From positions 248,001 through 312,000 of the forward strand of contig NZ_JAUXYL010000007.1 of the NCBI RefSeq assembly GCF_030694375.1: a DNA stretch of 64,000 bases, read 5' to 3'. A model generated the notes under the pieces. The model was given only the letters and a program-made list of their open reading frames with translations, ran no database searches and was not told the origin of the DNA. A program made the position numbers and the translations under genes. This document shows, piece after piece, positions 1-64,000 of the stretch. The number at the start of each line of letters is the position of its first letter. Position 1 is the first letter of the stretch. Origin of the DNA: Algoriphagus sp. GTDB lineage: Bacteria; Bacteroidota; Bacteroidia; Cytophagales; Cyclobacteriaceae.

Positions 1-1121
1 AAAAAATCCCAATTGCTGGATAACCATGAATCTTTTTGCTTGAGAATATTGGTCATGACAGCATTGCCTCCACCTGAATTGGAGCTCTGACCAGTCTTTT
101 CGACATCCCAAAAACTATCTGAAATAGCTGAGTTTTTTTCAATTAATCCAACGAGTCCACCTACCTTAAATTCACCCAATAATTCTCCGGCAGCGTAGGA
201 ATGAGAGATTTGGGCATTACTCAATTTTCCTACCAACCCCCCTACAACTTCATCCGCTGATACATTGGCAAGACTATAGGAGTTTTGGATCATATTATTC
301 GAAACGGAATGAAAGAGACCAATCAGTCCACCTGCCTCCAATGTAGCTTCAACATTTCCTGATGAAAAACACCTGTTGACATTAGTTTGATAGGCATTGC
401 CGGCAATCCCTCCCCCACTTCTGAAAGCAGTGACTTGCCCTAATGAATAACAATCTGAAAACTGAGAATTTCCAATGGTCCCAACCAAGCCACCAACAAA
501 GTATTTGCCCTCTACAATCCCATCAAATGAACAATTAGAAATGGTGATTTTGATTCCCAAGCCAAGCAATCCGCCAATGTCATTGGACGCTTTAACATGG
601 ACATCCTTTAGGTGGAGATTTTTGAACTCGGCATTTCCTGCTTTTCCAAAAAGACCAACGCTACTTTGATTGGGACGATTAATGATCAGATTTGAAATAT
701 TGAAATCATTCCCATCAAATATTCCAGAAAAATTAACAATTGGAAGCCAACCTTGACCTCCATTGGCAGACGCACTGGCAAACTGTTCGTATCCTTCAGT
801 GTTCCTGTCGAGATTATTGATCAGGATAAAAGAGGAGGTGATATTTTCTCTCACAGAATGAAGTTCAGACCAAGTGCTGATCTTATAAGGATCCTCTTTT
901 GTCCCTTTGCCAACAGAAAATTGAGCAAATCCAATGGTAGCATTTAGCAAAAACACACTGATCAAGAAAAGCTTGAACTTAGTAAATTCACAAAAAAAAG
1001 TATGCCTTGTTGGAATGCCTAATTTATTCTTTACCAGATTAAAAACCTGATTGAATAATACAGCGAAGAAGCCCAGAAGGTTTTTAATTGAATACAATAC
1101 CTGTTCCATGCTTTGAATCAT
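1..1121 (-). CDS. Secreted GLUG-repeat protein, 3' part missing
   Basis: The reading frame is open from ATG at 1121 (second in-frame ATG at 1109) to the left edge, so only the first ~373 residues are visible. A hydrophobic stretch at about residues 48-66 ending in GFAQ looks like a signal peptide, placed unusually far from the first ATG; a later non-ATG start is possible. After it comes a run of GGLVG/GGLIG turns about 20-30 residues apart, with S-x-C/S-Y-S-x-G segments between, the pattern of GLUG motifs (beta-helical, adhesin- or protease-associated surface proteins). Near the edge an SDSFWD-type segment resembles the end of a GLUG block. Substrate or ligand cannot be told. The C-terminal domain, probably a sorting or adhesin module, lies outside the window. 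Confidence 0.8.
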   Translation of the reverse strand, partial: MIQSMEQVLYSIKNLLGFFAVLFNQVFNLVKNKLGIPTRHTFFCEFTKFKLFLISVFLLNATIGFAQFSVGKGTKEDPYKISTWSELHSVRENITSSFILINNLDRNTEGYEQFASASANGGQGWLPIVNFSGIFDGNDFNISNLIINRPNQSSVGLFGKAGNAEFKNLHLKDVHVKASNDIGGLLGLGIKITISNCSFDGIVEGKYFVGGLVGTIGNSQFSDCYSLGQVTAFRSGGGIAGNAYQTNVNRCFSSGNVEATLEAGGLIGLFHSVSNNMIQNSYSLANVSADEVVGGLVGKLSNAQISHSYAAGELLGEFKVGGLVGLIEKNSAISDSFWDVEKTGQSSNSGGGNAVMTNILKQKDSWLSSNWDF

Positions 1122-1524
1122 TTAAAACCAAATAAATACTCTTCTTTTATACAAGTTAAATTGGATTAACAACCGATACAAAGCTGACATAATTATTATA
1201 TAATATTAAATTTAAACTGTTCCAAAAACTGCTTTTGAAACAATATTGAACACGAAAGTATTTTTAATGATTATAAAATGCGTTTTAATTATGGTTTAAA
1301 AAAAGAAGAAAATGTATGTTTTCCTCAATTTTACTTAGTCTAAAACATAAAAATGAAGCATAAAACGAGTCCTTTTTAAATTAAAAAAGAACTGATAAAT
1401 AACGAACTTAAACCTTTAGAAATTCGATTTTAAAAAGTTTTATTGAATATTTAAAATTAAAAATCCCGTGACTTATAGACACGGGATTTACTAAAAATAA
1501 CAAAACAACCCAACCTATTTTACT
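1122..1524. other. AT-rich intergenic region
   Basis: About 400 bases between the divergent-from-end GLUG gene and the end of the AraC gene. It is very AT-rich, has no credible ORF and no TAnnTTTG box upstream of the GLUG start that I could find. It contains the terminator of the AraC gene at 1462-1488. Confidence 0.6.
1462..1488 (-). terminator. Rho-independent terminator of the AraC-type gene
   Basis: A 9-bp stem (AATCCCGTG / CACGGGATT) with a 9-base loop, followed on the minus strand by TTTTTAATTTT. It lies 37 bases past the stop codon at 1525. Confidence 0.85.
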
Positions 1525-2079
1525 TCAAGCAGCTTGCGCTAAATATTTTTTCCAGTACTCACTGGGACAAATTCCAATCTCTTTTTTAAATACATTGAAG
1601 AAGGTGGTCCGTGAACTAAACCCCGCCTCTTGTCCCAAAGCCTCCAAGGTATAAGAGTCTAAAAAACCTTCTTCAATTCTTTCCTTTGCGTATTCAATCC
1701 GATACATATTGGTTAGCTCTTTGAAAGAATGACCGTAAAGATTATCCAATATCTGAGTAACGATCCGAGCTTGAACTCCAAGTTTTTTTGCAAATTCGCC
1801 AACGGTCAGACCATGTTGAAGGTAAATTTCTTCAATTACCAGAAGTTGATAAATTTTCTGAGTTAGTTCCAGTTCATCAAATTGCTCCAATACATCGTCG
1901 CTTTTTTGCTTGGTAGTTTTCTCGAATTTGTCGACTCCCTCATTTGACTCTAATTGTATAAGTTCAGGTTCTGAATAGGTGGTGTTTTCCCTTTCGGTCA
2001 AAAAGAAATAAATCAAACTAGTCAATGCAAAGGCTACAATGCCAGATATTAGAAAATATGGTGCAGTGATTAATTCCAT
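1525..2079 (-). CDS. AraC-family regulator with N-terminal membrane anchor
   Basis: 184 residues. Residues ~8-28 form one hydrophobic helix, then a charged linker (30-80), then an AraC/XylS-type double helix-turn-helix at ~85-180. The second HTH is clear: LEALGQEAGFSSRTTFFNVF followed by K-x-x-G-x-x-PSEYWKKY. Such short membrane-tethered AraC proteins are common in Bacteroidota, often as the cut-down end of larger sensors. No sensor domain is present here. Targets unknown. It is monocistronic: a terminator follows, and guaA upstream on the same strand ends in its own terminator at 2281-2304. Confidence 0.85.
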   Translation of the reverse strand: MELITAPYFLISGIVAFALTSLIYFFLTERENTTYSEPELIQLESNEGVDKFEKTTKQKSDDVLEQFDELELTQKIYQLLVIEEIYLQHGLTVGEFAKKLGVQARIVTQILDNLYGHSFKELTNMYRIEYAKERIEEGFLDSYTLEALGQEAGFSSRTTFFNVFKKEIGICPSEYWKKYLAQAA

Positions 2080-2280
2080 TTGCTTCTTTATTCCTTAGCC
2101 TTAGAAAACTGGCGTTTAATTCGAAAATTACCTTGATGTTTGATTCTGTTTTGGACTTGATTATTCAGGCTTTTTTTATTTCCTTTTTCAATAATGAATT
2201 AAAAATATGTGGAATAATCCCATTCAGATGTATGCGTGTTTCGATTTGTAAATGAATTGCAGAATTGAAACCATAAAAAA

Positions 2281-2304
2281 AACCAGACTTTGGTAAGCCT
2301 GGTT
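2281..2304 (-). terminator. Terminator of guaA
   Basis: AACCAG-a-CTT / AAG-c-CTGGTT hairpin with loop TGGT. It is flanked by A-runs and T-runs on both sides, so it could work in both directions; the minus-strand copy lies 30 bases past the guaA stop. Confidence 0.85.
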
Positions 2305-2335
2305 TTTTTGTTTTCTAGGAGATCCTGCGAAATCC

Positions 2336-3865
2336 TTATTCCCACTCAATAGTCGCAGGTGGCTTGGAGGAGATGTCATACACTACTCTATTGACTCCTT
2401 TCACTCGATTGATGATTTCATTGGACATCTTGCCTAAAAACTCATAGGGAAGGTGAATCCAATCAGCCGTCATACCATCCACAGAACCTACGGCTCTCAG
2501 TGCTACTACACGCTCATAAGTCCGCTCGTCTCCCATCACCCCTACTGACTGGATCGGAAGAAGGATCGCTCCCGCCTGCCAGACCTGATCGTATAGTCCG
2601 TGATTTTTCAAACCCTGAATAAAAATATGATCAACCTCCTGAAGGGTTTTGACTTTTTCTTCAGTGATATCTCCTAGAATACGAATTCCTAATCCCGGAC
2701 CCGGGAAAGGATGACGACCGATAATTGTCTCCACAATCTCTAGTGCTCGACCAACTTCCCGCACTTCATCTTTGAAAAGTGTATTTAAGGGTTCTACTAC
2801 TGAAAGCTTCATGAAGTCAGGCAAGCCCCCTACGTTATGGTGAGATTTGATCGTGGCAGATGGCCCCTTCACAGAGACAGACTCAATCACATCGGGATAA
2901 ATCGTGCCCTGCCCCAGCCATTTTACCCCTTCAATTTTATGTGCTTCTTCGTCAAAAACTTCAATAAATGCACGCCCAATCGCTTTGCGCTTTGCTTCGG
3001 GCTCTGTGAGACCGGCCAAAGCATCGTAAAAGCGTTTTTTCGCATCAACTCCAATTACGTTCAAACCCATATGCTTATAGGAGTCGAGCACTTCTTCGAA
3101 TTCATTTTTGCGAAGCAGCCCATTATCCACAAAAACACAGGTCAACTGATCACCGATTGCGCGATGAATCAAAGTCGCAGCAACGGAAGAATCTACTCCC
3201 CCTGAAAGTCCCATGACCACCTTATCCTTACCGATTTTGGCTTTCAATGCCTCAATAGATGAATCTATGAAAATATCTGAAGTCCAATCCTGAGCACAGC
3301 CGCAAATTCCGACAACGAAATTCCTAAGAAGATTTTTACCTTCTGTAGAATGAGTCACCTCTGGGTGAAACTGAATTCCGTAGGTTTTCTCTCCTTCGAC
3401 TTTAAAAGCCGCAACTTCCACTGAAGAAGTGCTAGCAATGATTTCAAAGCCTGATGGAAGCGTTTTGATCGTGTCTCCATGGGACATCCAAACCTGTGAA
3501 CCATGTGTCATTTCCTTCAATAGGTCATGATGTAAGTCTATGTGGTCCAGATTAGCACGTCCATATTCACGAATCGTGGATGGAAGCACCTCCCCTCCAT
3601 ATTTGCTGGCTAAAAGTTGAGCCCCGTAACAAACCCCTAAAAGCGGGAGTTTTCCACGAAAAGCATCGATATCCAAATCCGGAGAACCTGCATCACGAAC
3701 AGAACACGGAGAACCGGAAAGGATGACACCTTTGATGTCAGCGGTGATCTCAGGGACTTTGTTGTAAGGGTGGATTTCGCAATAAACGTTCAGTTCTCTT
3801 ACTCTTCTCGCGATGAGTTGGGTGTACTGAGAACCAAAATCAAGGATGAGGATTTGTTCTGCCAT
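2336..3865 (-). CDS. guaA: GMP synthase (glutamine-hydrolysing)
   Basis: 509 residues, normal length for bacterial GuaA; converts XMP, ATP and glutamine to GMP. The N-terminal class I amidotransferase shows the nucleophile Cys in GVCYGAQ and the His/Glu pair in IQFHPEV. The ATP pyrophosphatase domain has the PP-loop GLSGGVDSS, and the C-terminal dimerisation domain has [14 protein letters not shown] and ends in [10 protein letters not shown] chose the ATG at 3865 because the frame upstream only offers a TTG two codons earlier and homologues start M-A-E-Q. A stand-alone gene with its own terminator. Confidence 0.98.
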
Positions 3866-3929
3866 GCGCAAAGGTAATCAGGCAAGGTGGCTTACTAAAA
3901 TTCAGCAAAGAAAATTTGGGGGGAGATTT

Positions 3930-3960
3930 AAAGATTGGAAAATTGGAAAATTGGAAGATT
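3930..3960. repeat. GATTGGAAAATTGG repeat, left of the phosphotriesterase gene
   Basis: Three tandem units of ~9 bases (ATTGGAAA). A related array in opposite orientation lies at 5021-5058, so the two form inverted repeats around the gene at 3976-4977. The same family appears at 62745-62775. Confidence 0.7.
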
Positions 3961-3975
3961 ATGATTGACAGGTAT

Positions 3976-4977
3976 TTAGTCAATTTGGAAGGCAAGTTTG
4001 GGATTCTCGTTTAAAAGTAAATTCCAATCCAGATCAGTAAATCCTTTCTCATTTAAGACTGGAATCAGCTTTTCGAAAATATTGGTGAAGGGCTGAAAAT
4101 CTCCCCCATTTGGTTTGGCTGGATCATACCACCCTGCATCATGCGAAATCAAAACGCGGTTCAAAAACCCGTTTTCTTTGGCAAAAAGTAAGCGATCGAC
4201 ATAGGGATCAATCGCCCAGCCGATCCCATCCAAACTGATCCAAACTCCCATTTCTGCAGCTTTTTGATAGTTTTCAAAATCCTGTTCAGCCTGTGCGTGG
4301 ACCCAGACAAAAGCTGAGGGATCGACTCCCATTTCCTGAAGAACCCGAACTTCCTGAACTGCCGTTTTCCAGGTGCCAGTATGCGAAGCGATCGTTAGTC
4401 CGGTTTGCTGATGGGTCAGTCCGGCAGCTTTGACTAGCTTTTGATCGATTTGGGAAAGTGTATCGGCTTCATTCACCGAGATTTTAATAAACCCGGGTTT
4501 GATTCCAGTTCCTTCGATTCCGTTTTCAAACTCATCAATCCATCGAAAGGAAAGCTCTTCCGCAGATTCTGAATAGGCATGTTCTGGAAGATACTTCCCT
4601 CCCACTGCTCCGTAGTATCCTGTATTCGTCAGAATTTGAATACCCGACTTTTCACTGAGTTCTTTGAGCAAAAGTGGATCCTTTGCCAAAAATGAAGGCG
4701 TGCAGTCCAAAATAGTTTTAACGCCGTGTTTTTTCACCGCTAGCAGGTAGGGAAGCACTTTGGATACTACTGAATCCCGATGCCATCGGTCTGAATTAAT
4801 CGAGTCTGCCCCGATGAAATCCACCAGCATGTGCTCATGAATCAAAGTCAATCCAAGGGAATCGACTGAGATCGGCCCAGTTACTGTATTAAGATAATCG
4901 TCAATATTATTTGTAGGAGGATTTTGACAGGAAGCTAAAAGGATGCTTAGAAGAATGGAAATCAATAACTTGGACAT
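3976..4977 (-). CDS. Phosphotriesterase-family lipoprotein (amidohydrolase fold)
   Basis: 333 residues from the ATG at 4977; the longer frame would bury a lipoprotein signal (MSKLLISILLSILLASC), so the inner start is preferred. Metal ligands of the PTE family are all visible: the H-x-H pair in LIHEHM, the bridging Lys in GFIKIS, His in ASHTGT, His in VWVHAQ and the catalytic Asp in ISHDAGWY. This predicts a binuclear-metal hydrolase tethered in the periplasm. Known family members cleave phosphotriesters, lactones or related esters; the natural substrate here is unknown. Inverted AT-rich repeats flank the gene on both sides, which may mean it moved as a single-gene cassette. Confidence 0.85.
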   Translation of the reverse strand: MSKLLISILLSILLASCQNPPTNNIDDYLNTVTGPISVDSLGLTLIHEHMLVDFIGADSINSDRWHRDSVVSKVLPYLLAVKKHGVKTILDCTPSFLAKDPLLLKELSEKSGIQILTNTGYYGAVGGKYLPEHAYSESAEELSFRWIDEFENGIEGTGIKPGFIKISVNEADTLSQIDQKLVKAAGLTHQQTGLTIASHTGTWKTAVQEVRVLQEMGVDPSAFVWVHAQAEQDFENYQKAAEMGVWISLDGIGWAIDPYVDRLLFAKENGFLNRVLISHDAGWYDPAKPNGGDFQPFTNIFEKLIPVLNEKGFTDLDWNLLLNENPKLAFQID

Positions 4978-5020
4978 AAATAGTGAATTTGAATCTAGAC
5001 CCAAGGTATCGGTGGATCAT

Positions 5021-5058
5021 CAATTTTTCAATTTTTCAATCTTCGAATTTTTCAATCC
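5021..5058. repeat. CAATTTTT repeat, right of the phosphotriesterase gene
   Basis: Units CAATTTTT-CAATTTTT-CAATCTTCGAATTTTT-CAATC; reverse complement of the family seen at 3930-3960. Confidence 0.7.
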
Positions 5059-5071
5059 TGCCTAAAATCCC

Positions 5072-6067
5072 TTATTCCACTTCCTCAACCCCAAAAAGGG
5101 TCTGTAATTCCACGGCGTTGATTCCTTTTTCTTCTTGCAGATATTTACCGAAAGCTGCTGTACTTCCATGGGTTAAATACACTTGTTCGGCCTCTGTTGC
5201 TTGTATTGCCTGAATCAATCCTTCCCAGTCCGCATGATCAGAAAGCACAAATCCCCGATCCGCAGCTCTCCGCCTTCTAGTCCCCCGTACACTCATCCAT
5301 CCTGAACAAATCCCGGTACGATAAGGACCAAATCGCTTCATCCATGGAGTACCCATCGCTGATGGAGGTGCAATTATGAGTGCTCCTTTAAAAGTTGACT
5401 TGGACATTTCCTGCGTAACTCTCGGTACATCCCAAAGATCTATTCCATTTGAAATCAAAGCTTGATTGGTGTTCCAAACTGCCCCATGGACAAAGACTTC
5501 TCCCACACTTTGATCCAAATTTTGGAGAATCCGCTGAGCCTTCCCCAGGGAATAGGCAAAGAGGACTGAATTTCTGCCATCAGCAGCATTTTGTCTCCAC
5601 CAAGAGTTGACCTGATTAAAGATTTCTGCCTGTGTCTCCCATTTGTAAATAGGTAATCCAAACGTGCATTCGGAGACGAATTCGTGGCATTTTACCGGCT
5701 CGAAGGGAGCGGAAAGCCCGTCATTTTCTACTTTGTAATCTCCGCTGACTACGGCAACTTGACCTTTGTATTCCATGCGAACCTGTGCTGATCCCGGAAT
5801 ATGACCTGCAGGATGTAGCGAGATTTTGACGCCATTTATTTCAAGTGTCTGACCATAATCCACCGTCTCCAAGCTGATTTCGGAGCCAAGTCTCAGTTTC
5901 ATCACCTCAGCAGAATGATGATGCGCCAGATAATGATTCATCCCCCAGCGCGAATGGTCCGAATGCGCATGCGTGATCACTGCCAAATCCACAGGCCTCC
6001 ATGGATCAATAAAGATCCCCGCAGGTGGGCAAAAAAGGCCAGAGTCGGTGAGTTCTAGAAGATTCAA
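5072..6067 (-). CDS. Ligase-associated-type DNA exonuclease (metallo-beta-lactamase fold)
   Basis: 331 residues. The MBL/beta-CASP signature is visible: THAHSDHSRWG (HxHxDH), the His of LHPAGHIPGSAQ, SGDYK with the metal-bridging Asp, and a C-terminal LSDHADW. This combination, with the short N-terminal strand LFCPPAGIFIDPW, is what I recognise as the 'ligase-associated DNA exonuclease' branch related to mRNA 3'-end processing factors. Members normally sit beside an ATP-dependent DNA ligase and an Lhr-like helicase for DNA end repair. Neither is present here: neighbours are a lipoprotein gene 24 bases upstream and the PTE gene downstream. Nuclease activity is inferred from family only. Confidence 0.8.
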   Translation of the reverse strand: MNLLELTDSGLFCPPAGIFIDPWRPVDLAVITHAHSDHSRWGMNHYLAHHHSAEVMKLRLGSEISLETVDYGQTLEINGVKISLHPAGHIPGSAQVRMEYKGQVAVVSGDYKVENDGLSAPFEPVKCHEFVSECTFGLPIYKWETQAEIFNQVNSWWRQNAADGRNSVLFAYSLGKAQRILQNLDQSVGEVFVHGAVWNTNQALISNGIDLWDVPRVTQEMSKSTFKGALIIAPPSAMGTPWMKRFGPYRTGICSGWMSVRGTRRRRAADRGFVLSDHADWEGLIQAIQATEAEQVYLTHGSTAAFGKYLQEEKGINAVELQTLFGVEEVE

Positions 6068-6091
6068 AAGCTTATTTGATGAATTTTAATT

Positions 6092-7225
6092 TCAGCGGAG
6101 CTCATAGAAATATAGGGTTTGGATGTCTTTTTCAATAGCATTGGGGTCTTCACCCGGTTTGGAGAATGAAAACAATTTATCCTTTATTGAAAAGAGTTTT
6201 ACCTCCAATTCACCTTCCCATAGTTTCTTCTCATTTTTAAAAATTTGATAAAAAGGCTTTTTATATTTTTTTACAATATTCATGAATTCTTCTCCTCCGA
6301 CACTCTCCCTTGGCAAGCCATCCACTTCATTTTGCGGCGCAGCTCCTTCATACCAAGTCATTAAATATTCATTTGAAAAATGGAAATTCAAGAAGTCTGA
6401 GCCAGCCAAATTCTTAAAGAAACCAGCTAGGGGAGGATCATCTTCTAGGGTTGGCTTTACTTGTTTGAAATTTTTTCCAGGATTTAAATCCAACGTGTCA
6501 ATTAATTCTAAATCTGGAAAAGAATAAGTATAGAGCTCTTTTGAATTCGGATACAGGGCAAAAAGCTTTGAATCCTTCATTTTTAAGACTGGTTCCATAT
6601 TTAAGTATTCCCCAGGACTTTTAACCATTTCTGAAGTAGGAGGGAAACTGGCCTCTGCTACTATTTCCAAGAATGGATAATTCCTAATCTGCATAAATGG
6701 ATATAAATTATCCTTTTCACTTTGATGGTACGATTTCTCGTCAGATTTATCTACTGAAAATGTATAGAGATAATTATCGAAAATATAACTGGACCTTCCG
6801 CCACCGACATTTCTGGTTATCAGTGTATATGGAGATTCTTTTTTTTCAATCAGTTCAAAATCAATTGTATATCTAAAAACATTCCAAAAATTCTGAACTA
6901 TTATTTCATCATTTGAAATGAAATTTGCGGTAACAAAATACTGGTCACCCATTTGGTTTTTCCCATCACCCCTTAAAATCGAGGAATCAATAATCACTCC
7001 GTTGATATCAACCAAAAGAAATTCCGAGGTTTTAAAGTCATACATCAAAAAAGTAATTCCGTCAGGTGAAACATCCAAAACTGAAGGGACTGTGAGTCTT
7101 TCAATCATTAAACTGTCAAGAATTACCAGTTTAGGAACATAATCTGTTTCGGTTTTATCTTTCTTGGTTTCGGAACTACACGAAAAAAATAAAATTGAGA
7201 TAATGGCTAAAATGAGTTTACACAT
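6092..7225 (-). CDS. Lipoprotein of unknown function, propeller-like
   Basis: 377 residues. MCKLILAIISILFFSC is a type II signal with lipobox FFSC. The rest has recurring aromatic, beta-rich segments (DVSPDGITFLMYD, LVDINGVIID, YTYSFPDLELID) with GDGKN early on, suggesting a 6-bladed beta-propeller of the kind found in Bacteroidota DUF4221-like lipoproteins; I rate that family name as likely but not certain. No catalytic motif stands out. It ends 24 bases before the exonuclease gene and could be co-transcribed with it. Confidence 0.65.
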   Translation of the reverse strand: MCKLILAIISILFFSCSSETKKDKTETDYVPKLVILDSLMIERLTVPSVLDVSPDGITFLMYDFKTSEFLLVDINGVIIDSSILRGDGKNQMGDQYFVTANFISNDEIIVQNFWNVFRYTIDFELIEKKESPYTLITRNVGGGRSSYIFDNYLYTFSVDKSDEKSYHQSEKDNLYPFMQIRNYPFLEIVAEASFPPTSEMVKSPGEYLNMEPVLKMKDSKLFALYPNSKELYTYSFPDLELIDTLDLNPGKNFKQVKPTLEDDPPLAGFFKNLAGSDFLNFHFSNEYLMTWYEGAAPQNEVDGLPRESVGGEEFMNIVKKYKKPFYQIFKNEKKLWEGELEVKLFSIKDKLFSFSKPGEDPNAIEKDIQTLYFYELR

Positions 7226-7290
7226 TTCCGATTGGTTTTTTGTATATTTGAAATTAAAAAATTAATTCAAAAATCAAAAAATACCTCTAC

Positions 7291-7920
7291 CTAAATCTCC
7301 TCGGGAAATCGATCTGCCTTAGCATAACTCAATCTCCCCAATTTTTTCCCCACATGATATTCATCCAAGCCGGAAACGGTGACGGTATCCAATTCATTCA
7401 GATCAAGGGATCCATCTTTGCGAAGGCCTTTTTCTTCAATGTAGATCGAATCGATCAAACCGATCAACAAAATAGTCTGATTGACCTTGAGTGTCTGCGT
7501 CTCTAACAGGGAGCAGGCAACTTTGACAGGACTGGACTTGACAAAAGGCGCAAAAAAACCATTCAGGTATTCATGTTCGATCCCCGTCGACTCAAATTCA
7601 GACACATCCCACTTAGCCGAGGCCCAGTGCGCTTCCTTATAAAATTCAGAATTCACATGATTTAACGTGAAAAATCCTGTGTCTAAAATATTGTCTAAGG
7701 TATGCCTGATCACAGTATTTGGTCTAAAAAGTATACCCAGCATAGGAGGATTTGCGCCAATATGAAATACCTGTGAGAAAGGAGCCAGATTTGTTTTGCC
7801 CTTGGAGTCTTGTGTTCCAATAAGATTGAGACTTTTGTATCCGGAGAGGCAGTTAATCAGATTCCTTCGATAGAATGAATCCGAAGCCAAAATTTCCTTT
7901 GAGTCAAAATGTCGAATCAT
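7291..7920 (-). CDS. Flavin reductase-like protein (FMN split-barrel)
   Basis: 209 residues with the split-barrel flavin reductase pattern: NLIGTQDSKGKTNLAPFSQ near residue 35-53, PPMLGILF, then DTGFFTLN and the HxGKKLGRLSY tail. Such proteins bind FMN and reduce it with NAD(P)H or use it in small reductions; the actual substrate is unknown. Its ATG overlaps the stop of the upstream gene by 4 bases (7917-7920), so the two are translationally coupled. Confidence 0.8.
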   Translation of the reverse strand: MIRHFDSKEILASDSFYRRNLINCLSGYKSLNLIGTQDSKGKTNLAPFSQVFHIGANPPMLGILFRPNTVIRHTLDNILDTGFFTLNHVNSEFYKEAHWASAKWDVSEFESTGIEHEYLNGFFAPFVKSSPVKVACSLLETQTLKVNQTILLIGLIDSIYIEEKGLRKDGSLDLNELDTVTVSGLDEYHVGKKLGRLSYAKADRFPEEI

Positions 7921-8360
7921 AATTTGATCGCTTCCTCGATAGTATCGCAGTACTGGATATCAAGTTGATCGATGATGTTATCGGGATAAGTCTCAAGGAT
8001 TTGTTGCTTGGCGATTTGAACCATTTTTTCAAACCATTTTTCAGCAGGAAGGATTTTTCGGTGAGTTTTTAAACCATAAGCAAGCATGTCCTTTTTCCAG
8101 TGGATAAAGTACCATTCCATGGTAGGCTGGTGAAAGGCTCTCAAAGATCTTTTGTCAAAAATGAATTTTTCAAAACTCCCTCCTTTGACAATTTTCCCAA
8201 TCTGTCCAAAGGCTTCCTTGAAATCTTCTATAGGAATGTAGTCTGCAAGCAATTCACAGATTACGATTTTCTTTTCTGCACTAACCAAAACTCTTGCATA
8301 GCGCTCTTCATAAGCCAATTCAAAGTCTTGAATTTCGGACGTGTTTAATGTTTCATTCAT
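7917..8360 (-). CDS. Small uncharacterised protein, SpoIIAA/STAS-like
   Basis: 147 residues, soluble, no signal peptide. Secondary-structure rhythm (strand YARVLVSAEKKIVICELL, helix FKEAFGQIGKIV, strand FEKFIFDKRSL, then FHQPTMEWYFIHWKKDML) resembles the SpoIIAA-like sensors often annotated as hypothetical in Bacteroidota. This assignment is inference. Tight coupling to the flavin reductase gene suggests a shared role. Confidence 0.55.
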   Translation of the reverse strand: MNETLNTSEIQDFELAYEERYARVLVSAEKKIVICELLADYIPIEDFKEAFGQIGKIVKGGSFEKFIFDKRSLRAFHQPTMEWYFIHWKKDMLAYGLKTHRKILPAEKWFEKMVQIAKQQILETYPDNIIDQLDIQYCDTIEEAIKL

Positions 8361-8378
8361 AGCTAGCGTAGGTAAAGC

Positions 8379-8642
8379 TTAGTAAACGGAATTTTTACGT
8401 TGAGTAGTCACATGCGCAACTTCTTCTTTGAACTCCGACAGTCGTTGTTCAAGTACAGAAGCATATTCCAGCGTGGTACGCATCATGTCTTGTTGAGACT
8501 GAATTTGCTCCTTCAATCGATAAAGTTCTCGATTGACATCAGACAATTTCTCTTCGTATTGTTGTTTAAGCCGCTCTTTTTCAAGTTGCGCTTTCCTCAA
8601 TTCTTCCTTGAAAAGAAGGAATGATTCAGGTGGAGTCTTCAT
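8379..8642 (-). CDS. Small coiled-coil protein
   Basis: 87 residues from the ATG at 8642 (a GTG two codons upstream is the only longer option). Residues ~10-70 are almost wholly heptad-like and charged (FKEELRKAQLEKERLKQ, LYRLKEQIQSQQ), predicting one long coiled coil. No domain is recognised. It sits 18 bases upstream of the 147-residue gene, so the three genes 8642-7291 probably form one transcript. Confidence 0.6.
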   Translation of the reverse strand: MKTPPESFLLFKEELRKAQLEKERLKQQYEEKLSDVNRELYRLKEQIQSQQDMMRTTLEYASVLEQRLSEFKEEVAHVTTQRKNSVY

Positions 8643-8713
8643 AATCACAGCACTATTCTCTCGGGACCGTACCCATGGGTTAAGACAAAATGAACAGATA
8701 AATTGTTTAAATT

Positions 8714-9394
8714 TTACTTCAAATTAGACATTCCTCCATCGATATGGAGAATTTGGCCCGTCATCCAGGAAGATTTCGAAGAAAGCAAAAATGCAGTTGC
8801 TTCGGCGATATCCTCGGAAGTACCTATTCTCCCCAGGGGGTGTCTTTTATCTGAGGACTCCTTACGCTCAGGAGTAGAAAGCAATGCTGAAGCTAGCGGA
8901 GTTTCTGTCAAGGAAGGTGCAATGGCATTTACCCTGATTTTTGAAGGAGCCCACTCTGCAGCCAAAGATCTGGTTAGTCCTTCTACAGCACCCTTTGCCG
9001 AAGCAATTCCTGCATGAAAACCCATTCCCGTCTGTACTGCTACTGTACTGTAAAGCACCACCGAAGGACTGGAAGATTTCTTTAATCCTTTGAGGCAAGC
9101 TTGGAGCACCCTAACCGCTCCAAAAAAATTAATGTCCATCTCATTTTGAAAATCAGCAAGGGAAATCCTGTGGAATGGCTTCAGATTAATCGTGCCCGGA
9201 CAGTACACTACGCCATCAATGACTTCAGGCAAACCGGGAATTTCGGTGAAGTCTACACTGGTGTCCAGTTCTTTGGTACCGTTTCCACTTTTGGAATATA
9301 AAAACAGATTAGCCCCAGCTTCACTTAACAAAGTCGCTGTTGCTTTTCCTATGCCAGAGTTCCCTCCGACGATTACAATATTTTTGTCCTTCAT
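8714..9394 (-). CDS. Short-chain dehydrogenase/reductase lacking the usual catalytic Tyr
   Basis: 226 residues. The cofactor motif GGNSGIGK is at ~10-17, the catalytic-region Ser in VVLYSTVAV, and PGTIN replaces the usual NNAG. The YxxxK motif reads I-A-S-A-K, so the Lys is kept but Tyr is Ile, with a His (GFHAG) three residues earlier. The C-terminus LHIDGGMSNLK is normal. I recall SDR relatives with this altered motif, so it is probably a real subfamily, perhaps with a changed mechanism, not a dead gene. 71 bases separate it from the coiled-coil gene. Confidence 0.85.
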   Translation of the reverse strand: MKDKNIVIVGGNSGIGKATATLLSEAGANLFLYSKSGNGTKELDTSVDFTEIPGLPEVIDGVVYCPGTINLKPFHRISLADFQNEMDINFFGAVRVLQACLKGLKKSSSPSVVLYSTVAVQTGMGFHAGIASAKGAVEGLTRSLAAEWAPSKIRVNAIAPSLTETPLASALLSTPERKESSDKRHPLGRIGTSEDIAEATAFLLSSKSSWMTGQILHIDGGMSNLK

Positions 9395-9457
9395 ATAGGT
9401 TAATTTCTCTGATTAAAAGAGAATAACTGGTGTTTTTGTTTTATAAATCACAAAAAA

Positions 9458-9478
9458 AACCGGGCATTTGGCCCGGTT
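9458..9478 (-). terminator. Terminator of folE
   Basis: Perfect 8-bp stem AACCGGGC / GCCCGGTT, loop ATTTG, followed by eight T on the minus strand, 27 bases past the folE stop. Confidence 0.95.
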
Positions 9479-9504
9479 TCAATTGGTTTATTCAGAATGG
9501 GAAA

Positions 9505-10209
9505 TTACTTCTTCAAACTGATGTATTTCAAGAACTCGTTGCGAGTTTGTTCTTCTGATTCAAATTTTCCTGAGAAAAATGAAGTGACCGTTGAGCTATT
9601 CGTGTCATTAACACCACGAGAGCTTACGCACATGTGATAGGCATCCATGATCACAGCCACGTCTTCCGTACCCAGGGCTTCTTTCAGTTCATTGCCAATT
9701 TGCATGGTCAATCTTTCCTGAACTTGTGGTCGCTTGGAATAGTATTGCACTATCCGGTTGATTTTAGAAAGACCTATTACATCACCGCTGGAAATGTATG
9801 CGACATGCGCCCGTCCATAGATCGGCACGAAATGATGCTCGCAGTGGGAATGAAAGGTGATGTCCTTCTCCACTAGCATTTGATTGTACTTGTACTTATT
9901 CTCAAAAAGCTTTGCAGCAGGCTTATTTTTAGGATTTAAGCCACTGAACACTTCCTTTACATACATCTTGGCTACACGATGAGGAGTACCCTTCAAGCTA
10001 TCATCTGTCAGATCCAATCCCATGATATGCATAATCTCTCTGAAATGCTTTTCGATTAATTCGACCTTTAGGTCATCATCCATTTCAAATGCATCTTCTC
10101 GGAGCGGTGTCTCAAGTGAGGTTCCAACATGATCTTCTCCGATGTACTCGAATGAAGATCGGGCTATATCAATTCCCATCGTACTCAACATAGTTTCTTT
10201 CTGTTTCAT
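9505..10209 (-). CDS. folE: GTP cyclohydrolase I
   Basis: 234 residues, slightly longer than the usual ~190-220 because of an N-terminal extension. Converts GTP to 7,8-dihydroneopterin triphosphate. Zinc ligands and active site are visible: SHCEHHFVP, GLSKINRIV, ERLT, and the second zinc Cys in MCVSSRGV. The start is uncertain: ATG at 10209, 10191 or 10179 are in frame and all overlap the upstream queD-like gene (10169), by 41 bases for the longest form. Co-transcription with the pterin synthase gene places both in tetrahydropterin or 7-deazaguanine (queuosine) synthesis. Confidence 0.95.
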   Translation of the reverse strand: MKQKETMLSTMGIDIARSSFEYIGEDHVGTSLETPLREDAFEMDDDLKVELIEKHFREIMHIMGLDLTDDSLKGTPHRVAKMYVKEVFSGLNPKNKPAAKLFENKYKYNQMLVEKDITFHSHCEHHFVPIYGRAHVAYISSGDVIGLSKINRIVQYYSKRPQVQERLTMQIGNELKEALGTEDVAVIMDAYHMCVSSRGVNDTNSSTVTSFFSGKFESEEQTRNEFLKYISLKK

Positions 10210-10579
10210 AAAGTCGAATGATCAATTCGAATTTCCGATCAATCTTTTCCCTCAAAATATTCCAAATAACCACTGAGATGTTTTCGGCGGATGGATTGAG
10301 ATTTTTGAATTCATCGGTATCCAGGTTTAAATTTTTATGGTCAAACTTATTTAAAACGTACTCTTTGATTAAATCACTGAGCACTTTCATATCATAAACG
10401 TATCCTGTACCAGGATCAATTTCTCCCTTGACTTGCACAATTAAATCGTAATTGTGACCATGGAAGTTTGCATTGTTACACTTGCCGAAAATGGCCTCAT
10501 TTTGCGCATCAGACCACTCGGGATTGTTGAGACGGTGAGCAGCATTAAAATGTTCTTTTCTAAATACGGATACTTTCAT
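10169..10579 (-). CDS. queD: 6-carboxy-/6-pyruvoyl-tetrahydropterin synthase
   Basis: 136 residues. PTPS-family hallmarks: EHFNAAHRL with the first zinc His, FGKCNNANFHGHNY holding the catalytic Cys and two zinc His, FDHKNLN and the substrate-binding Glu in LYETERNYVEY. QueD makes 6-carboxy-tetrahydropterin for queuosine; PTPS makes 6-pyruvoyl-tetrahydropterin. Both use the FolE product made by the overlapping downstream gene. The single Cys motif does not settle which; QueD is the commoner bacterial role. Confidence 0.85.
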   Translation of the reverse strand: MKVSVFRKEHFNAAHRLNNPEWSDAQNEAIFGKCNNANFHGHNYDLIVQVKGEIDPGTGYVYDMKVLSDLIKEYVLNKFDHKNLNLDTDEFKNLNPSAENISVVIWNILREKIDRKFELIIRLYETERNYVEYDGN

Positions 10580-10886
10580 TGATTATTCAAACAGCAGGTC
10601 TTTTCTTTTTGTTTAATTATTTCATTTTTCCTTTAAACAAATCAGTCAAATCTCTGCAAGTCAATTTATTAATTTAACTAAAGGCCTTGAAATTACAGAT
10701 TAAAGGGAGGCTCCCAAAATATCTTTTCCATGTACCATTTCGAAAACCCTCTATCCACCAAATAAGGTTCCATTTTATTCTTTAGCTCTGGTGACAAAAA
10801 TCACCTCCTATTTTTATGGCAATGTTTTTGACAATGAAGAAGATACCCTACATTTGAACATCACCTCATAAGTAAGCCAAATCTTC
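10580..10886. other. Divergent promoter region
   Basis: 307 bases between queD (minus) and the L,D-transpeptidase gene (plus). A strong match to the Bacteroidota promoter consensus lies at 10827-10856 for the rightward gene. I find no similar box for queD, and no ORF. Confidence 0.6.
10827..10856 (+). promoter_or_regulatory. Bacteroidota-type promoter for the YkuD_2 gene
   Basis: TTTG at 10827-10830 and TACATTTG at 10849-10856, spaced 18 bases, fit the known -33 TTTG / -7 TAnnTTTG consensus of the Bacteroidota primary sigma factor. The expected start point is about 20-25 bases before the ATG at 10887. Confidence 0.7.
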
Positions 10887-11576
10887 ATGATCTCAGCAGG
10901 AATTCTAATTTCCTTAGTTTGGACTTTTACTTTTTCAGATCCAAACTCAGGTTCAAGCCCCACTCTAGTTCCACTAGAAAACAATCACTCTTCGGAAGTC
11001 ATTTTTGAATCTTTAGCAAAAAAGCATCAAAACATCCCAAATCTGGAGGCATTAAATTATGCGCTTGAAGGATGGGAAAAACTCGAGCATCATCTGGACA
11101 AGCCATTGTTGACCGTTATCGATTTCAGTCTTCCTTCTACTGAAAAGCGACTTTGGGTCATCGATGTGGAAAAGAGAGAAATTCTACTCAACACAGTAGT
11201 CGCTCATGGAAGAAATACCGGTGAGCTCATGGCAAAGAATTTTTCAAATACCCCTGAATCCTTCCAAAGCAGCTTGGGATTTTATAAAACTGCAGAAACT
11301 TATCAGGGAAAACATGGGTACTCGCTTCGACTGGATGGGTTGGAAAAAGGCTTCAATGATCAAGCCAGGGCACGCGCCATTGTGATTCATGGCGCTGATT
11401 ATGCGCGGGAAGAATTCGCAAAATCAACCGGCAGACTGGGAAGAAGCCTGGGCTGCCCTGCACTTCCTCCCGAACTGTCAGCAAAAGTGATTGATCTAAT
11501 CAAAGAAGGCAGCTTGCTTTTCATTTTTGGAAAAGACCAAAATTACTTGAGCCAATCCACCTTGGTTCAGCCCTGA
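10887..11576 (+). CDS. Murein L,D-transpeptidase catalytic-domain protein (YkuD_2 type)
   Basis: 229 residues. An N-terminal hydrophobic stretch (2-17) acts as signal or anchor. The conserved block IVIHGADYA...STGRLGRSLGCPALP carries the His and nucleophile Cys of the YkuD_2 (PF13645-like) family, which differs from the classic SHGCIR motif of the two neighbours. Predicted to act on peptidoglycan stem peptides in the periplasm, by analogy. It ends base-to-base against the converging gene (TGA 11574-11576, next stop 11577) with no terminator between. Confidence 0.85.
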   Translation: MISAGILISLVWTFTFSDPNSGSSPTLVPLENNHSSEVIFESLAKKHQNIPNLEALNYALEGWEKLEHHLDKPLLTVIDFSLPSTEKRLWVIDVEKREILLNTVVAHGRNTGELMAKNFSNTPESFQSSLGFYKTAETYQGKHGYSLRLDGLEKGFNDQARARAIVIHGADYAREEFAKSTGRLGRSLGCPALPPELSAKVIDLIKEGSLLFIFGKDQNYLSQSTLVQP

Positions 11577-13229
11577 TTATTTCCTGAGCAAAGTTAATAT
11601 CTCCGCGTCTCTGTTGTAAATGTCCTGTCGAAAATGGGCTTGACCTTTCGAATCGGCCCAAAAAGTCAAATAAACCAAGGCGACGGGAATTTTTCGATTG
11701 AGGTTGACTATTCGCTCAGATTTTTGATTCATAGCTTGGTTGATTCTTTCGTCGGTCCATTCCGGCATGTCGCTGAGTAGGATTTTCGCAAATTCCGTGG
11801 GGTTTTGTAGGCGAATGCAGCCATGACTAAGTGCACGATCTTCTCTGTCAAAAAGGGCTCTCGTCGGCGTATCGTGGATATAAACACTGAACCTATTGGG
11901 AAACATAAATTTCACAAGGCCTAGTGAATTGCTTCCACCGGGCCTTTGGCGGATCATGTAAGGAAAAGATTTATTGGACCAATTAATTGTACTTGGGTCT
12001 ACCGGTTGTCCCGAAAAGGTTACCACCTCCATATTTTTTTGCCGGAGGTAATCCGGATTTTTGCGAATGGCCGGAATGATTTCATTGCGAGCGATCGAGT
12101 TGGGAATATTCCAATAGGGGCTGAATACAATATAACTCATCGCTGCCGAAAAAATTGGAGTAGCATGATACTGCTTCCCTACAATTACTTTAGATGAAAA
12201 TAGGGTATCAAGCTTGTAGATATAGTCAAGCCGGTAGTTTGCAATGTTCACCAAGATGATTTCAGCTTCTTTCAATGTGTCAGGAAGCCACCTCAGCCGC
12301 TCCATGTTGACTGCAGCCCGGTCCAGAAGAACATTTGGCGAATTGTTGATCCCAGCAATCGAATTTTTACCCAATGCTCCATCAGGTTCCATTCCGTTTT
12401 TACGCTGGAATTCCTTAACTCCTTCAAAAAGTAAAGAATCATATACTTTGGGGTTTTCCGTTTCATAGTGCCCCATATATCCCCAAAATTGGAGGCGCTG
12501 TCGTATAACCGGAATTGAATTGTTACTTTCTCCTACTTTGATGGTTTTATCTATTTTTATAGGTTTCCAATTCAGTGAGTCCACCTTACTTTTCTCATCC
12601 AGCTGCCTGATTACCTCGCGCCCTCGTTTGTAACTAGTGAATTTGGGATAAATCGTTTCCAAATTTCTTCGGATTTCCCCCGATGCCAGCGAAACGGAGA
12701 GTAAGTCACCATAATTTACTTTTTGCGGTTTCCGTGCTATTTCCCAAGTCGATTTGAGAAGTGCAGGATTCACTTTTCCCCGTTCCAAATGAGCGGCAAG
12801 CTGAAAAAAAGCATCACTTAGCAAAAGCTCCAAATCAACAAGTTCTCCCAGATCATTGGATACTTTGTTTTTTTTGTTGGCTTCAAAAGTATTGAAAAAG
12901 GTATCAATCAAGCCTAAATGGTATTCTTGAGGGTCTAAGCCGTCAAACTTGGATTGGCGGATTTCAAATCTTAACTCATAGGCCAATTCAGTCAGGATCC
13001 CATCAGATGACCAGATTTCGCGGAATTCCCGATTTGAATAAAAGGAAAAAATATCTCCGGAGGCACTCAAGTTTTGATTTCGGATGGAAAGTGATCTACC
13101 CGGTTGAATACTCTCCAGTTTGAGTCGGATTTGATCTTGTAAGGGATCTTGATCACCGTGAGTACTTGCCAATAGAAATAAGGGCGAAAATCCCAAAAAT
13201 AGGATAAAAGTGATTTTCCGAATCATCAT
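11577..13229 (-). CDS. L,D-transpeptidase, YcbB/LdtD-like (first of tandem pair)
   Basis: 551 residues from the ATG at 13229 (13226 is a second ATG; a GTG further up is less likely because it would push the signal peptide inward). Signal peptide ITFILFLGFSPLFLLAS; a scaffold region to ~230; a peptidoglycan-binding-type module around SIPVIRQRLQFWG...VKEFQRKNGMEPDGALG; then the YkuD catalytic domain ending in HDTPTRALFDREDRALSHGCIRLQNP with nucleophile Cys. Makes 3-3 cross-links in peptidoglycan in characterised homologues. Paralogous to the next gene along most of its length. Confidence 0.92.
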   Translation of the reverse strand: MMIRKITFILFLGFSPLFLLASTHGDQDPLQDQIRLKLESIQPGRSLSIRNQNLSASGDIFSFYSNREFREIWSSDGILTELAYELRFEIRQSKFDGLDPQEYHLGLIDTFFNTFEANKKNKVSNDLGELVDLELLLSDAFFQLAAHLERGKVNPALLKSTWEIARKPQKVNYGDLLSVSLASGEIRRNLETIYPKFTSYKRGREVIRQLDEKSKVDSLNWKPIKIDKTIKVGESNNSIPVIRQRLQFWGYMGHYETENPKVYDSLLFEGVKEFQRKNGMEPDGALGKNSIAGINNSPNVLLDRAAVNMERLRWLPDTLKEAEIILVNIANYRLDYIYKLDTLFSSKVIVGKQYHATPIFSAAMSYIVFSPYWNIPNSIARNEIIPAIRKNPDYLRQKNMEVVTFSGQPVDPSTINWSNKSFPYMIRQRPGGSNSLGLVKFMFPNRFSVYIHDTPTRALFDREDRALSHGCIRLQNPTEFAKILLSDMPEWTDERINQAMNQKSERIVNLNRKIPVALVYLTFWADSKGQAHFRQDIYNRDAEILTLLRK

Positions 13230-13310
13230 AAGTAGTCTACAGTAAGTCACTGTAAAACTAGAATTATCCCTTCAGAAAACCACTTCTATTTGCTCAAAAG
13301 CGGTATATCC

Positions 13311-14966
13311 TTACTCCGTTCCCTTCAATGCCAATAATACTTCCTGATCACGATTGTATATATCTGATCTAAAATGAGGCGCCCCATTGGAATCAGCCCA
13401 GAATGTCAGGTAAAAGATCACAACCGGAATGTGTTTTTTCAACTGTACGATCTGTTCTTTTTCCTGATTCATAGCCTCATTGATTTTCTCTGAAGTCCAA
13501 GAGGGATCGTCTTGCAGTAAAAGTGCCGCGAATTTTGCCGGATCTTGAATTCGGATACAACCATGGCTCAAAGCCCTGTTTTCCAATTGAAACAAACTTC
13601 TCGCAGGAGTATCATGGATGTATATGCTGTGTTCATTTGGAAACATAAACTTGACCAATCCCAAGGAATTGGAACCTCCCGGCTTTTGACGAATCAAATA
13701 TGGAAAAGTCTCAGCGGACCAATCACCCGGTTTGGGGTTGACCGGTTCACCGGAGCTCGTGACCACTTCCATATTTTTTTGAGCTAAATATTTTGGGTTT
13801 TTCCGTACTGCAGGGACAATTTCATCTTTTGTGATCGATGCTGGAATATTCCAGTAAGGGCTAAAAGCAATGTAAGTCATCGGTGCACTGAATACCGGGG
13901 ACGCATTATACTCCTTCCCCACAATAACCTTAGCTGTTAAAACCGTATCGAGTTTGTTAAGATAGTCCAATTGATAATTTGCCACATTGACCAAAATAAG
14001 CTCTGAGTCTCTAAGCGTATCCGAAAGCCAACGCAATCTTTCCATATTCACCGCTGCGATGTCCAATAGTCTGGCTGGAGAATTATTCAGGCTTTCGGCA
14101 GTCAAATTACCAATGGCGCCATCAGGCTCCATCCCATTGTTCAGCTGGTATTTTTTCAGCCCCTCTTCCATCTGTGGATCGAAGACCAAATTATCTTTCA
14201 ACTCATAGGGCTTCAGATAACCCCAAAAAATCAAGCGGTCCCGTAAACCCGGAACTGAAGCATGGGAGTCGCCGATTTTCAGAGACTTTTCCAGATTGAC
14301 AGTTTTCCAAACCAGCGTGTCAATTTTCCGCTTTTCATCCAAATCCCGGATTACCTCTCTTCCCTTCTTGTAGATCTTAAATTCCGGGTATAGACTTTCA
14401 AGCCCATCTCTGATTGACCCTTTTCGGATAGACTCGTTCAAAAGCTCGTTATAGTTGATGCTGGGTGTATTTACTCCCAGATCCCATGCAGATTTGAGTT
14501 TGCTTGGATCGATTTTTCCAATTTCCAGATGCCTTGCCAGCTGGAAAAAAGCATCTGTAAGCATCAGATCCAAATCTGCCAAATCCGCAAATGGTTTGGC
14601 TTTCAGTTTTCCTTTTTGGTCGGAAATTGCCTGAAATAAGAGCTCAATTTCTGAAGCGTGATAGTCTTCCGGGTTGAGTCCATCATATTTTGACTCGCCG
14701 ATTTCAAATTTGAGTTCCTCCCCGAGCTTGGTGAGTTTTCCGTTGCTGGACCAAGCCTCCGCATACTCCCTTTCGGCATAAAAAAGCCGAAGCTCCTCGC
14801 GGGCTTTGAGTGACGTTTCACCGATTTTTAGCGACACTTCGGAAGACTGGCCTTCCAGTCTGGTTTGTAATTCTTCTGTTAAATCTGATTTTTTATTAAA
14901 AAGGGTAACCCAAAGGATACCCAAAATCACACATACTGCTATGCCAATGGCAAGTACTTTTTTCAT
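13311..14966 (-). CDS. L,D-transpeptidase, YcbB/LdtD-like (second of tandem pair)
   Basis: 551 residues. Same layout as its neighbour: N-terminal membrane helix (4-24), scaffold region, binding module (SVPGLRDRLIFWGYL...LKKYQLNNGMEPDGAIG), catalytic domain with HDTPARSLFQLENRALSHGCIRIQDP. Large blocks match the neighbour (INRLRW-type NMERLRWL, NVANYQLDYLNKLDT, AKVIVGKEYNASPVFSAPMTY), so the pair is a tandem duplication. Here the N-terminal helix runs straight into NKKSD with no signal-peptidase site, suggesting a membrane-anchored version versus the secreted neighbour. It follows kdsA by 16 bases. Confidence 0.92.
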   Translation of the reverse strand: MKKVLAIGIAVCVILGILWVTLFNKKSDLTEELQTRLEGQSSEVSLKIGETSLKAREELRLFYAEREYAEAWSSNGKLTKLGEELKFEIGESKYDGLNPEDYHASEIELLFQAISDQKGKLKAKPFADLADLDLMLTDAFFQLARHLEIGKIDPSKLKSAWDLGVNTPSINYNELLNESIRKGSIRDGLESLYPEFKIYKKGREVIRDLDEKRKIDTLVWKTVNLEKSLKIGDSHASVPGLRDRLIFWGYLKPYELKDNLVFDPQMEEGLKKYQLNNGMEPDGAIGNLTAESLNNSPARLLDIAAVNMERLRWLSDTLRDSELILVNVANYQLDYLNKLDTVLTAKVIVGKEYNASPVFSAPMTYIAFSPYWNIPASITKDEIVPAVRKNPKYLAQKNMEVVTSSGEPVNPKPGDWSAETFPYLIRQKPGGSNSLGLVKFMFPNEHSIYIHDTPARSLFQLENRALSHGCIRIQDPAKFAALLLQDDPSWTSEKINEAMNQEKEQIVQLKKHIPVVIFYLTFWADSNGAPHFRSDIYNRDQEVLLALKGTE

Positions 14967-14982
14967 ATCTGAGTTGATGGTT

Positions 14983-15831
14983 TTACTCCACTGCGAAGTC
15001 TTGAAACTTCCTCCCCAAAAGCCATGCTTCTTTTAACATATTGAGAAAATCACCCATTCTGTGTAGTGGTATTAAGTTTGGCCCATCACTAAGCGCTTTT
15101 GCTGGCTCCGGATGAGTCTCAATAAAAAATCCATCAATTCCCGTAGCTGCGGCAGCTCTTGCCAGAATTGGGGCAAATTCTCGCTGCCCTCCACTGCTTC
15201 CACCTTGCCCTCCCGGCTGCTGGACAGAGTGCGTAATATCAAATACTACCGGAGCAAACTGACGCATGATCGGAAGGCCACGCATATCCACCACCAAATT
15301 GTGATAACCTAAGGAAAATCCCCGTTCTGTCAGGCATACATTTTCATTCCCTGTGGATCGTACCTTGGTCACGGCGTATTGCATGTCCTCCGGCGCCATA
15401 AATTGACCCCGCTTGATTTTGACAGCTTTACCGGTTTGGCCTGCAGCCAAAAGCAAGTCCGTCTGCCGACAAAGAAAAGCCGGAATCTGAAGCACGTCGA
15501 CCACTTCAGCCACTTCAGCAGCTTGGTAGCTTTCGTGAATATCCGTCACCAGAGGGACGTTAAGCGTCTTCCCTACCCGTTGCAATACTTCCAATGATTT
15601 GTCCATCCCGATACTTCTGAAAGATCCGGATGAAGTACGATTTGCTTTGTCAAAGGAGGCCTTGAAAACATACGAAAAGCCATACTGATCGGCCCAGGCC
15701 TTCACTTTGGTGCCTATTTCGATACAAATATCATAACTCTCAACGGCGCAAGGGCCAGAAAAAAGCACGGGCTTATCAGCTCCCAAAACTACACCCTCAC
15801 GGATGTGCATGGTATGGTTGGTTCTGTTCAT
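14983..15831 (-). CDS. kdsA: 3-deoxy-8-phosphooctulonate synthase (KDO-8-phosphate synthase)
   Basis: 282 residues, usual length. Condenses PEP with arabinose-5-phosphate for lipopolysaccharide KDO. Motifs: LFSGPCAVES, FKASFDKANRTSSGSFR, VTDIHE, KIKRGQFMAPEDM, VFDITHSVQQPGG and FIETHPEPAKALSDG. The Cys in SGPCAVES is the metal-ligand position, so this is the metal-dependent class, not the metal-free E. coli type. Overlaps kdsC by 4 bases (ATGA), so they are coupled. Confidence 0.97.
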   Translation of the reverse strand: MNRTNHTMHIREGVVLGADKPVLFSGPCAVESYDICIEIGTKVKAWADQYGFSYVFKASFDKANRTSSGSFRSIGMDKSLEVLQRVGKTLNVPLVTDIHESYQAAEVAEVVDVLQIPAFLCRQTDLLLAAGQTGKAVKIKRGQFMAPEDMQYAVTKVRSTGNENVCLTERGFSLGYHNLVVDMRGLPIMRQFAPVVFDITHSVQQPGGQGGSSGGQREFAPILARAAAATGIDGFFIETHPEPAKALSDGPNLIPLHRMGDFLNMLKEAWLLGRKFQDFAVE

Positions 15832-16403
15832 AATTCCTTTTTGGATAAATTTTCAATAATCGGGACAAGCTGACCTTTTGAATGCAAAAGAATATCAGCC
15901 ACTTCGCGAAATACACCCTTGCCTCCGGCAAATGGAGAAACGTAATGCGAATAAATTTTCACATAAGGCAAGGCATCAGCTGGTGAAATTGCCAGACCAA
16001 CATTGGCCAAAATCGGTAAATCAATCAAATCATCACCGATGTAGGCAACTTCTTCCATGCTGACCTCAATCGTCTGGAGGATTTCCTCAAGTTTTTTTCC
16101 TTTGTCTTTGATTCCATGGTAGTGAAAATCAAACTTGAGTTCTTCACAACGATTTTCCGCCACTTGAGAAGCTCTGCCCGTGATCGCTCCGACCAGAATT
16201 TTTGCCTTCCGGAGATGCTGGACGATCAGTCCGTCTTTGACATTGTATTTTTTGTACTCAATCCCCTGATCATCATAGATAATACCCCCATCAGTCATCA
16301 CTCCATCAATATCCGTGATGAGGACTTTGATGGATTTAGCTCTTGAGAAAACTTCCTCCGACACATGTGCCAAGTAGTGATTTATTGTTTTTTCTGCTTC
16401 CAT
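15828..16403 (-). CDS. kdsC: KDO-8-phosphate phosphatase
   Basis: 191 residues, HAD superfamily without a cap. Motif I is TDIDGVMTDG, motif II AITGR, Lys in IKDKGKK, and motif III YIGDDLIDLP. It removes the phosphate from KDO-8-P, the product of the adjoining kdsA. Its start overlaps the end of the upstream GNAT-nitrilase gene by 22 bases. Order nitrilase fusion - kdsC - kdsA - L,D-transpeptidase shows one envelope operon. Confidence 0.95.
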   Translation of the reverse strand: MEAEKTINHYLAHVSEEVFSRAKSIKVLITDIDGVMTDGGIIYDDQGIEYKKYNVKDGLIVQHLRKAKILVGAITGRASQVAENRCEELKFDFHYHGIKDKGKKLEEILQTIEVSMEEVAYIGDDLIDLPILANVGLAISPADALPYVKIYSHYVSPFAGGKGVFREVADILLHSKGQLVPIIENLSKKEL

Positions 16404-17926
16404 TGTACTGAGTAAAGATCCAATCTACGTTGTTCCAAATTCCTGACACTTCCTGCCTTCCGCTGCTTGGTAAGTAGATCGAGATCAACATCGGCCACGA
16501 TGATGGTCTCCTCATTTTCTGAGGCTTGCGCTACAATCGCATCATGGGGAAATGAAAAATCCGAAGGGGAAAAAATAGCTGCCTGAGAATATTGGATGTC
16601 CATATTTTCAACTTTCGGGAGGTTACCCACCGAACCTGTAATGGCGACATAACATTCATTCTCAATCGCACGAGACCTTGCACAGGTATTTACCCGAAGG
16701 AAGGCGTTTTTGGTATCGGTCCAGAAGGGCACAAACAGAATGTCCATTTCCTGCTCGGCAAGGATCCTTCCCAATTCAGGAAATTCCACATCGTAACAGA
16801 TCAAAATTCCTATTCTACCCGCATCAGTATCGAAGACGTGAATCCCATTCCCCCCTTGCAGACCCCAATATGCCGCCTCATCGGGAGTGATGTGCAATTT
16901 GTACTGTTTGTCCTGAGTGCCATCCCTACGACAGAGGTAGCTGACGTTACGCAATTTTTTACCATCGTATTCAGGCATCGATCCTGCCACGATGTTCACG
17001 TTATAAGACACTGCCAATTCACTCATCCTGCCGACAATTTCATCGGTGTAATCGGCCAGATTACGAATGGCTTCGGATGCATCCATATCATTAAACTCCG
17101 CCAAAAGAGGAGCATTGAAAAATTCAGGCAATAGGCAAAAGTCGGATTTATAACCGGAAACCGTATCAATAAAAAACTCTACCTGCTGCATCAGATCGTC
17201 CACATTGGAAAAGCGGCGCATTTTCCACTGCACTAATCCAAGTCTGACGATTGACTTCTTGTTGCCGATGAGTTTTTCATCCTTTTCATAGTAGATATTG
17301 ATCCATTCGAGCAAAGTTGCATAGGCACGGGAATCGGTATCCTCTGGCAAATATTTGGTGATCACCTTGCGAACGTGAAACTCATTGGCCAACTGAAAAG
17401 ACAGCACTGGATCAAAGATCTCCCGGTTTTTCACCAGATCGATGTATTTACGCGGAGTCATTTCATCCGCGTATTTCGAATACCCGGGAATCCGTCCACC
17501 TGCAATGATGGATCTTAGGTTTAGGTTTTCACAAAGCTCTTTTCTGGCATCATAAAGCCGTCGGCCAAGCCGCATCCCCCGATAATCAGCGTGCACAAAA
17601 ACATCGGTGCCATAGAGGGTGTCACCGTCATCATCGTGGGTGTCAAATTTCCCAAAACCGGTGATCTGATCATAGGTATGGTTGTCACCAAACTTCGCAT
17701 AATCCACCACGATACTCAAAGCTGCTGCAATGACAACCCCGTTATCCTCGATACATATTTGACCTTCCGGAAAAACTTTCAGTTGGTTTTTAAGCTCTGC
17801 CTTAGTCCATGCACCACCTTGATTTTTATAAATTGACACCATGATGTCCCGGATACCATCATAGTCTGACAGCTTGATATTCCGGAGTTTTAGACGGTGT
17901 TCTAATTCTTCTCTTTGTTTACTCAT
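16382..17926 (-). CDS. GNAT acetyltransferase fused to carbon-nitrogen hydrolase
   Basis: 514 residues in two domains. Residues ~12-200 are a GNAT fold (VHADYRGMRLGRRLYDARKEL is the acetyl-CoA loop). Residues ~225-510 are a nitrilase-superfamily amidohydrolase with the full triad: Glu268 in LLPEF, Lys343 in YKLHITPDE, and Cys377 in ICYDVEFPE. Fusions of this kind are known as a family, but their substrate is not established. Two active domains on one chain suggest acetylation and amide hydrolysis of linked small molecules. First gene of the kds operon; upstream is the divergent mscS. Confidence 0.9.
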   Translation of the reverse strand: MSKQREELEHRLKLRNIKLSDYDGIRDIMVSIYKNQGGAWTKAELKNQLKVFPEGQICIEDNGVVIAAALSIVVDYAKFGDNHTYDQITGFGKFDTHDDDGDTLYGTDVFVHADYRGMRLGRRLYDARKELCENLNLRSIIAGGRIPGYSKYADEMTPRKYIDLVKNREIFDPVLSFQLANEFHVRKVITKYLPEDTDSRAYATLLEWINIYYEKDEKLIGNKKSIVRLGLVQWKMRRFSNVDDLMQQVEFFIDTVSGYKSDFCLLPEFFNAPLLAEFNDMDASEAIRNLADYTDEIVGRMSELAVSYNVNIVAGSMPEYDGKKLRNVSYLCRRDGTQDKQYKLHITPDEAAYWGLQGGNGIHVFDTDAGRIGILICYDVEFPELGRILAEQEMDILFVPFWTDTKNAFLRVNTCARSRAIENECYVAITGSVGNLPKVENMDIQYSQAAIFSPSDFSFPHDAIVAQASENEETIIVADVDLDLLTKQRKAGSVRNLEQRRLDLYSVQWKQKKQ

Positions 17927-18112
17927 AAGGTCAAAATTAAAAATAATCAGTCAATTATTTCAAAACTGACATTCACCAAGGTCAAAATCAAAAGATTCTA
18001 CCGAACAGAATCATTTTTGAAAACAAAATTGGTTTTTCGGGTTAAGAATAAATAGTTTAAGGATCGAAATTTGGTGTTTAGTAGTTTAGCAGAGCGTTAA
18101 ATTCAGAGGATT

Positions 18113-18988
18113 ATGGAAAAAAAGGGGAGCTTTTTAGAATGGCTTGAGAATATATTAAATGAAAATCTAATCAGTCTTGGCGATTCCAAGCTCACCATCG
18201 GCTTGGCCATGACTTTGGTCCTCTCATTTGTTGCACTTTTTGTGATTGCAGAATGGGTTCGGCGATTTTTGGTGAAGCATGCACTGAAAAAAACCCAAAT
18301 CGCCAAGGGGACTAAGGAGTCAATCGGGACAATGGTCAAGTATTTGATCATTTTAGGTGGGATTTTTTCGATTCTTCAGACCAATGGGATTGATTTGAGT
18401 GCCTTTGGAGTTTTGGCTGGTGCAATTGGTGTAGGTATTGGCTTTGGACTTCAAAACATCACAAACAATTTTATCAGCGGACTCATCATCTTATTTGAGC
18501 AGCCAATCAAGGTAGGCGATCGAATAGAGGTAGGTGATGTCTCAGGTGATGTGATCCAGATCAATGCCAGGGCCACCACAGTAGTGACGAATGATAACAT
18601 TAGTGTAATTGTGCCAAACAGTCAATTTATAGACAGTCAGGTAATCAATTGGTCTCACAATGAACATAGAATCAGATTTAATTTCCCGGTGGGCGTTTCA
18701 TACAAGGAAGATCCGGAGAAGATTAAGAAAATTCTCGTAGAGGTAGCCAAAGCTATTCCGGGAATACTGGAAACTCCCGAAGCCGATGTCCTATTCGATA
18801 GCTATGGGGACAACAGTCTTAATTTTAACCTTAGGGTATGGACAAGTGATTATGTCAATAAACCAAATGTGCTGAAGAGCCAACTCTACTACGCTATTTT
18901 TAAGCGATTTACCGCCGAAAATGTCGAGATTCCGTTTCCACAGCGCGACCTACATTTAAAGTCAGGGTTTGAAAAATTGGGAATTTAG
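18113..18988 (+). CDS. MscS-family mechanosensitive channel
   Basis: 291 residues. Three membrane helices at ~25-48, ~72-92 and ~97-128; the last is the Gly/Ala-rich pore helix (AGAIGVGIGFGLQNITNNFISG), followed by the MscS beta domain (FEQPIKVGDRIEVGDVSGDV, IVPNSQFIDSQVINWS) and a C-terminal alpha/beta cap. Similar in size to E. coli MscS, so a small-conductance osmotic release valve is expected. The 186 bases upstream are shared with the divergent nitrilase fusion gene. Confidence 0.93.
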   Translation: MEKKGSFLEWLENILNENLISLGDSKLTIGLAMTLVLSFVALFVIAEWVRRFLVKHALKKTQIAKGTKESIGTMVKYLIILGGIFSILQTNGIDLSAFGVLAGAIGVGIGFGLQNITNNFISGLIILFEQPIKVGDRIEVGDVSGDVIQINARATTVVTNDNISVIVPNSQFIDSQVINWSHNEHRIRFNFPVGVSYKEDPEKIKKILVEVAKAIPGILETPEADVLFDSYGDNSLNFNLRVWTSDYVNKPNVLKSQLYYAIFKRFTAENVEIPFPQRDLHLKSGFEKLGI

Positions 18989-19038
18989 CCTAAATTTCTG
19001 CCTAGCAATTGATTAGGAAAATTGCGACTCATTAAAAA

Positions 19039-19962
19039 ATGAAAAGATTACTCATAATATTATTTCTTTTCTCGTCTTTTTCTACTTATTCCCAAAGCTT
19101 CTATCGCTATAGGTTTGAAGAGCCTTGGTCAATATCAGCTGGAATCGGACCTTCACAATATTTTGGAGAACTCTATTCATTTTGGAAATACAACGAGGGA
19201 ATTCAGCCGGATTATAATGCCAATTTTGCGGTGAATTATATTTTTGGAACCCATCTTAAAGCTAGATTGGAGGGTACCTATTATAAAATATCCGGTTCGG
19301 ATCCACCTTCCGATCCAAGAGCATTTCGAACACCGAGAAACCTACACTTTCGCGCCAATAATATTGAGGTAGCAGCACTCATAGAGTATTATTGGCACCC
19401 TGTTAAAGTGAATAATATCACCAGACATCTTTGGAATCCATACATCTTTTTTGGGGTAGGAATGTCTACCAACAATCCAAAGGCTGAGCTCAACGGAACC
19501 TGGGTAGACCTACGCCCGCTTCAGCTTGAAAACAACCCTTACAATGACAAAATTGTAGTTTTCCCGATGGGCCTAGGCTTCAAATACAAGCTTAATGTCT
19601 ACATGGACATGAAGATTGAAGGAAATTATCGCTTTACGCTCACCGATTACATGGATGACATTTCTGCGTTCAACGTCAGTGAATTTTACCTTGATTTGGT
19701 TGATGACTACGTCACAGGAAATAACCCTGATCGCCTTCGGCTAGCCATACGAAATCCCAGCTTTATACTTGAGGGTGGTGAACCGGATGTAGATAAAATT
19801 TTGAGAAATCAGGGAAGAGTACGCCGAGGGTCCGGCCTCACCCATCGTTATGATGGGTATATGACCGTAAGTGTAGGTGTTGAAATATACCTTTCACCGG
19901 ATATTTGGGACAACTGGATATTCCGAAACAGAATCTACGAAAAGCGTTTCAGATTTTGGTAA
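19039..19962 (+). CDS. Outer-membrane beta-barrel protein (DUF6089-like)
   Basis: 307 residues with signal peptide LLIILFLFSSFSTYSQ. Alternating amphipathic strands, the GIGPSQYFGEL opening, PYIFFGVG and the terminal aromatic residue (FRFW, ending in Trp) fit an outer-membrane barrel; the opening resembles the Cytophagales DUF6089 family. Function unknown. It follows mscS by 50 bases and may share its transcript. It ends exactly where the converging universal stress gene ends (19962/19963). Confidence 0.75.
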   Translation: MKRLLIILFLFSSFSTYSQSFYRYRFEEPWSISAGIGPSQYFGELYSFWKYNEGIQPDYNANFAVNYIFGTHLKARLEGTYYKISGSDPPSDPRAFRTPRNLHFRANNIEVAALIEYYWHPVKVNNITRHLWNPYIFFGVGMSTNNPKAELNGTWVDLRPLQLENNPYNDKIVVFPMGLGFKYKLNVYMDMKIEGNYRFTLTDYMDDISAFNVSEFYLDLVDDYVTGNNPDRLRLAIRNPSFILEGGEPDVDKILRNQGRVRRGSGLTHRYDGYMTVSVGVEIYLSPDIWDNWIFRNRIYEKRFRFW

Positions 19963-20787
19963 TCAAGACTTAATACTTAAAATACCGAGATCTGATTTGA
20001 ATATCAGCGTTTCTGTGGTCCCGATGACATAAGAGGATGCATGGCCTCGCTCACCGGAGACAATTCCCAGGAGCTGAATTCCGTTTTTTTCACAAAACTC
20101 CATGATGCCCTTTTCAGCGTCTTCATGATTATACACATGGCGATGGATTACAAACTGCTCATGTCCCTTGCCAAACTCCGCCATATCCCTGTCTGATTTA
20201 GAGGAATTAGTGAAATGAGCTGGCGTGTTTACATAGAGTAGGTGAATTGACGTTTTAAAAATTTTTGCAAGGGGAAGCATTTTTTCAAAAGCGACTTTCC
20301 CTGCCTTGTTGAATACCGTAGCAAAAGCAATTTTTCGGAAAGCATTTCCATCCAAAGCGCTTTTTACAGCTAAAACGGGACATGGTGCGAAACGAATTAC
20401 TTTTTGCAGTGTTGAACCGACAAAATTCCCCTCCACGTGGCCTTTCCCATACGCTCCTATCACGATCAGGTCGGCAAATGATTGCTCGGCTACTCTTAGG
20501 ATTTGCTCATATGGCACACCTATTTTTATGATTTGCTCTATTTGAGCTTTAGCAGGAGCAACTGATTTAATATATCCGGGCAAAACCTCCATGGCCTCTT
20601 GACGTTCCTCCAGCAATTGGGGGTACTTTAGTTTTGCTTCTTCGGACAGTAAATCCCAATCTATTTCAGAAGGAATAACAGTCACACAAATGATCTTGGC
20701 TTGATTCTTCGCGCAAATCCGCTGTGCGGTTTGTAGAGCAGCAAGTGAATAAGTCGAAAAATCAAAGGGAACTAGAATAGTTTTCAT
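19963..20787 (-). CDS. Universal stress protein, tandem UspA domains
   Basis: 274 residues. First UspA domain (1-145) has the nucleotide-binding signature GAYGKGHVEGNFVGSTLQKVI with CPVLAV, so ATP binding is likely. The second (150-274) keeps the fold but has a degenerate loop (VSGERGHASSYVIGTTE). Bacteroidota two-domain USPs commonly look like this. A cytoplasmic stress protein with no known specific partner. Confidence 0.9.
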   Translation of the reverse strand: MKTILVPFDFSTYSLAALQTAQRICAKNQAKIICVTVIPSEIDWDLLSEEAKLKYPQLLEERQEAMEVLPGYIKSVAPAKAQIEQIIKIGVPYEQILRVAEQSFADLIVIGAYGKGHVEGNFVGSTLQKVIRFAPCPVLAVKSALDGNAFRKIAFATVFNKAGKVAFEKMLPLAKIFKTSIHLLYVNTPAHFTNSSKSDRDMAEFGKGHEQFVIHRHVYNHEDAEKGIMEFCEKNGIQLLGIVSGERGHASSYVIGTTETLIFKSDLGILSIKS

Positions 20788-21005
20788 AGAATTTGGGCTA
20801 TTAGTTAGACACTAAATTTCCAACTTCCTATCTAGAATCTCATTGCGTTAAATCAGGAAAAAACCTGATATATGTTAGGAAATCAAGCATGAGGCGATAT
20901 GCCGTGGACAGATTATCAATCCGCCACCTAAGTAAACAAGCCTGCCTGTGGTAGTCAGGTGTGACTATTACGAAACAATTTTAAACAGACAAAACAGCGA
21001 ACTAC

Positions 21006-21467
21006 TCAGAGCATTCGCTCCATTTTAATATCACAACGGCCATAAGCTCCACATTCTGCCTTCACTTCATGAAAACCAAGTTTTTTATAAAGATGAAGTG
21101 CCGCTCCAAGTTTGGTGTTGGAATAAAGAACCATCTTTGAAAATCCCACCTTTCTGGCCTCCTCCATAACAGCAACTCCAAGCGAGTGCCCCACCCCTTT
21201 TCCTTGAGCAGCAGGATTTACACCCATTTTGATCATTTCACAGGTTGAATTATTCGTTGGAATCAACCCGACAGTTCCGACAATTTCATCACCTATTTTT
21301 GCAAAAAGAATCCCTCCCCCTTTTGCCAAAATCGTCTCCTCTGGATGCTCCAACTGCTCAATATCAAACGGTTCCAGTGTAAAGTACTGGGTGACCCATG
21401 CTTTGTTGATGGATTCAAAATAAGGCTGAAACTCTGGGGAATATGGGAGAATTTGAATAATTGACAT
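21006..21467 (-). CDS. GNAT-family N-acetyltransferase
   Basis: 153 residues from ATG 21467; an in-frame GTG three codons upstream is disregarded. Acetyl-CoA motif A is VNPAAQGKGVGHSLG and motif B is LYSNTKLGAALHLYKKLGFHE, standard for small-molecule GNATs. Substrate unknown. Confidence 0.85.
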   Translation of the reverse strand: MSIIQILPYSPEFQPYFESINKAWVTQYFTLEPFDIEQLEHPEETILAKGGGILFAKIGDEIVGTVGLIPTNNSTCEMIKMGVNPAAQGKGVGHSLGVAVMEEARKVGFSKMVLYSNTKLGAALHLYKKLGFHEVKAECGAYGRCDIKMERML

Positions 21468-21543
21468 CGCAATCACTTTAAAAAGACTATCAAAAGTAAG
21501 GAGAATCAGTTAGCTTAGAAACGGCAACCAATACACTATACCC

Positions 21544-22056
21544 ATGAAAAAAATTCTTTTTACATGCCTTATACTAACCATCACAGGAATATCCCTTTCC
21601 GTAAATGCACAGACTCCTGAAGAGAAGCTGGAGCAAATGGGTCTCAAAATCCCTGAAGTGGGCCAGCCGATCGCCAATTATGTCAAGTGGAAGCAGGTGG
21701 GGAACCTACTTTACCTCGCAGGAAGTGGCCCGAAAATCTATGGAAAAGTGGGTGCAGATCTGAGTGTTGAACAAGGATATGAAGCGGCTCGGGCCACGGG
21801 ACTTGAAATCATCGCAGTACTGAAAGCCGCCACGGGAGACTTATCCAGAATCAAGCAGTTTGTCAAAGTACTCGGGATGGTCAATGCCACCCCTGAGTTT
21901 ACCTCCCAGCCTGCTGTAATCAACGGCTTCTCTGATCTGATGGTGGAAGTATTCGGTGAAAAAGGAAAGCACGCCCGATCAGCCGTAGGTGTAGGTTCGC
22001 TTCCCAACAATATGGCGGTAGAGATTGAGGTAATTGTGGAGCTTGAAGAAAAGTAG
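21544..22056 (+). CDS. Secreted RidA/YjgF-family protein
   Basis: 170 residues. A cleavable signal peptide (KKILFTCLILTITGISLSVNAQ) precedes a YjgF/RidA domain with YLAGSGP, GLEIIAVLKAATGDLSRIKQFVKVLGMVN and ARSAVGVGSLPNNMAVEIEVIVEL. The conserved Arg (ARSAVGV) and terminal Glu of the 2-aminoacrylate deaminase site are present. RidA is normally cytoplasmic; here export to the periplasm is predicted, so the substrate may differ. Confidence 0.88.
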   Translation: MKKILFTCLILTITGISLSVNAQTPEEKLEQMGLKIPEVGQPIANYVKWKQVGNLLYLAGSGPKIYGKVGADLSVEQGYEAARATGLEIIAVLKAATGDLSRIKQFVKVLGMVNATPEFTSQPAVINGFSDLMVEVFGEKGKHARSAVGVGSLPNNMAVEIEVIVELEEK

Positions 22057-22079
22057 GCAGTTTGAAGTAGCAGTAAGTA

Positions 22080-22182
22080 GGCAGATTGTGTCAGGCTGAG
22101 CAGCTTGTCCGCAGCGGCGGAGAATCGAAGCCATTGCAATTTATAAACCTGACAGAAACCATTGCAATTTACAAATCTGACA
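22080..22182. repeat. Nested intergenic repeats between ridA-like and ogt
   Basis: Contains TCCGC-AGC-GGCGGA (quasi-palindrome, 22108-22121) inside a GTCAGGCTGAGC..CTTGTC..CGAAGCC element, then a 24-base direct repeat CCATTGCAATTTAxAAAxCTGACA at 22131-22154 and 22159-22182 with two mismatches and a 28-base period. No coding potential. Confidence 0.65.
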
Positions 22183-22200
22183 ACTGAGACTGGACACTGA

Positions 22201-22668
22201 TCACTCAAACAAACTCGTCTGAAAAGCATGGCCTTCCAATTCCAGGAGGGCTTTTTTTCTGTCCAAACCTCCGGCATAACCTGTGAGACTGCCATCACTT
22301 CCCAATACCCGATGACAAGGAAGAATGACAAGAATGGGATTGGCCCCAATTGCTGCGCCCACTGCACGGATGGCACCTGGCTTGCCCAGTTTCTGGGAAA
22401 TCTTCATGTATGTGGCCGTCTGTCCAAAAGGAATTTTGTTGACTTCCAACCATACTTTCCGCTGGAAATCCGTCCCTCCCAACCCGATCGGCATATCAAA
22501 AGTCTTTCTTTCTCCGGCAAAATATTCCTCCAACTGCTGCACGGTACTTAACAGGACTTGATCTAAAATCTCTCCGTCTGTCTCCTCATCGGTAAACTTC
22601 AACTCAGAAAGGCAGCCCTCTCGGGAGCTGATTCGGATATTACCAAGTGGTGAGGAAATGATGGGCAT
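22201..22668 (-). CDS. ogt: Methylated-DNA--protein-cysteine methyltransferase
   Basis: 155 residues from ATG 22668; the longer frame begins with TTG. Acceptor motif ILPCHRVLGSDG, the arginine-finger helix AIRAVGAAIGANP, and YAGGLDRKKALLELEG are all present. Removes methyl from O6-methylguanine in a suicidal reaction. No AdaA-type domain is fused, so it is the stand-alone type. Confidence 0.95.
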   Translation of the reverse strand: MPIISSPLGNIRISSREGCLSELKFTDEETDGEILDQVLLSTVQQLEEYFAGERKTFDMPIGLGGTDFQRKVWLEVNKIPFGQTATYMKISQKLGKPGAIRAVGAAIGANPILVILPCHRVLGSDGSLTGYAGGLDRKKALLELEGHAFQTSLFE

Positions 22669-22681
22669 AGGATAGGCAATA

Positions 22682-22711
22682 TTCAATTATCAATGTTCAA
22701 TTCTCAATGGC
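22682..22711. repeat. TTCAATTATCAATGTTCAATT repeat, left of S23 gene
   Basis: Alternating TTCAATT/TCAATG units; a sister array lies at 22761-22778, running into the end of the S23 gene, and others at 23141-23176 and 23193-23216. Confidence 0.6.
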
Positions 22712-22764
22712 CAAACTTAATGATCAAGCACAATACTTAAACACTGGCTATTGTCGCATATTGT

Positions 22765-23133
22765 TCATTGTTCATTGCTTAGGTTTTTTCTCGCACTAGT
22801 AATTATTCTACCAAATATTGCAGAAAGTTCTTCTGACTCCTTCAACAGCTCGGTTCTAATAAGGAGATCACCCAACTCGGAATATGCTAAAATTTTTAAT
22901 GTTGAACGGGACTCTTTGAGTTCCTTCAATACAATCCCATTCTTATGGATGAAATCTTTTTTACTTTCAACTCCTTGGGCCTCTCCATAATTCAAGCAAG
23001 CTCCGCAGGCTGACCTAATTAACTGTTCTCTGAGATGGCTTTCTCCAAACGTATTTCCCACTGTGCTGCAATACTTGATGCAATCTCCTGCAAATCTGAC
23101 TAGCCGTTCTTCTAAATCATATCTTTTATCCAT
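22765..23133 (-). CDS. Four-helix-bundle protein of the S23 / 23S-rRNA intervening-sequence family
   Basis: 122 residues from ATG 23133 (longer frame starts with TTG). Hallmarks: YDLEERLVRFAGDCIKYC, the RSACGACLNYGEAQGVESKKDFIHKNGIVLKELKES block split by short turns, and LLKESEELSAIFGRIITSARK; all helical. The family was first seen inside 23S rRNA intervening sequences but is widespread as free-standing genes with unknown role. Here no rRNA is present. Both flanks carry TCAATT-type arrays, the left one entering the coding end. Probably a small independent cassette. Confidence 0.88.
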   Translation of the reverse strand: MDKRYDLEERLVRFAGDCIKYCSTVGNTFGESHLREQLIRSACGACLNYGEAQGVESKKDFIHKNGIVLKELKESRSTLKILAYSELGDLLIRTELLKESEELSAIFGRIITSARKNLSNEQ

Positions 23134-23140
23134 AGCGAGT

Positions 23141-23216
23141 AAATTATCAATGAACAATTTTCAACTCAAAGATCAAGTAAAATCCAACCTGTGAATTGAA
23201 AATTGATCATTGTCAT
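23141..23216. repeat. TCAAT / ATTGA arrays, right of S23 gene
   Basis: AAATTATCAATGAACAATTTTCAACTC at 23141-23167 and GAATTGAAAATTGATCATTG at 23193-23212, reaching the stop of the XRE regulator. They resemble the left-hand array in both orientations. Confidence 0.55.
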
Positions 23217-23908
23217 ACCATCGCCAGCCGATACCTCCACACTTCTCTGACCTGCTCTGCTTCTACTTCAAACGGGGCGTAGATCGGATTGGCTGAGCAA
23301 AGCAGCAATTTTTGTTCGTCTTTGATCTTATTGTAAGCGATCTTAAACGTGACGCCATCCTGCTCGGTGACGATTACATAGCGCTCGCCGTCTTTGATGG
23401 CCATCCAGTCATCCACATATTCACAGACGATCCAAGCCCCATCGGGGATCGGCAGCATCGAGTCGCCATCCACCTGGAACACCCGGTGCTTTTTGTCCAT
23501 CGGGAGAAAAGGCAAAGCAAAGCGCGGCAACTCAGCAATAAACTCCGGATCGGAAAACCCCGCCAAGTAACTCGCCTTGACCTTTTGCGAGACCACCTCG
23601 ATCAGTTCTCTACCTTGCTCATCGACTGTAGTCGCCAAAATGCGGAGCTTTCGCCCGCGCAGAAACTGATCCGTCTCCAGGAGTTCGCGGAGTTTGAATT
23701 CAGAATAAGATGCAAGATCTTCTTTGATTAAAGTATCTATAGAAACACTAAAGTTCTCCGCTATGCGGACGATCACGTCAAGCGACGGCGAAATGGTCAG
23801 TTCATATCCCGCAAGTTTAGATCGGGAGATCATTAATCTCTCAGCCAATGCTTCCTGAGTCAATCCCTTCTTTTTTCTTAAAATCTTAATGTTTGAGTGG
23901 AGATACAT
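23213..23908 (-). CDS. LexA-like XRE regulator with S24 peptidase domain
   Basis: 231 residues from ATG 23908. Residues 4-58 are an XRE helix-turn-helix (LTQEALAERLMISRSKLAGYE). Residues ~110-229 form an S24 peptidase-like domain with Ser140 in DGDSMLP and Lys179 in TFKIA, the LexA/UmuD dyad. An Ala-Gly pair (116-117, SYLAGF) precedes Ser140 by only 23 residues; in E. coli LexA that distance is ~35, so self-cleavage there is doubtful. Divergent from dinB with a shared 111-base region containing repeats, so it is most likely the repressor of dinB. Confidence 0.85.
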   Translation of the reverse strand: MYLHSNIKILRKKKGLTQEALAERLMISRSKLAGYELTISPSLDVIVRIAENFSVSIDTLIKEDLASYSEFKLRELLETDQFLRGRKLRILATTVDEQGRELIEVVSQKVKASYLAGFSDPEFIAELPRFALPFLPMDKKHRVFQVDGDSMLPIPDGAWIVCEYVDDWMAIKDGERYVIVTEQDGVTFKIAYNKIKDEQKLLLCSANPIYAPFEVEAEQVREVWRYRLAMV

Positions 23909-23957
23909 AAGCAATAAAGTAAGACAGCTTCGGTCAATCTTTTGAAATTCAAGAAAC

Positions 23958-23965
23958 CAAAGTTA
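23958..23965 (-). promoter_or_regulatory. Candidate -7 box for the XRE regulator
   Basis: TAACTTTG on the minus strand matches TAnnTTTG, ~50 bases before the start at 23908. The -33 position falls inside the TATAGAC operator repeats instead of a TTTG, consistent with autoregulation. Confidence 0.5.
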
Positions 23966-23981
23966 TTCTTTTTGTTTAATT

Positions 23982-24013
23982 TATAGACTAATAATTGTCA
24001 ATAATATAGACAA
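23982..24013. promoter_or_regulatory. Candidate operator between XRE regulator and dinB
   Basis: Two direct TATAGAC sites (23982-23988, 24005-24011; 23 apart) with an opposing TTGTC between them (23995-23999). TTGTC-N9-GACAA is an inverted repeat. The right site abuts AAAGG just before the dinB start, so binding would block dinB. Confidence 0.55.
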
Positions 24014-24019
24014 AAGGTC

Positions 24020-25210
24020 ATGGAAGGGAAGCGGAATATCGTGCATATGGATTTGGACACGTTTTTTGTGTCAGTGGAGCGGCTTTTTGACAGCAGGCTG
24101 AATGGCAAACCTATCCTCATCGGGGGCTCCGGCGACCGGGGAGTGGTGGCCTCGTGCAGCTATGAGGCTCGGAAGTTTGGAGTGCACTCGGCCATGCCGA
24201 TGCGGATGGCCCGGCAACTCTGTCCTGAAGCCATACTCGTGCGAGGGGATTTTGAGAAATACAGCCAAAAATCCCACGAAGTCACCGAGATCATTCGGGA
24301 GAGTGTCCCAATCTTTGAGAAATCTTCCGTGGATGAATTCTACATCGATCTCACGGGGATGGACCGCTTCTTTGGTTGCTTCAAGCTGGCCCATGAGCTC
24401 CGCCAAAAAATTATCAAACAAAGCGGTCTGAACATCTCTATGGGACTCTCGGAGAATAAAACCGTCTCCAAAGTCGCCACTGGCGAAGCCAAGCCCAACA
24501 ACGAAAAGCAGATTCCATTCGGTCAGGAAAAACCCTTTCTCGCCCCACTATCCGTGCGCAAAATTCCCATGATCGGCGAAAAAACCTCCCAAACGCTCTA
24601 CAACATGGGCGTCAAAAAAGTCCATACCCTGCAGCAGATGCCTGCCGAACTGCTGGAAGCAACTTTCGGGAAAAACGGAACCATGATCTGGGAAAAAGCC
24701 AACGGAATCGACCGATCCTTGGTCACTCCCTATTCTGAGGCTAAGTCAATCTCTTCCGAAAACACCTTCGAGCAGGACACCATCGATGTCAAGATGCTGG
24801 AGGCTACGATGACGGCCATGACTGAGCAGCTCGCCTCCAAACTCCGTCAAAAAGGGCAGCTCTCCGCCTGCGTGAGTGTGAAGATCCGCTACTCGGACTT
24901 TGAGACACATACCGTGCAGCAGCGTATTCCCTATACTTCGGCGGACCATACGCTCCTGCCTGTGGTGAAGGCACTCTTTCATAAACTATACAGCAGACGA
25001 ATGCTGATCCGGCTGATCGGCGTGCGCTTCAGTTCGCTGGTCTATGGCAACTATCAGATCAAGCTCTTCGAAGACAGTCAGGAACAGATCAATCTCTATC
25101 AGGCACTCGACAAATTGAATGTCAAATACGGAGATAAAACCGTCTGTCGGGCCGTCGCCATGGGTGTGGGAAGAAGGAGATTTAATCCGTTTAATGGGAT
25201 GGAGGTTTGA
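24020..25210 (+). CDS. dinB: DNA polymerase IV (Y-family)
   Basis: 396 residues. Catalytic acidic residues: Asp11/Asp13 in HMDLDTFF and Asp104-Glu105 in SSVDEFYID. Steric-gate region FVSVER, SYEARKFGVHSAMP finger, helix-hairpin-helix PMIGEKTSQTLYNMGVKKVHTL, little-finger domain to ~375. The C-terminus ends FNPFNGMEV; I see no clear beta-clamp QLxLF tail, although the clamp peptide may be degenerate. Codon usage is more GC-rich than its neighbours. Probably under the divergent LexA-like repressor. Its last ~105 bases recur twice downstream. Confidence 0.95.
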   Translation: MEGKRNIVHMDLDTFFVSVERLFDSRLNGKPILIGGSGDRGVVASCSYEARKFGVHSAMPMRMARQLCPEAILVRGDFEKYSQKSHEVTEIIRESVPIFEKSSVDEFYIDLTGMDRFFGCFKLAHELRQKIIKQSGLNISMGLSENKTVSKVATGEAKPNNEKQIPFGQEKPFLAPLSVRKIPMIGEKTSQTLYNMGVKKVHTLQQMPAELLEATFGKNGTMIWEKANGIDRSLVTPYSEAKSISSENTFEQDTIDVKMLEATMTAMTEQLASKLRQKGQLSACVSVKIRYSDFETHTVQQRIPYTSADHTLLPVVKALFHKLYSRRMLIRLIGVRFSSLVYGNYQIKLFEDSQEQINLYQALDKLNVKYGDKTVCRAVAMGVGRRRFNPFNGMEV

Positions 25211-25220
25211 AAATCCAAAA

Positions 25221-25249
25221 AAGTTGCCTCAAAAAAATAGAGGCAACTT
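25221..25249 (-). terminator. Hairpin between dinB and the 94-residue gene
   Basis: Perfect 10-bp stem AAGTTGCCTC / GAGGCAACTT with a 9-base loop. T6 follows on the minus strand, so it best serves the gene ending at 25267; for dinB it lacks a T-run. Confidence 0.8.
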
Positions 25250-25266
25250 CTAGCCGATATACCTAC

Positions 25267-25551
25267 CTAGGATCTTAAAATAAAGATGATGAAGATCAGG
25301 ATATTAAGTGTGTATTGGCTGATAATTTTCGATTTGAAAGAAGTATCCAAATCAAAAAAAGAAGAGGGATTTATGGCCCGTCTAAACTGAACTGTCATAA
25401 ATATCAGATTAAAACCAACCAAGACACCGAGCACTATTTCAGATAAATTGAATTTAGGAATTATCCAGAAAAGAGCACTAGAAATTATATATACTCCTAC
25501 CGTAAGAACAGATACTTTCGCCAGTGCTTTTTTTAGCTTATTACTATTCAT
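25267..25551 (-). CDS. Small three-helix membrane protein, unknown
   Basis: 94 residues. Hydrophobic helices at ~12-31, ~36-54 and ~75-92, a basic N-terminus (NSNKLKKALAK) and a short charged loop (RRAINPSS...SFKSK). No family recognised. It sits between dinB and the first decayed dinB 3'-end copy, on the opposite strand, AT-rich compared with dinB. A terminator follows. Real gene status rests on the regular start, helices and terminator. Confidence 0.55.
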   Translation of the reverse strand: MNSNKLKKALAKVSVLTVGVYIISSALFWIIPKFNLSEIVLGVLVGFNLIFMTVQFRRAINPSSFFDLDTSFKSKIISQYTLNILIFIIFILRS

Positions 25552-25617
25552 ATGAACTCATTTAACACATTTAGAAAATTCATAGACCATGAATCCTACA
25601 CCAATCCATCCTGTATC

Positions 25618-25734
25618 CTCTTTCAAGCAATCAAAAGCCGAGTGTCAAACACGGCGACAAAACCGTCTGCCGTGCCGCCGCCGTGGGCGTAAGAAGACGA
25701 CGGTTTAATCCGTTTAATGGTTGGAGGAGGTGTA
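25618..25734 (+). pseudogene. Decayed copy 1 of the dinB 3' end
   Basis: Aligns with dinB 25094-25202. Encodes LFQAI..., then after a 1-base deletion KHGDKTVCRAAAVGV-RRRRFNPFNG, against LYQAL...KYGDKTVCRAVAMGVGRRRFNPFNG in dinB. A 17-base stretch TTTAATCCGTTTAATGG is identical to dinB. The dinB reading frame then diverges with no stop at the equivalent place. Confidence 0.8.
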
Positions 25735-25776
25735 GGGGTGACACCACTTGTGGCACCACCTATCTAAATATAAAAA

Positions 25777-25935
25777 TCACAAAAATTTACCTAAGATAAG
25801 CACCACAAATAGAACTACTAAAGCTATCGAAGTGTAAGGAATCTTTTTTCCATCCTTCCTTCTTTCATAAATTTCATAGAAAGAAAGTAAAAGCCCAACA
25901 CTGAATAAGATTAGTTTAAATGTTTCCCAAGTCAT
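25777..25935 (-). CDS. Small two-helix membrane protein, unknown
   Basis: 52 residues, ATG 25935 to TGA 25777. Starts MTWETFKLILFSVGLLLSFY, then a basic loop YERRKDGKKIPY, then a second helix TSIALVVLFVVLILGKF. Hairpin membrane topology with a cytosolic-type charged loop. It lies between the two dinB 3'-end copies on the opposite strand, just as the 94-residue gene lies between dinB and copy 1. No family recognised. Confidence 0.45.
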   Translation of the reverse strand: MTWETFKLILFSVGLLLSFYEIYERRKDGKKIPYTSIALVVLFVVLILGKFL

Positions 25936-26109
25936 AGTTTTTCTGTATCCAACCCATATTAAGCTTCATTTTCGTGAAACGAAAATATAATTAGATCAAA
26001 CGGTTATCAAGGGGTCAAATGAAATTTTTAGCGAAAAACTAATCAACTGCCATAAAACAAGTATTAATGGCCAAATTTTGAAAATGAAAGTAGTAACCAA
26101 CCCACAGAC

Positions 26110-26214
26110 CTCGATAAGCTGAATATGAAATACGGCGACAAAACCGTCTGCCGTGCCGCCGCCGTGAGCGTGGGAAGACGACGGTTTAACCAATTTAACG
26201 GGATGGAGGTGTGA
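26110..26214 (+). pseudogene. Copy 2 of the dinB 3' end
   Basis: Exactly 105 bases, same length as the last 105 of dinB (25106-25210), with the stop codon kept. Encodes LDKLNMKYGDKTVCRAAAVS then VGRRRFNQFNGMEV; 30 of 35 codons give the same residue (stop included). Synonymous sites match copy 1 more than dinB (GGCGAC, TGCCGTGCCGCCGCCGTG). Confidence 0.85.
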
Positions 26215-26390
26215 TGGAAAGGGTTTATAATTGGTCAATCAAAGCATGGGGATTTTTTACAGTTTAGGAATGTGATTACTAGATTGTAAAATCAACTCCA
26301 GGAAAACCAAAAATGTAAACTCTCAATCGTAACCGAAATTAAACATGTAAATTCTCGATTACGATCGATAAATTACAGATTTCACACCAA

Positions 26391-26921
26391 ATGAACCACT
26401 ATCTCTTCACCACTTCCAGACTCGGTTTTCGCACTTGGCAGTCCTTTGACTTGGATGATTTTGCGGCAATCAACTCAGACCCGGAGGTGATGCGCTTCTT
26501 CCAAAAACCGCTTTCCCGGGAGGAAACCCAAGCCATGATGGATCGCATGCAGCGAATGTATGAGGAACGAGGCTATTGCTATTTCGCAGTGGATTTATTG
26601 GAAACAAAGGAGTTGATCGGTACGATTGGGATGGGTTGGAAGACTTTTGAATCGGATTTCACTCCTTGTGTGGATATCGGCTGGAGGATAGGTAAAACGT
26701 GGTGGAATCGAGGCTTGGCTTCAGAGGGTGCTTTGGCTTGCCTGAGCTTTGCTCAGCAAAACCAAATCACCGAAGTGGTATCTATGGCATCCATCGGCAA
26801 TACGGCTTCAATCCAGGTGATGAAAAAGATTGGAATGGACTTTTGGAAGGAATTTGATCACTCCGAACTCAAAAACTTTCCGGACATTCAGCGCTGCAGC
26901 TTGTATCGGATAACTTTTTGA
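26391..26921 (+). CDS. GNAT acetyltransferase, RimJ/RimL type
   Basis: 176 residues. LGFRTWQSFDLDDFAAINSDPEVMRFF is the standard RimJ/RimL opening; WNRGLASEGALACLSFA is the acetyl-CoA site and SMASIGNTASIQVMKKIGM the C-terminal motif. Acceptor unknown. Upstream are two imperfect repeats ATGTAAAyTCTCrAT (26313 and 26345). Confidence 0.9.
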   Translation: MNHYLFTTSRLGFRTWQSFDLDDFAAINSDPEVMRFFQKPLSREETQAMMDRMQRMYEERGYCYFAVDLLETKELIGTIGMGWKTFESDFTPCVDIGWRIGKTWWNRGLASEGALACLSFAQQNQITEVVSMASIGNTASIQVMKKIGMDFWKEFDHSELKNFPDIQRCSLYRITF

Positions 26922-27230
26922 TCGATAGTCTTTGCAACTTTTATTTCCCACAGATTGACACCGAAAAAGTCGCAGATTAACACAGATTTTTTAAGGGAAA
27001 AGCTTACCTTTTTCCTCTGTGAACTTGAAAAAGATTAATTGAGCTTAATGGTTTTGAATTCTAATTAAAGGATTAATCCAAGAAGCTCTTTCTCCTCTGA
27101 GAACTCCTATGTGGTAAAAAAACTTTGCGCTCCTTTGTGTTCTTTGCGGTAAAAAACTTGGGGCTAAAAAAAGATGCCATCCCCTCACGAGGATGACATC
27201 TACTCCACAAACATTAACCCAGCTTTAAGT
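26922..27230. other. Intergenic region with TTTGCG/TTTGTG periodic repeat
   Basis: 309 bases without a gene. Holds CACAGATT-type repeats (26950-26985) and, at 27120-27151, CTTTGCGCTCCTTTGTGTTCTTTGCGG, in which a TTTG(C/T)G unit recurs every 9-10 bases. Then the ferritin terminator at 27172-27201. Confidence 0.6.
27172..27201 (-). terminator. Terminator of the ferritin-like pair
   Basis: AGATG-c-CATCC / GGATG-a-CATCT stem followed on the minus strand by seven T. Confidence 0.9.
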
Positions 27231-28052
27231 TTATGAAGCTAAAAAGAGGGAAGCAATTCCCAATACTTGGTTAGCATTCAAGGGCTCATCCCATGCCTCA
27301 GATACCGCACCGGCATCAAGACTCGTTAAATTGACAACATTCACTCCACCCTGCATAATATTCTCTTCACCTGCATAGATAGGAGTAGTTGCAGCTGGCA
27401 ATGTACCGATTGAGGCATTAGTGATCCAGCCTTTCACAGTGTCCAAGCCCTTCTTTGTACGAAGTCTTCTCACCATTGAAGCGTGTCTTGCTTCCACCGA
27501 ATGAATGGACAAAGCCGCAGTCAACACCACATCGCTTTCTTTCACATTTGCGGCTTGTCCTTTATATGCTCTCACACCAGTATCTTCAAAAGCCTGGGCG
27601 AGTGCCAAGAATGTAGGATAATCTGAAAAAGGCTGAAAATTACCTTTTGCTGTAAAGTCAAACTTAGGCTCTGCTACCGGAGTACCTTTCAATACGTTGC
27701 CAATTACCTCCTGTAAGAACTTCACGTGGGCCAATTCATGGTCACGGATTTTCTGAAAAATCACCCGGTCTGCAGAAGCAATTACGTTTGAGGTCAAAGC
27801 CATCTCATAATATCTATATTCCAAATGCTCCAGGGTGAGCGCAAAATTCAACACCCCTATCAAGCTGGCCGTATCCGCCTTTGCGATGTGAGGAATAGAA
27901 CTCAAAACAGAAAGCGGAACTGCAGCAAGCGCTATTTTCTTTCCGAAATCCCCGAATTGCCTGAAGGCATCTCTGCGGGAATAAAAACGGTCTTTGTCCT
28001 CAGCACTATTTGTGTCAGGACACATTGTATCTAATAATTTGATCAAATTCAT
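27231..28052 (-). CDS. Tat-exported ferritin-like protein (Ferritin_2 type)
   Basis: 273 residues. SRRDAFRQFG followed by a hydrophobic segment and AKA-D looks like a Tat signal. The domain has LNFALTLEHLEYRYYEMAL, IFQKIRDHELAHVKFL, LAQAFEDTGVRAYKG and AALSIHSVEARHASMVRRL: Glu and His positions expected for a diiron four-helix bundle (DUF4439/PF13668 group). Function unproven; possibly metal or oxidative-stress related in the periplasm. Co-transcribed with its paralogue 24 bases upstream. Confidence 0.85.
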   Translation of the reverse strand: MNLIKLLDTMCPDTNSAEDKDRFYSRRDAFRQFGDFGKKIALAAVPLSVLSSIPHIAKADTASLIGVLNFALTLEHLEYRYYEMALTSNVIASADRVIFQKIRDHELAHVKFLQEVIGNVLKGTPVAEPKFDFTAKGNFQPFSDYPTFLALAQAFEDTGVRAYKGQAANVKESDVVLTAALSIHSVEARHASMVRRLRTKKGLDTVKGWITNASIGTLPAATTPIYAGEENIMQGGVNVVNLTSLDAGAVSEAWDEPLNANQVLGIASLFLAS

Positions 28053-28076
28053 GTCTAGTGTGATTAAAATGTGGAA

Positions 28077-28769
28077 TTAACTTGGAAGCTTGCTGAAATC
28101 GATCTTGGTTCTGACAAAAGCGCTGGCAGCTGTCAATACCTGTGTGAAGTTTAGCGTACGCTCCAGTCCATTGGCATCAATGATGTCATTGCCCGCAAAG
28201 TCCGCTGTTCCCGGATTGATCAGGTCTCTGATGGCCGCTGCGTGACGAGCCTCTACCGATACGATTTTTCCTGCGATCAAAAGAAGATCTGCACTTTCCA
28301 GATGCTGACCAGCACCGTTGTATGCTGCCACTCCCAAATCTTCAAAGGTTTTAGCCGCTCCCAATACGGATGTTCTGCTATTAAAATCGATAGCAGTGAA
28401 GTTAAACTCCAAGGGTCCAATAGCGCTTGTTCCTAGAGCTGCCTTGAAAAATTCGCGGTGAGCTCTTTCATGCTTCTCCAGATCTCCCATGATGGTCTTC
28501 TCTTCTGCTGATGCATTGGTAAAATAGCTTCCTCGCAATACCTCCGCATAGAAGGCCGCTTCCAATTGCTCTAATGCATAAGCATAATTCAAAATACCAG
28601 TATCTCCTGATCCGAGACTGACCATACCTTCGGGCATAATGTCCTTGTCATCATTACAGCCAATCAGCAGCAATCCTGCTCCTGCTACGGTCATTGTTCC
28701 CACTCTGAGGAACTGACGTCTGTTTGCGTTTTTCACCAAACCCTGAGGCTTGATCAGTTCATTTTCCAT
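28077..28769 (-). CDS. Tat lipoprotein, ferritin-like (Ferritin_2 type)
   Basis: 230 residues. NRRQFLRVGT plus AGLLLIGC shows a Tat signal ending in a lipobox, so a folded, lipid-anchored protein. Domain motifs parallel its neighbour: LNYAYALEQLEAAFYAEVL, MGDLEKHERAHREFF, KTFEDLGVAAYNGA, VSVEARHAAAI. Paralogue pair, first gene of the operon. Export by Tat suggests the metal is inserted before export. Confidence 0.88.
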   Translation of the reverse strand: MENELIKPQGLVKNANRRQFLRVGTMTVAGAGLLLIGCNDDKDIMPEGMVSLGSGDTGILNYAYALEQLEAAFYAEVLRGSYFTNASAEEKTIMGDLEKHERAHREFFKAALGTSAIGPLEFNFTAIDFNSRTSVLGAAKTFEDLGVAAYNGAGQHLESADLLLIAGKIVSVEARHAAAIRDLINPGTADFAGNDIIDANGLERTLNFTQVLTAASAFVRTKIDFSKLPS

Positions 28770-29100
28770 TTTGGTGTTTTTAGGTTAATAATTCGGTTTT
28801 GGTTTCCTCAGAAAAATCAAAGCTGGTTAGAATTGAACTTTCATCGAATTTAAAAGCACTTACGCAGTGGACTGAAGGATTGGATTGAGGAGGGGAAGAA
28901 ATAGATTGATTATGGATCAATTATTGATTTTTCTTAAAAAAAATTCTTCAAGAAGCTAGGCCTTATCCGCTATTTTATCATGATTTCAGGTTACATTTAT
29001 TTACACATCCTACTGATTTACAGGATTTTTAGCATCGGTATCCTTCGGGGTTATTTTTGAATTGCCATATTTTAAATCCTTAACAAGGACCCAAAATTCT
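28770..29100. other. Intergenic region
   Basis: 331 bases upstream of the ferritin operon (minus) and of the lipoprotein pseudogene (plus). AT-rich. I see no gene, clear promoter box or hairpin. Confidence 0.5.
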
Positions 29101-29714
29101 ATGAAGTACCAACTTCCAAAACTTCTTTGGGGGACGATGTTACTATCCGTAGCATTTCTTCTCCAGCTTAGCTGTATTTCAGAATCCAGCGATCCATCTA
29201 TTTCTATAGATCCAAATTTGACTTTGGAAAACCCCAGTCGCGAACAGGAAAGCTTTACTTTGGAAAATCTAAGAATGGATCCAACAACACTAAAAATGCT
29301 GGCAGATCTCAGGGCCGCCACTGCTAACTATCATGATTTGGCTAATGCATTGGCCGCAGGATATGAATTGGCCAGTGAATGTGTTTCTCATCCCACTATG
29401 GGGGCAATGGGTTTTCATTATGTCAACTTTGGATATGTGGATGGAAACTATGACCCAACACAGCCTGTGAGGCGTTGCTTTATGAAGAGGATAAAAATGG
29501 AAACATGAAATTGGTTGGTGTAGAGTTCGTCGTAGTCTCAGCAGCTTGGGATGCCCATCATACCATGATTCCTTATTTCGGAACTCAAATATTTGACATA
29601 GCCCTTGCTCCCGCTCCTCTACCGTTCGATAATTATCAGCTTCATGTCTGGGTCTGGAGACACAATCCCAGCGGAATTTTCACAAAATTCAATCCTCGGG
29701 TGAGCTGTCTTTAA
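29101..29714 (+). pseudogene. Frameshifted lipoprotein gene
   Basis: ATG 29101 opens a lipoprotein signal ending in LQLSC. The first frame reads to GYVDGNYDPTQP, then an extra dinucleotide in CCTGTGAGG (29464-29472, TG duplicated) shifts it. The continuing frame reads EALLYEEDKNGNMKLVGVE through HHTMIPYFGTQ and ends at 29714. Restored, the protein has ~204 residues with conserved HPTMGAMGFHYVN and WDAHH segments, His-rich enough to suggest metal binding. Family not recognised. A strong terminator follows, so the gene was functional recently; a sequencing error is the alternative. Confidence 0.8.
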
Positions 29715-29718
29715 AACC

Positions 29719-29746
29719 AATCTCCCCGCCCAAAACCGGGGAGATT
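29719..29746 (+). terminator. Terminator of the frameshifted lipoprotein gene
   Basis: 10-bp perfect stem AATCTCCCCG / CGGGGAGATT, loop CCCAAAAC, then TTTC. Confidence 0.8.
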
Positions 29747-29877
29747 TTCATTCAAATTGCTACTTGTCAATACAAATAATAAATAGAACCCAACAACAAA
29801 TCAGTCTTTTCATGCGGTGATTTTTTAAAGCTATTGAGTAAATTTTTTTCAGAGTAAATTTTACAAAAACTATCGCT

Positions 29878-30438
29878 ATGAAATCTTTCAATCCAAATGG
29901 TGCATCGGCATTTGAGCTTTATTCCTTCTCCGGAATAGTAGAGGAGAGCGGAAAAAATCTGGAAACAAGAGTAAGCGGAGGCGGAGGCGGGGGCGCAACT
30001 TACCAAGGAACAGGCGGCACCGCACCAATTTCCATTACTTCTAAAACTGTAATTCACGATCAACTTTTCCTGACCAGTAAAGAAGGTAAGGAGAAGTCCT
30101 TTCAGCTTCAGGATTTCGATTTAGCTTGTCGAAGAGGAAACGAAGTCACTGTCTATTGGGGCATAAAGCAAGGAAAAGAAAGTGGTCACTACCTCGCTGT
30201 GAAAAACCATACCACAGATCAAGCATTCTTTGATGATGGAAAAATCAACTCCATGTTTCTCAATTTATGGATTCAGGCAGTTTTGATTTTGGGTGGTATT
30301 GGGATGTTTTTTACAATTCCATACCTAGGATACATTGTTGGAATAGGTCTGCTTTTCTATGCTTGGAAAAGATGGAAAACTGCAAAAAATGAAGTCGCTT
30401 CCTTCAGGCAAACCCTCAGAAATCTCCCCCCGGACTGA
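29878..30438 (+). CDS. Membrane protein with glycine run, unknown
   Basis: 186 residues. N-terminal soluble part (1-122) contains a Gly6 run (SGGGGGGATYQG) followed by a small beta domain (KTVIHDQLFLTSKEGKEKSFQLQ, ACRRGNEVTVYWG). Two membrane helices at ~128-145 and ~147-163, then a basic C-terminal tail. The layout, a Gly-hinged N-domain before a membrane hairpin, recurs in uncharacterised proteins of several bacteria; no function is known to me. Confidence 0.6.
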   Translation: MKSFNPNGASAFELYSFSGIVEESGKNLETRVSGGGGGGATYQGTGGTAPISITSKTVIHDQLFLTSKEGKEKSFQLQDFDLACRRGNEVTVYWGIKQGKESGHYLAVKNHTTDQAFFDDGKINSMFLNLWIQAVLILGGIGMFFTIPYLGYIVGIGLLFYAWKRWKTAKNEVASFRQTLRNLPPD

Positions 30439-30490
30439 TGCATTGAATTCAACGGAAAGGCAGTATTTTCACTGCTTAAATCCCTTCTCT

Positions 30491-31303
30491 ATGAAAGTTT
30501 TTTTTATCGGCCTAGGCCTTTTCTTTTCTTACAGTTTTGTTTTTGCACAGCAAAAAATCTCCACCCGCGAAATGGATCGTATCAACTGGATGGAGTTTGC
30601 GGACTTTGTGCCGGGTAACATAAACACGGTGCTTTTACCCACCGGCACCTTAGAACCGCATGGTGTAATCAACAACGGTGCAGACAACACCGCCCCCTTT
30701 GCCATGGCATTAGCCATTGCAGATGAATTGAATGCGATGGTCGCTCCAACCTTAAACTATGGAATCACCGGTTCGATGGCAGCTTATCCCGGGGCGTTCC
30801 AGATTTCCGAAGAAGCTTACGCCCCATTCATTCGAGATATTTTGAGAGGATTGGCCAAGAATAAATTCAAAAACATCATCATCCTCAACGGTCACGGAGG
30901 AGGGCAAACCGCTGTATTGCAGAAAGTAGCCGCAGAAGTGGCAAATGAGTTGGGCATTCGAACCCTTGTCATCAATTGGTGGTCCTTTGCCTCGGATATA
31001 ACATTGGAAGTTTTCAAAGAGGACGGTGGACACGCGGGGCTGAATGAGACGGCATATATTCAGGCAGTCGACCCGACTTTAGTCCATAAGGAGCGTTATA
31101 ATTCGGATCTGGCCACAGCTTACCCCAAGCCCAATACTTGGTCAGCTGTGCCGTTCCCATCATCAATCGGACTGTACCAGGAAGGTCAAGGATATCCTAA
31201 TTTCAACCAGGCTCAGGCCGATGAATATTTCAAAAAAGTAAATACAAAAGTCGCTGGGTTTATTAAGGAAATCATTCGGAAATGGGACCTTGCGGGACTC
31301 TGA
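30491..31303 (+). CDS. Creatininase-family amidohydrolase, secreted
   Basis: 270 residues from ATG 30491, where a signal peptide (KVFFIGLGLFFSYSFVFAQ) begins; the longer frame would put it internally. Metal-binding motifs of the family: LPTGTLEPHG, NNGADNTAP, ILNGHGGGQ, EDGGHAGLNETA. Creatininase-fold enzymes hydrolyse cyclic amides or formamides; the actual substrate is unknown. The signal peptide makes it periplasmic, unlike creatininase itself. Confidence 0.88.
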   Translation: MKVFFIGLGLFFSYSFVFAQQKISTREMDRINWMEFADFVPGNINTVLLPTGTLEPHGVINNGADNTAPFAMALAIADELNAMVAPTLNYGITGSMAAYPGAFQISEEAYAPFIRDILRGLAKNKFKNIIILNGHGGGQTAVLQKVAAEVANELGIRTLVINWWSFASDITLEVFKEDGGHAGLNETAYIQAVDPTLVHKERYNSDLATAYPKPNTWSAVPFPSSIGLYQEGQGYPNFNQAQADEYFKKVNTKVAGFIKEIIRKWDLAGL

Positions 31304-31319
31304 TCAATATAGAAAAAGC

Positions 31320-31341
31320 CCTCTGAATTTGGTTTCAGAGG
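31320..31341 (-). terminator. Terminator between creatininase and OmpA-like barrel genes
   Basis: CCTCTGAA / TTCAGAGG stem; on the minus strand it is followed by CTTTTTC, on the plus strand only by CTTTG. Serves mainly the gene ending at 31366. Confidence 0.75.
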
Positions 31342-31365
31342 ACTTTGCCATTTATTGAAATTTCC

Positions 31366-31944
31366 TTAGAAAATCTTAAATCCAACTGATAGCACCCATT
31401 GGTTGATTCGGTTGTCAGTCTGGAAGTCTCGAATATTGTCCGTCCATTTGCTTAAACCACCTTCATATCTAGCATCCACAGAAAGATTTCCGAGGTCCAA
31501 ACCAAGGCCTGCTTGATACCCAAGAGTAGCATTTTTAAACTCGGCATCACTGATTGTACTTCCTGCTTCCTTAAGTTTGGAATTAATATTAAGGCTCGCA
31601 ATAGGCCCCGCTTGTAACCTGAGTACTTTTAAGAATCGCATCCCCACCATCACCGGAATATCCAGTCGGTTAAATTCAGCTTTGATTTGCTCCCCATCGC
31701 TGAGAAATTTCCCACTGGTTTGGGTAAACAGGAGTTCGGGTTGCACAAAAAAGCCGCCACCTCCGATACGTCCGAATACGCCTACATGGTATCCAGTCTG
31801 CGACCCTTGAGAAACAAACTGTTTATTCTTAAAATCTACTTCAGTACTGCTCAAACCTGCTTTGATACCAAAGCCACCATTTTGGGAATATCCCGCAAAA
31901 ACAATCCCACAAAAGAGGATCGCTGAGAAGATGAATTTTTTCAT
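31366..31944 (-). CDS. Outer-membrane beta-barrel porin-like protein
   Basis: 192 residues. Signal peptide (FIFSAILFCGIVFAGYSQ), then the GFGIKAGLSST start, FFVQPELLFTQ, LDIPVMVGMRF and a C-terminal VLSVGFKIF strand: the small Bacteroidota outer-membrane barrel (PF13568-like). No transport role can be assigned. Confidence 0.85.
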   Translation of the reverse strand: MKKFIFSAILFCGIVFAGYSQNGGFGIKAGLSSTEVDFKNKQFVSQGSQTGYHVGVFGRIGGGGFFVQPELLFTQTSGKFLSDGEQIKAEFNRLDIPVMVGMRFLKVLRLQAGPIASLNINSKLKEAGSTISDAEFKNATLGYQAGLGLDLGNLSVDARYEGGLSKWTDNIRDFQTDNRINQWVLSVGFKIF

Positions 31945-32016
31945 GGTTAAAGGGATTTAGGGTTTAGTTTTCTACTAAACGTCTTTTTTGCAATTCCCTT
32001 GCCAATTATGTTTTGA

Positions 32017-32385
32017 TTAAGGTTGTCTGCTTGCTGTTAATTTTGCAAGGCTATATAAATCGTAAAAATCCATTGGCTTAGGCACAAGGCTGTCAAAGCC
32101 ATCATTGCATTTCTCCCGAAAATACTCCACATCACCTGCTGTAAAGCCTATTGTAGGAATTCTGCAAGTTTGGGGACTTTCTTTCAAATGCTCTAAAAAT
32201 TCAACTCCATCCATTACTGGCATCATAATGTCTGTCATTATAATGTGAAAAAATGGATCAACCTCAAGATACTGCAAGGCTTCCTTCCCATTGTGAGCGA
32301 CTACCACCTCATCGTTTGACTTCTCAAAAATCTTTCTGAGAATCAATAGGTGAACAGAATCATCATCAACGAGTAAAACCTTCAT
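32017..32385 (-). CDS. Single-domain response regulator
   Basis: 122 residues: one REC domain only. Acidic pair in LLVDDDS, phospho-Asp in MTDIMMP, Thr in GFTAGD and Lys in VPKPMD are all present, so it should be phosphorylatable. No output domain, as in CheY-like relay proteins; partner kinase is not in the window. Confidence 0.9.
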   Translation of the reverse strand: MKVLLVDDDSVHLLILRKIFEKSNDEVVVAHNGKEALQYLEVDPFFHIIMTDIMMPVMDGVEFLEHLKESPQTCRIPTIGFTAGDVEYFREKCNDGFDSLVPKPMDFYDLYSLAKLTASRQP

Positions 32386-32464
32386 GATTTTATGAAATAC
32401 TTTTTCAAGTATATGAAAAGCATTTGATATTTCAAACTAAATTCAAAAACCGCCTAAAAACATG

Positions 32465-32484
32465 AAGGGGCCCTAAGGCCCCTT
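32465..32484 (-). terminator. Terminator of the SNF transporter gene
   Basis: AAGGGGCC / GGCCCCTT stem with loop CTAA, flanked by AAAACAT and ATGTTTTT on both strands; bidirectional in form. Confidence 0.9.
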
Positions 32485-32511
32485 TATGTTTTTAGCTTGT
32501 TGGTTTTTCGA

Positions 32512-33897
32512 TTATGCAACTTGTGGTTCCCCAAACAATCCAATTGTATTTAGAATCAAAAGGATGATTACAATAGGGCAAACCCACTTGATGAAAAACA
32601 TCCAGGCAGCTCTATATGGTCCTTTAAAGCCAGGCGCACCATGGGTCAATTCGTCTGCATAGTCAGATATTTTTTGTCCCCAACCGGTATAAAGTGATAG
32701 CATTAAACAAATCACAATCACTGCAAATGTGCCAAAAATAAAGTCCATCGCACCAAAGAATCCGGTAAGTTCATTACCCAAGAAAGTGAAATGAATTTCA
32801 GCGAAAATATTTCCCTCAATGGAAGAAAGTGCAGAAGGAATGGAGAGAATCATCGCACCAATCCCAACTGTCCAAGTTGCACGCTTTCTATTCCATTTTC
32901 TATCGTCAATCAGGTAAGCCACAGGAACCTCGAGCATGGATATAGTCGAAGTCAAAGCCGCCACCATCAAAAGAATAAAGAAAAGTCCACCGATCAGGTT
33001 TCCTCCCGGCATTGCGTCAAACACTCTTGGAAGGACGTCGAAAACTAAAGCCGGTCCTGCTGCAGGGTCTTTTCCTGGTAGCAGCGCAAACAAAGCCGGG
33101 AATACCATCAGTCCACCTAATAGTGCTACTGCCGTATCCATACCCGCAATCCAACCTCCGGATTGAATAATATTAGCATCCTTCTGAAGGTAAGAACCAA
33201 AGGTGATCATCAAGCCCCAACCAACAGACATGGAGAAAAAGGCTTGGCCCAAAGCTTGTAAAACCACAGTAGCATTGATTTTTGAAAAGTCAGGATAAAG
33301 GTAATATTCAATACCAGCTTGCGCACCTTCTAAAGTGACTGATCTACCCGCGATGAAAATGATAATGATAAACAAAATCGGCATCAGGAATTTTGCTGCC
33401 TTTTCGATACCTCCCGACACACCACCCAATACAATCAGAATAGTAGCCAGAATAAATACAAATGTTAAGGGAATAACATACAATGGAGTCTGTACAAATT
33501 CCTCAAAGTCAACAGGAATATTGATGATTTCCGTAAAAATGTATCCAACGGTCCAACCCGCAATCACAGAATAATAGCTGAATACAAAAAAGCAGACCAA
33601 TACGCACAGAACACCTGCAGACTGCCATAGCTTGTTTCCACCTGTATCGCGAATCGCACCAATAGGGTTCTTTCCAGACCTTCTCCCTAGAGCAATTTCA
33701 TTGAAGAGCAAGGGAAGCCCAATAAGAAGTACGCATAGAATGTAAACAAACACAAAGGCTCCTCCCCCGTTTTCCCCTGTGAGGTAGGGGAATCTCCAAA
33801 TATTACCGAGTCCGACTGCAGATCCGGCTGCGGCCATAATAAAACCAAGACTCGAACCAAATTGACCCCGTTCTTCGGTATCTGAGATATTTGCCAT
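32512..33897 (-). CDS. Sodium-dependent neurotransmitter-symporter-family transporter (SNF/LeuT type)
   Basis: 461 residues, about 11-12 membrane helices. LeuT-family signature AAGSAVGLGNIWRFPYLTGENGGGAF in TM1 (unwound Gly region), SYYSVIAGW in TM3, SVGWGLMITFGSY in TM6/7. Imports an amino acid or amine with sodium; which one cannot be told. Terminator downstream; stand-alone gene. Confidence 0.93.
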   Translation of the reverse strand: MANISDTEERGQFGSSLGFIMAAAGSAVGLGNIWRFPYLTGENGGGAFVFVYILCVLLIGLPLLFNEIALGRRSGKNPIGAIRDTGGNKLWQSAGVLCVLVCFFVFSYYSVIAGWTVGYIFTEIINIPVDFEEFVQTPLYVIPLTFVFILATILIVLGGVSGGIEKAAKFLMPILFIIIIFIAGRSVTLEGAQAGIEYYLYPDFSKINATVVLQALGQAFFSMSVGWGLMITFGSYLQKDANIIQSGGWIAGMDTAVALLGGLMVFPALFALLPGKDPAAGPALVFDVLPRVFDAMPGGNLIGGLFFILLMVAALTSTISMLEVPVAYLIDDRKWNRKRATWTVGIGAMILSIPSALSSIEGNIFAEIHFTFLGNELTGFFGAMDFIFGTFAVIVICLMLSLYTGWGQKISDYADELTHGAPGFKGPYRAAWMFFIKWVCPIVIILLILNTIGLFGEPQVA

Positions 33898-33936
33898 AAA
33901 TAAACTTAAAGTTAATAATTGGGTGTGAACTGCTTT

Positions 33937-34872
33937 TTAAGAGCGGGCTAAGATAATTTGTTTTGACAAAATACCTATTCCCTCTTGGAAAGTTTTGGGC
34001 ACATAACCCAGCTGTTTTCTTGCCTTTTCGATACTAAAGCCAGTTTTCATCGGCCGCTTGGCAGGTTGAGTAAACCGGGTAGAGTCGGTTTTCTTGATTA
34101 AGTCTTTGTTAAGCTCAAAAAAATCAGCAGTCATAATCGCCATTTCATAGGGAGTCAAAACATCAGAGCCTGAAATATTGAAAACTCCTTCCGCTTTTTG
34201 TTCCGCAATGAGAATACATCCAGCTGCCAAATCTTCCGCCAGGGTTGGAGTTCGGATTTGGTCATCCACCACTTGGATTTCCTTCCCTGCTTCCAGTGAA
34301 GTTTTCACCCAAAGTATAATGTTTGATCTGCTCAGGTCATTGGCAATGCCATAAACCAACACTGTCCGCGCAATTGCCCAGGATGTTTTTGAACTTCGAA
34401 CCAGATTTTCTCCGATCAATTTGGTCTCCCCATAAAAATTAACCGGGGCAGCTTCTGCTTCTTCATCATAAGGGCCGTCCTCTCCTGAAAAAATAAAATC
34501 AGTGGACACAAAAATGAAGTGGGTTTGAATCTTTTCGGCAGCTTGGATCAAATATTCCGTTGCCTTTACATTCAACATCCTACAAGCCTCCTGATTCAAT
34601 TCGCATTCATCCACATTGGTCATGGCAGCACCATGGATGATTGTGACAGGAGCAATTCTTGCTATCACTTCATTAACCTCATCTGGATCAGTAATATCAA
34701 GACTTTCGTACTTAAATCCATCACCCTTAAGTCGACAGGAGCCTTTACCGGTAGCAATTACTTCAAACCTCCCCTCTTCCACCAATTGCTCTACCAATTT
34801 TTGACCCAACAAGCCATTCGCTCCTGTGATCAGAATTTTTGGTTTATTTGATTTCAGGGAAGCTGTAGCCAT
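33937..34872 (-). CDS. RmlD-like sugar-nucleotide reductase (extended SDR)
   Basis: 311 residues. TGANGLLGQ is the dinucleotide motif; STDFIFSG, FYGETKLIGE (YxxxK) and GVFNISGSD fit the dTDP-4-dehydrorhamnose reductase group. Homologues are also annotated simply as SDR. Last gene of the seven-gene run from the GlmU-like gene; overlaps the cyclophilin gene by 29 bases. Confidence 0.85.
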   Translation of the reverse strand: MATASLKSNKPKILITGANGLLGQKLVEQLVEEGRFEVIATGKGSCRLKGDGFKYESLDITDPDEVNEVIARIAPVTIIHGAAMTNVDECELNQEACRMLNVKATEYLIQAAEKIQTHFIFVSTDFIFSGEDGPYDEEAEAAPVNFYGETKLIGENLVRSSKTSWAIARTVLVYGIANDLSRSNIILWVKTSLEAGKEIQVVDDQIRTPTLAEDLAAGCILIAEQKAEGVFNISGSDVLTPYEMAIMTADFFELNKDLIKKTDSTRFTQPAKRPMKTGFSIEKARKQLGYVPKTFQEGIGILSKQIILARS

Positions 34873-35695
34873 ACTCTTGTGTGATTTTCTTCTTGGATAT
34901 TCTTTCTATTTTCACCTGCATATACACAGGTTCATTGGGTACTTCGCGCGTGGTCGGTTCCTTCGCGATTTTTTCTACTACATCCATCCCTGCGATCACC
35001 TCTCCAAAAACCGTGTATTCTCGATCCAAATGCGGCGTACCTCCCATTTTGGCATACGCTTCGATTTGCTCAGGGGTATAATTCTTTGACAGGGTCAAAT
35101 TCAGTGATTTGGCGATTTCATCACGCTTGGAAAGAATCAGCATGGACAGGCTGTCAAACTGCTGAGCGGCATACAGTCGATTGTATTCTTCTTTGAGTGG
35201 TTTTTGGCTTTCCAATTGAACGTATTGAAGAATAGCTTTTTGCAAAGCTGGGAAATCAGTCGTCAGCTCGAGTTCCTCGTACGTCCTTCCCTGCACAATG
35301 TAAAACTGCGAGCCATTGCTCGCCTTGGTAGGATTGATGTTATTTCCCTGCCGTGCCGCAGCGATCATTCCTTTTCTGTGGAAATGATTCGGGAGAATTT
35401 CTGCGGGAATTGTAGGCCATTTTTCAGCCGGTAAATTTTCCTTACCGAAAACATCCCCCCCCTGAACCATGAAATTCTCAATTACCCGATGAAATTGAGT
35501 AGAGTCAAATCTTTCAGCTTCTGCCAAAGCGATAAAGTTGTCTTTATGCTTGGGTGTATCGTCAAAAAGAACGGCCTTAATTTCTCCATGTCTTGTAGAT
35601 ATGGTAATCAAATAGTCTTTATTCTTATTCTGTCCACAGGCCAAAGTGCTGAACAGCAATAAACAAACAGAAATAAGGTGGAATAATTTACTCAT
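34844..35695 (-). CDS. Cyclophilin-type peptidylprolyl isomerase, lipoprotein
   Basis: 283 residues. Signal peptide LISVCLLLFSTLACG with lipobox. The cyclophilin core has FHRVIENFMVQGGD, SNGSQFYI in place of the usual ...NGSQFFI, and a long insertion (~145-190) before FGEVIAGMDVVEKIA. Proline isomerase assisting folding in the periplasm or outer membrane. ATG overlaps hemC's stop by 4 bases. Confidence 0.92.
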   Translation of the reverse strand: MSKLFHLISVCLLLFSTLACGQNKNKDYLITISTRHGEIKAVLFDDTPKHKDNFIALAEAERFDSTQFHRVIENFMVQGGDVFGKENLPAEKWPTIPAEILPNHFHRKGMIAAARQGNNINPTKASNGSQFYIVQGRTYEELELTTDFPALQKAILQYVQLESQKPLKEEYNRLYAAQQFDSLSMLILSKRDEIAKSLNLTLSKNYTPEQIEAYAKMGGTPHLDREYTVFGEVIAGMDVVEKIAKEPTTREVPNEPVYMQVKIERISKKKITQEYGYSFPEIK

Positions 35696-36633
35696 TTGTA
35701 TGATTGTGATTTTTTGATTTCATCCAGAATTTCTTTCCCTCCTGCAGCAAAAACCAATTTGGCGAGTTCTTTTCCCAAATCCTCCGCCTTAGTTTTATCT
35801 CCGGAAACTTCAAGGGAAATACGGTTTTGGCCATCCAAACTGATGATCCCGCCACACAGACTCAATGTTTCATTTTCCAAAGAAGCCAAAGCAAACACCG
35901 GAATACTACATCCCCCTTCCAAAACGCGGAGATATGCCCGCTCGGCTTTCAATCGGTATTCAGTTGCCGGATGATTACAGGCTTGGATGATCTGCTGGCG
36001 CAAAGCTGAATCGAGAGACTTAGCCGACTCGATGGCTACTGATCCCTGACCGACTGCTGGGGTAAATTCGTCTAAATCCAATTCTGCCGCAATCATCGAA
36101 TCATAGCCCATTCGGTGAACACCGGCGTATGCCAGCAATAATGCATCGCAAAGTCCTTCTTCCATTTTCCGGATTCGAGTCTGCAGGTTTCCGCGGACAT
36201 CTACAGTTTTCACATGAGGAAAAAAATGCTTCAGCGTAGCGACTCGCCGAGTAGAGGATGTTCCCAAAACCAAGGGCTTGGACGCGTCCTTGATATCGAT
36301 TCCTGACTTTGATGAGACTAAAATATCATTTTCTTTTTCGCGCTCAGTGAAGGCGATAATTTCAAATTCATCCGCCAGTGAGGATTGCATATCTTTTGCA
36401 GAGTGAACTGCGACATCTATCCTTCCATCCATCAATTGATCCTCAAGTTCCTGAGTAAAAACGCCCTTGCTCCCAATCTTGGAAATGGAAACGTCCAGTA
36501 CCTGATCTCCTTTGGTATCAATGACAATAATCTCAGATTCGATGCCTGCATTTTTGAGCAGGCCCTCGACATGGTAGGCTTGCCAAAGGGCCAATTTACT
36601 GCCTCTGGTTCCTATTTTTACTTTTCGACTCAT
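35692..36633 (-). CDS. hemC: Hydroxymethylbilane synthase (porphobilinogen deaminase)
   Basis: 313 residues. Motifs: [18 protein letters not shown]-like [21 protein letters not shown] (catalytic Asp is in the KD pair), TSSTRR, and the dipyrromethane-attaching Cys in [11 protein letters not shown]. Four porphobilinogens to hydroxymethylbilane in haem synthesis. The C-terminal domain is normal length. 4-base overlaps on both sides. Confidence 0.97.
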
Positions 36634-37538
36634 TGAGCTTTATTTCTTTTGGAGGACTTTTGATTCACACCTTCTTCCACATATTTTATTATTTCTGCCG
36701 CTATATTGATTCCTGTCGCCTGCTCGATCCCTTCCAGTCCCGGCGAGCTGTTGACTTCCAAAATCAATGGGCCACGGTCAGACTGAAGCAGGTCTACACC
36801 TGCAACATCCAGTCCGAGAGCTTTTGCCGCATTTAAAGCGGCCTGCTTTTCAGCTCGACTCAATTTAATCACAGATGCCGCACCTCCACGGTGCAGGTTG
36901 GAACGAAACTCTCCCTCTGCTCCTTGACGCTTCATGGCACCGACTACTTTTCCGTTAACTACAAAAGCACGGATGTCTGCCCCTTTGGCTTCTTTGATAA
37001 ACTCCTGGACAATTATTCTTGCCTTCAGGCCATGGAATGCTTCAACAACTGACTGCGCGGCTTTTTTGGTTTCGGCCAAAACTACTCCCAACCCCTGCGT
37101 GCCTTCCAGTAATTTGATAATCAAAGGCGCGCCACCCACCTGTTCGATGAGTTGTTTTTCTCCCCCTTTTGAAAAATTGGTAAACGCAGTTTTCGGCATT
37201 CCCAAACCTGCCTTGGATAGTATTTGCAGACTTCTCAACTTATCCCGACTTCGCACAATCGCCTGAGAATTGACAGCAGAAAATGCTCCCATCAACTCAA
37301 ACTGACGGACAACAGCTGTACCGTAGAAGGTTACAGATGCCCCGATTCTTGGGATTATCGCATCAAATCCTTCAAGTTTTTGTCCCCGATAGATGATCGA
37401 TGGCCCCTCTTGCTCGATGATCAGGTCACAAAGACTATGATCTACAATCTGAGCTTCGTGCCCGGCGTTTTTGATCTCTTCGACTAGGCGACGAGTGGAA
37501 TATAAATTTGAGTTCCTCGAAAGGACGGCAATCTTCAT
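36630..37538 (-). CDS. rimK: RimK-family ATP-grasp glutamate ligase
   Basis: 302 residues. ATP-grasp features: [15 protein letters not shown] phosphate loop, [32 protein letters not shown], and the metal-binding [14 protein letters not shown]. RimK adds glutamates to ribosomal protein S6 in E. coli; paralogues make other gamma- or alpha-glutamyl bonds. Basic tail [11 protein letters not shown]. The neighbour upstream encodes the protein that pairs with it in the RimABK system. Confidence 0.93.
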
Positions 37539-37975
37539 TGTTTCTTACGGTAAGCTTTGGATAGGTTTACTTTGTTCACATCCACCAGAAATTTGTCCTG
37601 AAGGATTTTTCTTCCAAGCAGGATGGAATTTTTCATGCTGGATCGATCCGAAAGCGTAAATTCTGCTGAGAAAGTTTCCCCGGCAATTTTGATTTTAGTC
37701 ACGATCAGAAAACGTGTTTCTGCCTGACCGAAGGAATTTTTTACTTTTTTTTGTTTGTATTCTTCAAAAGATAGGGTCTTGCCCGTGAAATCTTTGTGGC
37801 CCGGCATAAGTATCTCAAATTTCAACACTTTTTTACCGTCCTCCTCCACTTCTCGGATCGCTTCGGCGTGAAGGCTGCTGGTGAAAGCTCCGGTATCTAT
37901 TTTTGCCCAAACGGACTTGAGACCCACTTTTGGAAGCGATATTTTCTCCTTTCGGCCAATTATCTTTTTTTCCAT
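37535..37975 (-). CDS. RimB-like retropepsin-fold protease
   Basis: 146 residues from ATG 37975 (one codon after an in-frame GTG). The retropepsin signature is [14 protein letters not shown], with the strand [22 protein letters not shown] and [15 protein letters not shown]. This is the family once called 'ATP-dependent zinc protease' (DUF785/PF05618), now RimB; in Pseudomonas RimB acts with RimK on poly-glutamylated S6. Stop overlaps rimK start by 4 bases, a strong coupling. Confidence 0.88.
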
Positions 37976-37979
37976 CACC

Positions 37980-39113
37980 TTACTTTTTCTTTGACATCAT
38001 GACCAAAAGGGTCATTGAAAGATCAGTGAAAATCATCTTTGCATTTCCATTTCGTTCGAGATGATAATGTGCCTGATTGAACGAATCGTAGAGTTTCATG
38101 GCATGATCCTCAGTGAGGACATTTTTGCTGATCTTATCGATAAAATCCCGATCTACCTCAGTGGTACGCAGCAGTTGATCCAGGTCCAGATTTTTAAGCA
38201 AAATCTCGCGAGTGACCGCAAGTCCTGTCATCATGAGGGATTTCTGTGCCTCCTTGGGTTCCTTATGAAACTTATCCGCCAAATCAAAAATTTCTTTAAG
38301 GTCCTTCGCCACACAAAGCCGAAACCAATCCCGAATCTGCGTGACTTGCAAATCTTCAACTTGGTCTATCATGCGGTAAGCTTCACGAAGATTTCCATCA
38401 GCAAGCATAGCCACCTGTTCGGCAGCATTGCTTTCGCAAAGTCCGGACTCCACCAAATGCAATCTAATTTCCTCGTCGGTAAATGCGCGCACCAAAATCT
38501 TCTGTGTTCGGGAAAGAATCGTAGTCAGTAGCTGATCTGCTTGGGAGCTCACCAACATGAAGATGGTTTTTGCGGGTGGTTCTTCAATGATTTTAAGCAA
38601 GGCATTGGCGGCAGAAGGATGAAGGAACTCCGGCGCCCAAATCAACATGATTTTGTAGCCACCCTCAAAAGACATTAACGAAAGAGCCTGGATAATCTTG
38701 CGGGCAGAAGCTTTGGATATGTTCAGTTGCTTTTTTTCAAACCCATTGAAATAAATGAAGTCATGGATATTTCCATAAGGTTGCGACCCGGCAAATTTTC
38801 TCCAACTGGTTAATACATCAGTTTTCTCCTCATCTTCTTCATCCTCTTTTTCCTTTGCGATGACCGGAAAAGCAAAATTCAAATCCGGCATCACCAATCT
38901 TTTCATCCGCTGACAAGAGGAACAAACTCCACAGGAATCTGTCTCCGATCGGTTTTCACAATACAAAAATGTCGCTAAAGCCAGCGCCAGAGTCAAATTG
39001 GCTGAACCCTCCGGTCCATGAAAAAGGAGTGCATGCGCCAAGTGATTGTACTTGACGGCATTGATAAGTTTTTCTTTTGTTTCCGGTAGGCCGGGGATTT
39101 CTGCAAACTGCAT
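37980..39113 (-). CDS. holB: DNA polymerase III, delta-prime subunit
   Basis: 377 residues. Clamp-loader AAA+ protein. The zinc-binding cysteines are YCEN...CGVCSSCQRM, the sensor-1/SRC region LSRTQKI, and HALLFHGPEGSANLTLALA in place of a Walker A; the missing GKS/T Lys agrees with delta-prime, which does not bind ATP. An acidic insertion KEKEDEEDEEKTD at ~90 is unusual in length. 4 bases separate it from the RimB-like gene. Confidence 0.92.
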   Translation of the reverse strand: MQFAEIPGLPETKEKLINAVKYNHLAHALLFHGPEGSANLTLALALATFLYCENRSETDSCGVCSSCQRMKRLVMPDLNFAFPVIAKEKEDEEDEEKTDVLTSWRKFAGSQPYGNIHDFIYFNGFEKKQLNISKASARKIIQALSLMSFEGGYKIMLIWAPEFLHPSAANALLKIIEEPPAKTIFMLVSSQADQLLTTILSRTQKILVRAFTDEEIRLHLVESGLCESNAAEQVAMLADGNLREAYRMIDQVEDLQVTQIRDWFRLCVAKDLKEIFDLADKFHKEPKEAQKSLMMTGLAVTREILLKNLDLDQLLRTTEVDRDFIDKISKNVLTEDHAMKLYDSFNQAHYHLERNGNAKMIFTDLSMTLLVMMSKKK

Positions 39114-39124
39114 AGAGGCGTCGA

Positions 39125-40321
39125 TCAGGAAGTTTTATCCCAAATTCTATAGCTTTTGGTCAAATCAAAAACTCGTTCAATTATTTCTTTTTCGACTTGA
39201 CTCCATTCCTTCCCCCTTCTGCCAAAAACTGCCTTCGCAGTCTCGTCAAACTTCGGAAGTGAAAAGGTAGAAAATCCGGCTGCTCCACCCCAAGAAAAGG
39301 AGGGAATGAAATTTCTGGGAAATCCATCACCGAAAATATTGGATCCGACGCCTACTACTGTACCGGTATTGAACATGGTGTTGATCCCGCACTTGGAATG
39401 GTCTCCCATCATAAGGCCGCAAAACTGCAAACCGGTATTGGAAAAACCACCTTTGGTATAGTCCCAAAGTTTGACCGGCGCATAGTTGTTTTTCAGATTG
39501 GAGGTATTGGTATCTGCACCCAAATTACACCATTCACCGATGACTGAGTTTCCTAGAAATCCATCGTGGCCTTTGTTGGAATAGCCAAAGAAAACGGCAT
39601 TGGATATCTCTCCTCCCACTTTTGAAAATGGCCCGACAGTCGTGTCTCCTCTTAATTTCGCCCCCATGTTCACGGTCGATCCCTCGCAAAGCGCAAATGG
39701 GCCACGGATTAACGCTCCTTCCTGGATTTCGGCGTTTTTACCAATATAAATCGGCCCAGCTTCTGCATTGAGGACAGCCGCTTTGACTTTTGCGCCTTCT
39801 TCAAGAAAAATATTCTCGGAAGCATATAATATCGTATGGGGATCATTGATCGGCTGTGAAGTTCTTCCTGTTGTCAAAAGGGCAAAGTCTTTTTTTATTT
39901 CAGAGGCATTGAATTGAAAAATATTCCATGATTTCTGAATTAAAGTCGGCTCCTTTTCAATTTGGATTATTTCTTTATCCATCGCAAAACCAAGATTTTT
40001 CTCTGTTTCTCCAATGTAGGTCGCCAAAAGTGTTTTTCCCCAAAAAAGCGCCTGATTTGGGCCAAGTTTTTTCAAAATAGTAAACGAAAAATCCTCAGGA
40101 AGCCAAGCGCCATTGATTGCCAATGCCTGCTCGGTATTTCTTGGAAATTTGGTCTGCAAATACTCTTGAGTCAGATAAAAAACCTCTGCAGAAGTGTATT
40201 TATGCCATTTCTCAGAAATTTTAAGGATTCCTACCCGAATATCTGCCACAGGACGGGTAAAAGTAAATGGCAGAAGAGATCCCCGGATTGCAGGGTCGTC
40301 AAACAATAAAATTTGATTCAT
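39125..40321 (-). CDS. GlmU-family sugar nucleotidyltransferase / acyltransferase
   Basis: 398 residues from ATG 40321. An N-terminal short nucleotidyltransferase-like domain (opening NQILLFDDPAIRGSLLPFTFTRP) lacks the classic GxGTRM loop. The C-terminal left-handed beta-helix has hexapeptide repeats (AGPIYIGKNAEIQEGALIRGP, GPFSKVGGEISNAVFFGYSNKGHDGFLG). This is the alternate bacterial GlmU family, thought to make UDP-GlcNAc. First gene of the seven-gene run; start is only 12 bases after the rpmE2 terminator. Confidence 0.85.
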   Translation of the reverse strand: MNQILLFDDPAIRGSLLPFTFTRPVADIRVGILKISEKWHKYTSAEVFYLTQEYLQTKFPRNTEQALAINGAWLPEDFSFTILKKLGPNQALFWGKTLLATYIGETEKNLGFAMDKEIIQIEKEPTLIQKSWNIFQFNASEIKKDFALLTTGRTSQPINDPHTILYASENIFLEEGAKVKAAVLNAEAGPIYIGKNAEIQEGALIRGPFALCEGSTVNMGAKLRGDTTVGPFSKVGGEISNAVFFGYSNKGHDGFLGNSVIGEWCNLGADTNTSNLKNNYAPVKLWDYTKGGFSNTGLQFCGLMMGDHSKCGINTMFNTGTVVGVGSNIFGDGFPRNFIPSFSWGGAAGFSTFSLPKFDETAKAVFGRRGKEWSQVEKEIIERVFDLTKSYRIWDKTS

Positions 40322-40333
40322 AGGGCAAAAATA

Positions 40334-40371
40334 AAAAAGTCTCCCGGAATCCATGCCCCGGGAGACTTTTT
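40334..40371 (-). terminator. Terminator after rpmE2
   Basis: 14-bp perfect stem AAAAAGTCTCCCGG / CCGGGAGACTTTTT with a 10-base loop. T-run on both strands. It stands between rpmE2 and the GlmU-like gene, leaving almost no room for another promoter. Confidence 0.95.
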
Positions 40372-40390
40372 CGGCGATCGCCGAAGCAAA

Positions 40391-40636
40391 TTACTTCTTT
40401 GCGTATCTTTTGTTGAATTTTTCAACTCTACCTGCAGTATCAAGAAGCATCTTCTTGCCTGTGTAGAACGGATGGGATTCGGAACTTACTTCAATTTTGA
40501 ATACCGGGTAAGTTTTTCCGTCTGTCCATTCAGTAGTCTCGCTAGTCTCAATAGTGGACTTAGTCAAAAACTTGAACTCGCTGGACGTATCGTGAAATAT
40601 AACGTCTCTGTAATTAGGATGAATATCTTTTTTCAT
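40391..40636 (-). CDS. rpmE2: 50S ribosomal protein L31, type B
   Basis: 81 residues: [15 protein letters not shown] start, [24 protein letters not shown] core. It has no Cys, so it is the zinc-free form used under zinc limitation in many bacteria, here apparently the L31 present in this region. Length typical. No Zur-type operator was recognised in the 254 bases upstream. Confidence 0.97.
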
Positions 40637-40890
40637 GTGATTATAAATTGTTTTTTAACTGCCACAAGAAATCTTGCTCTGAAAATGAACTTTCCCCTTG
40701 AGGATGCTCACCTAATGCTTGATTTCATGATAAAGCAAGTTTTCTATTGCCTTTTCGAAATGAGGCACAAAGATATCCTTAAAATAAATCTGACCAAATG
40801 TTTCCCAAGGATTATTTCTCCAAAATCCCTGAATTTCTCATGAAAAGAAGCTGGCAGATCTACAAAAGCAAAATTTAATTGTTCAAACTC
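40637..40890. other. Upstream region of rpmE2
   Basis: 254 bases, AT-rich. Promoter of rpmE2 must lie here but I see no exact TAnnTTTG. No further gene. Confidence 0.4.
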
Positions 40891-41541
40891 CTAGTTATTA
40901 TTCTTTAGGTCACCCCGCTTGATCGAACGAATAAACTGAGACCATGCAAAAGGATCCAAGATTCGAAGGGGTCTGGGGCCATAGAGATCTTGATTTTGGA
41001 GCATTTGCCCTTGTTGGAAATATCGAAAATTCTCTGCTCCGGAGGCCGGCATTGACTCCGCCCATCGCAGCAGCATTTCAGGACTCATGTTGGATCTGCT
41101 GATGGACATGGGATCGACCACATTCATGGCAATGACTGCTTTTTTGAATTCCTCCTCTGTAGGGTAGGGCATTACTTCGATTTCTGCTAAAGCAATTTCA
41201 TCAATTTGCATCGTTAAAATCAAACTGATTCGGTCATTATCCACTTTATCAGGCACTTTGAAGGATTGTTTTTTCAATCCTATGAAAGTGAATACTACGC
41301 TGTCACCTTCTAATACAGGCATCGAAAAATACCCAAAACGACCACTGGAAGTCCCTCTCCCCTTCTTTGGAACATAAATATTCACGCCAGGGACTGCGTC
41401 AGTGCTGTCTGCATTCAAAATGATGCCTGAGAGCTGAATGACTTTTCGCTCTTGCTGATCTTGAGCAAAAGTTTGTGCTGGATTGAGAAGGATTCCCAAA
41501 GCAAAAATCAATACGGAAGGAAGAAGCTGAGTTATTTTCAC
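40891..41541 (-). CDS. Exported carboxypeptidase-regulatory-like domain protein
   Basis: 216 residues if started at GTG 41541, which places VKITQLLPSVLIFALGILLNPAQTFAQ as signal peptide; the frame extends to TTG 41568 but has no ATG. The domain has VIQLSGIILNADSTDAVPGVNIYVPKKGRGTSSGRFGYFS, a CarboxypepD_reg-like beta-sandwich, followed by a unique C-terminus (EEEFKKAVIAMNVV). A small stand-alone copy of the domain found at the start of TonB-dependent receptors. Function unknown. Confidence 0.75.
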   Translation of the reverse strand: MKITQLLPSVLIFALGILLNPAQTFAQDQQERKVIQLSGIILNADSTDAVPGVNIYVPKKGRGTSSGRFGYFSMPVLEGDSVVFTFIGLKKQSFKVPDKVDNDRISLILTMQIDEIALAEIEVMPYPTEEEFKKAVIAMNVVDPMSISRSNMSPEMLLRWAESMPASGAENFRYFQQGQMLQNQDLYGPRPLRILDPFAWSQFIRSIKRGDLKNNN

Positions 41542-41626
41542 GAATATTGAATCTGATGATAGCTTCAAGAAGCTTTTGCGATTTTAATCTAATTTCGGTT
41601 GAAATTTTATTTTCGATCCGATTTAA

Positions 41627-41640
41627 TAAGTTAAAACTTA
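41627..41640. promoter_or_regulatory. Candidate operator before the ArsR regulator
   Basis: TAAGTT-AA-AACTTA, inverted arms of 6 bases, ending 3 bases before the ATG at 41644. Likely autoregulatory. Confidence 0.45.
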
Positions 41641-41643
41641 CTA

Positions 41644-42027
41644 ATGAGACTCAAAAATATCAGTTTAAACTATGGATTGCGAATTTTTAAGGCACTTTCC
41701 GAGGAGCCTCGCGTTAGAATCATCCATTTATTGCTGCTAAACAGGGAATTGAGTATCTCAGACTTGGAGCATATTCTTGATTTTACCCAAACAAAAACAA
41801 GCCGCCACCTTATATACTTAAAAAATGCAGGATTGTTGGGTAGCCGAAGAGTGGATCAATGGATGTTCTATTACATCTTGGAAGAATATATTGAAATCAT
41901 TCAGCAGATTTTCAAGTTTATCCAGAAAGATCCCAGTCTTATCCGCGATCAGGAGACCTTCGAGATCCTGAAATCAAACCGTGAACTGGCGATCAACAAA
42001 ATCCAAAACAATCAATATAGACGCTGA
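41644..42027 (+). CDS. ArsR-type winged-helix regulator
   Basis: 127 residues. Winged helix at ~10-85: SEEPRVRIIHLLLLNRELSISDLEHILDFTQTKTSRHLIYLKNAGLLGSRR (position-split by the wing). No metal-binding Cys pair of ArsR/SmtB type, so the signal may not be a metal. The upstream palindrome suggests self-repression. The phosphatase gene starts 8 bases on. Confidence 0.85.
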   Translation: MRLKNISLNYGLRIFKALSEEPRVRIIHLLLLNRELSISDLEHILDFTQTKTSRHLIYLKNAGLLGSRRVDQWMFYYILEEYIEIIQQIFKFIQKDPSLIRDQETFEILKSNRELAINKIQNNQYRR

Positions 42028-42034
42028 TTTTCTC

Positions 42035-42730
42035 TTGAAAACTTACCAACACCTTTTCTTTGACTTAGACCACACCCTGTGGGATTACGATCGAAACGTC
42101 GCCGAATCGCTTTCTGAACTGTACCAAATCTATGGACTTCAAGACATGGGTATTCCAACTTTTGAAAGATTTTTTGAGGCCTTTCATGATATCAACTTCC
42201 AACTCTGGGATTGGTATAATGTCGGAAAAATCGATAAACACGATTTGAGAAAAACACGCTTCCCGAGAATTTTCGCCCAGGCTGGTGGACAAGTAAATGC
42301 CATTCCGAAAGAATTCGAAGAGGACTTTATGCATAGAACGTCCTCCAAACCCCATGTCTTTCCCTATTCCAAAGAGATTCTTACTTACCTTAAAGAAAAA
42401 TACAGGATTCACATCATCACCAATGGATTCAATGAATCTCAATCAAAGAAAATGCAATCTTCGGGTTTGGATGTTTTCTTTGAGTTGATCGTGACCTCCG
42501 AAACAACAGGACATAAAAAGCCCGATCCGAGGATTTTTCACTATGCTATGAAGCAACTTTCCACCAGCTCTGAAAATTGCTTAATGATCGGGGACAATCC
42601 CAATTCAGACATTTTAGGCGCGCAAAATGCCTTCATTGATCAGGTCTTTTTTAATCCAGACAAAAAAGAAATCCAACTTATTCCTACCTATACGATCGCC
42701 CACCTTCGCGAATTAGAAGACCTTTTGTAA
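42035..42730 (+). CDS. YjjG-like HAD nucleotide phosphatase (TTG start)
   Basis: 231 residues from TTG 42035; homologues begin M-K-T-Y-Q and the TTG stands just there, 8 bases after the ArsR stop. The only ATG in frame (41981) lies inside the ArsR gene. HAD motifs: FFDLDHTLWD, IITNGF, HKKPDPRIF and MIGDNPNSDILG. YjjG dephosphorylates non-canonical pyrimidine nucleotides. Co-transcribed with the regulator. Confidence 0.88.
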   Translation: MKTYQHLFFDLDHTLWDYDRNVAESLSELYQIYGLQDMGIPTFERFFEAFHDINFQLWDWYNVGKIDKHDLRKTRFPRIFAQAGGQVNAIPKEFEEDFMHRTSSKPHVFPYSKEILTYLKEKYRIHIITNGFNESQSKKMQSSGLDVFFELIVTSETTGHKKPDPRIFHYAMKQLSTSSENCLMIGDNPNSDILGAQNAFIDQVFFNPDKKEIQLIPTYTIAHLRELEDLL

Positions 42731-42761
42731 GCCAGCCACCGCCCTTTTGGGAGCGATCCTT

Positions 42762-42769
42762 TATCTTTG
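42762..42769 (+). promoter_or_regulatory. Candidate -7 box of pruA
   Basis: TATCTTTG matches TAnnTTTG, 33 bases before the ATG. A TTTG at 42746 is too close to be the -33 element, so support is partial. Confidence 0.45.
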
Positions 42770-42801
42770 ACACATCAGAAACCAAATAAACTCCAAATAT
42801 C

Positions 42802-44436
42802 ATGTTAAAAGGATTTTTCAATGTACCCACGCCACTCAATGAGCCGGTAAAATCCTACGCACCGGGTAGCCCGGAGCGAAAAGAACTTCAAAAAGCCCTT
42901 GCAGCGGCTCGATCCAAACAAATCGACATACCGATGTACATCGGCAGTGAGGAAGTGAGAACGGGAAATACCCATCCCATGTCACCTCCGCACGACCACA
43001 AGCATATTTTGGGGCACTTTCACGAAGGAGACGGTTCCCACGTGGAGCAGGCAATCAATGCTGCTTTGGGAGCCAAAGAAGCTTGGGAAAATCTGGCTTG
43101 GGAACAGCGCGCTGCTATTTTTCTAAAGGCTGCTGATCTTTTAGCCGGTCCATATCGCGCAAAAATCAATGCAGCTACCATGCTTGGTCAGTCAAAAAAT
43201 GCCATGCAGGCGGAAATTGATGCGGCTTGTGAATTCATCGACTTTCTTCGATTCAATGTTAAATACATGTGCGAAATCTACGCACAGCAACCGCCTGTCT
43301 CCGGAAATGGGGTTTGGAATCGATTGGAGCAGCGGCCTTTAGAGGGATTTGTGTTTGCCTTGACTCCGTTCAACTTTACTGCCATAGCAGGTAATCTTCC
43401 CTCCTCGGCAGCCATGATGGGAAATACCATTGTCTGGAAGCCTGCTTACACTCAGATCTATTCTGCCAGTGTGCTCATGGAAGTATTCAAAGAAGCCGGA
43501 GTGCCTGATGGGGTGATCAACCTAATCTACGTAGATGGACCAACTGCAGGGGATATCATTTTTAAACATCGCGATTTTGCAGGAATTCACTTTACAGGCT
43601 CAACCTGTGTATTTCAGCACATTTGGAAAACCATCGGCGCTAACATCAACAACTACAAATCTTATCCAAGAATCGTCGGCGAGACTGGCGGAAAAGACTT
43701 TGTCTTAGCGCACAAATCAGCAAATGCGAAAGCTGTCGCGGTCGGTTTGGTTCGGGGTGCATTCGAATATCAAGGCCAAAAATGCTCCGCGGCTTCTCGT
43801 GCCTACATTCCTTCCAATATTTGGGAAGATGTCAAGAAATATATGATCGAAGATCTGGACTCCATGAAAATGGGAGGGACAGAAGACTTTACCAACTTTA
43901 TCAATGCCGTAATTGACGAGAAGTCTTTTGATAAAATCGCCAAGTACATTGAAGATGCAAAAAAAGCGCCCGGAGTTGAAATCATCGCCGGAGGAAGCTT
44001 TGATAAGTCAAAAGGGTATTTTATCAAACCGACGGTCATTCTTACCCAAGATCCGATGTACACGACTATGTGCGAGGAGATTTTCGGACCTGTATTGACT
44101 ATTTATGTCTACCATGAGGAGCACTTTGAAACAGTCCTTGAACTGGTAGATCAAACGTCCCCATACGCCTTGACTGGTGCTATTTTCTCTCAAGATCGCT
44201 ATGCCATCGAACTGGCTACCACCAAACTCAGAAACGCAGCAGGCAACTTCTACATCAATGACAAGCCAACAGGGGCTGTAGTAGGTCAGCAGCCATTTGG
44301 AGGAGCAAGAGCGTCCGGAACCAATGACAAGGCCGGATCGATGATCAACTTACTGAGATGGGTATCTCCAAGAACGATCAAAGAAACCTTTGTATCTCCT
44401 GAAGATTACCGATACCCATTCTTGGGGAATGACTAA
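42802..44436 (+). CDS. pruA: L-glutamate gamma-semialdehyde dehydrogenase
   Basis: 544 residues, the usual length for this class. Oxidises glutamate semialdehyde from proline to glutamate with NAD. Catalytic Glu in IVGETGGKDFVL, Cys in YQGQKCSAASRAY, NAD-loop FTGSTCVF, and C-terminal YKINDKPTG-like NFYINDKPTGAVVGQQPFGGARASG. No PutA fusion and no proline dehydrogenase gene in the window. Terminator follows. Confidence 0.96.
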   Translation: MLKGFFNVPTPLNEPVKSYAPGSPERKELQKALAAARSKQIDIPMYIGSEEVRTGNTHPMSPPHDHKHILGHFHEGDGSHVEQAINAALGAKEAWENLAWEQRAAIFLKAADLLAGPYRAKINAATMLGQSKNAMQAEIDAACEFIDFLRFNVKYMCEIYAQQPPVSGNGVWNRLEQRPLEGFVFALTPFNFTAIAGNLPSSAAMMGNTIVWKPAYTQIYSASVLMEVFKEAGVPDGVINLIYVDGPTAGDIIFKHRDFAGIHFTGSTCVFQHIWKTIGANINNYKSYPRIVGETGGKDFVLAHKSANAKAVAVGLVRGAFEYQGQKCSAASRAYIPSNIWEDVKKYMIEDLDSMKMGGTEDFTNFINAVIDEKSFDKIAKYIEDAKKAPGVEIIAGGSFDKSKGYFIKPTVILTQDPMYTTMCEEIFGPVLTIYVYHEEHFETVLELVDQTSPYALTGAIFSQDRYAIELATTKLRNAAGNFYINDKPTGAVVGQQPFGGARASGTNDKAGSMINLLRWVSPRTIKETFVSPEDYRYPFLGND

Positions 44437-44442
44437 AATTGC

Positions 44443-44475
44443 AAAAGTCCCGATTTTTCAAAAATCGGGGCTTTT
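44443..44475 (+). terminator. Terminator of pruA
   Basis: AAAAGTCCCGATTTTT / AAAAATCGGGGCTTTTT hairpin with loop of about 2 bases, 7 bases after the stop; T5 follows. Confidence 0.9.
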
Positions 44476-44570
44476 TATTGTTTAATTCTTTTCAGAAAAG
44501 ATTGAAGTTTAAGGAAATTCCGAAGAAAAAAACATGTATTTTCATCTGTTTATAATTTGATTTTTATTTG

Positions 44571-44658
44571 CCGCATGGATTCCCCGCATGGATTCCCCGA
44601 TAGCTCGGGGCATCCCTCTGGGTGTCGTTTGCGACATGCCTGTCTGCCTCAGGCAGGC
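44571..44658. repeat. Palindromic dispersed repeat cluster (CCCGATAGCTCGGG type)
   Basis: CCGCATGGATTCC twice (44571-44583, 44584-44596), hairpin CCCCGA-TAGC-TCGGGG (44595-44610) and a 9-bp stem GCCTGTCTG-CCT-CAGGCAGGC (44638-44658). Related copies at 46441-46478 and 51350-51358. Confidence 0.7.
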
Positions 44659-44688
44659 TCGATTTCAAATACCCAAAACTCCTTCACC

Positions 44689-45060
44689 ATGAAACTCGGC
44701 GCTTTTTCCATCAGCCTTTCTGTAAAAAATCTACAGGTATCCAAAGAATTCTATGAGCACCTTGGCTTTTCGGTTTTTGCCGGAGGCGAGGAAATGAACT
44801 ATCTGATCATGAAAAACGAGGACAGTTTGATCGGACTTTTTAACGGAATGTTCGAAAAAAATATCTTGACTTTTAATCCGGGTTGGGATCAAAATGCCGG
44901 CAATCTTGATTCCTTTGATGATGTCCGTAGTATTCAGAAACATTTGAAAGCGCAAGGAATTCCCTTGGCCCAAGAAGTCGATCCCGCTAGTATGGGCCCG
45001 GGAAGTATTCTGTTTTTTGACCCGGATGGGAATACAATCCTAATTGATCAACATGTTTAA
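44689..45060 (+). CDS. VOC-family (glyoxalase/bleomycin-resistance) protein
   Basis: 123 residues from ATG 44689. KLGAFSISLSVKNLQVSKEFYEHLGFSVF opens a VOC fold; the end is GSILFFDPDGNTILID with the metal-site Glu replaced at the last position (ILIDQ). Metal dependence and substrate are unknown. The longer frame upstream runs into the repeat and is not believable. Confidence 0.85.
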   Translation: MKLGAFSISLSVKNLQVSKEFYEHLGFSVFAGGEEMNYLIMKNEDSLIGLFNGMFEKNILTFNPGWDQNAGNLDSFDDVRSIQKHLKAQGIPLAQEVDPASMGPGSILFFDPDGNTILIDQHV

Positions 45061-45109
45061 GAATAGGTGATTTTTTTTTCGGACAACTTTCCCATATTTG
45101 GGGAGAGTT

Positions 45110-46264
45110 ATGAAAATCACCCCCCTCATTTTCTTAATAACTTGGATTTCGTTTATTTCTCTCTCACAGGTATCTGCACAGGATAACCAATCTGTCTATG
45201 CATTTCCATTTCACATGGAATATAGGTGGATTGTATTTGAGGGACTCATGAATGGAGTCCAGACCGATTTCGTATTTGATACGGGAACGAGTTTGGGTAT
45301 GGCTAACAGTCTCAGCGAATCAAGAGGAAGAATAACCACAACAGGAAAAAAAATGAAAATCCTGGATGTGAATAATGAGGTCAAAAACGTGGATCTCGGG
45401 AAAAGTGATATCATTCAGATCGGTGGCTTTCAATTCAAAAATGTAATCAGCCTGATCAATGACATGGATCTTATGTATTGCAAGGACACCTATCTATTGG
45501 GTTCCGATATCATAAGCCAGTTGAATTGGGAAATTGATTTCGAAAAGCAAGTGATCAAAGTTTCAAAAAAACCATTTCCCATACAGGATTCTGATTTAGT
45601 ATTTAAGGTCGGATACTTGGATCAAAGGCCTTTCACCAGTTTACAAATTAAGGACTTGGCCTATGAGCGCTTGACTTTAATTGATTTTGGCTACACCGGA
45701 GTTCTGGACATTCCAAGAGACAACAAAAACATCCAGAATTTTTTGACTGAAAAGGCGAGAAAGGGTCTTTCTAACTCATTTTTCCGTTATGCCTCAGGCG
45801 CACTGGGTTCAAATTCTTTTCCTTCTACAACTATCTGGATGGATAGCCTTCGATTGGGACAAAACTACCTTCCAAAAATCCCGGTAGATTTTGAAGACAA
45901 GACGAAAACTAAAATTGGTTTAGAATTTTTTAAAACTATCAGCTCAAAAACCATCATCAACAATTCCAAATCAACGTATGCTTTACAACTTAGGGAGCGG
46001 CCTGAATTTGAAAAAAGCAATGGCATAGCTGTTTCTTTTGAAGATGGGAAATTTTTTCTCAGAGGAAAGCCTAGAGGGCTCACACCACAGGACTCACTAA
46101 TTGAAATAGAAGAGGAAATCCTAAGCATCAATGGCTTCAAAGCAACAGATTTTGTAAACAACTGCCAATTTCTGGATTGGTATATTTCCCTGAGACCTCT
46201 TGATATCCAAATCACCAGATTGGACGGCACCCAATTAATTTTTCCAAAAATTTCCCTAAACTGA
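45110..46264 (+). CDS. Exported retropepsin-like aspartyl protease with PDZ domain
   Basis: 384 residues from ATG 45110. Signal peptide to VSAQ. First aspartyl half has VFDTGTSLGMA (D-T-G); the second half has LIDFGYTGVLDI, i.e. D-F-G in place of D-T-G, so activity may need a dimer or be lost. Residues ~290-380 look like a PDZ-type module (IEEEILSINGFKATDFVN). Similar retropepsin+PDZ proteins are common in Bacteroidota, function unknown. Confidence 0.8.
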   Translation: MKITPLIFLITWISFISLSQVSAQDNQSVYAFPFHMEYRWIVFEGLMNGVQTDFVFDTGTSLGMANSLSESRGRITTTGKKMKILDVNNEVKNVDLGKSDIIQIGGFQFKNVISLINDMDLMYCKDTYLLGSDIISQLNWEIDFEKQVIKVSKKPFPIQDSDLVFKVGYLDQRPFTSLQIKDLAYERLTLIDFGYTGVLDIPRDNKNIQNFLTEKARKGLSNSFFRYASGALGSNSFPSTTIWMDSLRLGQNYLPKIPVDFEDKTKTKIGLEFFKTISSKTIINNSKSTYALQLRERPEFEKSNGIAVSFEDGKFFLRGKPRGLTPQDSLIEIEEEILSINGFKATDFVNNCQFLDWYISLRPLDIQITRLDGTQLIFPKISLN

Positions 46265-46589
46265 CCTCCCTCATCAAATAACAAAAATCAGGCAATTAGT
46301 CGGTTGGAATGAAAAAATTTATCTTTCTTGAGGATAAAATAATTCAATTCTATAAATCCCATTTTTTAAACCCGGACTATGCATTAGGTTTCGTTATGAG
46401 GACAGTAAGTGCAATAAAATCAGGCTGTTTGGAAACTGAGTCCGCCGCGGCGGATATGGTGATCCCGATAGCTCGGGAGAAAACAGCAACGTAGTTACTG
46501 ATTTTGAAGCAATTACTGGCCAAAATAACTTGTGCGCCGTGGCGTAGAATTGCTAATGCATATTTCGGGTTAAAACTAATTGACCCACT
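46265..46589. other. Intergenic region with repeat
   Basis: 325 bases without a convincing gene; a 61-codon frame at 46309-46494 runs through the repeats and is rejected. Holds the palindromes described at 46441-46478. Confidence 0.5.
46441..46478. repeat. Palindromic dispersed repeat
   Basis: TCCGCCGCGGCGGA (46441-46454, perfect palindrome) and hairpin TCCCGA-TAGC-TCGGGA (46463-46478). Same family as 44571-44658. Confidence 0.75.
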
Positions 46590-47552
46590 ATGAAAGCTGC
46601 AGTCCGATACGTTTACGGTCCTATTGACTCGATTAAAGTAATCGACATTCCAATCCCTGAACCCAAACTGGATGAAGTCCGGATAAAAGTAATGGCAACT
46701 ACCGTCAATCGAACTGACTTAGGTGTTTTAACCGGAAAACCGTATCTGATGCGGGCCTTTGCTGGTTTTCCAAAACCGAGATTTCCGGTGACAGGGACAG
46801 ATTTTGCGGGAGTGGTGGATAAAATAGGAGAAAACGTAAGCGGCTTTTCGGTCGGCGACCGGGTGTGGGGCTTTGGCGACAATGGCTCTGCAACACATGC
46901 CGAATTCGTCTGTTTTTCAACCAGAAAAGCGATTCTACCAATCCCCGATGGAATTGATTTCCCTCAGATTGTCGCCTGCGCTGAGGCAGCGCATTATGCC
47001 ATTAACTTTCTGAACAAAGTCAAACTCAACCCCGGCTCCCATGCTTTGCTAAATGGCGGGACAGGAGCAATCGGTTCGGCAGCAATCCAGTTGCTTAAAG
47101 CCCAAGGAATCCGGGTGACGGCCGTCTGCCATGAAGTAGATGTGGAAAAAGTCAAAGCACTAGGTCCTGATCGAGTAATCGCTTTGGAAAAAGAGGACTT
47201 TACCCAAGAGAAAACCGAATATGATTTTGTGTTTGATGCTGTTGGAAAAAGTCGCTTTTCACTTTGCAAACCTATCTTAAAGCCCGGAGGAATATACATC
47301 TCATCCGAACTTGGCCCAAATTGGGAAAATTTGATATTGGCCATGACAACTCCAATTTTTGGCCAAAAGAAGGTTGTTTTTCCACTTCCGACAGACATTC
47401 TGTCAAGTATGAAAACTGTACAGGACTTGGTCATCCAAGGAAAATTCAGACCGATGATTGACCGCACTTACACCTTAGATCAGGCTAAAGAAGCCTTTAC
47501 TTATGTGGCCTCTGGCAAGAAAATCGGAAATGTGATTTTGAAAATTGCTTGA
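46590..47552 (+). CDS. Zinc-free medium-chain reductase (quinone-reductase-like)
   Basis: 320 residues. N-terminal GroES-like half (VPVTGTDFAGVVDKIGENVSGFSVGDRVWG) and a Rossmann half with NGGTGAIGSAAIQLLKAQG. No Cys-rich structural zinc loop, as in NADPH:quinone reductase-like MDRs. Substrate unknown. Converges with the DASS transporter gene (11-base gap). Confidence 0.85.
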   Translation: MKAAVRYVYGPIDSIKVIDIPIPEPKLDEVRIKVMATTVNRTDLGVLTGKPYLMRAFAGFPKPRFPVTGTDFAGVVDKIGENVSGFSVGDRVWGFGDNGSATHAEFVCFSTRKAILPIPDGIDFPQIVACAEAAHYAINFLNKVKLNPGSHALLNGGTGAIGSAAIQLLKAQGIRVTAVCHEVDVEKVKALGPDRVIALEKEDFTQEKTEYDFVFDAVGKSRFSLCKPILKPGGIYISSELGPNWENLILAMTTPIFGQKKVVFPLPTDILSSMKTVQDLVIQGKFRPMIDRTYTLDQAKEAFTYVASGKKIGNVILKIA

Positions 47553-47563
47553 CTTTGTTCTAA

Positions 47564-48985
47564 TCAAAAAAATAACCAAGTATAGACCATTACACTTGCA
47601 AAAGCCATGAAAGGACCTAGGAGGATCATCAGCAATCCGCCGGGCCTGAAGGATTTTTGGTCAACCATTCCAGTGGAAAATGCAATAGCATTTGCAGGAG
47701 TAGAAACCGGTAAAAGCAGGGCGCAGGAGCAACTCAATGCCACGATAAGGGGGACAACCATCCCCCAGATTCCAGGCAGTGAAAGCGACAGCGGAACCAA
47801 AATGGAAGCAGCGGCAGTATTACTCATGACATTGGAGATCAAGACAGCAATAAGCGAAAAAACCAAGGCGACTCCGAAAACAGGAATAGGAAGGGCATCT
47901 ATTTTAGCCATAATGATGTCCGTCAAACCTACCTGAACCATCGCAATCCCCAGAGCCAAACCTCCCGCCACAAGCATGAGTGTATCCCAAGGAAGCTTAC
48001 GGACATCTTCGGCTTTGATTACCTGCAAGACGGTAAGCAAAAGTATGGGAATAGCTGAAGTGGCTGCAATTGGAAAACCGTGGAGCGGTTCAGAAATCCA
48101 CATGGAAACAGTAACGAACAATACAAAAATGACTGCATTTCGCTCAAACTTTTTTTTGACAACTCCTTTCCCCAAAACATCACTGAGATCCAGGTCTGAC
48201 TTTTCCAGATTCATTTTGTTTGTCAAAAACTTCCAAAACGCAAAAATGGAAACACCGGCCATTGGAACTCCGAAAATCATCCATTCAATGAAATTAATTT
48301 GGATTCCAATTTCCTGAAGGCCGCCCACTGCAATGGCATTAGGTGTGCTTCCAATGATAGTCCCCATACCTCCCAGGGTTGCGGCCGCTGGAATCCCAAC
48401 CAAAAGCGCCTTTGAAAAGGAAGAGTTTTTCCCAATGAGGTGTACCAAGGGCAATACTGAGGACACCATCATCGCAGTAGTTGCTGTATTGGACATCACC
48501 ATACTTCCGCATGCAGTAGTGAGCATTAATCCAAGCAAAAGCCGATCTGGCTTTGTTCCAAATTTTCTGACAGCAAATCGAAAAAGTGATCGGTCAAGAC
48601 CTGCCACATTCATCCCTTCTGCTAAAAAAAAACCGCCTAAAAGCAGCCATATTACACTACTGGTCCAAGTCCCTAAGTAAAACTCAACAGGTGTCTTGGT
48701 CTCTGTTGGAATAAATTCAGTGCCAAACCCAAATACCAAACCTGCAATAATAAAAATCCCGACAGCAAAGGGAGGAATAGCCTCCGTGACCCATAGCCCA
48801 ATTGCTAATACGGCCAAGAAGAACACATAATTCGCATCGACCCCATAGTCCAACTCTCTGAAAAAAGAAGTGAAAAGCAAGGCCATGCCAAAATTTCCAA
48901 CAAAGGTGGAAGAGGTGTAAATCCACCCAAACCTAATTTTTCGAAAAAGCCGGACTGCCGCAAGCCTTGAGTCACTGTAAACCAT
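47564..48985 (-). CDS. Sodium:anion symporter of the DASS/SLC13 family
   Basis: 473 residues, ~11 membrane segments. Shows the two SNT-type motifs (MVMSNTATTAMM and ISNVMSNTAAASI) that bind sodium and carboxylate or sulfate, plus ATLGGMGTIIGSTPNAIAVG. Transports dicarboxylates or sulfate in known members; which is unclear. Divergent from hsp20. Confidence 0.92.
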   Translation of the reverse strand: MVYSDSRLAAVRLFRKIRFGWIYTSSTFVGNFGMALLFTSFFRELDYGVDANYVFFLAVLAIGLWVTEAIPPFAVGIFIIAGLVFGFGTEFIPTETKTPVEFYLGTWTSSVIWLLLGGFFLAEGMNVAGLDRSLFRFAVRKFGTKPDRLLLGLMLTTACGSMVMSNTATTAMMVSSVLPLVHLIGKNSSFSKALLVGIPAAATLGGMGTIIGSTPNAIAVGGLQEIGIQINFIEWMIFGVPMAGVSIFAFWKFLTNKMNLEKSDLDLSDVLGKGVVKKKFERNAVIFVLFVTVSMWISEPLHGFPIAATSAIPILLLTVLQVIKAEDVRKLPWDTLMLVAGGLALGIAMVQVGLTDIIMAKIDALPIPVFGVALVFSLIAVLISNVMSNTAAASILVPLSLSLPGIWGMVVPLIVALSCSCALLLPVSTPANAIAFSTGMVDQKSFRPGGLLMILLGPFMAFASVMVYTWLFF

Positions 48986-49191
48986 AAAAATTTATTTTAA
49001 TCCCTGAATAAACTAAACCTCGAATGTATTGACAAGAGAATTCGAAACAGAAAGCAAGGATGAATCGAACTAACCGAGACATACATGATTACAATCAATT
49101 GAATTTGTGATCTTTATCAATGTTTTTTGGTCAAAAAGAAAGCAGTTTTATATCGGCAATTAAACTGGTATAAATCTAAAAAATCAACAAG

Positions 49192-49638
49192 ATGAGCAGT
49201 CCAACTAAAAGAAATGGAAGTTTTTGGCCTAAGATGGTTCAGGACTTCTTCGGTGCAGAAAACCCCTTTGATTTTGATGAAAAGTTTTTCTTTCCTGGGA
49301 AATCAATCGAGGTACCCTCCGCAAATGTGATTGAAAATGACAATTCATTCAAACTTGAATTGGCAGTTCCGGGCTTTGAAAAGAAAGATTTTAAAGTGGA
49401 AATCCAAGATGGGATGCTCATTATCTCAGGTGAAAAGGAGCACAAATCTGAAGAGGAAAAGGAAAACTACCGTAAAAAGGAATTTTCCTATTCAAGCATC
49501 CGTCGGTCGTTTGCCTTGCCTGAGCATGTGAAAGAAGATCAAATTGACGCCAAATATGAAAATGGAATTCTCAATATAGTTCTTCCAAAAAAGGCTCTGG
49601 AAGCCAGTAAGGCTAAAAAAGCGATAGAAGTTGGCTAA
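49192..49638 (+). CDS. Small heat-shock protein Hsp20
   Basis: 148 residues. Alpha-crystallin domain from ~45 to 135: ELAVPGFEKKDFKVEIQDGMLIISGE and GILNIVLPKKA, short C-terminal tail with the IxV-like AIEVG. ATP-independent holdase. The 206-base upstream region has no recognised heat-shock element. Terminator downstream. Confidence 0.95.
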   Translation: MSSPTKRNGSFWPKMVQDFFGAENPFDFDEKFFFPGKSIEVPSANVIENDNSFKLELAVPGFEKKDFKVEIQDGMLIISGEKEHKSEEEKENYRKKEFSYSSIRRSFALPEHVKEDQIDAKYENGILNIVLPKKALEASKAKKAIEVG

Positions 49639-49667
49639 AGCAAAATAGGTGTTTTTTTATTGTTTTC

Positions 49668-49692
49668 AACCCCGGTCTAATTGACTGGGGTT
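49668..49692 (+). terminator. Terminator of hsp20
   Basis: AACCCC-g-GTC / GAC-t-GGGGTT hairpin, loop TAATT, followed by ATTTTTAT. Confidence 0.8.
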
Positions 49693-49738
49693 ATTTTTAT
49701 GCTTCACTTCCACTTCAACTCAGCGCAAAATCGTTTAC

Positions 49739-50488
49739 TTATTTATGCCTAAACCAACAATCCATCCGCTCTGATTCATAGCCCTTAAACAACGTATTGA
49801 CCGGAACTCCATGTTTTAATCGATTAGAAAATGTAGTCCTTGCTACAAAATTAAATGCCCCCATATCCAGGGTAAATGGAGTTTGGTTACTGACTGTAAC
49901 AGAAGTATGAATTTGGGTGAGCTTCTCCAATAGCAAAAGCATAACGGCTGTATTTCCTCCAATCACTCCACAGTTTAACAGTGTTTGCGACTTGCTTCTC
50001 TCCTCGAAATCCAAAAATTCAGGAATCAAATTCCGCAAGTGGGTGCAATGATCCTTCATCCAAGGGTTATCTAAAATCTCCTTTTCATCTCCGCAAAAAA
50101 GATGTTCTGGATTTTCCAAAAAGAATGAATCATCAAATGGATTTTTGACGACTTCCACATCCGCGATATCGGTGAAAAACACATTATGAATCTGATCCGC
50201 ATGCCGTTTCAAAAAATCAAAATACACCGGATACCGATATACATTGGCATTCAGCGGTGTATCAAAGTCCACTTTGATAAAATTGATTTGATCATTTTGT
50301 GCTTCTCGAATTGTTTTTTCAGAAAAATTATTGTGAAATACAATCCCTTCCAAACCAAGATTTTGAACGGATTGACACCACTTTTCGATCAACGAGTACT
50401 CATCCGAAGGCAGCATTTCATTCCGATTGACGTCGTAGATCCCTGTAAAAAGCGAAGCGCAAATTAAATTGGGAGAAAACCTGATCAT
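49739..50488 (-). CDS. Glycosyltransferase-like protein, unknown
   Basis: 249 residues, soluble. FTDIADVEVVKNPF has the D-x-D-like element of nucleotide-sugar transferases and LLNCGVIGGN is a loop typical of small GT-A enzymes. No family assigned with certainty. It follows the GT2 gene by 3 bases, so they probably act on the same glycan. Confidence 0.55.
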   Translation of the reverse strand: MIRFSPNLICASLFTGIYDVNRNEMLPSDEYSLIEKWCQSVQNLGLEGIVFHNNFSEKTIREAQNDQINFIKVDFDTPLNANVYRYPVYFDFLKRHADQIHNVFFTDIADVEVVKNPFDDSFFLENPEHLFCGDEKEILDNPWMKDHCTHLRNLIPEFLDFEERSKSQTLLNCGVIGGNTAVMLLLLEKLTQIHTSVTVSNQTPFTLDMGAFNFVARTTFSNRLKHGVPVNTLFKGYESERMDCWFRHK

Positions 50489-50491
50489 CGA

Positions 50492-51139
50492 TTAGGAATG
50501 TACAGACCTACTTTGCTTATGAAGAGCGGTGATGCTCGAAGCCAAGTTTCGATAGTAGATGTAAGTCCGTTTTTGAGATCTTTTAACCCTATATTTTTTC
50601 GAAGCTTGTTCGTAGAAATACGAGTCCGCAGAATATCTGTTTTCGAAGTGGATACTTTTAAAAACTTCCTTTTTGCCAAAAAGTGTGGCAAAAAGAATGC
50701 AGTCATCCACATGGATATTTTTGTGAAGATCATGCTTATCCACCACATAGTAATCTTCGTTACTAGACACGACCGTCTCAGTGAGAGAGGAAATCAAGTC
50801 AGCGAATTCCATTTCATGAAGACAGGAAGATAGATGGTTGGGCTTGTATTCATCATCTGCATCGATGATTGTGATGTATTCACCCTTGGCAAAATGAACC
50901 GCTCGATTGATGGCAAAAGACTGACCTTGGTTTTTGCTGCGGATATAGCTGATTTTATCCTCGTGATTTATGGAATATTGTATCAAGGATTGACTGAGCT
51001 CCAGACCACTTCCATCGTCAACCAACAACAATTCAAAATCTTTGAAATCTTGATCCATGACTGAATCAAGGGCTCTTTTTACCAATTCAAATGGGGTATT
51101 AAAAACCGCCATCAACACACTCACCTTCACTTTTGACAT
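50492..51139 (-). CDS. Glycosyltransferase family 2
   Basis: 215 residues. GT2 hallmarks: VSVLMAVFNTPFELVKRALDSVMDQDF, LLLVDDGSG, the D-x-D in TIIDADDEYKPNH, and KNQGQSFAINRA. Shorter than typical GT2s with no C-terminal membrane helices, so a soluble enzyme. Donor and acceptor unknown. Confidence 0.88.
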   Translation of the reverse strand: MSKVKVSVLMAVFNTPFELVKRALDSVMDQDFKDFELLLVDDGSGLELSQSLIQYSINHEDKISYIRSKNQGQSFAINRAVHFAKGEYITIIDADDEYKPNHLSSCLHEMEFADLISSLTETVVSSNEDYYVVDKHDLHKNIHVDDCILFATLFGKKEVFKSIHFENRYSADSYFYEQASKKYRVKRSQKRTYIYYRNLASSITALHKQSRSVHS

Positions 51140-51524
51140 TACTAACTTGGGTAAAACACCTTTTCAGGGTTAAAAATCTCTTGCAATAACCGCCTTTCTT
51201 TCAGCATTTCAGTCAAAAAAATCAAAATAATCCAATGCAAAGGAATAAACTTTGGCTCCCAATTTCCAATCACACAATATCCCCTTTTTTAAAAATTCGA
51301 TTTTGGATAAGGTTTTATTTGTTTTTTATATGTTTTTTGATGGCCATCCCGATAGCCACTGGGAGGAATCTCGCATGGTTTATACCCCTTAGCCATGGGT
51401 GCATACCCCTGAGAGAGATTCTTTCTCATGGGCATTTCAGCGCTCTAAAATCCGGATAAATTCTCCTTTTGGAAGGCATAGCGGTAGTTCGGAAAAGAAA
51501 TTCGATTCACGTTTACCGGCTCTT
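51140..51524. other. Intergenic region with repeat element
   Basis: 385 bases without a supported gene. Contains TCCCGATAGCCACTGGGA (51347-51364, degenerate form of the palindrome family) and the near-direct repeats ATGGTTTATACCCCT / ATGGGTGCATACCCCT (51375-51389 and 51395-51410). Confidence 0.6.
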
Positions 51525-52886
51525 TTAAATCCCCTCCTGCTCCAACAGATAAACCAAAGCAGCCATCGCGGCAGCTCCCAATTCCAATTCCCGCTGAACT
51601 ACCGCCTCAAAAACGTCGGCTTCGGTGTGATGGTAATAAAAATACCGTTGGGAGTCCGGCAACAGCCCAATCAAAATCGGCCCCTGATCCCGAAGCGGCC
51701 CGATGTCGGCTCCGCCGCCTGCCTTTTGTAGATTCCAAAGCTGAAATGGTCTCAGCAAATCCGCCCAAGAAGCAAGTTTGCCACGCTGCTCATCTGTCCC
51801 TGTGGACGAAAACCCAATCGGTAAAAATCCGCCTGAATCCGATTCGATAGCTGCGATATGCTTTTCTCCTTTTTCCATTGCTACCCGGGCATATTCTTGA
51901 CCTCCACGAAGTCCGTTTTCCTCATTCATCCACATCACGGCACGAATGGTTCGCCTCGGTTTCCATCCCAATTGCCTGTAAAGCCTCAAAACCTCGATTG
52001 CCTGCATGCAACCTGCACCATCGTCGTGGGCACCTTCTCCCACATCCCAAGAATCGAGGTGGCCTCCTACCGCGATGATTTCCTCAGGCTTTTCTGTACC
52101 ACGGATTTCCCCGATCACATTGTAGGAAAGCTTCTCAGTTTTCATTTCACCATGGGACTCTAGGTACACTTTCAAATCTGCCTGATCTGCCAGCAGCTGA
52201 CTGAGCAAATCAGCATCGGAGGTACTGATGGCAAGGGCTGGGATTTTTGGAAAGTCGGGATTGTAACGCTGATTTCCGGTATGGGGAATTTTGTTGACGG
52301 TATTGCTCAGTGAGCGGACCAAGGTACCGACCGCTCCGAGTCTGGATGCTTCGGCAGCACCGGAACTTCGCTGTGCATTGGCTCCTCCGTAAGCCTGAAA
52401 AGAATCGATTAATTTGGGATCCATGGGACCGTTGAAAAAGACAATCTTTCCTTTCACTTTCTCTCCCAAGCCTTGGAGTTCGGGAATACTTTTCACCTCA
52501 ATCACCTGACCAACAAGGCCTTTTGGCCCCGTTCCTTGCGTATTTCCAAGGGCCAAAGCATTCAGTTCTACCACACCGTGTTTTATGGAATTGGTGATTT
52601 TGACCACATCCTTTCCTCCCCGATCCCAATGTGGCACCATTACTGGCTGTAAATAGACCGTGTCGAAATCATAGCTTTCCATCAGCTGCTTGGTCCATTC
52701 CACGGCGGCTGCTGCGCCCGGCGAACCGGCAAGTCGATTCCCTACGACTTTGCAGAGGTAGCGGAGATTTTCGTATGTGTGACCGGATGAAAGTTCGGTA
52801 TCGTAAATCTTTCTGAGGTTGCTCTCATGATTTTGGCCAAAGGCAAATACAGGAACAAAAGCTGCGGCGAGGAGAAATTTCTTCAT
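51525..52886 (-). CDS. Secreted M28-family zinc peptidase
   Basis: 453 residues. Signal peptide KKFLLAAAFVPVFAFGQ. A PA-like insert at ~130-250 and the peptidase core: GGHLDSWD (His/Asp), GAHDDGAGC (Asp), MNEENG (Glu), ESDSGG and YYHHTEAD (His). Two-zinc aminopeptidase or carboxypeptidase acting outside the cytoplasm. Specificity unknown. Confidence 0.92.
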   Translation of the reverse strand: MKKFLLAAAFVPVFAFGQNHESNLRKIYDTELSSGHTYENLRYLCKVVGNRLAGSPGAAAAVEWTKQLMESYDFDTVYLQPVMVPHWDRGGKDVVKITNSIKHGVVELNALALGNTQGTGPKGLVGQVIEVKSIPELQGLGEKVKGKIVFFNGPMDPKLIDSFQAYGGANAQRSSGAAEASRLGAVGTLVRSLSNTVNKIPHTGNQRYNPDFPKIPALAISTSDADLLSQLLADQADLKVYLESHGEMKTEKLSYNVIGEIRGTEKPEEIIAVGGHLDSWDVGEGAHDDGAGCMQAIEVLRLYRQLGWKPRRTIRAVMWMNEENGLRGGQEYARVAMEKGEKHIAAIESDSGGFLPIGFSSTGTDEQRGKLASWADLLRPFQLWNLQKAGGGADIGPLRDQGPILIGLLPDSQRYFYYHHTEADVFEAVVQRELELGAAAMAALVYLLEQEGI

Positions 52887-53158
52887 GGGATGAGTTACTT
52901 TTTGGAAAAAATAGAAAAATGAAAATTGTCCTGAAAAAGATTTTGACCAATGGTTAGTTTTATTTAAGACTTCTTTTCGGACTTTAATTGGATAAAAGCC
53001 TTTTTATCCCAAATAATCAATCAGTTCCCTCTGTCGCTCATCCCCAAAATTTACCGATACAGCAAGAGCATTTGGTAGTTAAATATCTTTTGTCCAACAT
53101 TGAGACAATAGAAAAATTGCGCCCCTTGAAAAAATTTTACTTCAAACTCAGAAAACCT

Positions 53159-55963
53159 ATGTTAAACCGATTCCTTTGGAAAGTCCTTCCTGTACTTTTT
53201 CTAAGTCTTGGACTTCTTTCCTGCAAATCCGAAGACGATCCTTCTGTCAAACCAGAAGACAATCGTTTTACTAAAGTCGTCCTTGCCGAAGGAATGGACG
53301 AACCGATGGAGATGACATTTCTGCCCGGTAACAGAATCCTTTTTGTCGAACGAAAAGGGGGGGTTAAAATATTGGATGAAAAGACGGGAGAAGTAACACT
53401 TGTCGCCACCATCCCGGTCAATACCAAATACACCAACAAACTTGGGGTAGTCCGCGAGGCTGAAGAAGGACTGATGGGAGTAATAGTACATCCTGACTAT
53501 GCCAAAAACAACTGGATTTACATGTATTACGCGGATCCCTCGGACGCAAAGCACATTTTAGCGAGATGGGAACTGAAAGGAAATGAACTGGTGGAATCCT
53601 CAAAAAAAATCGTCTTGGAAGTTCCTACCCAACGTGAGGAATGCTGTCATACCGGAGGAGGAATGGTCTTCGATGCGGAAGGAAACCTATACCTGACCGT
53701 GGGTAACAATACCGTCAATCCCCGTGAAGGGACCTCCAACTTGGACGAAAGGCCGGGAATGGAAAATGCAGATGATCAGCGGGCTCCGGGCAACACCAAT
53801 GATCTCAGAGGAAAAATCCTGAGAATCCATCCTGAAGATGATGGGACTTATACCATTCCGAAAGGCAATCTTTTCCCTCCGGGAACAGAAAAAACCAAAC
53901 CTGAAATCTACACCATGGGTCACAGAAACCCTTGGAGACCTACATTGGACAGCAAAACGGGCTATCTCTATTGGGGTGAAGTAGGACCTGATGCTTCGGT
54001 AGATTCCATTTGGGGACCTAAGGGCTACGACGAATTCAATCAAGCGAAAGGCCCGGGATTCTTCGGTTGGCCATATTTCATTGGAGACAATTTCCCATAT
54101 AACAGACATAACCACGCAGACAGCTCCTATGGCGCAGCCTATGATGTAATGAAGCCCGTCAATGAATCTGTAAATAATACCGGTTTGAGAGAGCTTCCGA
54201 CACCGGTTGTTCCGGCGATGATCTATTATCCTTATGGCGTTTCGGAGGTATTTCCGCAGTTGGGTAGCTCAGGTAGAAGTGCCACGGGCGGCCCGATATT
54301 CAGAAAGGCAGATTTCAAAAAAGACGCACCCTATGTTTTCCCTGCTTATTATGAAGGAAAATGGCTGATTGTAGACTTTATGCGCGGGTGGATTTTTGCT
54401 GTATCAATGGATAAAAACGGTGACATGACCGGAATGGAGCGATTCCTTCCAAACGAAACCTTCAGCTCAGCAATTGATATGGACTTTGGGCCGGATGGTT
54501 CACTTTACATTTTGGAATACGGATCGGCTTGGTTCCGTGGGAATGCAAATTCCCGAATAGTCAAGATTCAGTATAACAAAGGCAACCGCAAACCGAATGT
54601 CAGCCTAGCAGCCGACAAAACCTCCGGAGCAATCCCATTGACTGTAAACTTCTCTTCTGAAGGAACGAATGACTTTGACGATTACGATCAGGGCAAGCTT
54701 TCCTATGAATGGAAAATTACCAATGGGACAGGATTCGATCAGAAGCTGAGCGATGCAAATCCGAGTTTCACTTTCTCAGAAGCCGGAACCTACCAGATCA
54801 CTCTTACCGTCACGGATACGAAGGGAGAGAAAAACTCCGCTTCCCTAGAAGTGATTGCTGGAAATGAACCTCCAGTAGTTGCTATCGATTTTGGAGGTAT
54901 TAACAGAAGTTTCTGGTTTGGAGAAAAGGAATTAAGCTACAGCATCACGGTCAACGATAAAGAAGACGGAGGTACTGCGGACGGGAAAATCAAAGCGGAG
55001 GAAGTGGCAGTAACGTTCGATTATGTACCGGCAGGTTTTGATCCGATAGAGATCGCCTCAAAGCAAAGTGGAGTAGAGAACGCAGCTATATTGAACCTTG
55101 GCAAAAACCTAATCGAAGCCAGTGACTGTAAGTCTTGCCACCAATACGCGGAGAAATCCATCGGCCCAAGCTATCAGGCGGTTGCAGAAAAGTATCCTAA
55201 CTCCGAGGAAAACACAAAATACCTCATCGGTAAAATCATCAACGGCGGTGCCGGTGTTTGGGGAGATCACGGGATGAGTGCACACCCATCACTGAGTGAA
55301 GCGGATGCAAGAAGAATGGTCGATTACATCCTGGCTATGGATGACACTCAAGCCAACATTGCTTCTTTGCCGCTGAGCGGAAAAGTAAATGCGATAGTAC
55401 CTGAAGGCGAAAACGGACAAGGCAGCTTTCTCCTGAGAGCTTCGTATTCTGATAAAGGTGCGGGCGCTATTGGATCGCTAAATGGAATTGATTTCGTGGC
55501 TTTGAAGAATCCTTTCCTCGATCCACAATCCTCGGTTGAAAGAAAAGGAGTTCAATTGCTGACTACTCCAAACATCAGCTTTATGATGGTGGGAGATAAT
55601 TCCCAATTTTCCATGAAACAGATCGACTTAACGGGAATCCAGCAAATTGACGTCTTGAGTAGTATTACCGAGCGCAATGGTGCAATTGGAGGTTCGGTAG
55701 AAATCCGATTGGGCTCACCTACAGGAGAACTCCTTGGCCAATCTGAGAAGATAGGAAGGAAAGCACCCGCCGGGTTTAGGCCACCGCAAGGGGTAAATCC
55801 GATAGATTGGAGACGACAAAATGCCAGTCGTGCGGTCGTCAAAATCAAACCGACTACAGGCATGCAGGATCTCTATTTTATCTTCAAAAATCCAGACGCC
55901 AAGGGGGAAGCCGTCCTGATGAGTATTTTGGAGATTGAGTTTAAAAACAAATTAGAAGAATAG
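53159..55963 (+). CDS. PQQ-type sugar dehydrogenase / PKD / cytochrome c lipoprotein
   Basis: 934 residues from ATG 53159, where a lipoprotein signal (LNRFLWKVLPVLFLSLGLLSC) begins; an upstream in-frame TTG is not needed. Residues ~30-470 are a GSDH-type beta-propeller (GLMGVIVHPDYAKNNWIYMYY, TGGGMVFDAEGNLYLTVGN, GHRNPWRP, WGEVGPD), ~475-565 a PKD domain, ~635-735 a c-type haem domain (CKSCH at ~657), ~740-934 a CBM6-like sandwich. Suggests an anchored sugar oxidase passing electrons to its own haem. PQQ or calcium use is assumed. Confidence 0.85.
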   Translation: MLNRFLWKVLPVLFLSLGLLSCKSEDDPSVKPEDNRFTKVVLAEGMDEPMEMTFLPGNRILFVERKGGVKILDEKTGEVTLVATIPVNTKYTNKLGVVREAEEGLMGVIVHPDYAKNNWIYMYYADPSDAKHILARWELKGNELVESSKKIVLEVPTQREECCHTGGGMVFDAEGNLYLTVGNNTVNPREGTSNLDERPGMENADDQRAPGNTNDLRGKILRIHPEDDGTYTIPKGNLFPPGTEKTKPEIYTMGHRNPWRPTLDSKTGYLYWGEVGPDASVDSIWGPKGYDEFNQAKGPGFFGWPYFIGDNFPYNRHNHADSSYGAAYDVMKPVNESVNNTGLRELPTPVVPAMIYYPYGVSEVFPQLGSSGRSATGGPIFRKADFKKDAPYVFPAYYEGKWLIVDFMRGWIFAVSMDKNGDMTGMERFLPNETFSSAIDMDFGPDGSLYILEYGSAWFRGNANSRIVKIQYNKGNRKPNVSLAADKTSGAIPLTVNFSSEGTNDFDDYDQGKLSYEWKITNGTGFDQKLSDANPSFTFSEAGTYQITLTVTDTKGEKNSASLEVIAGNEPPVVAIDFGGINRSFWFGEKELSYSITVNDKEDGGTADGKIKAEEVAVTFDYVPAGFDPIEIASKQSGVENAAILNLGKNLIEASDCKSCHQYAEKSIGPSYQAVAEKYPNSEENTKYLIGKIINGGAGVWGDHGMSAHPSLSEADARRMVDYILAMDDTQANIASLPLSGKVNAIVPEGENGQGSFLLRASYSDKGAGAIGSLNGIDFVALKNPFLDPQSSVERKGVQLLTTPNISFMMVGDNSQFSMKQIDLTGIQQIDVLSSITERNGAIGGSVEIRLGSPTGELLGQSEKIGRKAPAGFRPPQGVNPIDWRRQNASRAVVKIKPTTGMQDLYFIFKNPDAKGEAVLMSILEIEFKNKLEE

Positions 55964-55970
55964 AATCAAC

Positions 55971-56000
55971 ATCCCCTTGGCTTTAAAAGACCATGGGGAT
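55971..56000 (+). terminator. Terminator of the dehydrogenase gene
   Basis: ATCCCC-t-TGG / CCA-t-GGGGAT stem with loop CTTTAAAAGA, then TTGTTTTATTT. Confidence 0.85.
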
Positions 56001-56081
56001 TTGTTTTATTTAAACAATAAAATTTGAAGATTGCCCCTTTCAGATTTTACAGTTAACATTCATTGCCCAAACCTAGCATAA

Positions 56082-56834
56082 ATGAAGGCCATCAAAATAA
56101 ACCTTATCCTAGCAAGTTTAGTCTCACTTTCAATATGGTCTTGCCAATCAAAACCTACAGAATCAGCTACCTCGGAACCCGAAGTAATTCAAGACAACCA
56201 ACTCTCCGAGGCAGAAAAAGATGCTGGTTGGAAACTCCTGTTTGACGGTAAGACCTTAGACGGATGGCATGTTTACAACAAGGGAAAAGGTGAATCTGCT
56301 TGGGAAGCTGTCCATGGTGAATTGAGATGCAATCCCGATAAAACCGACGATCCGGCAGATTTGCTCACAGATGTCCAGTATGAGAATTTCGAGTTTCAAT
56401 TTGAGTGGAAAATCGAAGAAGAGGGCAATAGTGGAGTATTCATCAATGTGGTGGAAAAGCCTGAAATCTTAACTGCATGGGCCTCGGGTCCGGAGTATCA
56501 ACTTTTGTCCAATTCACATGCGGAAGTGAATGTGCCCCTGAAGCGATCAGGTTGCCTGTATAATTTTTTCCCTCAAAAAAATCCAGCCGAAACCAAATCC
56601 TCCACCGAATGGAATCAGTCCAAAATCATCCAAAAAAACGGGCAAACCCAATTCTATTTAAATGGAGTATTGACAACAGAAGTGGATTTTAAAGCCCAAG
56701 CTTGGGCTGACACCGTAGCCAATTCTGGCTTCAGCAAATACCCTGAATTTGGCAAATCAACCAAAGGACATATTGCATTGCAGGACTGGGCTAAAGGAAT
56801 TTCCTTCAGGAATTTGAAAATAAGAGCGTTGTAG
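56082..56834 (+). CDS. DUF1080-family lipoprotein (3-keto-disaccharide hydrolase type)
   Basis: 250 residues. Lipobox SIWSC. LLFDGKTLDGWHVY opens the DUF1080 concanavalin-like fold and NSGVFINV, GPEYQLLSNSHAE and HIALQDWAKGISFRNLKIR are the family blocks. Some members hydrolyse 3-keto-glycosides made by oxidising enzymes; that fits the sugar-dehydrogenase neighbour but is inference. Confidence 0.88.
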   Translation: MKAIKINLILASLVSLSIWSCQSKPTESATSEPEVIQDNQLSEAEKDAGWKLLFDGKTLDGWHVYNKGKGESAWEAVHGELRCNPDKTDDPADLLTDVQYENFEFQFEWKIEEEGNSGVFINVVEKPEILTAWASGPEYQLLSNSHAEVNVPLKRSGCLYNFFPQKNPAETKSSTEWNQSKIIQKNGQTQFYLNGVLTTEVDFKAQAWADTVANSGFSKYPEFGKSTKGHIALQDWAKGISFRNLKIRAL

Positions 56835-56906
56835 CCCAAAACTGCCAAAAATTTACAAAATCCTCGACTAAGGCACTGGGTTTGGTTATTGTGTGTTCTG
56901 ATCTGT

Positions 56907-57833
56907 CTAATTCAAACCAACAAACGCCTGGCAAAGTACCCGGAAAGGATTATTCAAATCAAAAACATTATCAAACGCCTCATAATCCACCCAAACAAAT
57001 CCACTATCTCCCCAACCATCTCCCCAGGAGTTCACCAATTTGAAGGCCTTAAACTGATCTGAATAGCCGACCACCAACATGGCATGGGACCCATAAATCT
57101 CCGATTTTTTGACTTGGTGTGGTCTATAGGCACTCAGCCCAAAAGAATCTTTCTTCCCAAATTCCTGATCCAAACCCATTGCTACAACCACGGGATTACC
57201 TCGGGTGAGCAGCGTTTTTACCTCAGCAACCAAATCAATCCCTCTTAGAATTTTGTAATCGCCCATTTTGAAATTACCTGCATTTGCTCTTTGATTGACA
57301 GTGGGCTGCAGATTACAACCATTGGCCTGATAGGGGAAAACATCCCATTCACTGGTACCTTGGTCAACCAAGAGCTGCAAAGATTTTGAAATAGAGGTTC
57401 CTTTGCATTGACCTTGTGTGAGTTGATTATAAATGTAGGATGGACTAAGTTGGACCTTTTGAGCTCGGGAGGAATTTTCACTGAAATTGTACAACAAACT
57501 CCTGCCATAATACGCAGTAGCCCAAGCCGTGCAAGAACCTAGTCTGCCCTGATTCCCGATTTGCGGAAGAAAAGTGGACAGGTCAAAAGAGGCCGGAAGA
57601 TTATTCGGAATCGTTAGATTTTGAAGTGTCTGATCCCCCTCAGGAGCTGCGCCGGTGAAGCCATAGCAATAGGAATTTTCGCAGCCCATCCAATACTCCT
57701 CCCCGTCTTCCGAAATAAAAACTTCTCCAGTCTGGCTCAGGGGATCTGTGCTCAGTAAAGCCGCAAATTCATTTTTCTCCAAACAACCGGAAAGCAGGAA
57801 AAAAAATACCGGCAAAAACAAAATTTTTCGCAT
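56907..57833 (-). CDS. Papain-type (C1A) cysteine protease lipoprotein
   Basis: 308 residues. Lipobox LLSGC. Mature core: QGRLGSCTAWATAYYG with catalytic Cys, GSHAMLVVGY with His and KLVNSWGDGWGDSGFVW with Asn. Cys-rich segment CENSYCYGF before it. Papain-fold proteases with lipoprotein anchors are common in Bacteroidota; it would be active in the periplasm or on the surface. Target unknown. Confidence 0.9.
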   Translation of the reverse strand: MRKILFLPVFFFLLSGCLEKNEFAALLSTDPLSQTGEVFISEDGEEYWMGCENSYCYGFTGAAPEGDQTLQNLTIPNNLPASFDLSTFLPQIGNQGRLGSCTAWATAYYGRSLLYNFSENSSRAQKVQLSPSYIYNQLTQGQCKGTSISKSLQLLVDQGTSEWDVFPYQANGCNLQPTVNQRANAGNFKMGDYKILRGIDLVAEVKTLLTRGNPVVVAMGLDQEFGKKDSFGLSAYRPHQVKKSEIYGSHAMLVVGYSDQFKAFKLVNSWGDGWGDSGFVWVDYEAFDNVFDLNNPFRVLCQAFVGLN

Positions 57834-57982
57834 AGTCCATCAAAGTAATTAGTGTCCGAACGACACTCCCTTTGATTTTGCTACAATACTTCAAACAAAA
57901 AATTGAAAATCAGTTTTTTCGCCATACAAAGGACTGTTTTTAGAGCCGAAAGCCTTATATTTTTCGAGTTGATCTATTTACA

Positions 57983-60430
57983 ATGATTTCTCCTTTGACT
58001 GAACTTCTTATTCTCCAGCTGCCATTTCTGTTAAACTTCACCATCGGGCTGATTCTGGCAGAAAGTAGTTTTTGGCTCAGCCAGCTTTTCGGCCGACTTC
58101 ACCCGATGATGGTCCATTTTCCGATTGCTTTGATTTTGGCAGCGGTAGTGATGGAGCTGTTTACATTGGGAAAATTCAGGCATTCGTTTCGTTCAGGCAT
58201 CCGGTTTCTGGTCATTATTGGCACCATTTCGGCCCTATTTACCGCTTTGATGGGTTGGTTTTTAGCCGAAAATGAAGGCATCACCGGAAGTACACTTGAC
58301 CTTCATCGAATTGTTGGAGTGGTCAGTGCAGGATTTTCTGTTTTACTTCTCGTTTTACTCCGAAAAAGTGAACTCAATCCTAGCGCTTTATCAATTAAGA
58401 CTTATCGATTTTTCCTGTTTCTCACTGGAATCGGAATAGGCTTAGCCGGACATTTTGGAGCGGCTCTCACGCACGGAGAAGGCTACCTCACAGAGGTTTT
58501 GCCCAAGAATTCTGACGAACAAGCACCCGAATCCCTGACAGTCGATATTGCCACTTTCGCCTCTACACTTTCCCCGGATCAGGAAATACAACTCGTCACC
58601 AACGTCCGTTCCATCTTGGCCCACAACTGCTACAAATGCCACTCCGGAGCCAAAACCGAAGGAAAATTGCGATTGGATGAGAAAGAGTTTGTCTTTGCCG
58701 GAGGAGAAAATGGGCCGGTGATCATCCCCGAAAATCCCGGTCAGAGCGAATTGATTCGACGAATTTCCCTCTCCAAAAACCATAAAGAGGTAATGCCCGA
58801 AAAAGGCAAATTGCTCAGCAAAGAAGAAATCCAATTGCTCACATTTTGGTTGGAAAAAGGAGCTCCCTGGCCGGATGGAGTGGCACAGCAATCCATCTAT
58901 CGGGTAGCGGCTTTGGCTCCTAGAAAACCAAACTTACCCCCGGCCAAATTCGGTTTGGAAAATCCAATTGACCGATGGGTGGATCAATATTTTCGGGAAA
59001 ATAAGCTCAATTGGGGGGAGCAGATTGATGACAGAACTTTCCTGAGAAGGGCCTATCTCGACCTCATCGGACTGTTGCCCAGTCCGGAAGAATTGACAGC
59101 ATTTCAATCCGACACTGAGCCCAACAAACGGGGAATTCAAATCCAAAAACTGCTCGATCGAAGTGATGATTTTGCCCAACACTGGCTGACCTTCTGGAAT
59201 GATGCCCTACGAAATGACTACACCGGAACGGGATACATCACCCGGGGGCGCTTTGCCATCACAGACTGGCTCTACACCTCCATCAGAGACAATAAATCCT
59301 ACGATCAGTTTGTCAAAGAACTGCTCAATCCAAATGAGAAATCCAAAGGTTTCATCGAGGGCATCCGCTGGAGAGGGACTGTCAATGCTTCACAACGCAC
59401 CGAAATGCAGGCTGCTCAAAATGTGGGACAAGTGCTTTTGGGTCTTAACCTCAAATGCGCTTCCTGTCACGATAGCTTTATCAGCGACTGGAAACTGGAA
59501 GAAGCCTATGCTTTTGCCAACATCTTCGCAGACAGCACACTGGAAGTCAGTCGATGCGAGCAACCCACAGGCAAAATGGCCAAAACCAAAATCCTCTGGG
59601 AAGAATTGGGAGACATTGACTCTCTAGCCACCAAAGCCGAAAAACTCCGCCAACTCGCTGATCAACTTGTCCAACCTGCTAATGGTAGAATGTATCGCAC
59701 GGTAGTCAACCGAATCTGGAAGCAGATGATGGGCAGGGGAATCGTGGAACCGGTGGATGAGATGGACAATGCGCCTTGGAGTCAGGATTTGCTGGATTGG
59801 TTGGCGGTGGATTTCGTGGAAAACGGCTACGATCTCAAGCGTCTGATAAATCAGATCGCCTCCTCCAAAATCTACCAAAGCCAATCCATACCTGTGGAAT
59901 CTCCTGAAAAGCTTTTGTCTCAGGATTTCAAATTTCAGGGAATGGTGAGAAGGCGACTGAGCGCAGAGCAGTTTTCGGATGCTGTCAGCCAACTTTCTGC
60001 CCCTCTTTTTGATTCATTGGAAGTGAAATTCAGACCTTATGAATTGATCCCTGAGGCAAGGAACACGCTGCCTTTTGCACGAGCCTCTTTGGTCGCAAAC
60101 AATGATTTTCTCAAAGCTCTGGGTCGGCCCAATCGAGAAATTGTCTCCACCGGCAGGGATTCGCAGGCAAGTTTGTTGCTTGCCTTGGAACTTAGTAATG
60201 GTGAAAGACTGAATAAATCTTTGCTCAATGGTGGGAAAATCTGGACATCAAACTTCTCAGATCCGATCAAACTCACCTCCGAACTCTATTCCAGAGCACT
60301 TCTGAGAAAACCGACACAGAAAGAATTGGACCTTGCCAAAAAAATCTTCGGTGAAAAGACAAGTCCGGAAGAAATGCAGGATTTCCTCTGGGCGGTATTC
60401 CTTTTACCTGAATTTCAAATGATTTATTGA
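57983..60430 (+). CDS. DUF1549/DUF1553 (planctomycete-type) cytochrome c membrane protein
   Basis: 815 residues. Four membrane helices (~9-30, ~42-58, ~73-91, ~106-124, then ~133-150), starting with a DUF2231-type LHPMMVHFPIAL. Then a cytochrome c motif CYKCH (~216), a long PSD1 region with DUF1549 (~330-520, CASCH at ~492) and DUF1553 to the end. Such PSCyt/DUF1549/DUF1553 proteins are thought to oxidise polysaccharides at the cell surface, though not proven. Operon with the DUF1501 gene; gap 2 bases. Confidence 0.85.
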   Translation: MISPLTELLILQLPFLLNFTIGLILAESSFWLSQLFGRLHPMMVHFPIALILAAVVMELFTLGKFRHSFRSGIRFLVIIGTISALFTALMGWFLAENEGITGSTLDLHRIVGVVSAGFSVLLLVLLRKSELNPSALSIKTYRFFLFLTGIGIGLAGHFGAALTHGEGYLTEVLPKNSDEQAPESLTVDIATFASTLSPDQEIQLVTNVRSILAHNCYKCHSGAKTEGKLRLDEKEFVFAGGENGPVIIPENPGQSELIRRISLSKNHKEVMPEKGKLLSKEEIQLLTFWLEKGAPWPDGVAQQSIYRVAALAPRKPNLPPAKFGLENPIDRWVDQYFRENKLNWGEQIDDRTFLRRAYLDLIGLLPSPEELTAFQSDTEPNKRGIQIQKLLDRSDDFAQHWLTFWNDALRNDYTGTGYITRGRFAITDWLYTSIRDNKSYDQFVKELLNPNEKSKGFIEGIRWRGTVNASQRTEMQAAQNVGQVLLGLNLKCASCHDSFISDWKLEEAYAFANIFADSTLEVSRCEQPTGKMAKTKILWEELGDIDSLATKAEKLRQLADQLVQPANGRMYRTVVNRIWKQMMGRGIVEPVDEMDNAPWSQDLLDWLAVDFVENGYDLKRLINQIASSKIYQSQSIPVESPEKLLSQDFKFQGMVRRRLSAEQFSDAVSQLSAPLFDSLEVKFRPYELIPEARNTLPFARASLVANNDFLKALGRPNREIVSTGRDSQASLLLALELSNGERLNKSLLNGGKIWTSNFSDPIKLTSELYSRALLRKPTQKELDLAKKIFGEKTSPEEMQDFLWAVFLLPEFQMIY

Positions 60431-60432
60431 CT

Positions 60433-61863
60433 ATGAAAATCCGACAAACCCGACGTGATTTCCTGAAAAAAACCAGTGCCGCAGCCATGGCCACGATGGG
60501 CATGGGCGCTCCTTTGGCAGGATTGCTTTCTTCCTGCGAAAGCAAAATCCCAAGTACGGCTGATTCGGTAATCTTACTTTTTATGGCTGGAGGAATGGCA
60601 CACACCGAAACCTTTGATCCGAAAAAATACACCCCTTTCCGCAAGGGGATGGAAGCTAAAGAGATTCTGAGCACCTTTCCTTCCATTCCTACCCGACTCG
60701 ACGGGATTCATTTTTCCGAAGGGCTGGAAAATATTGCTTCCGTGATGGATAAAGGCACATTGATCCGCTCTTATCAGGCGGCGGACTTGGGTCATATCCT
60801 ACACACACGTCATCAGTACCATTTTCATACCTGCTATGAACCGCCTCAATCTGTGGTCGTTCCTCACTTGGGAAGTTGGATTGCCAAAGAAAAAGGCCCA
60901 TTGAATCCTGTTATTCCACCCTTTATCAATATCGGACAGCGATTTACCGTGGGTGAAGGCGAAGAATTGAAGGCTTTTCACAGTGCGGGATTTCTGGGTT
61001 CGGAATTTGGTCCATTTTTAATCCCTGATCCGACAGCTGGTTTGGATGCAGTTCGACCTCCGGTAGGGATGGACTACAAGCGATTTGAATCCAGAAATAA
61101 ACTTTACAAGGACTTGATATCGGCAGGACCTATGGGCGAATTTGGTTCGGATTACCAGAAAGAATCACTCCAGCGATCCATGGAACAAGCCTACATGCTC
61201 CTCAATTCTCCCGAAGCGAAGGCATTTGACCTGAGTCAGGAACCACGGGAGAGCTATGAAAAGTATGACACGGGAGGAAGATTTGGCTTGGGTTGTTTGC
61301 TGGCCAGACGATTGGTTGAACAAGGTGCGAGATACATTACTGTCACGACTGAATACGAGCCTTTTTTCGGTTGGGATACGCATGACAACGGGCACACCCG
61401 GCTGAAGGATATGAAAAAGATGATCGATGCACCGATCGCCCAATTGATCAAAGATTTGGATGAAAGCGGTAAACTGGAGCGGACCTTAGTTATCGTAGCC
61501 AGTGAATTTAGCCGGGATATGTTGACCGAAGGAAGGCCGGACCTGAAAGTATTGGATCAAGTCGAAGTACCCGACATCGTTGAAGACATGAAAAACTATG
61601 GGATGCACCGACATTTTACTGATGGATGTTCGATCCTGATGTTTGGAGGAGGAATTAAGCGCGGACATGTTTTTGGTAAAACAGCTGATGAGCGGCCATG
61701 TAAGACCATCGAAAACCCGATCAAAATCGATGGTATCCATCAAACGATATACCATGCTTTGGGAATACCTGCGGACAAACACTACGAAATTGAGCAGCGC
61801 CCATTCTACACCACACCGGATGGGAAAGGGAAGGCGGAATTTGGGCTGCTGACGAAGGGCTAA
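60433..61863 (+). CDS. DUF1501 protein, Tat-exported
   Basis: 476 residues from ATG 60433. Twin-Arg signal TRRDFLKKTS followed by GLLSSC, so a Tat lipoprotein. DUF1501 is a sulfatase/alkaline-phosphatase-like fold; FMAGGMAHTETFDPK, GWDTHDNGHTRLKDM and VASEFSRD are its blocks. Normally paired with DUF1553 proteins, exactly as here. Function unproven. Confidence 0.92.
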   Translation: MKIRQTRRDFLKKTSAAAMATMGMGAPLAGLLSSCESKIPSTADSVILLFMAGGMAHTETFDPKKYTPFRKGMEAKEILSTFPSIPTRLDGIHFSEGLENIASVMDKGTLIRSYQAADLGHILHTRHQYHFHTCYEPPQSVVVPHLGSWIAKEKGPLNPVIPPFINIGQRFTVGEGEELKAFHSAGFLGSEFGPFLIPDPTAGLDAVRPPVGMDYKRFESRNKLYKDLISAGPMGEFGSDYQKESLQRSMEQAYMLLNSPEAKAFDLSQEPRESYEKYDTGGRFGLGCLLARRLVEQGARYITVTTEYEPFFGWDTHDNGHTRLKDMKKMIDAPIAQLIKDLDESGKLERTLVIVASEFSRDMLTEGRPDLKVLDQVEVPDIVEDMKNYGMHRHFTDGCSILMFGGGIKRGHVFGKTADERPCKTIENPIKIDGIHQTIYHALGIPADKHYEIEQRPFYTTPDGKGKAEFGLLTKG

Positions 61864-62157
61864 ACTTTGGTGAATAGCTCAAGTTTACTAATACTTTACT
61901 GCTGGCACATAAATTTTTATCAGAGTAGCCCAAAAACAACGCTCCGAATACAGTTTGGCAATCCTATCACTTTTTGAAGTAGAATTAGTACCAAGGTTAA
62001 AAGGCGATTATCCTGTTCAAACACAAAAATCGCCTTTGATCAAAATACATCAACATTTCGTGACTTGCCCGTTAAACATTTTGACTTGGACAAAGTCTAA
62101 TTGGCGTATCCAAAAATTTCAAACCAACAAATTCATCAAACCAAATTATTAATTCCT
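61864..62157. other. Intergenic region before YceI
   Basis: 294 bases. A 9-bp inverted repeat AAAGGCGAT / ATCGCCTTT (62000-62008, 62029-62037) with a 20-base loop has no T-run, so more likely a regulatory or chance structure than a terminator. No gene. Confidence 0.4.
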
Positions 62158-62742
62158 ATGAAACTGATTACCACATTAATCCTGGCATTTGGGACCTTTT
62201 TTTCCACAAATGAAACTATTGCTCCTGCCACAGTAAACAAAACCGAAAGTCAAGTCACTTGGAAAGCCTCCAAAGTTACCGGTGAGCATTGGGGATATGT
62301 ACCCATCGCTGATGCAAACCTTGATGTCACTGGAGGAAAAATCACCGGAGGTTCATTCGAAATGGACATGGTCAACTTAACCGTCGAAGACCTGACTGAC
62401 GAAAAATCAAAAGGTAACCTGACCAATCACTTGAAGTCTGACGATTTCTTTTCGGTAGAAAAATTCAACAGATCAACCTTCAAAATCACAGAGGTAAAAT
62501 CTACAAGCGCTACAGATTACACCATCACCGGTAATCTAACCATCAAGGGAATTACTAAGGCAGTTTCTTTCCCTGCCAAAGTTGCAGTAGCAGGAAAGAA
62601 AATGACAGCAACTGGAACCATCAAATTTGACAGAACCCACTACGACATTAAGTTCCGATCAGGAAACTTCTTTGAGAATCTGGGTGACCGAATGATTTAC
62701 GATGAGGTGAATTTGGATGTGAAGCTTGTTGCGACTATCTGA
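62158..62742 (+). CDS. YceI-family periplasmic protein
   Basis: 194 residues from ATG 62158. Signal peptide (KLITTLILAFGTFFSTNETIA). YceI lipocalin-like fold: ESQVTWKASKVTGEHWG, FEMDMVNLTVEDL, KSDDFFSVEKF, GNLTIKGITKAVSFP. Binds isoprenoids in a thermophile; role here unknown. Confidence 0.93.
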   Translation: MKLITTLILAFGTFFSTNETIAPATVNKTESQVTWKASKVTGEHWGYVPIADANLDVTGGKITGGSFEMDMVNLTVEDLTDEKSKGNLTNHLKSDDFFSVEKFNRSTFKITEVKSTSATDYTITGNLTIKGITKAVSFPAKVAVAGKKMTATGTIKFDRTHYDIKFRSGNFFENLGDRMIYDEVNLDVKLVATI

Positions 62743-62776
62743 TTGAAATATTGAAAAATTTCAAAATTGAAAAATT

Positions 62777-62800
62777 AGGTCTGAGAGAAATCTCAGGCCT
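62777..62800 (+). terminator. Terminator of yceI
   Basis: AGGTCTGAGA / TCTCAGGCCT stem (one G-T), loop GAAA, followed by TTTTTATTTTT. Confidence 0.9.
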
Positions 62801-62846
62801 TTTTTATTTTTCAGTGCGCCAGTATCCTCTAAGCTTTTAAGGTTAG

Positions 62847-62875
62847 ACCTTTAAGGTTTTGAAAACCTGAAAGGT
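62847..62875. repeat. 29-base near-perfect palindrome
   Basis: ACCTTTAAGGTTTT-G-AAAACCTGAAAGGT; 14-base arms with one mismatch. Lies between yceI and the fic gene. Confidence 0.8.
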
Positions 62876-62917
62876 ATTTTCCGCTTTTTAGTGCAAATTA
62901 TTTTAATTCTTTTGGGC

Positions 62918-64000
62918 CTAATGCTTAATCAAACTGGCCAAAAAAACTGCAAATGGTCGGATATTTTGCTCCGAGCTACCGGATTCTAGAGCGCTTAAAT
63001 ACGCATCCCTTTGGATCATAGGAACAACAGTCCAAGGATATCCACCTGAAGCAAGAAACAAGTTCATCAAGAACCTTCCCAAACGTCCATTTCCATCTAT
63101 GTAGGGATGAATGTAGACGAACATAAAATGACCTAAAACAGCCCTTACCGCAGGACTTGATTCATTTGCCAAAAGATCAAAATATACAGGCATCAGGTCT
63201 TTGACTGCGTCACTATTCGGTGGTACATGTTTGGAACGCCTGATGTAAACGGGTTGGTTTCGGTATCCCGCCAAATCCGAAGCCTTAATTATGCCCGCCG
63301 TTACACTGGGAGCAAATAGCTCTCTATACCAATTCTGGTGTACCTCATCCGCAACTGTCCCGGAGTTTTCTCCCCTCAATACTCGCTCTACGGCCCTTTT
63401 TACCTCCATAAAGGCCTGCCAATAACCTCTCGCAGCAATTGCATCTCGCTGCTGCCGATCACTATCAGCATGTTCTGGTTGCCATTGCCCACTTCGCACT
63501 CTTTCTATCAAATCCGCAGAAACTCGGTAACCTTCAATAGATAGCGAATTATAAGCATCATTCACAAAATTATCCGAAACCAGCTGGAGATACCCATTGA
63601 TATCATCAGGTAACCCAGGTGCTGCAGGAAAAACTTCTAAGATAGGCTCCCGCATGGACTGCCACATAAGCTGGAGTCTGTTCACATAGGGAGAGACCTG
63701 CCGTGAAGGTATAGAAAATGGGCTTGGGGCAATAAATGGGTCATTTGTTTTGACTTGGTATCCCGCTGAGCGCATCCCAGAAAGGATATCTTCTGCAATT
63801 TTATCCCGCCCAATATTTCTGAAAGCTCCTGCAATACGTCCAGCAACCACACTTTGTCCGCCAGCTAGCAGAATTCGCAATAGCTCTGACGCATCTCTAA
63901 AGGTTGCCAAGGCCGTCCGCGCCTCTGTGGGATTGTTTCGAAAGAAAGGCTCCGAGCTGTAAATCAATGCCGAAGCCAAAGAAAACATTCTCAACCCATT
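62918..64000 (-). CDS. Fic-domain AMP transferase, 5' end missing
   Basis: The frame is open to the right edge (codons before TTG 63994 read N-G-L), so the N-terminus lies outside; at least 360 residues are seen. The Fic core HPYIDGNGRLGRFLMN has the catalytic His and the anion-binding GNGR. An N-terminal inhibitory helix candidate NSLSIEGY fits (S/T)xxxE(G/N), the class II autoinhibition motif. N-terminal ~140 residues form another, unrecognised domain. Target protein unknown; no antitoxin gene is beside it within the window. Confidence 0.9.
   Translation of the reverse strand, partial: NGLRMFSLASALIYSSEPFFRNNPTEARTALATFRDASELLRILLAGGQSVVAGRIAGAFRNIGRDKIAEDILSGMRSAGYQVKTNDPFIAPSPFSIPSRQVSPYVNRLQLMWQSMREPILEVFPAAPGLPDDINGYLQLVSDNFVNDAYNSLSIEGYRVSADLIERVRSGQWQPEHADSDRQQRDAIAARGYWQAFMEVKRAVERVLRGENSGTVADEVHQNWYRELFAPSVTAGIIKASDLAGYRNQPVYIRRSKHVPPNSDAVKDLMPVYFDLLANESSPAVRAVLGHFMFVYIHPYIDGNGRLGRFLMNLFLASGGYPWTVVPMIQRDAYLSALESGSSEQNIRPFAVFLASLIKH

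Follow-up and report, generated by a model that had tools for sequence, protein, structure and literature searches.

The dinB locus and its repeated 3' end

The window analysed here is a 64,000-nucleotide stretch of an Algoriphagus sp. contig (NZ_JAUXYL010000007.1), in which an intact dinB gene (24020..25210, plus strand) encodes a Y-family DNA polymerase IV. The product is of full length (396 aa) and belongs to the DinB family by its matches to the Pfam domains IMS (5e-46) and IMS_C (2e-25). An S24/LexA-like repressor gene (23213..23914, minus strand; Pfam HTH_3 and Peptidase_S24) is divergent from dinB and is its conserved left neighbour, lying upstream in 39 of 41 regions; the two regions with no S24 match have less than 1.4 kb of sequence upstream of dinB. 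A 10-bp perfect hairpin (AAGTTGCCTC/GAGGCAACTT, 25221..25249) was read from the sequence in the interval between dinB and the first cargo gene. This gene, mem94 (25267..25551, minus strand), encodes 94 residues with three predicted transmembrane segments and is followed by a decayed and frameshifted dinB end (copy 2, 25617..25734, plus strand), by mem52 (25777..25935, minus strand; 52 residues with one transmembrane segment predicted from simple hydropathy), and by the outermost displaced dinB end, which keeps its stop codon (copy 3, 26108..26214, plus strand). Beyond copy 3 are the original downstream flank of dinB (26215..26390, plus strand) and a GNAT acetyltransferase gene (26391..26921, plus strand; Pfam Acetyltransf_3), which is the ancestral right neighbour of dinB and is found downstream of it in 36 of the 70 loci listed.

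A first-pass annotation of this DNA had proposed that the last 105 bases of dinB recur twice downstream, with small minus-strand membrane proteins in the gaps and no integrase or transposase. The repeats are real and both open reading frames are present. A repeat search joins the functional end (25106..25210, plus strand, the reference copy) to 25629-25733 (70%) and 26110-26214 (79%) in one 105-nt family, a BLAST search with the last 180 nt of dinB returns two downstream copies with significant E-values (2.7e-22 and 1.4e-19), and a profile built from 39 dinB ends places them at 25617-25727 and 26108-26213; chance resemblance is not the explanation. Pfam gives no family for either gap ORF at E<=0.001, and thus no sign of an integrase or transposase in these two ORFs. 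The two copies are indeed more alike (88.0%, 73/83) than either is to dinB (82.7%, 67/81, for copy 2 and 79.8%, 67/84, for copy 3), and they have in common the string GTGCCGCCGCCGTG, which a scan of 110 functional dinB ends did not find in any of them. Most likely, copy 2 was copied from copy 3 after the displacement and does not go back to a separate, older functional dinB end.

Displacement of the dinB end in related genomes

The proposal that an older dinB end had been displaced is supported, although copy 2 is probably not a second functional end. The flank after the outer copy corresponds to the flank after the dinB stop codon in the empty-site sister A. litoralis (L072), with E-values of 4e-24 for the window and 8e-27 for L032, and when the first 130 nt were compared the window flank was 78.1% identical over 128 columns. 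The sequence right after the window dinB does not match the flank after the A. litoralis dinB stop. Likewise, the flanks after the remnants in L087 and L160 match what follows dinB in L067, a sister with an empty site (90.6% over 127 nt and 91.6% over 107 nt).

Occupancy of the site and the cargo that it holds vary between relatives, which do not carry the same three copies throughout. Among the 36 loci that have both dinB and the GNAT gene, 19 are empty and 17 are occupied by 0.3-11 kb; a detectable tail copy is absent from 9 of these 17. A tail copy was found at 12 of 110 dinB loci, and the dinB-end profile detects three copies in L041, a sign of stacking; the L076 locus has long intact repeats (93%). 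In L044 an old dinB end lies behind a newer cassette, followed by the same hairpin as in the window (read from the sequence) and then by a mem94 homologue. The window and L032 carry different cargo behind the same displaced end, which together with the empty sites bears out the suggestion of repeated insertion at one point. Copy 3 and the L032 displaced end are identical (84/84), which is not special, as identity along the locus varies from 77 to 100%.

Local tandem duplication and decay, which would have doubled dinB or its end inside the chromosome, with small genes arising or falling between the copies and no transfer involved, is extremely unlikely. Copies 2 and 3 may be mutual duplicates, as their common derived signature would suggest, but the sister sites are empty, native flank lies behind the outer copy, and in several pairs the identity of cargo shared between species does not follow that of dinB. 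Duplication of the full-length gene was also discarded: in none of 110 loci does sequence from upstream of the last 250 nt of dinB have a second copy next to the gene at E<=1e-3.

Foreign-like tails on functional dinB genes

In L087 and L160 the functional dinB ends in a foreign-like tail of ~40 nt and a native-type tail lies 1.5 kb downstream, a further sign that an older end was displaced. Compared with L067 over the last 40 nt, the remnants of L087 and L160 differ at 1/40 and 4/40 positions, whereas the functional tails differ at 12/40; just upstream of these 40 nt the functional genes differ from L067 at only 2/60 and 4/60 positions. The functional tails of L087 and L160 do not differ from each other (0/40), and that of L087 differs from L057 at 1/40 positions and from L033 and L039 at 4/40. 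A gapped alignment of the last 60 nt discriminates only for L087, in which the remnant is 94.9% identical to L067 and its own dinB 83.9%; the L160 remnant, which contains indels, is no nearer to L067 than its own dinB (82.8% vs 83.9%), and with L059 and L055 as references the differences are slight or run the other way. Foreign-like tails complete dinB in two or three genomes; in the window the dinB tail is 86.9% and copy 3 85.7% identical to L072, a comparison that does not show a foreign tail.

These tails bear on strict long target duplication, in which foreign cargo free of dinB sequence inserts close to the 3' end and duplicates 30-175 bp of the recipient gene, so that both copies are native. 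Transposase-free cargo does lie inside long, variable direct repeats, and relatives have the empty allele with a single copy, as in insertion with long target duplication. However, the functional tail of L087, and less strongly that of L160, is foreign-like and also found in a second cassette carrier, and the displaced tail is of native type, so that the two copies do not both look recipient-derived. The repeats also end mostly at the stop codon and not at random points downstream. Target duplication is considered unlikely for the dinB locus, and some of what favors it comes from other genes, as discussed below.

Cargo genes and their probable transfer

The cargo of the 11 tail-bearing loci is of two types, a DhiT/DhiA-like pair or a lipoprotein that ends in C-x52-56-C together with a small membrane protein. 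Every one of the lipoprotein-family loci (19/19) has both the C-x52-56-C end and an adjoining small ORF, and the cargo lipoproteins are mostly ~210-250 aa. Apparently, the lipoprotein is a toxin and the small membrane protein its immunity partner. The lipoprotein gene that adjoins mem94 in L073 (A. boritolerans), L087, and L160 is absent in the window, while homologues of mem52 come after a lipoprotein-family gene in L044 and G052; G052 keeps both genes and G017 has mem52 alone, behind htpG. Membrane genes with no lipoprotein gene occur twice in the window and in G017, and mem94 and mem52 look like orphan immunity genes with a putative immunity role. Three lipoproteins were scanned against Pfam (E<=0.001) and NCBIfam (E<=0.1) without a match, and a lipoprotein profile has no match among solved structures at E<=1; an AlphaFold model had a pLDDT of 39 and was set aside. 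These pairs look like a putative, undescribed bacteriocin-immunity family.

The cassette of L032, L043, and L076 is a DUF4160 and DUF2442 pair that reaches the Pfam cut-offs for both families and falls below the NCBIfam equivalog cut-offs (85.5 vs 100 bits for DhiT and 20.6 vs 200 bits for DhiA). A scan of 29 cargo ORFs, taken from the tail-bearing loci only and excluding two ORFs that overlap remnants, returned DUF4160, DUF2442, and DUF4221 as the only Pfam families. No restriction-modification cargo and no integrase, recombinase, or transposase domain was found among them with Pfam, and PADLOC found nothing in the same ORFs.

Phage and plasmid elements are known to integrate at tRNA genes or at icd and to restore the gene end; e14 and phage 21 at icd are examples of phage-like elements that integrate into the 3' end of a gene. 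Site-specific integrative elements of this kind, in which a trans-acting integrase recombines att sequences and restores the dinB 3' end, would account for the attL/attR topology, with the restored gene end at one border and the displaced end at the other. They would also account for the same junction being seen across species for some cassettes (L041 r2/L043 and L063/L065). Against this, the 29 cargo ORFs lack integrases and recombinases in Pfam, the three PHROGs that cargo ORFs match are all without functional annotation, and no fixed crossover core is evident, as remnants start at profile positions 128-259 of 303 (ends of local alignments). The targets also have unrelated ends (htpG, glycosyltransferase, dnaE-type, tsf, and galM), and site-specific integration is judged very improbable.

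Several cargo identities depart from those of dinB, in favor of lateral transfer. The window mem94 is 84.0% identical to that of L044 and 74.3% identical to that of the sister L073, while the dinB identities are 81.6% and 90.5%. The toxin-antitoxin cassettes of L043 and L076 are 92.2% identical and their dinB genes 84.9%; this is the only one of six cassette pairs that is clearly more alike than dinB. Between L032 and L043 the cassette is 81.1% identical and dinB 83.2%, so their sharing could be old and vertical. The genome has the competence genes ComEC and DprA, but members of these families were also detected in control genomes (10 and 11 of 14), and their presence says little.

The same scar behind other genes

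A search for 3'-end copies among 1580 ORFs, which come from loci picked for dinB or the lipoprotein family and are not a neutral sample, gave 23 matches, 12 of them at dinB. On inspection by eye, those in L063 (two beside the dinB match), L198 (three), L197, and L037 resemble tandem paralogues, low-complexity sequence, or a trivial match of 16 nt, and the same holds for matches at 50620 and 131856 in contig C10 (365 ORFs). In relatives, scars of the same kind lie behind htpG (L208), a glycosyltransferase gene (L200), a DNA polymerase III alpha gene (L155, where the cargo is an IS200-type Y1 transposase gene), and an alpha/beta-hydrolase gene (L046), as well as behind tsf and galM in the source genome of the window. 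A site specific to dinB was accordingly discarded: insertion recurs at one point at dinB, and similar cargo, some of it of the same family, is found behind other genes. In the controls, six matches in G404 (same order, 306 ORFs) and one in G032 (same genus, 309 ORFs) were classed by eye as paralogues or weak matches, which leaves neither genome with a clear isolated 3' copy. When 5' ends were scanned instead, C10 (366 ORFs) had no match, G404 had one, and G032 had four.

Some of these sites are favorable to target duplication. The 45-nt copies at the L200 glycosyltransferase site are 100% identical, the L155 copies agree for ~8 nt beyond the stop, the L205 repeat is located after the htpG stop, and the tsf terminator is repeated too. 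Additionally, cargo of the same family is oppositely oriented at dinB and at htpG/glycosyltransferase.

Proposed mechanism

We favor the reading, with a probability of roughly 70%, that small cassettes acquired by horizontal transfer dock repeatedly at the 3' end of dinB, entering by homology and one illegitimate joint. DNA from a relative would bring in a dinB end with a cassette downstream of it. The incoming end would pair by homology with the recipient dinB, and as a result the gene would remain intact and may gain a foreign tail. The other end would join inside the recipient dinB end; in founding events this joint would be illegitimate, and during later spread it would form through homology to the outer dinB tail of the cassette itself. 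The original tail and flank of the recipient would be moved outward and the tail would decay as a scar. Since direct copies of the dinB end would then lie on both sides of each cassette, more cassettes could be stacked, exchanged, or lost through ordinary recombination, presumably dependent on RecA. No founding junction was caught among the loci examined.

More tentatively, the conserved 3' ends of housekeeping genes may serve in some Bacteroidota as generic attachment sites used by RecA, a possibility that we hold at somewhat less than even odds. Once it had captured a gene end, a cassette would be a self-contained mobile unit with homology arms, able to enter harmlessly and without an integrase wherever a strain has the gene in question. 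Such units would stack in the manner of integron cassettes and could be lost again through recombination. The main cargo would be toxin-antitoxin and toxin-immunity pairs because these secure their own maintenance, and from the decaying gene tails one could read which weapons and immunities a lineage had carried before.

The proposed docking of cassettes at dinB suggests how small genes for addiction and warfare could move from one genome to another with neither transposase nor integrase, and with the host gene left undamaged. The signature is simple, as the 3' end of a gene repeated slightly downstream of itself finds islands, empty sites, and past cargo. The movement of orphan toxin-antitoxin and immunity genes becomes testable in an environmental bacterial genus.

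Comparison with known systems

Like the elements at icd, the dinB cassettes would supply a replacement gene end and leave the old end displaced; unlike them, no integrase was found, no fixed core was seen, and the smallest cargo is ~0.5 kb. The cassette of L032, L043, and L076 resembles DhiT/DhiA (DUF4160/DUF2442), below the NCBIfam cut-offs. There is also a likeness to the type VI secretion effector-immunity modules of Vibrio cholerae, which are displaced sequentially (Kirchberger 2017, PMC5361080). In that system, successive modules arrive at a homologous anchor and old immunity genes persist as orphans behind the newest; homology-facilitated illegitimate recombination was proposed, followed by spread through homologous recombination. 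The anchor of the Vibrio modules is the upstream region of an effector module in a secretion cluster. At the present locus the anchor is an unrelated housekeeping gene, dinB, at its 3' end; dinB has S24, GNAT, and ferritin-like genes (the last recognised by eye) as neighbours and not a T6SS/Rhs/CDI cluster; displaced gene ends mark the steps, and ordinary toxin-antitoxin pairs are among the cargo.

Restriction-modification genes insert with long, variable target duplications (Nobusato 2000 and Furuta 2010, as cited in PMC3031569). The likeness consists of selfish-type gene pairs, long variable direct repeats, the lack of a transposase, and an empty allele in relatives (PMC3031569). The dinB locus differs in several ways: it has other cargo, the gene-completing end is foreign-like in the two genomes tested, and one site is used recurrently with stacking. 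The bacteriocin pair Fab1/Rfab1 of Bacteroides fragilis (PMC8406203) is similar in its secreted antibacterial protein, downstream immunity gene, orphan immunity in some strains, and patchy distribution. Fab1 (~50 kDa, cleaved by fragipain) is set apart from the shorter lipoproteins with their C-x52-56-C end. No earlier description of gene-end displacement at dinB was found in the literature, with subscription journals mostly outside reach, and nothing was found that links an insertion hotspot, dinB, and a genomic island. The best reading is that cassette stacking at dinB varies the known displacement schemes in a new way.

The repeated 3' end of dinB

The intact dinB gene (24020-25210, plus strand; IMS and IMS_C domains in Pfam) closes with a 105-nt stretch (25106-25210) that is the reference member of a three-copy direct-repeat family, with copy 2 at 25629-25733 (plus strand, 70%) and copy 3 at 26110-26214 (plus strand, 79%) in the repeat search. 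The three copies reported in the first-pass annotation were also confirmed by BLAST, in which the downstream two gave E values of 2.7e-22 and 1.4e-19, and by a profile from 39 dinB ends, which placed them at 25617-25727 and 26108-26213. The two gaps between the repeats are occupied, as had been claimed, by minus-strand ORFs of 94 and 52 residues, the small membrane-protein genes mem94 and mem52. As a rough background, 125 loci (2.02 Mb), selected on dinB or on the lipoprotein family discussed below, were scanned for 3'-end copies; their 1580 ORFs gave 23 matches, 12 of them at dinB.

The sequence GTGCCGCCGCCGTG is common to copies 2 and 3, occurs elsewhere only in the displaced dinB end (remnant) of locus L032, and is absent from all 110 functional dinB ends, the window's own among them. 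On this distribution copy 2 most probably derives from the displaced end rather than being a second functional end, and it perhaps arose when mem52 entered. Upstream of dinB lies a four-helix gene of the 23S rRNA IVP type (22765-23157), adjoined by an inverted repeat (23148-23171/23189-23212); no match to this gene was found in the relatives' dinB regions compared.

Occupied and empty sites in relatives

Every one of the 59 genomes covered by an initial search of the genus has a dinB-family match, and the dinB 3' end was matched at the DNA level in 50 of 72 genus genomes; the named relatives are Algoriphagus, namely A. litoralis (98%) and A. boritolerans (97%). Ancestrally, dinB stands between an S24 repressor gene on one side and, on the other, a GNAT acetyltransferase gene followed by two ferritin-like genes. 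The GNAT gene was found downstream of dinB in 36 of 70 listed loci, 19 of which are empty (71-198 nt to the GNAT match) and 17 occupied (312 nt to 11.4 kb). Tail copies, whose number in relatives had been proposed as a check, occur at 12 of the 110 distinct dinB loci compared: eleven are Algoriphagus-type, including L041 with three copies and the same junction sequence in two, and one is distant, a Crocinitomix metagenome bin (L147) with a ParE/ParD-type pair as cargo. More upstream parts of dinB had no copy in any of the 110 loci.

Large inserts lie downstream of dinB at the same site in L048 and L065, which we take from likeness by eye to encode a LysR-type regulator and a membrane subunit with a large DUF2309-like protein. 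At L061, an empty site, the dinB tail is a hybrid, donor-like until ~15 nt before the stop and then with the native LEN ending, and may mark where a cassette was lost.

Displacement of the native gene end

The flank directly behind the dinB stop of A. litoralis (L072) corresponds to the flank behind the outermost copy in the window (78.1%, E 4e-24) and in L032 (79.7%, E 8e-27), over 128 columns each, and no such match was found in the flank behind the window's own dinB stop. Additionally, the flanks behind the remnants of L087 and L160 match that behind dinB in their empty sister L067 at 90.6% and 91.6%. These empty-site flanks bear out the proposal that an older dinB end was displaced. Repeated insertion at the same point, also proposed, is likewise borne out by relatives such as L032, where the displaced end is identical to the window's (84/84 nt) and the cargo, a DUF4160/DUF2442 pair, is unlike the window's.

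Compared with L067, functional dinB has 2/60 differing positions in L087 and 4/60 in L160 just upstream of the tail; in the last 40 nt there are 12/40 in both, versus 1/40 for the displaced tail of L087 (Fisher p 0.0015) and 4/40 for that of L160. In gapped alignments of the last 60 nt to L067 the contrast was kept for L087 (remnant 94.9%, own dinB 83.9%) and lost for L160 (remnant, with indels, 82.8%, own dinB 83.9%). L087, L160 and L057, which all carry mem94, have one functional tail in common (0-1 differences in 40), and it lies nearer to the tails of other Algoriphagus (4/40 for L033 and for L039) than to those of the carriers' own sisters. With a foreign-like functional tail and a native-like displaced one, the gene end in L087 and L160 appears from these alignments to have come from outside, the native end being moved outward. 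The window's own functional tail may be native or foreign. The main rival is strict target duplication (as cited in PMC3031569), in which both copies would be recipient-derived; it is contradicted by the L087 tails and less strongly by those of L160.

Probable transfer and stacking at dinB

Between the window and L044 the mem94 segment is 84.0% identical (dinB 81.6%), yet between the window and its sister A. boritolerans (L073), with dinB at 90.5%, it reaches only 74.3%; the DUF4160/DUF2442 cassettes of L043 and L076 agree at 92.2%, their dinB genes at 84.9%. Against transfer, five other such pairs diverged about equally with, or more than, their dinB genes. L044 has an old dinB end, the 10-bp hairpin and mem94 lying 1.2 kb further downstream, past a newer cassette, and this old arrangement is the present one at the window's functional dinB.

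Cargo proteins

In the genus, mem94 occurs in 7 of 71 genomes, always at dinB (stop-interrupted in G044, which has one additional weak match elsewhere), and mem52 in 5 of 71, three at dinB and two behind htpG. Their partners form one lipoprotein family, mostly of 210-250 aa, present in 15 of 390 family genomes. All 19 lipoprotein-family loci, some near-identical and three (L201, L204, L207) broken or truncated, have a C-terminal cysteine pair 52-56 residues apart and a same-strand small ORF behind the gene, with a membrane segment predicted by simple hydropathy in 18. No clear lipobox was found in the frame read for the G052 member. The lipoproteins scanned were unnamed by Pfam (E<=0.001) and NCBIfam (E<=0.1), and their structure model was not usable. 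In the window (twice) and in G017 the membrane gene is kept but has no lipoprotein gene beside it; since known immunity genes are likewise kept when their partner is lost, the lipoprotein is labelled a putative toxin and the membrane protein its putative immunity protein. Such pairs, with the C-x52-56-C end, occur across several genera of the family (L195-L208) and are a candidate bacteriocin-immunity family unnamed by either database.

The same scar behind other genes

Behind htpG, G052 carries a lipoprotein-family gene and mem52, after which the end of htpG recurs (36 nt, 88.9%); in G017 mem52 alone is followed by an apparent, more decayed copy, judged by eye. In L200 the last 45 nt of a glycosyltransferase gene are repeated exactly after a lipoprotein and membrane-gene pair. 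On contig C10 of the window's genome, a 3'-end scan of 365 ORFs also picked up tsf and galM. At tsf (EF-Ts; C10:394819-397000, L227:2819-5000) the gene's 3' end recurs 1.2 kb downstream, beyond two lipoprotein-like genes, and its terminator appears to be duplicated too; tsf and flank are adjacent in G016 and G068, which are empty here, the flank was unmatched in G061, and in A. litoralis the insert is shared and the copied end matches better (91 nt, 81%). The galM end (C10:350000-353076, L224:18000-20000) is copied behind two toxin-antitoxin-type pairs (73.8% over 80 nt), within the two-module insert and away from its outer border; G058 is empty here and G016 has one module, the window's genome two.

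Two results argue against site-specific integration: the remnants start at differing points, and Pfam found no integrase or transposase among 29 ORFs carried as cargo at 11 dinB loci with a tail copy, where the PHROGs matches were without function. By contrast, the cargo of L155 has a transposase domain, its IS200-type Y1 transposase gene lying between two DNA polymerase III alpha gene 3' ends (L155:11686-15500; 123 nt, 94%). A palindromic CAAGTCTTCGGACTTG-like sequence is found near these.

Proposed mechanism and relation to known systems

The evidence supports a recurrent process in which toxin-type cassettes that lack their own integrase dock at the 3' ends of genes. A cassette would carry its own gene end and recombine by homology within the recipient gene, the second joint falling inside that gene's end; the first such joint would necessarily be illegitimate. 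In later spread the outer tail could supply homology on the other side as well; identical junctions across species and clean empty sites would then also be explained. Homology-facilitated illegitimate recombination was proposed for Vibrio immunity arrays by Kirchberger et al. (PMC5361080), and the evidence supports gene-end docking as a variant, itself new, of known displacement schemes that is wider than dinB alone.
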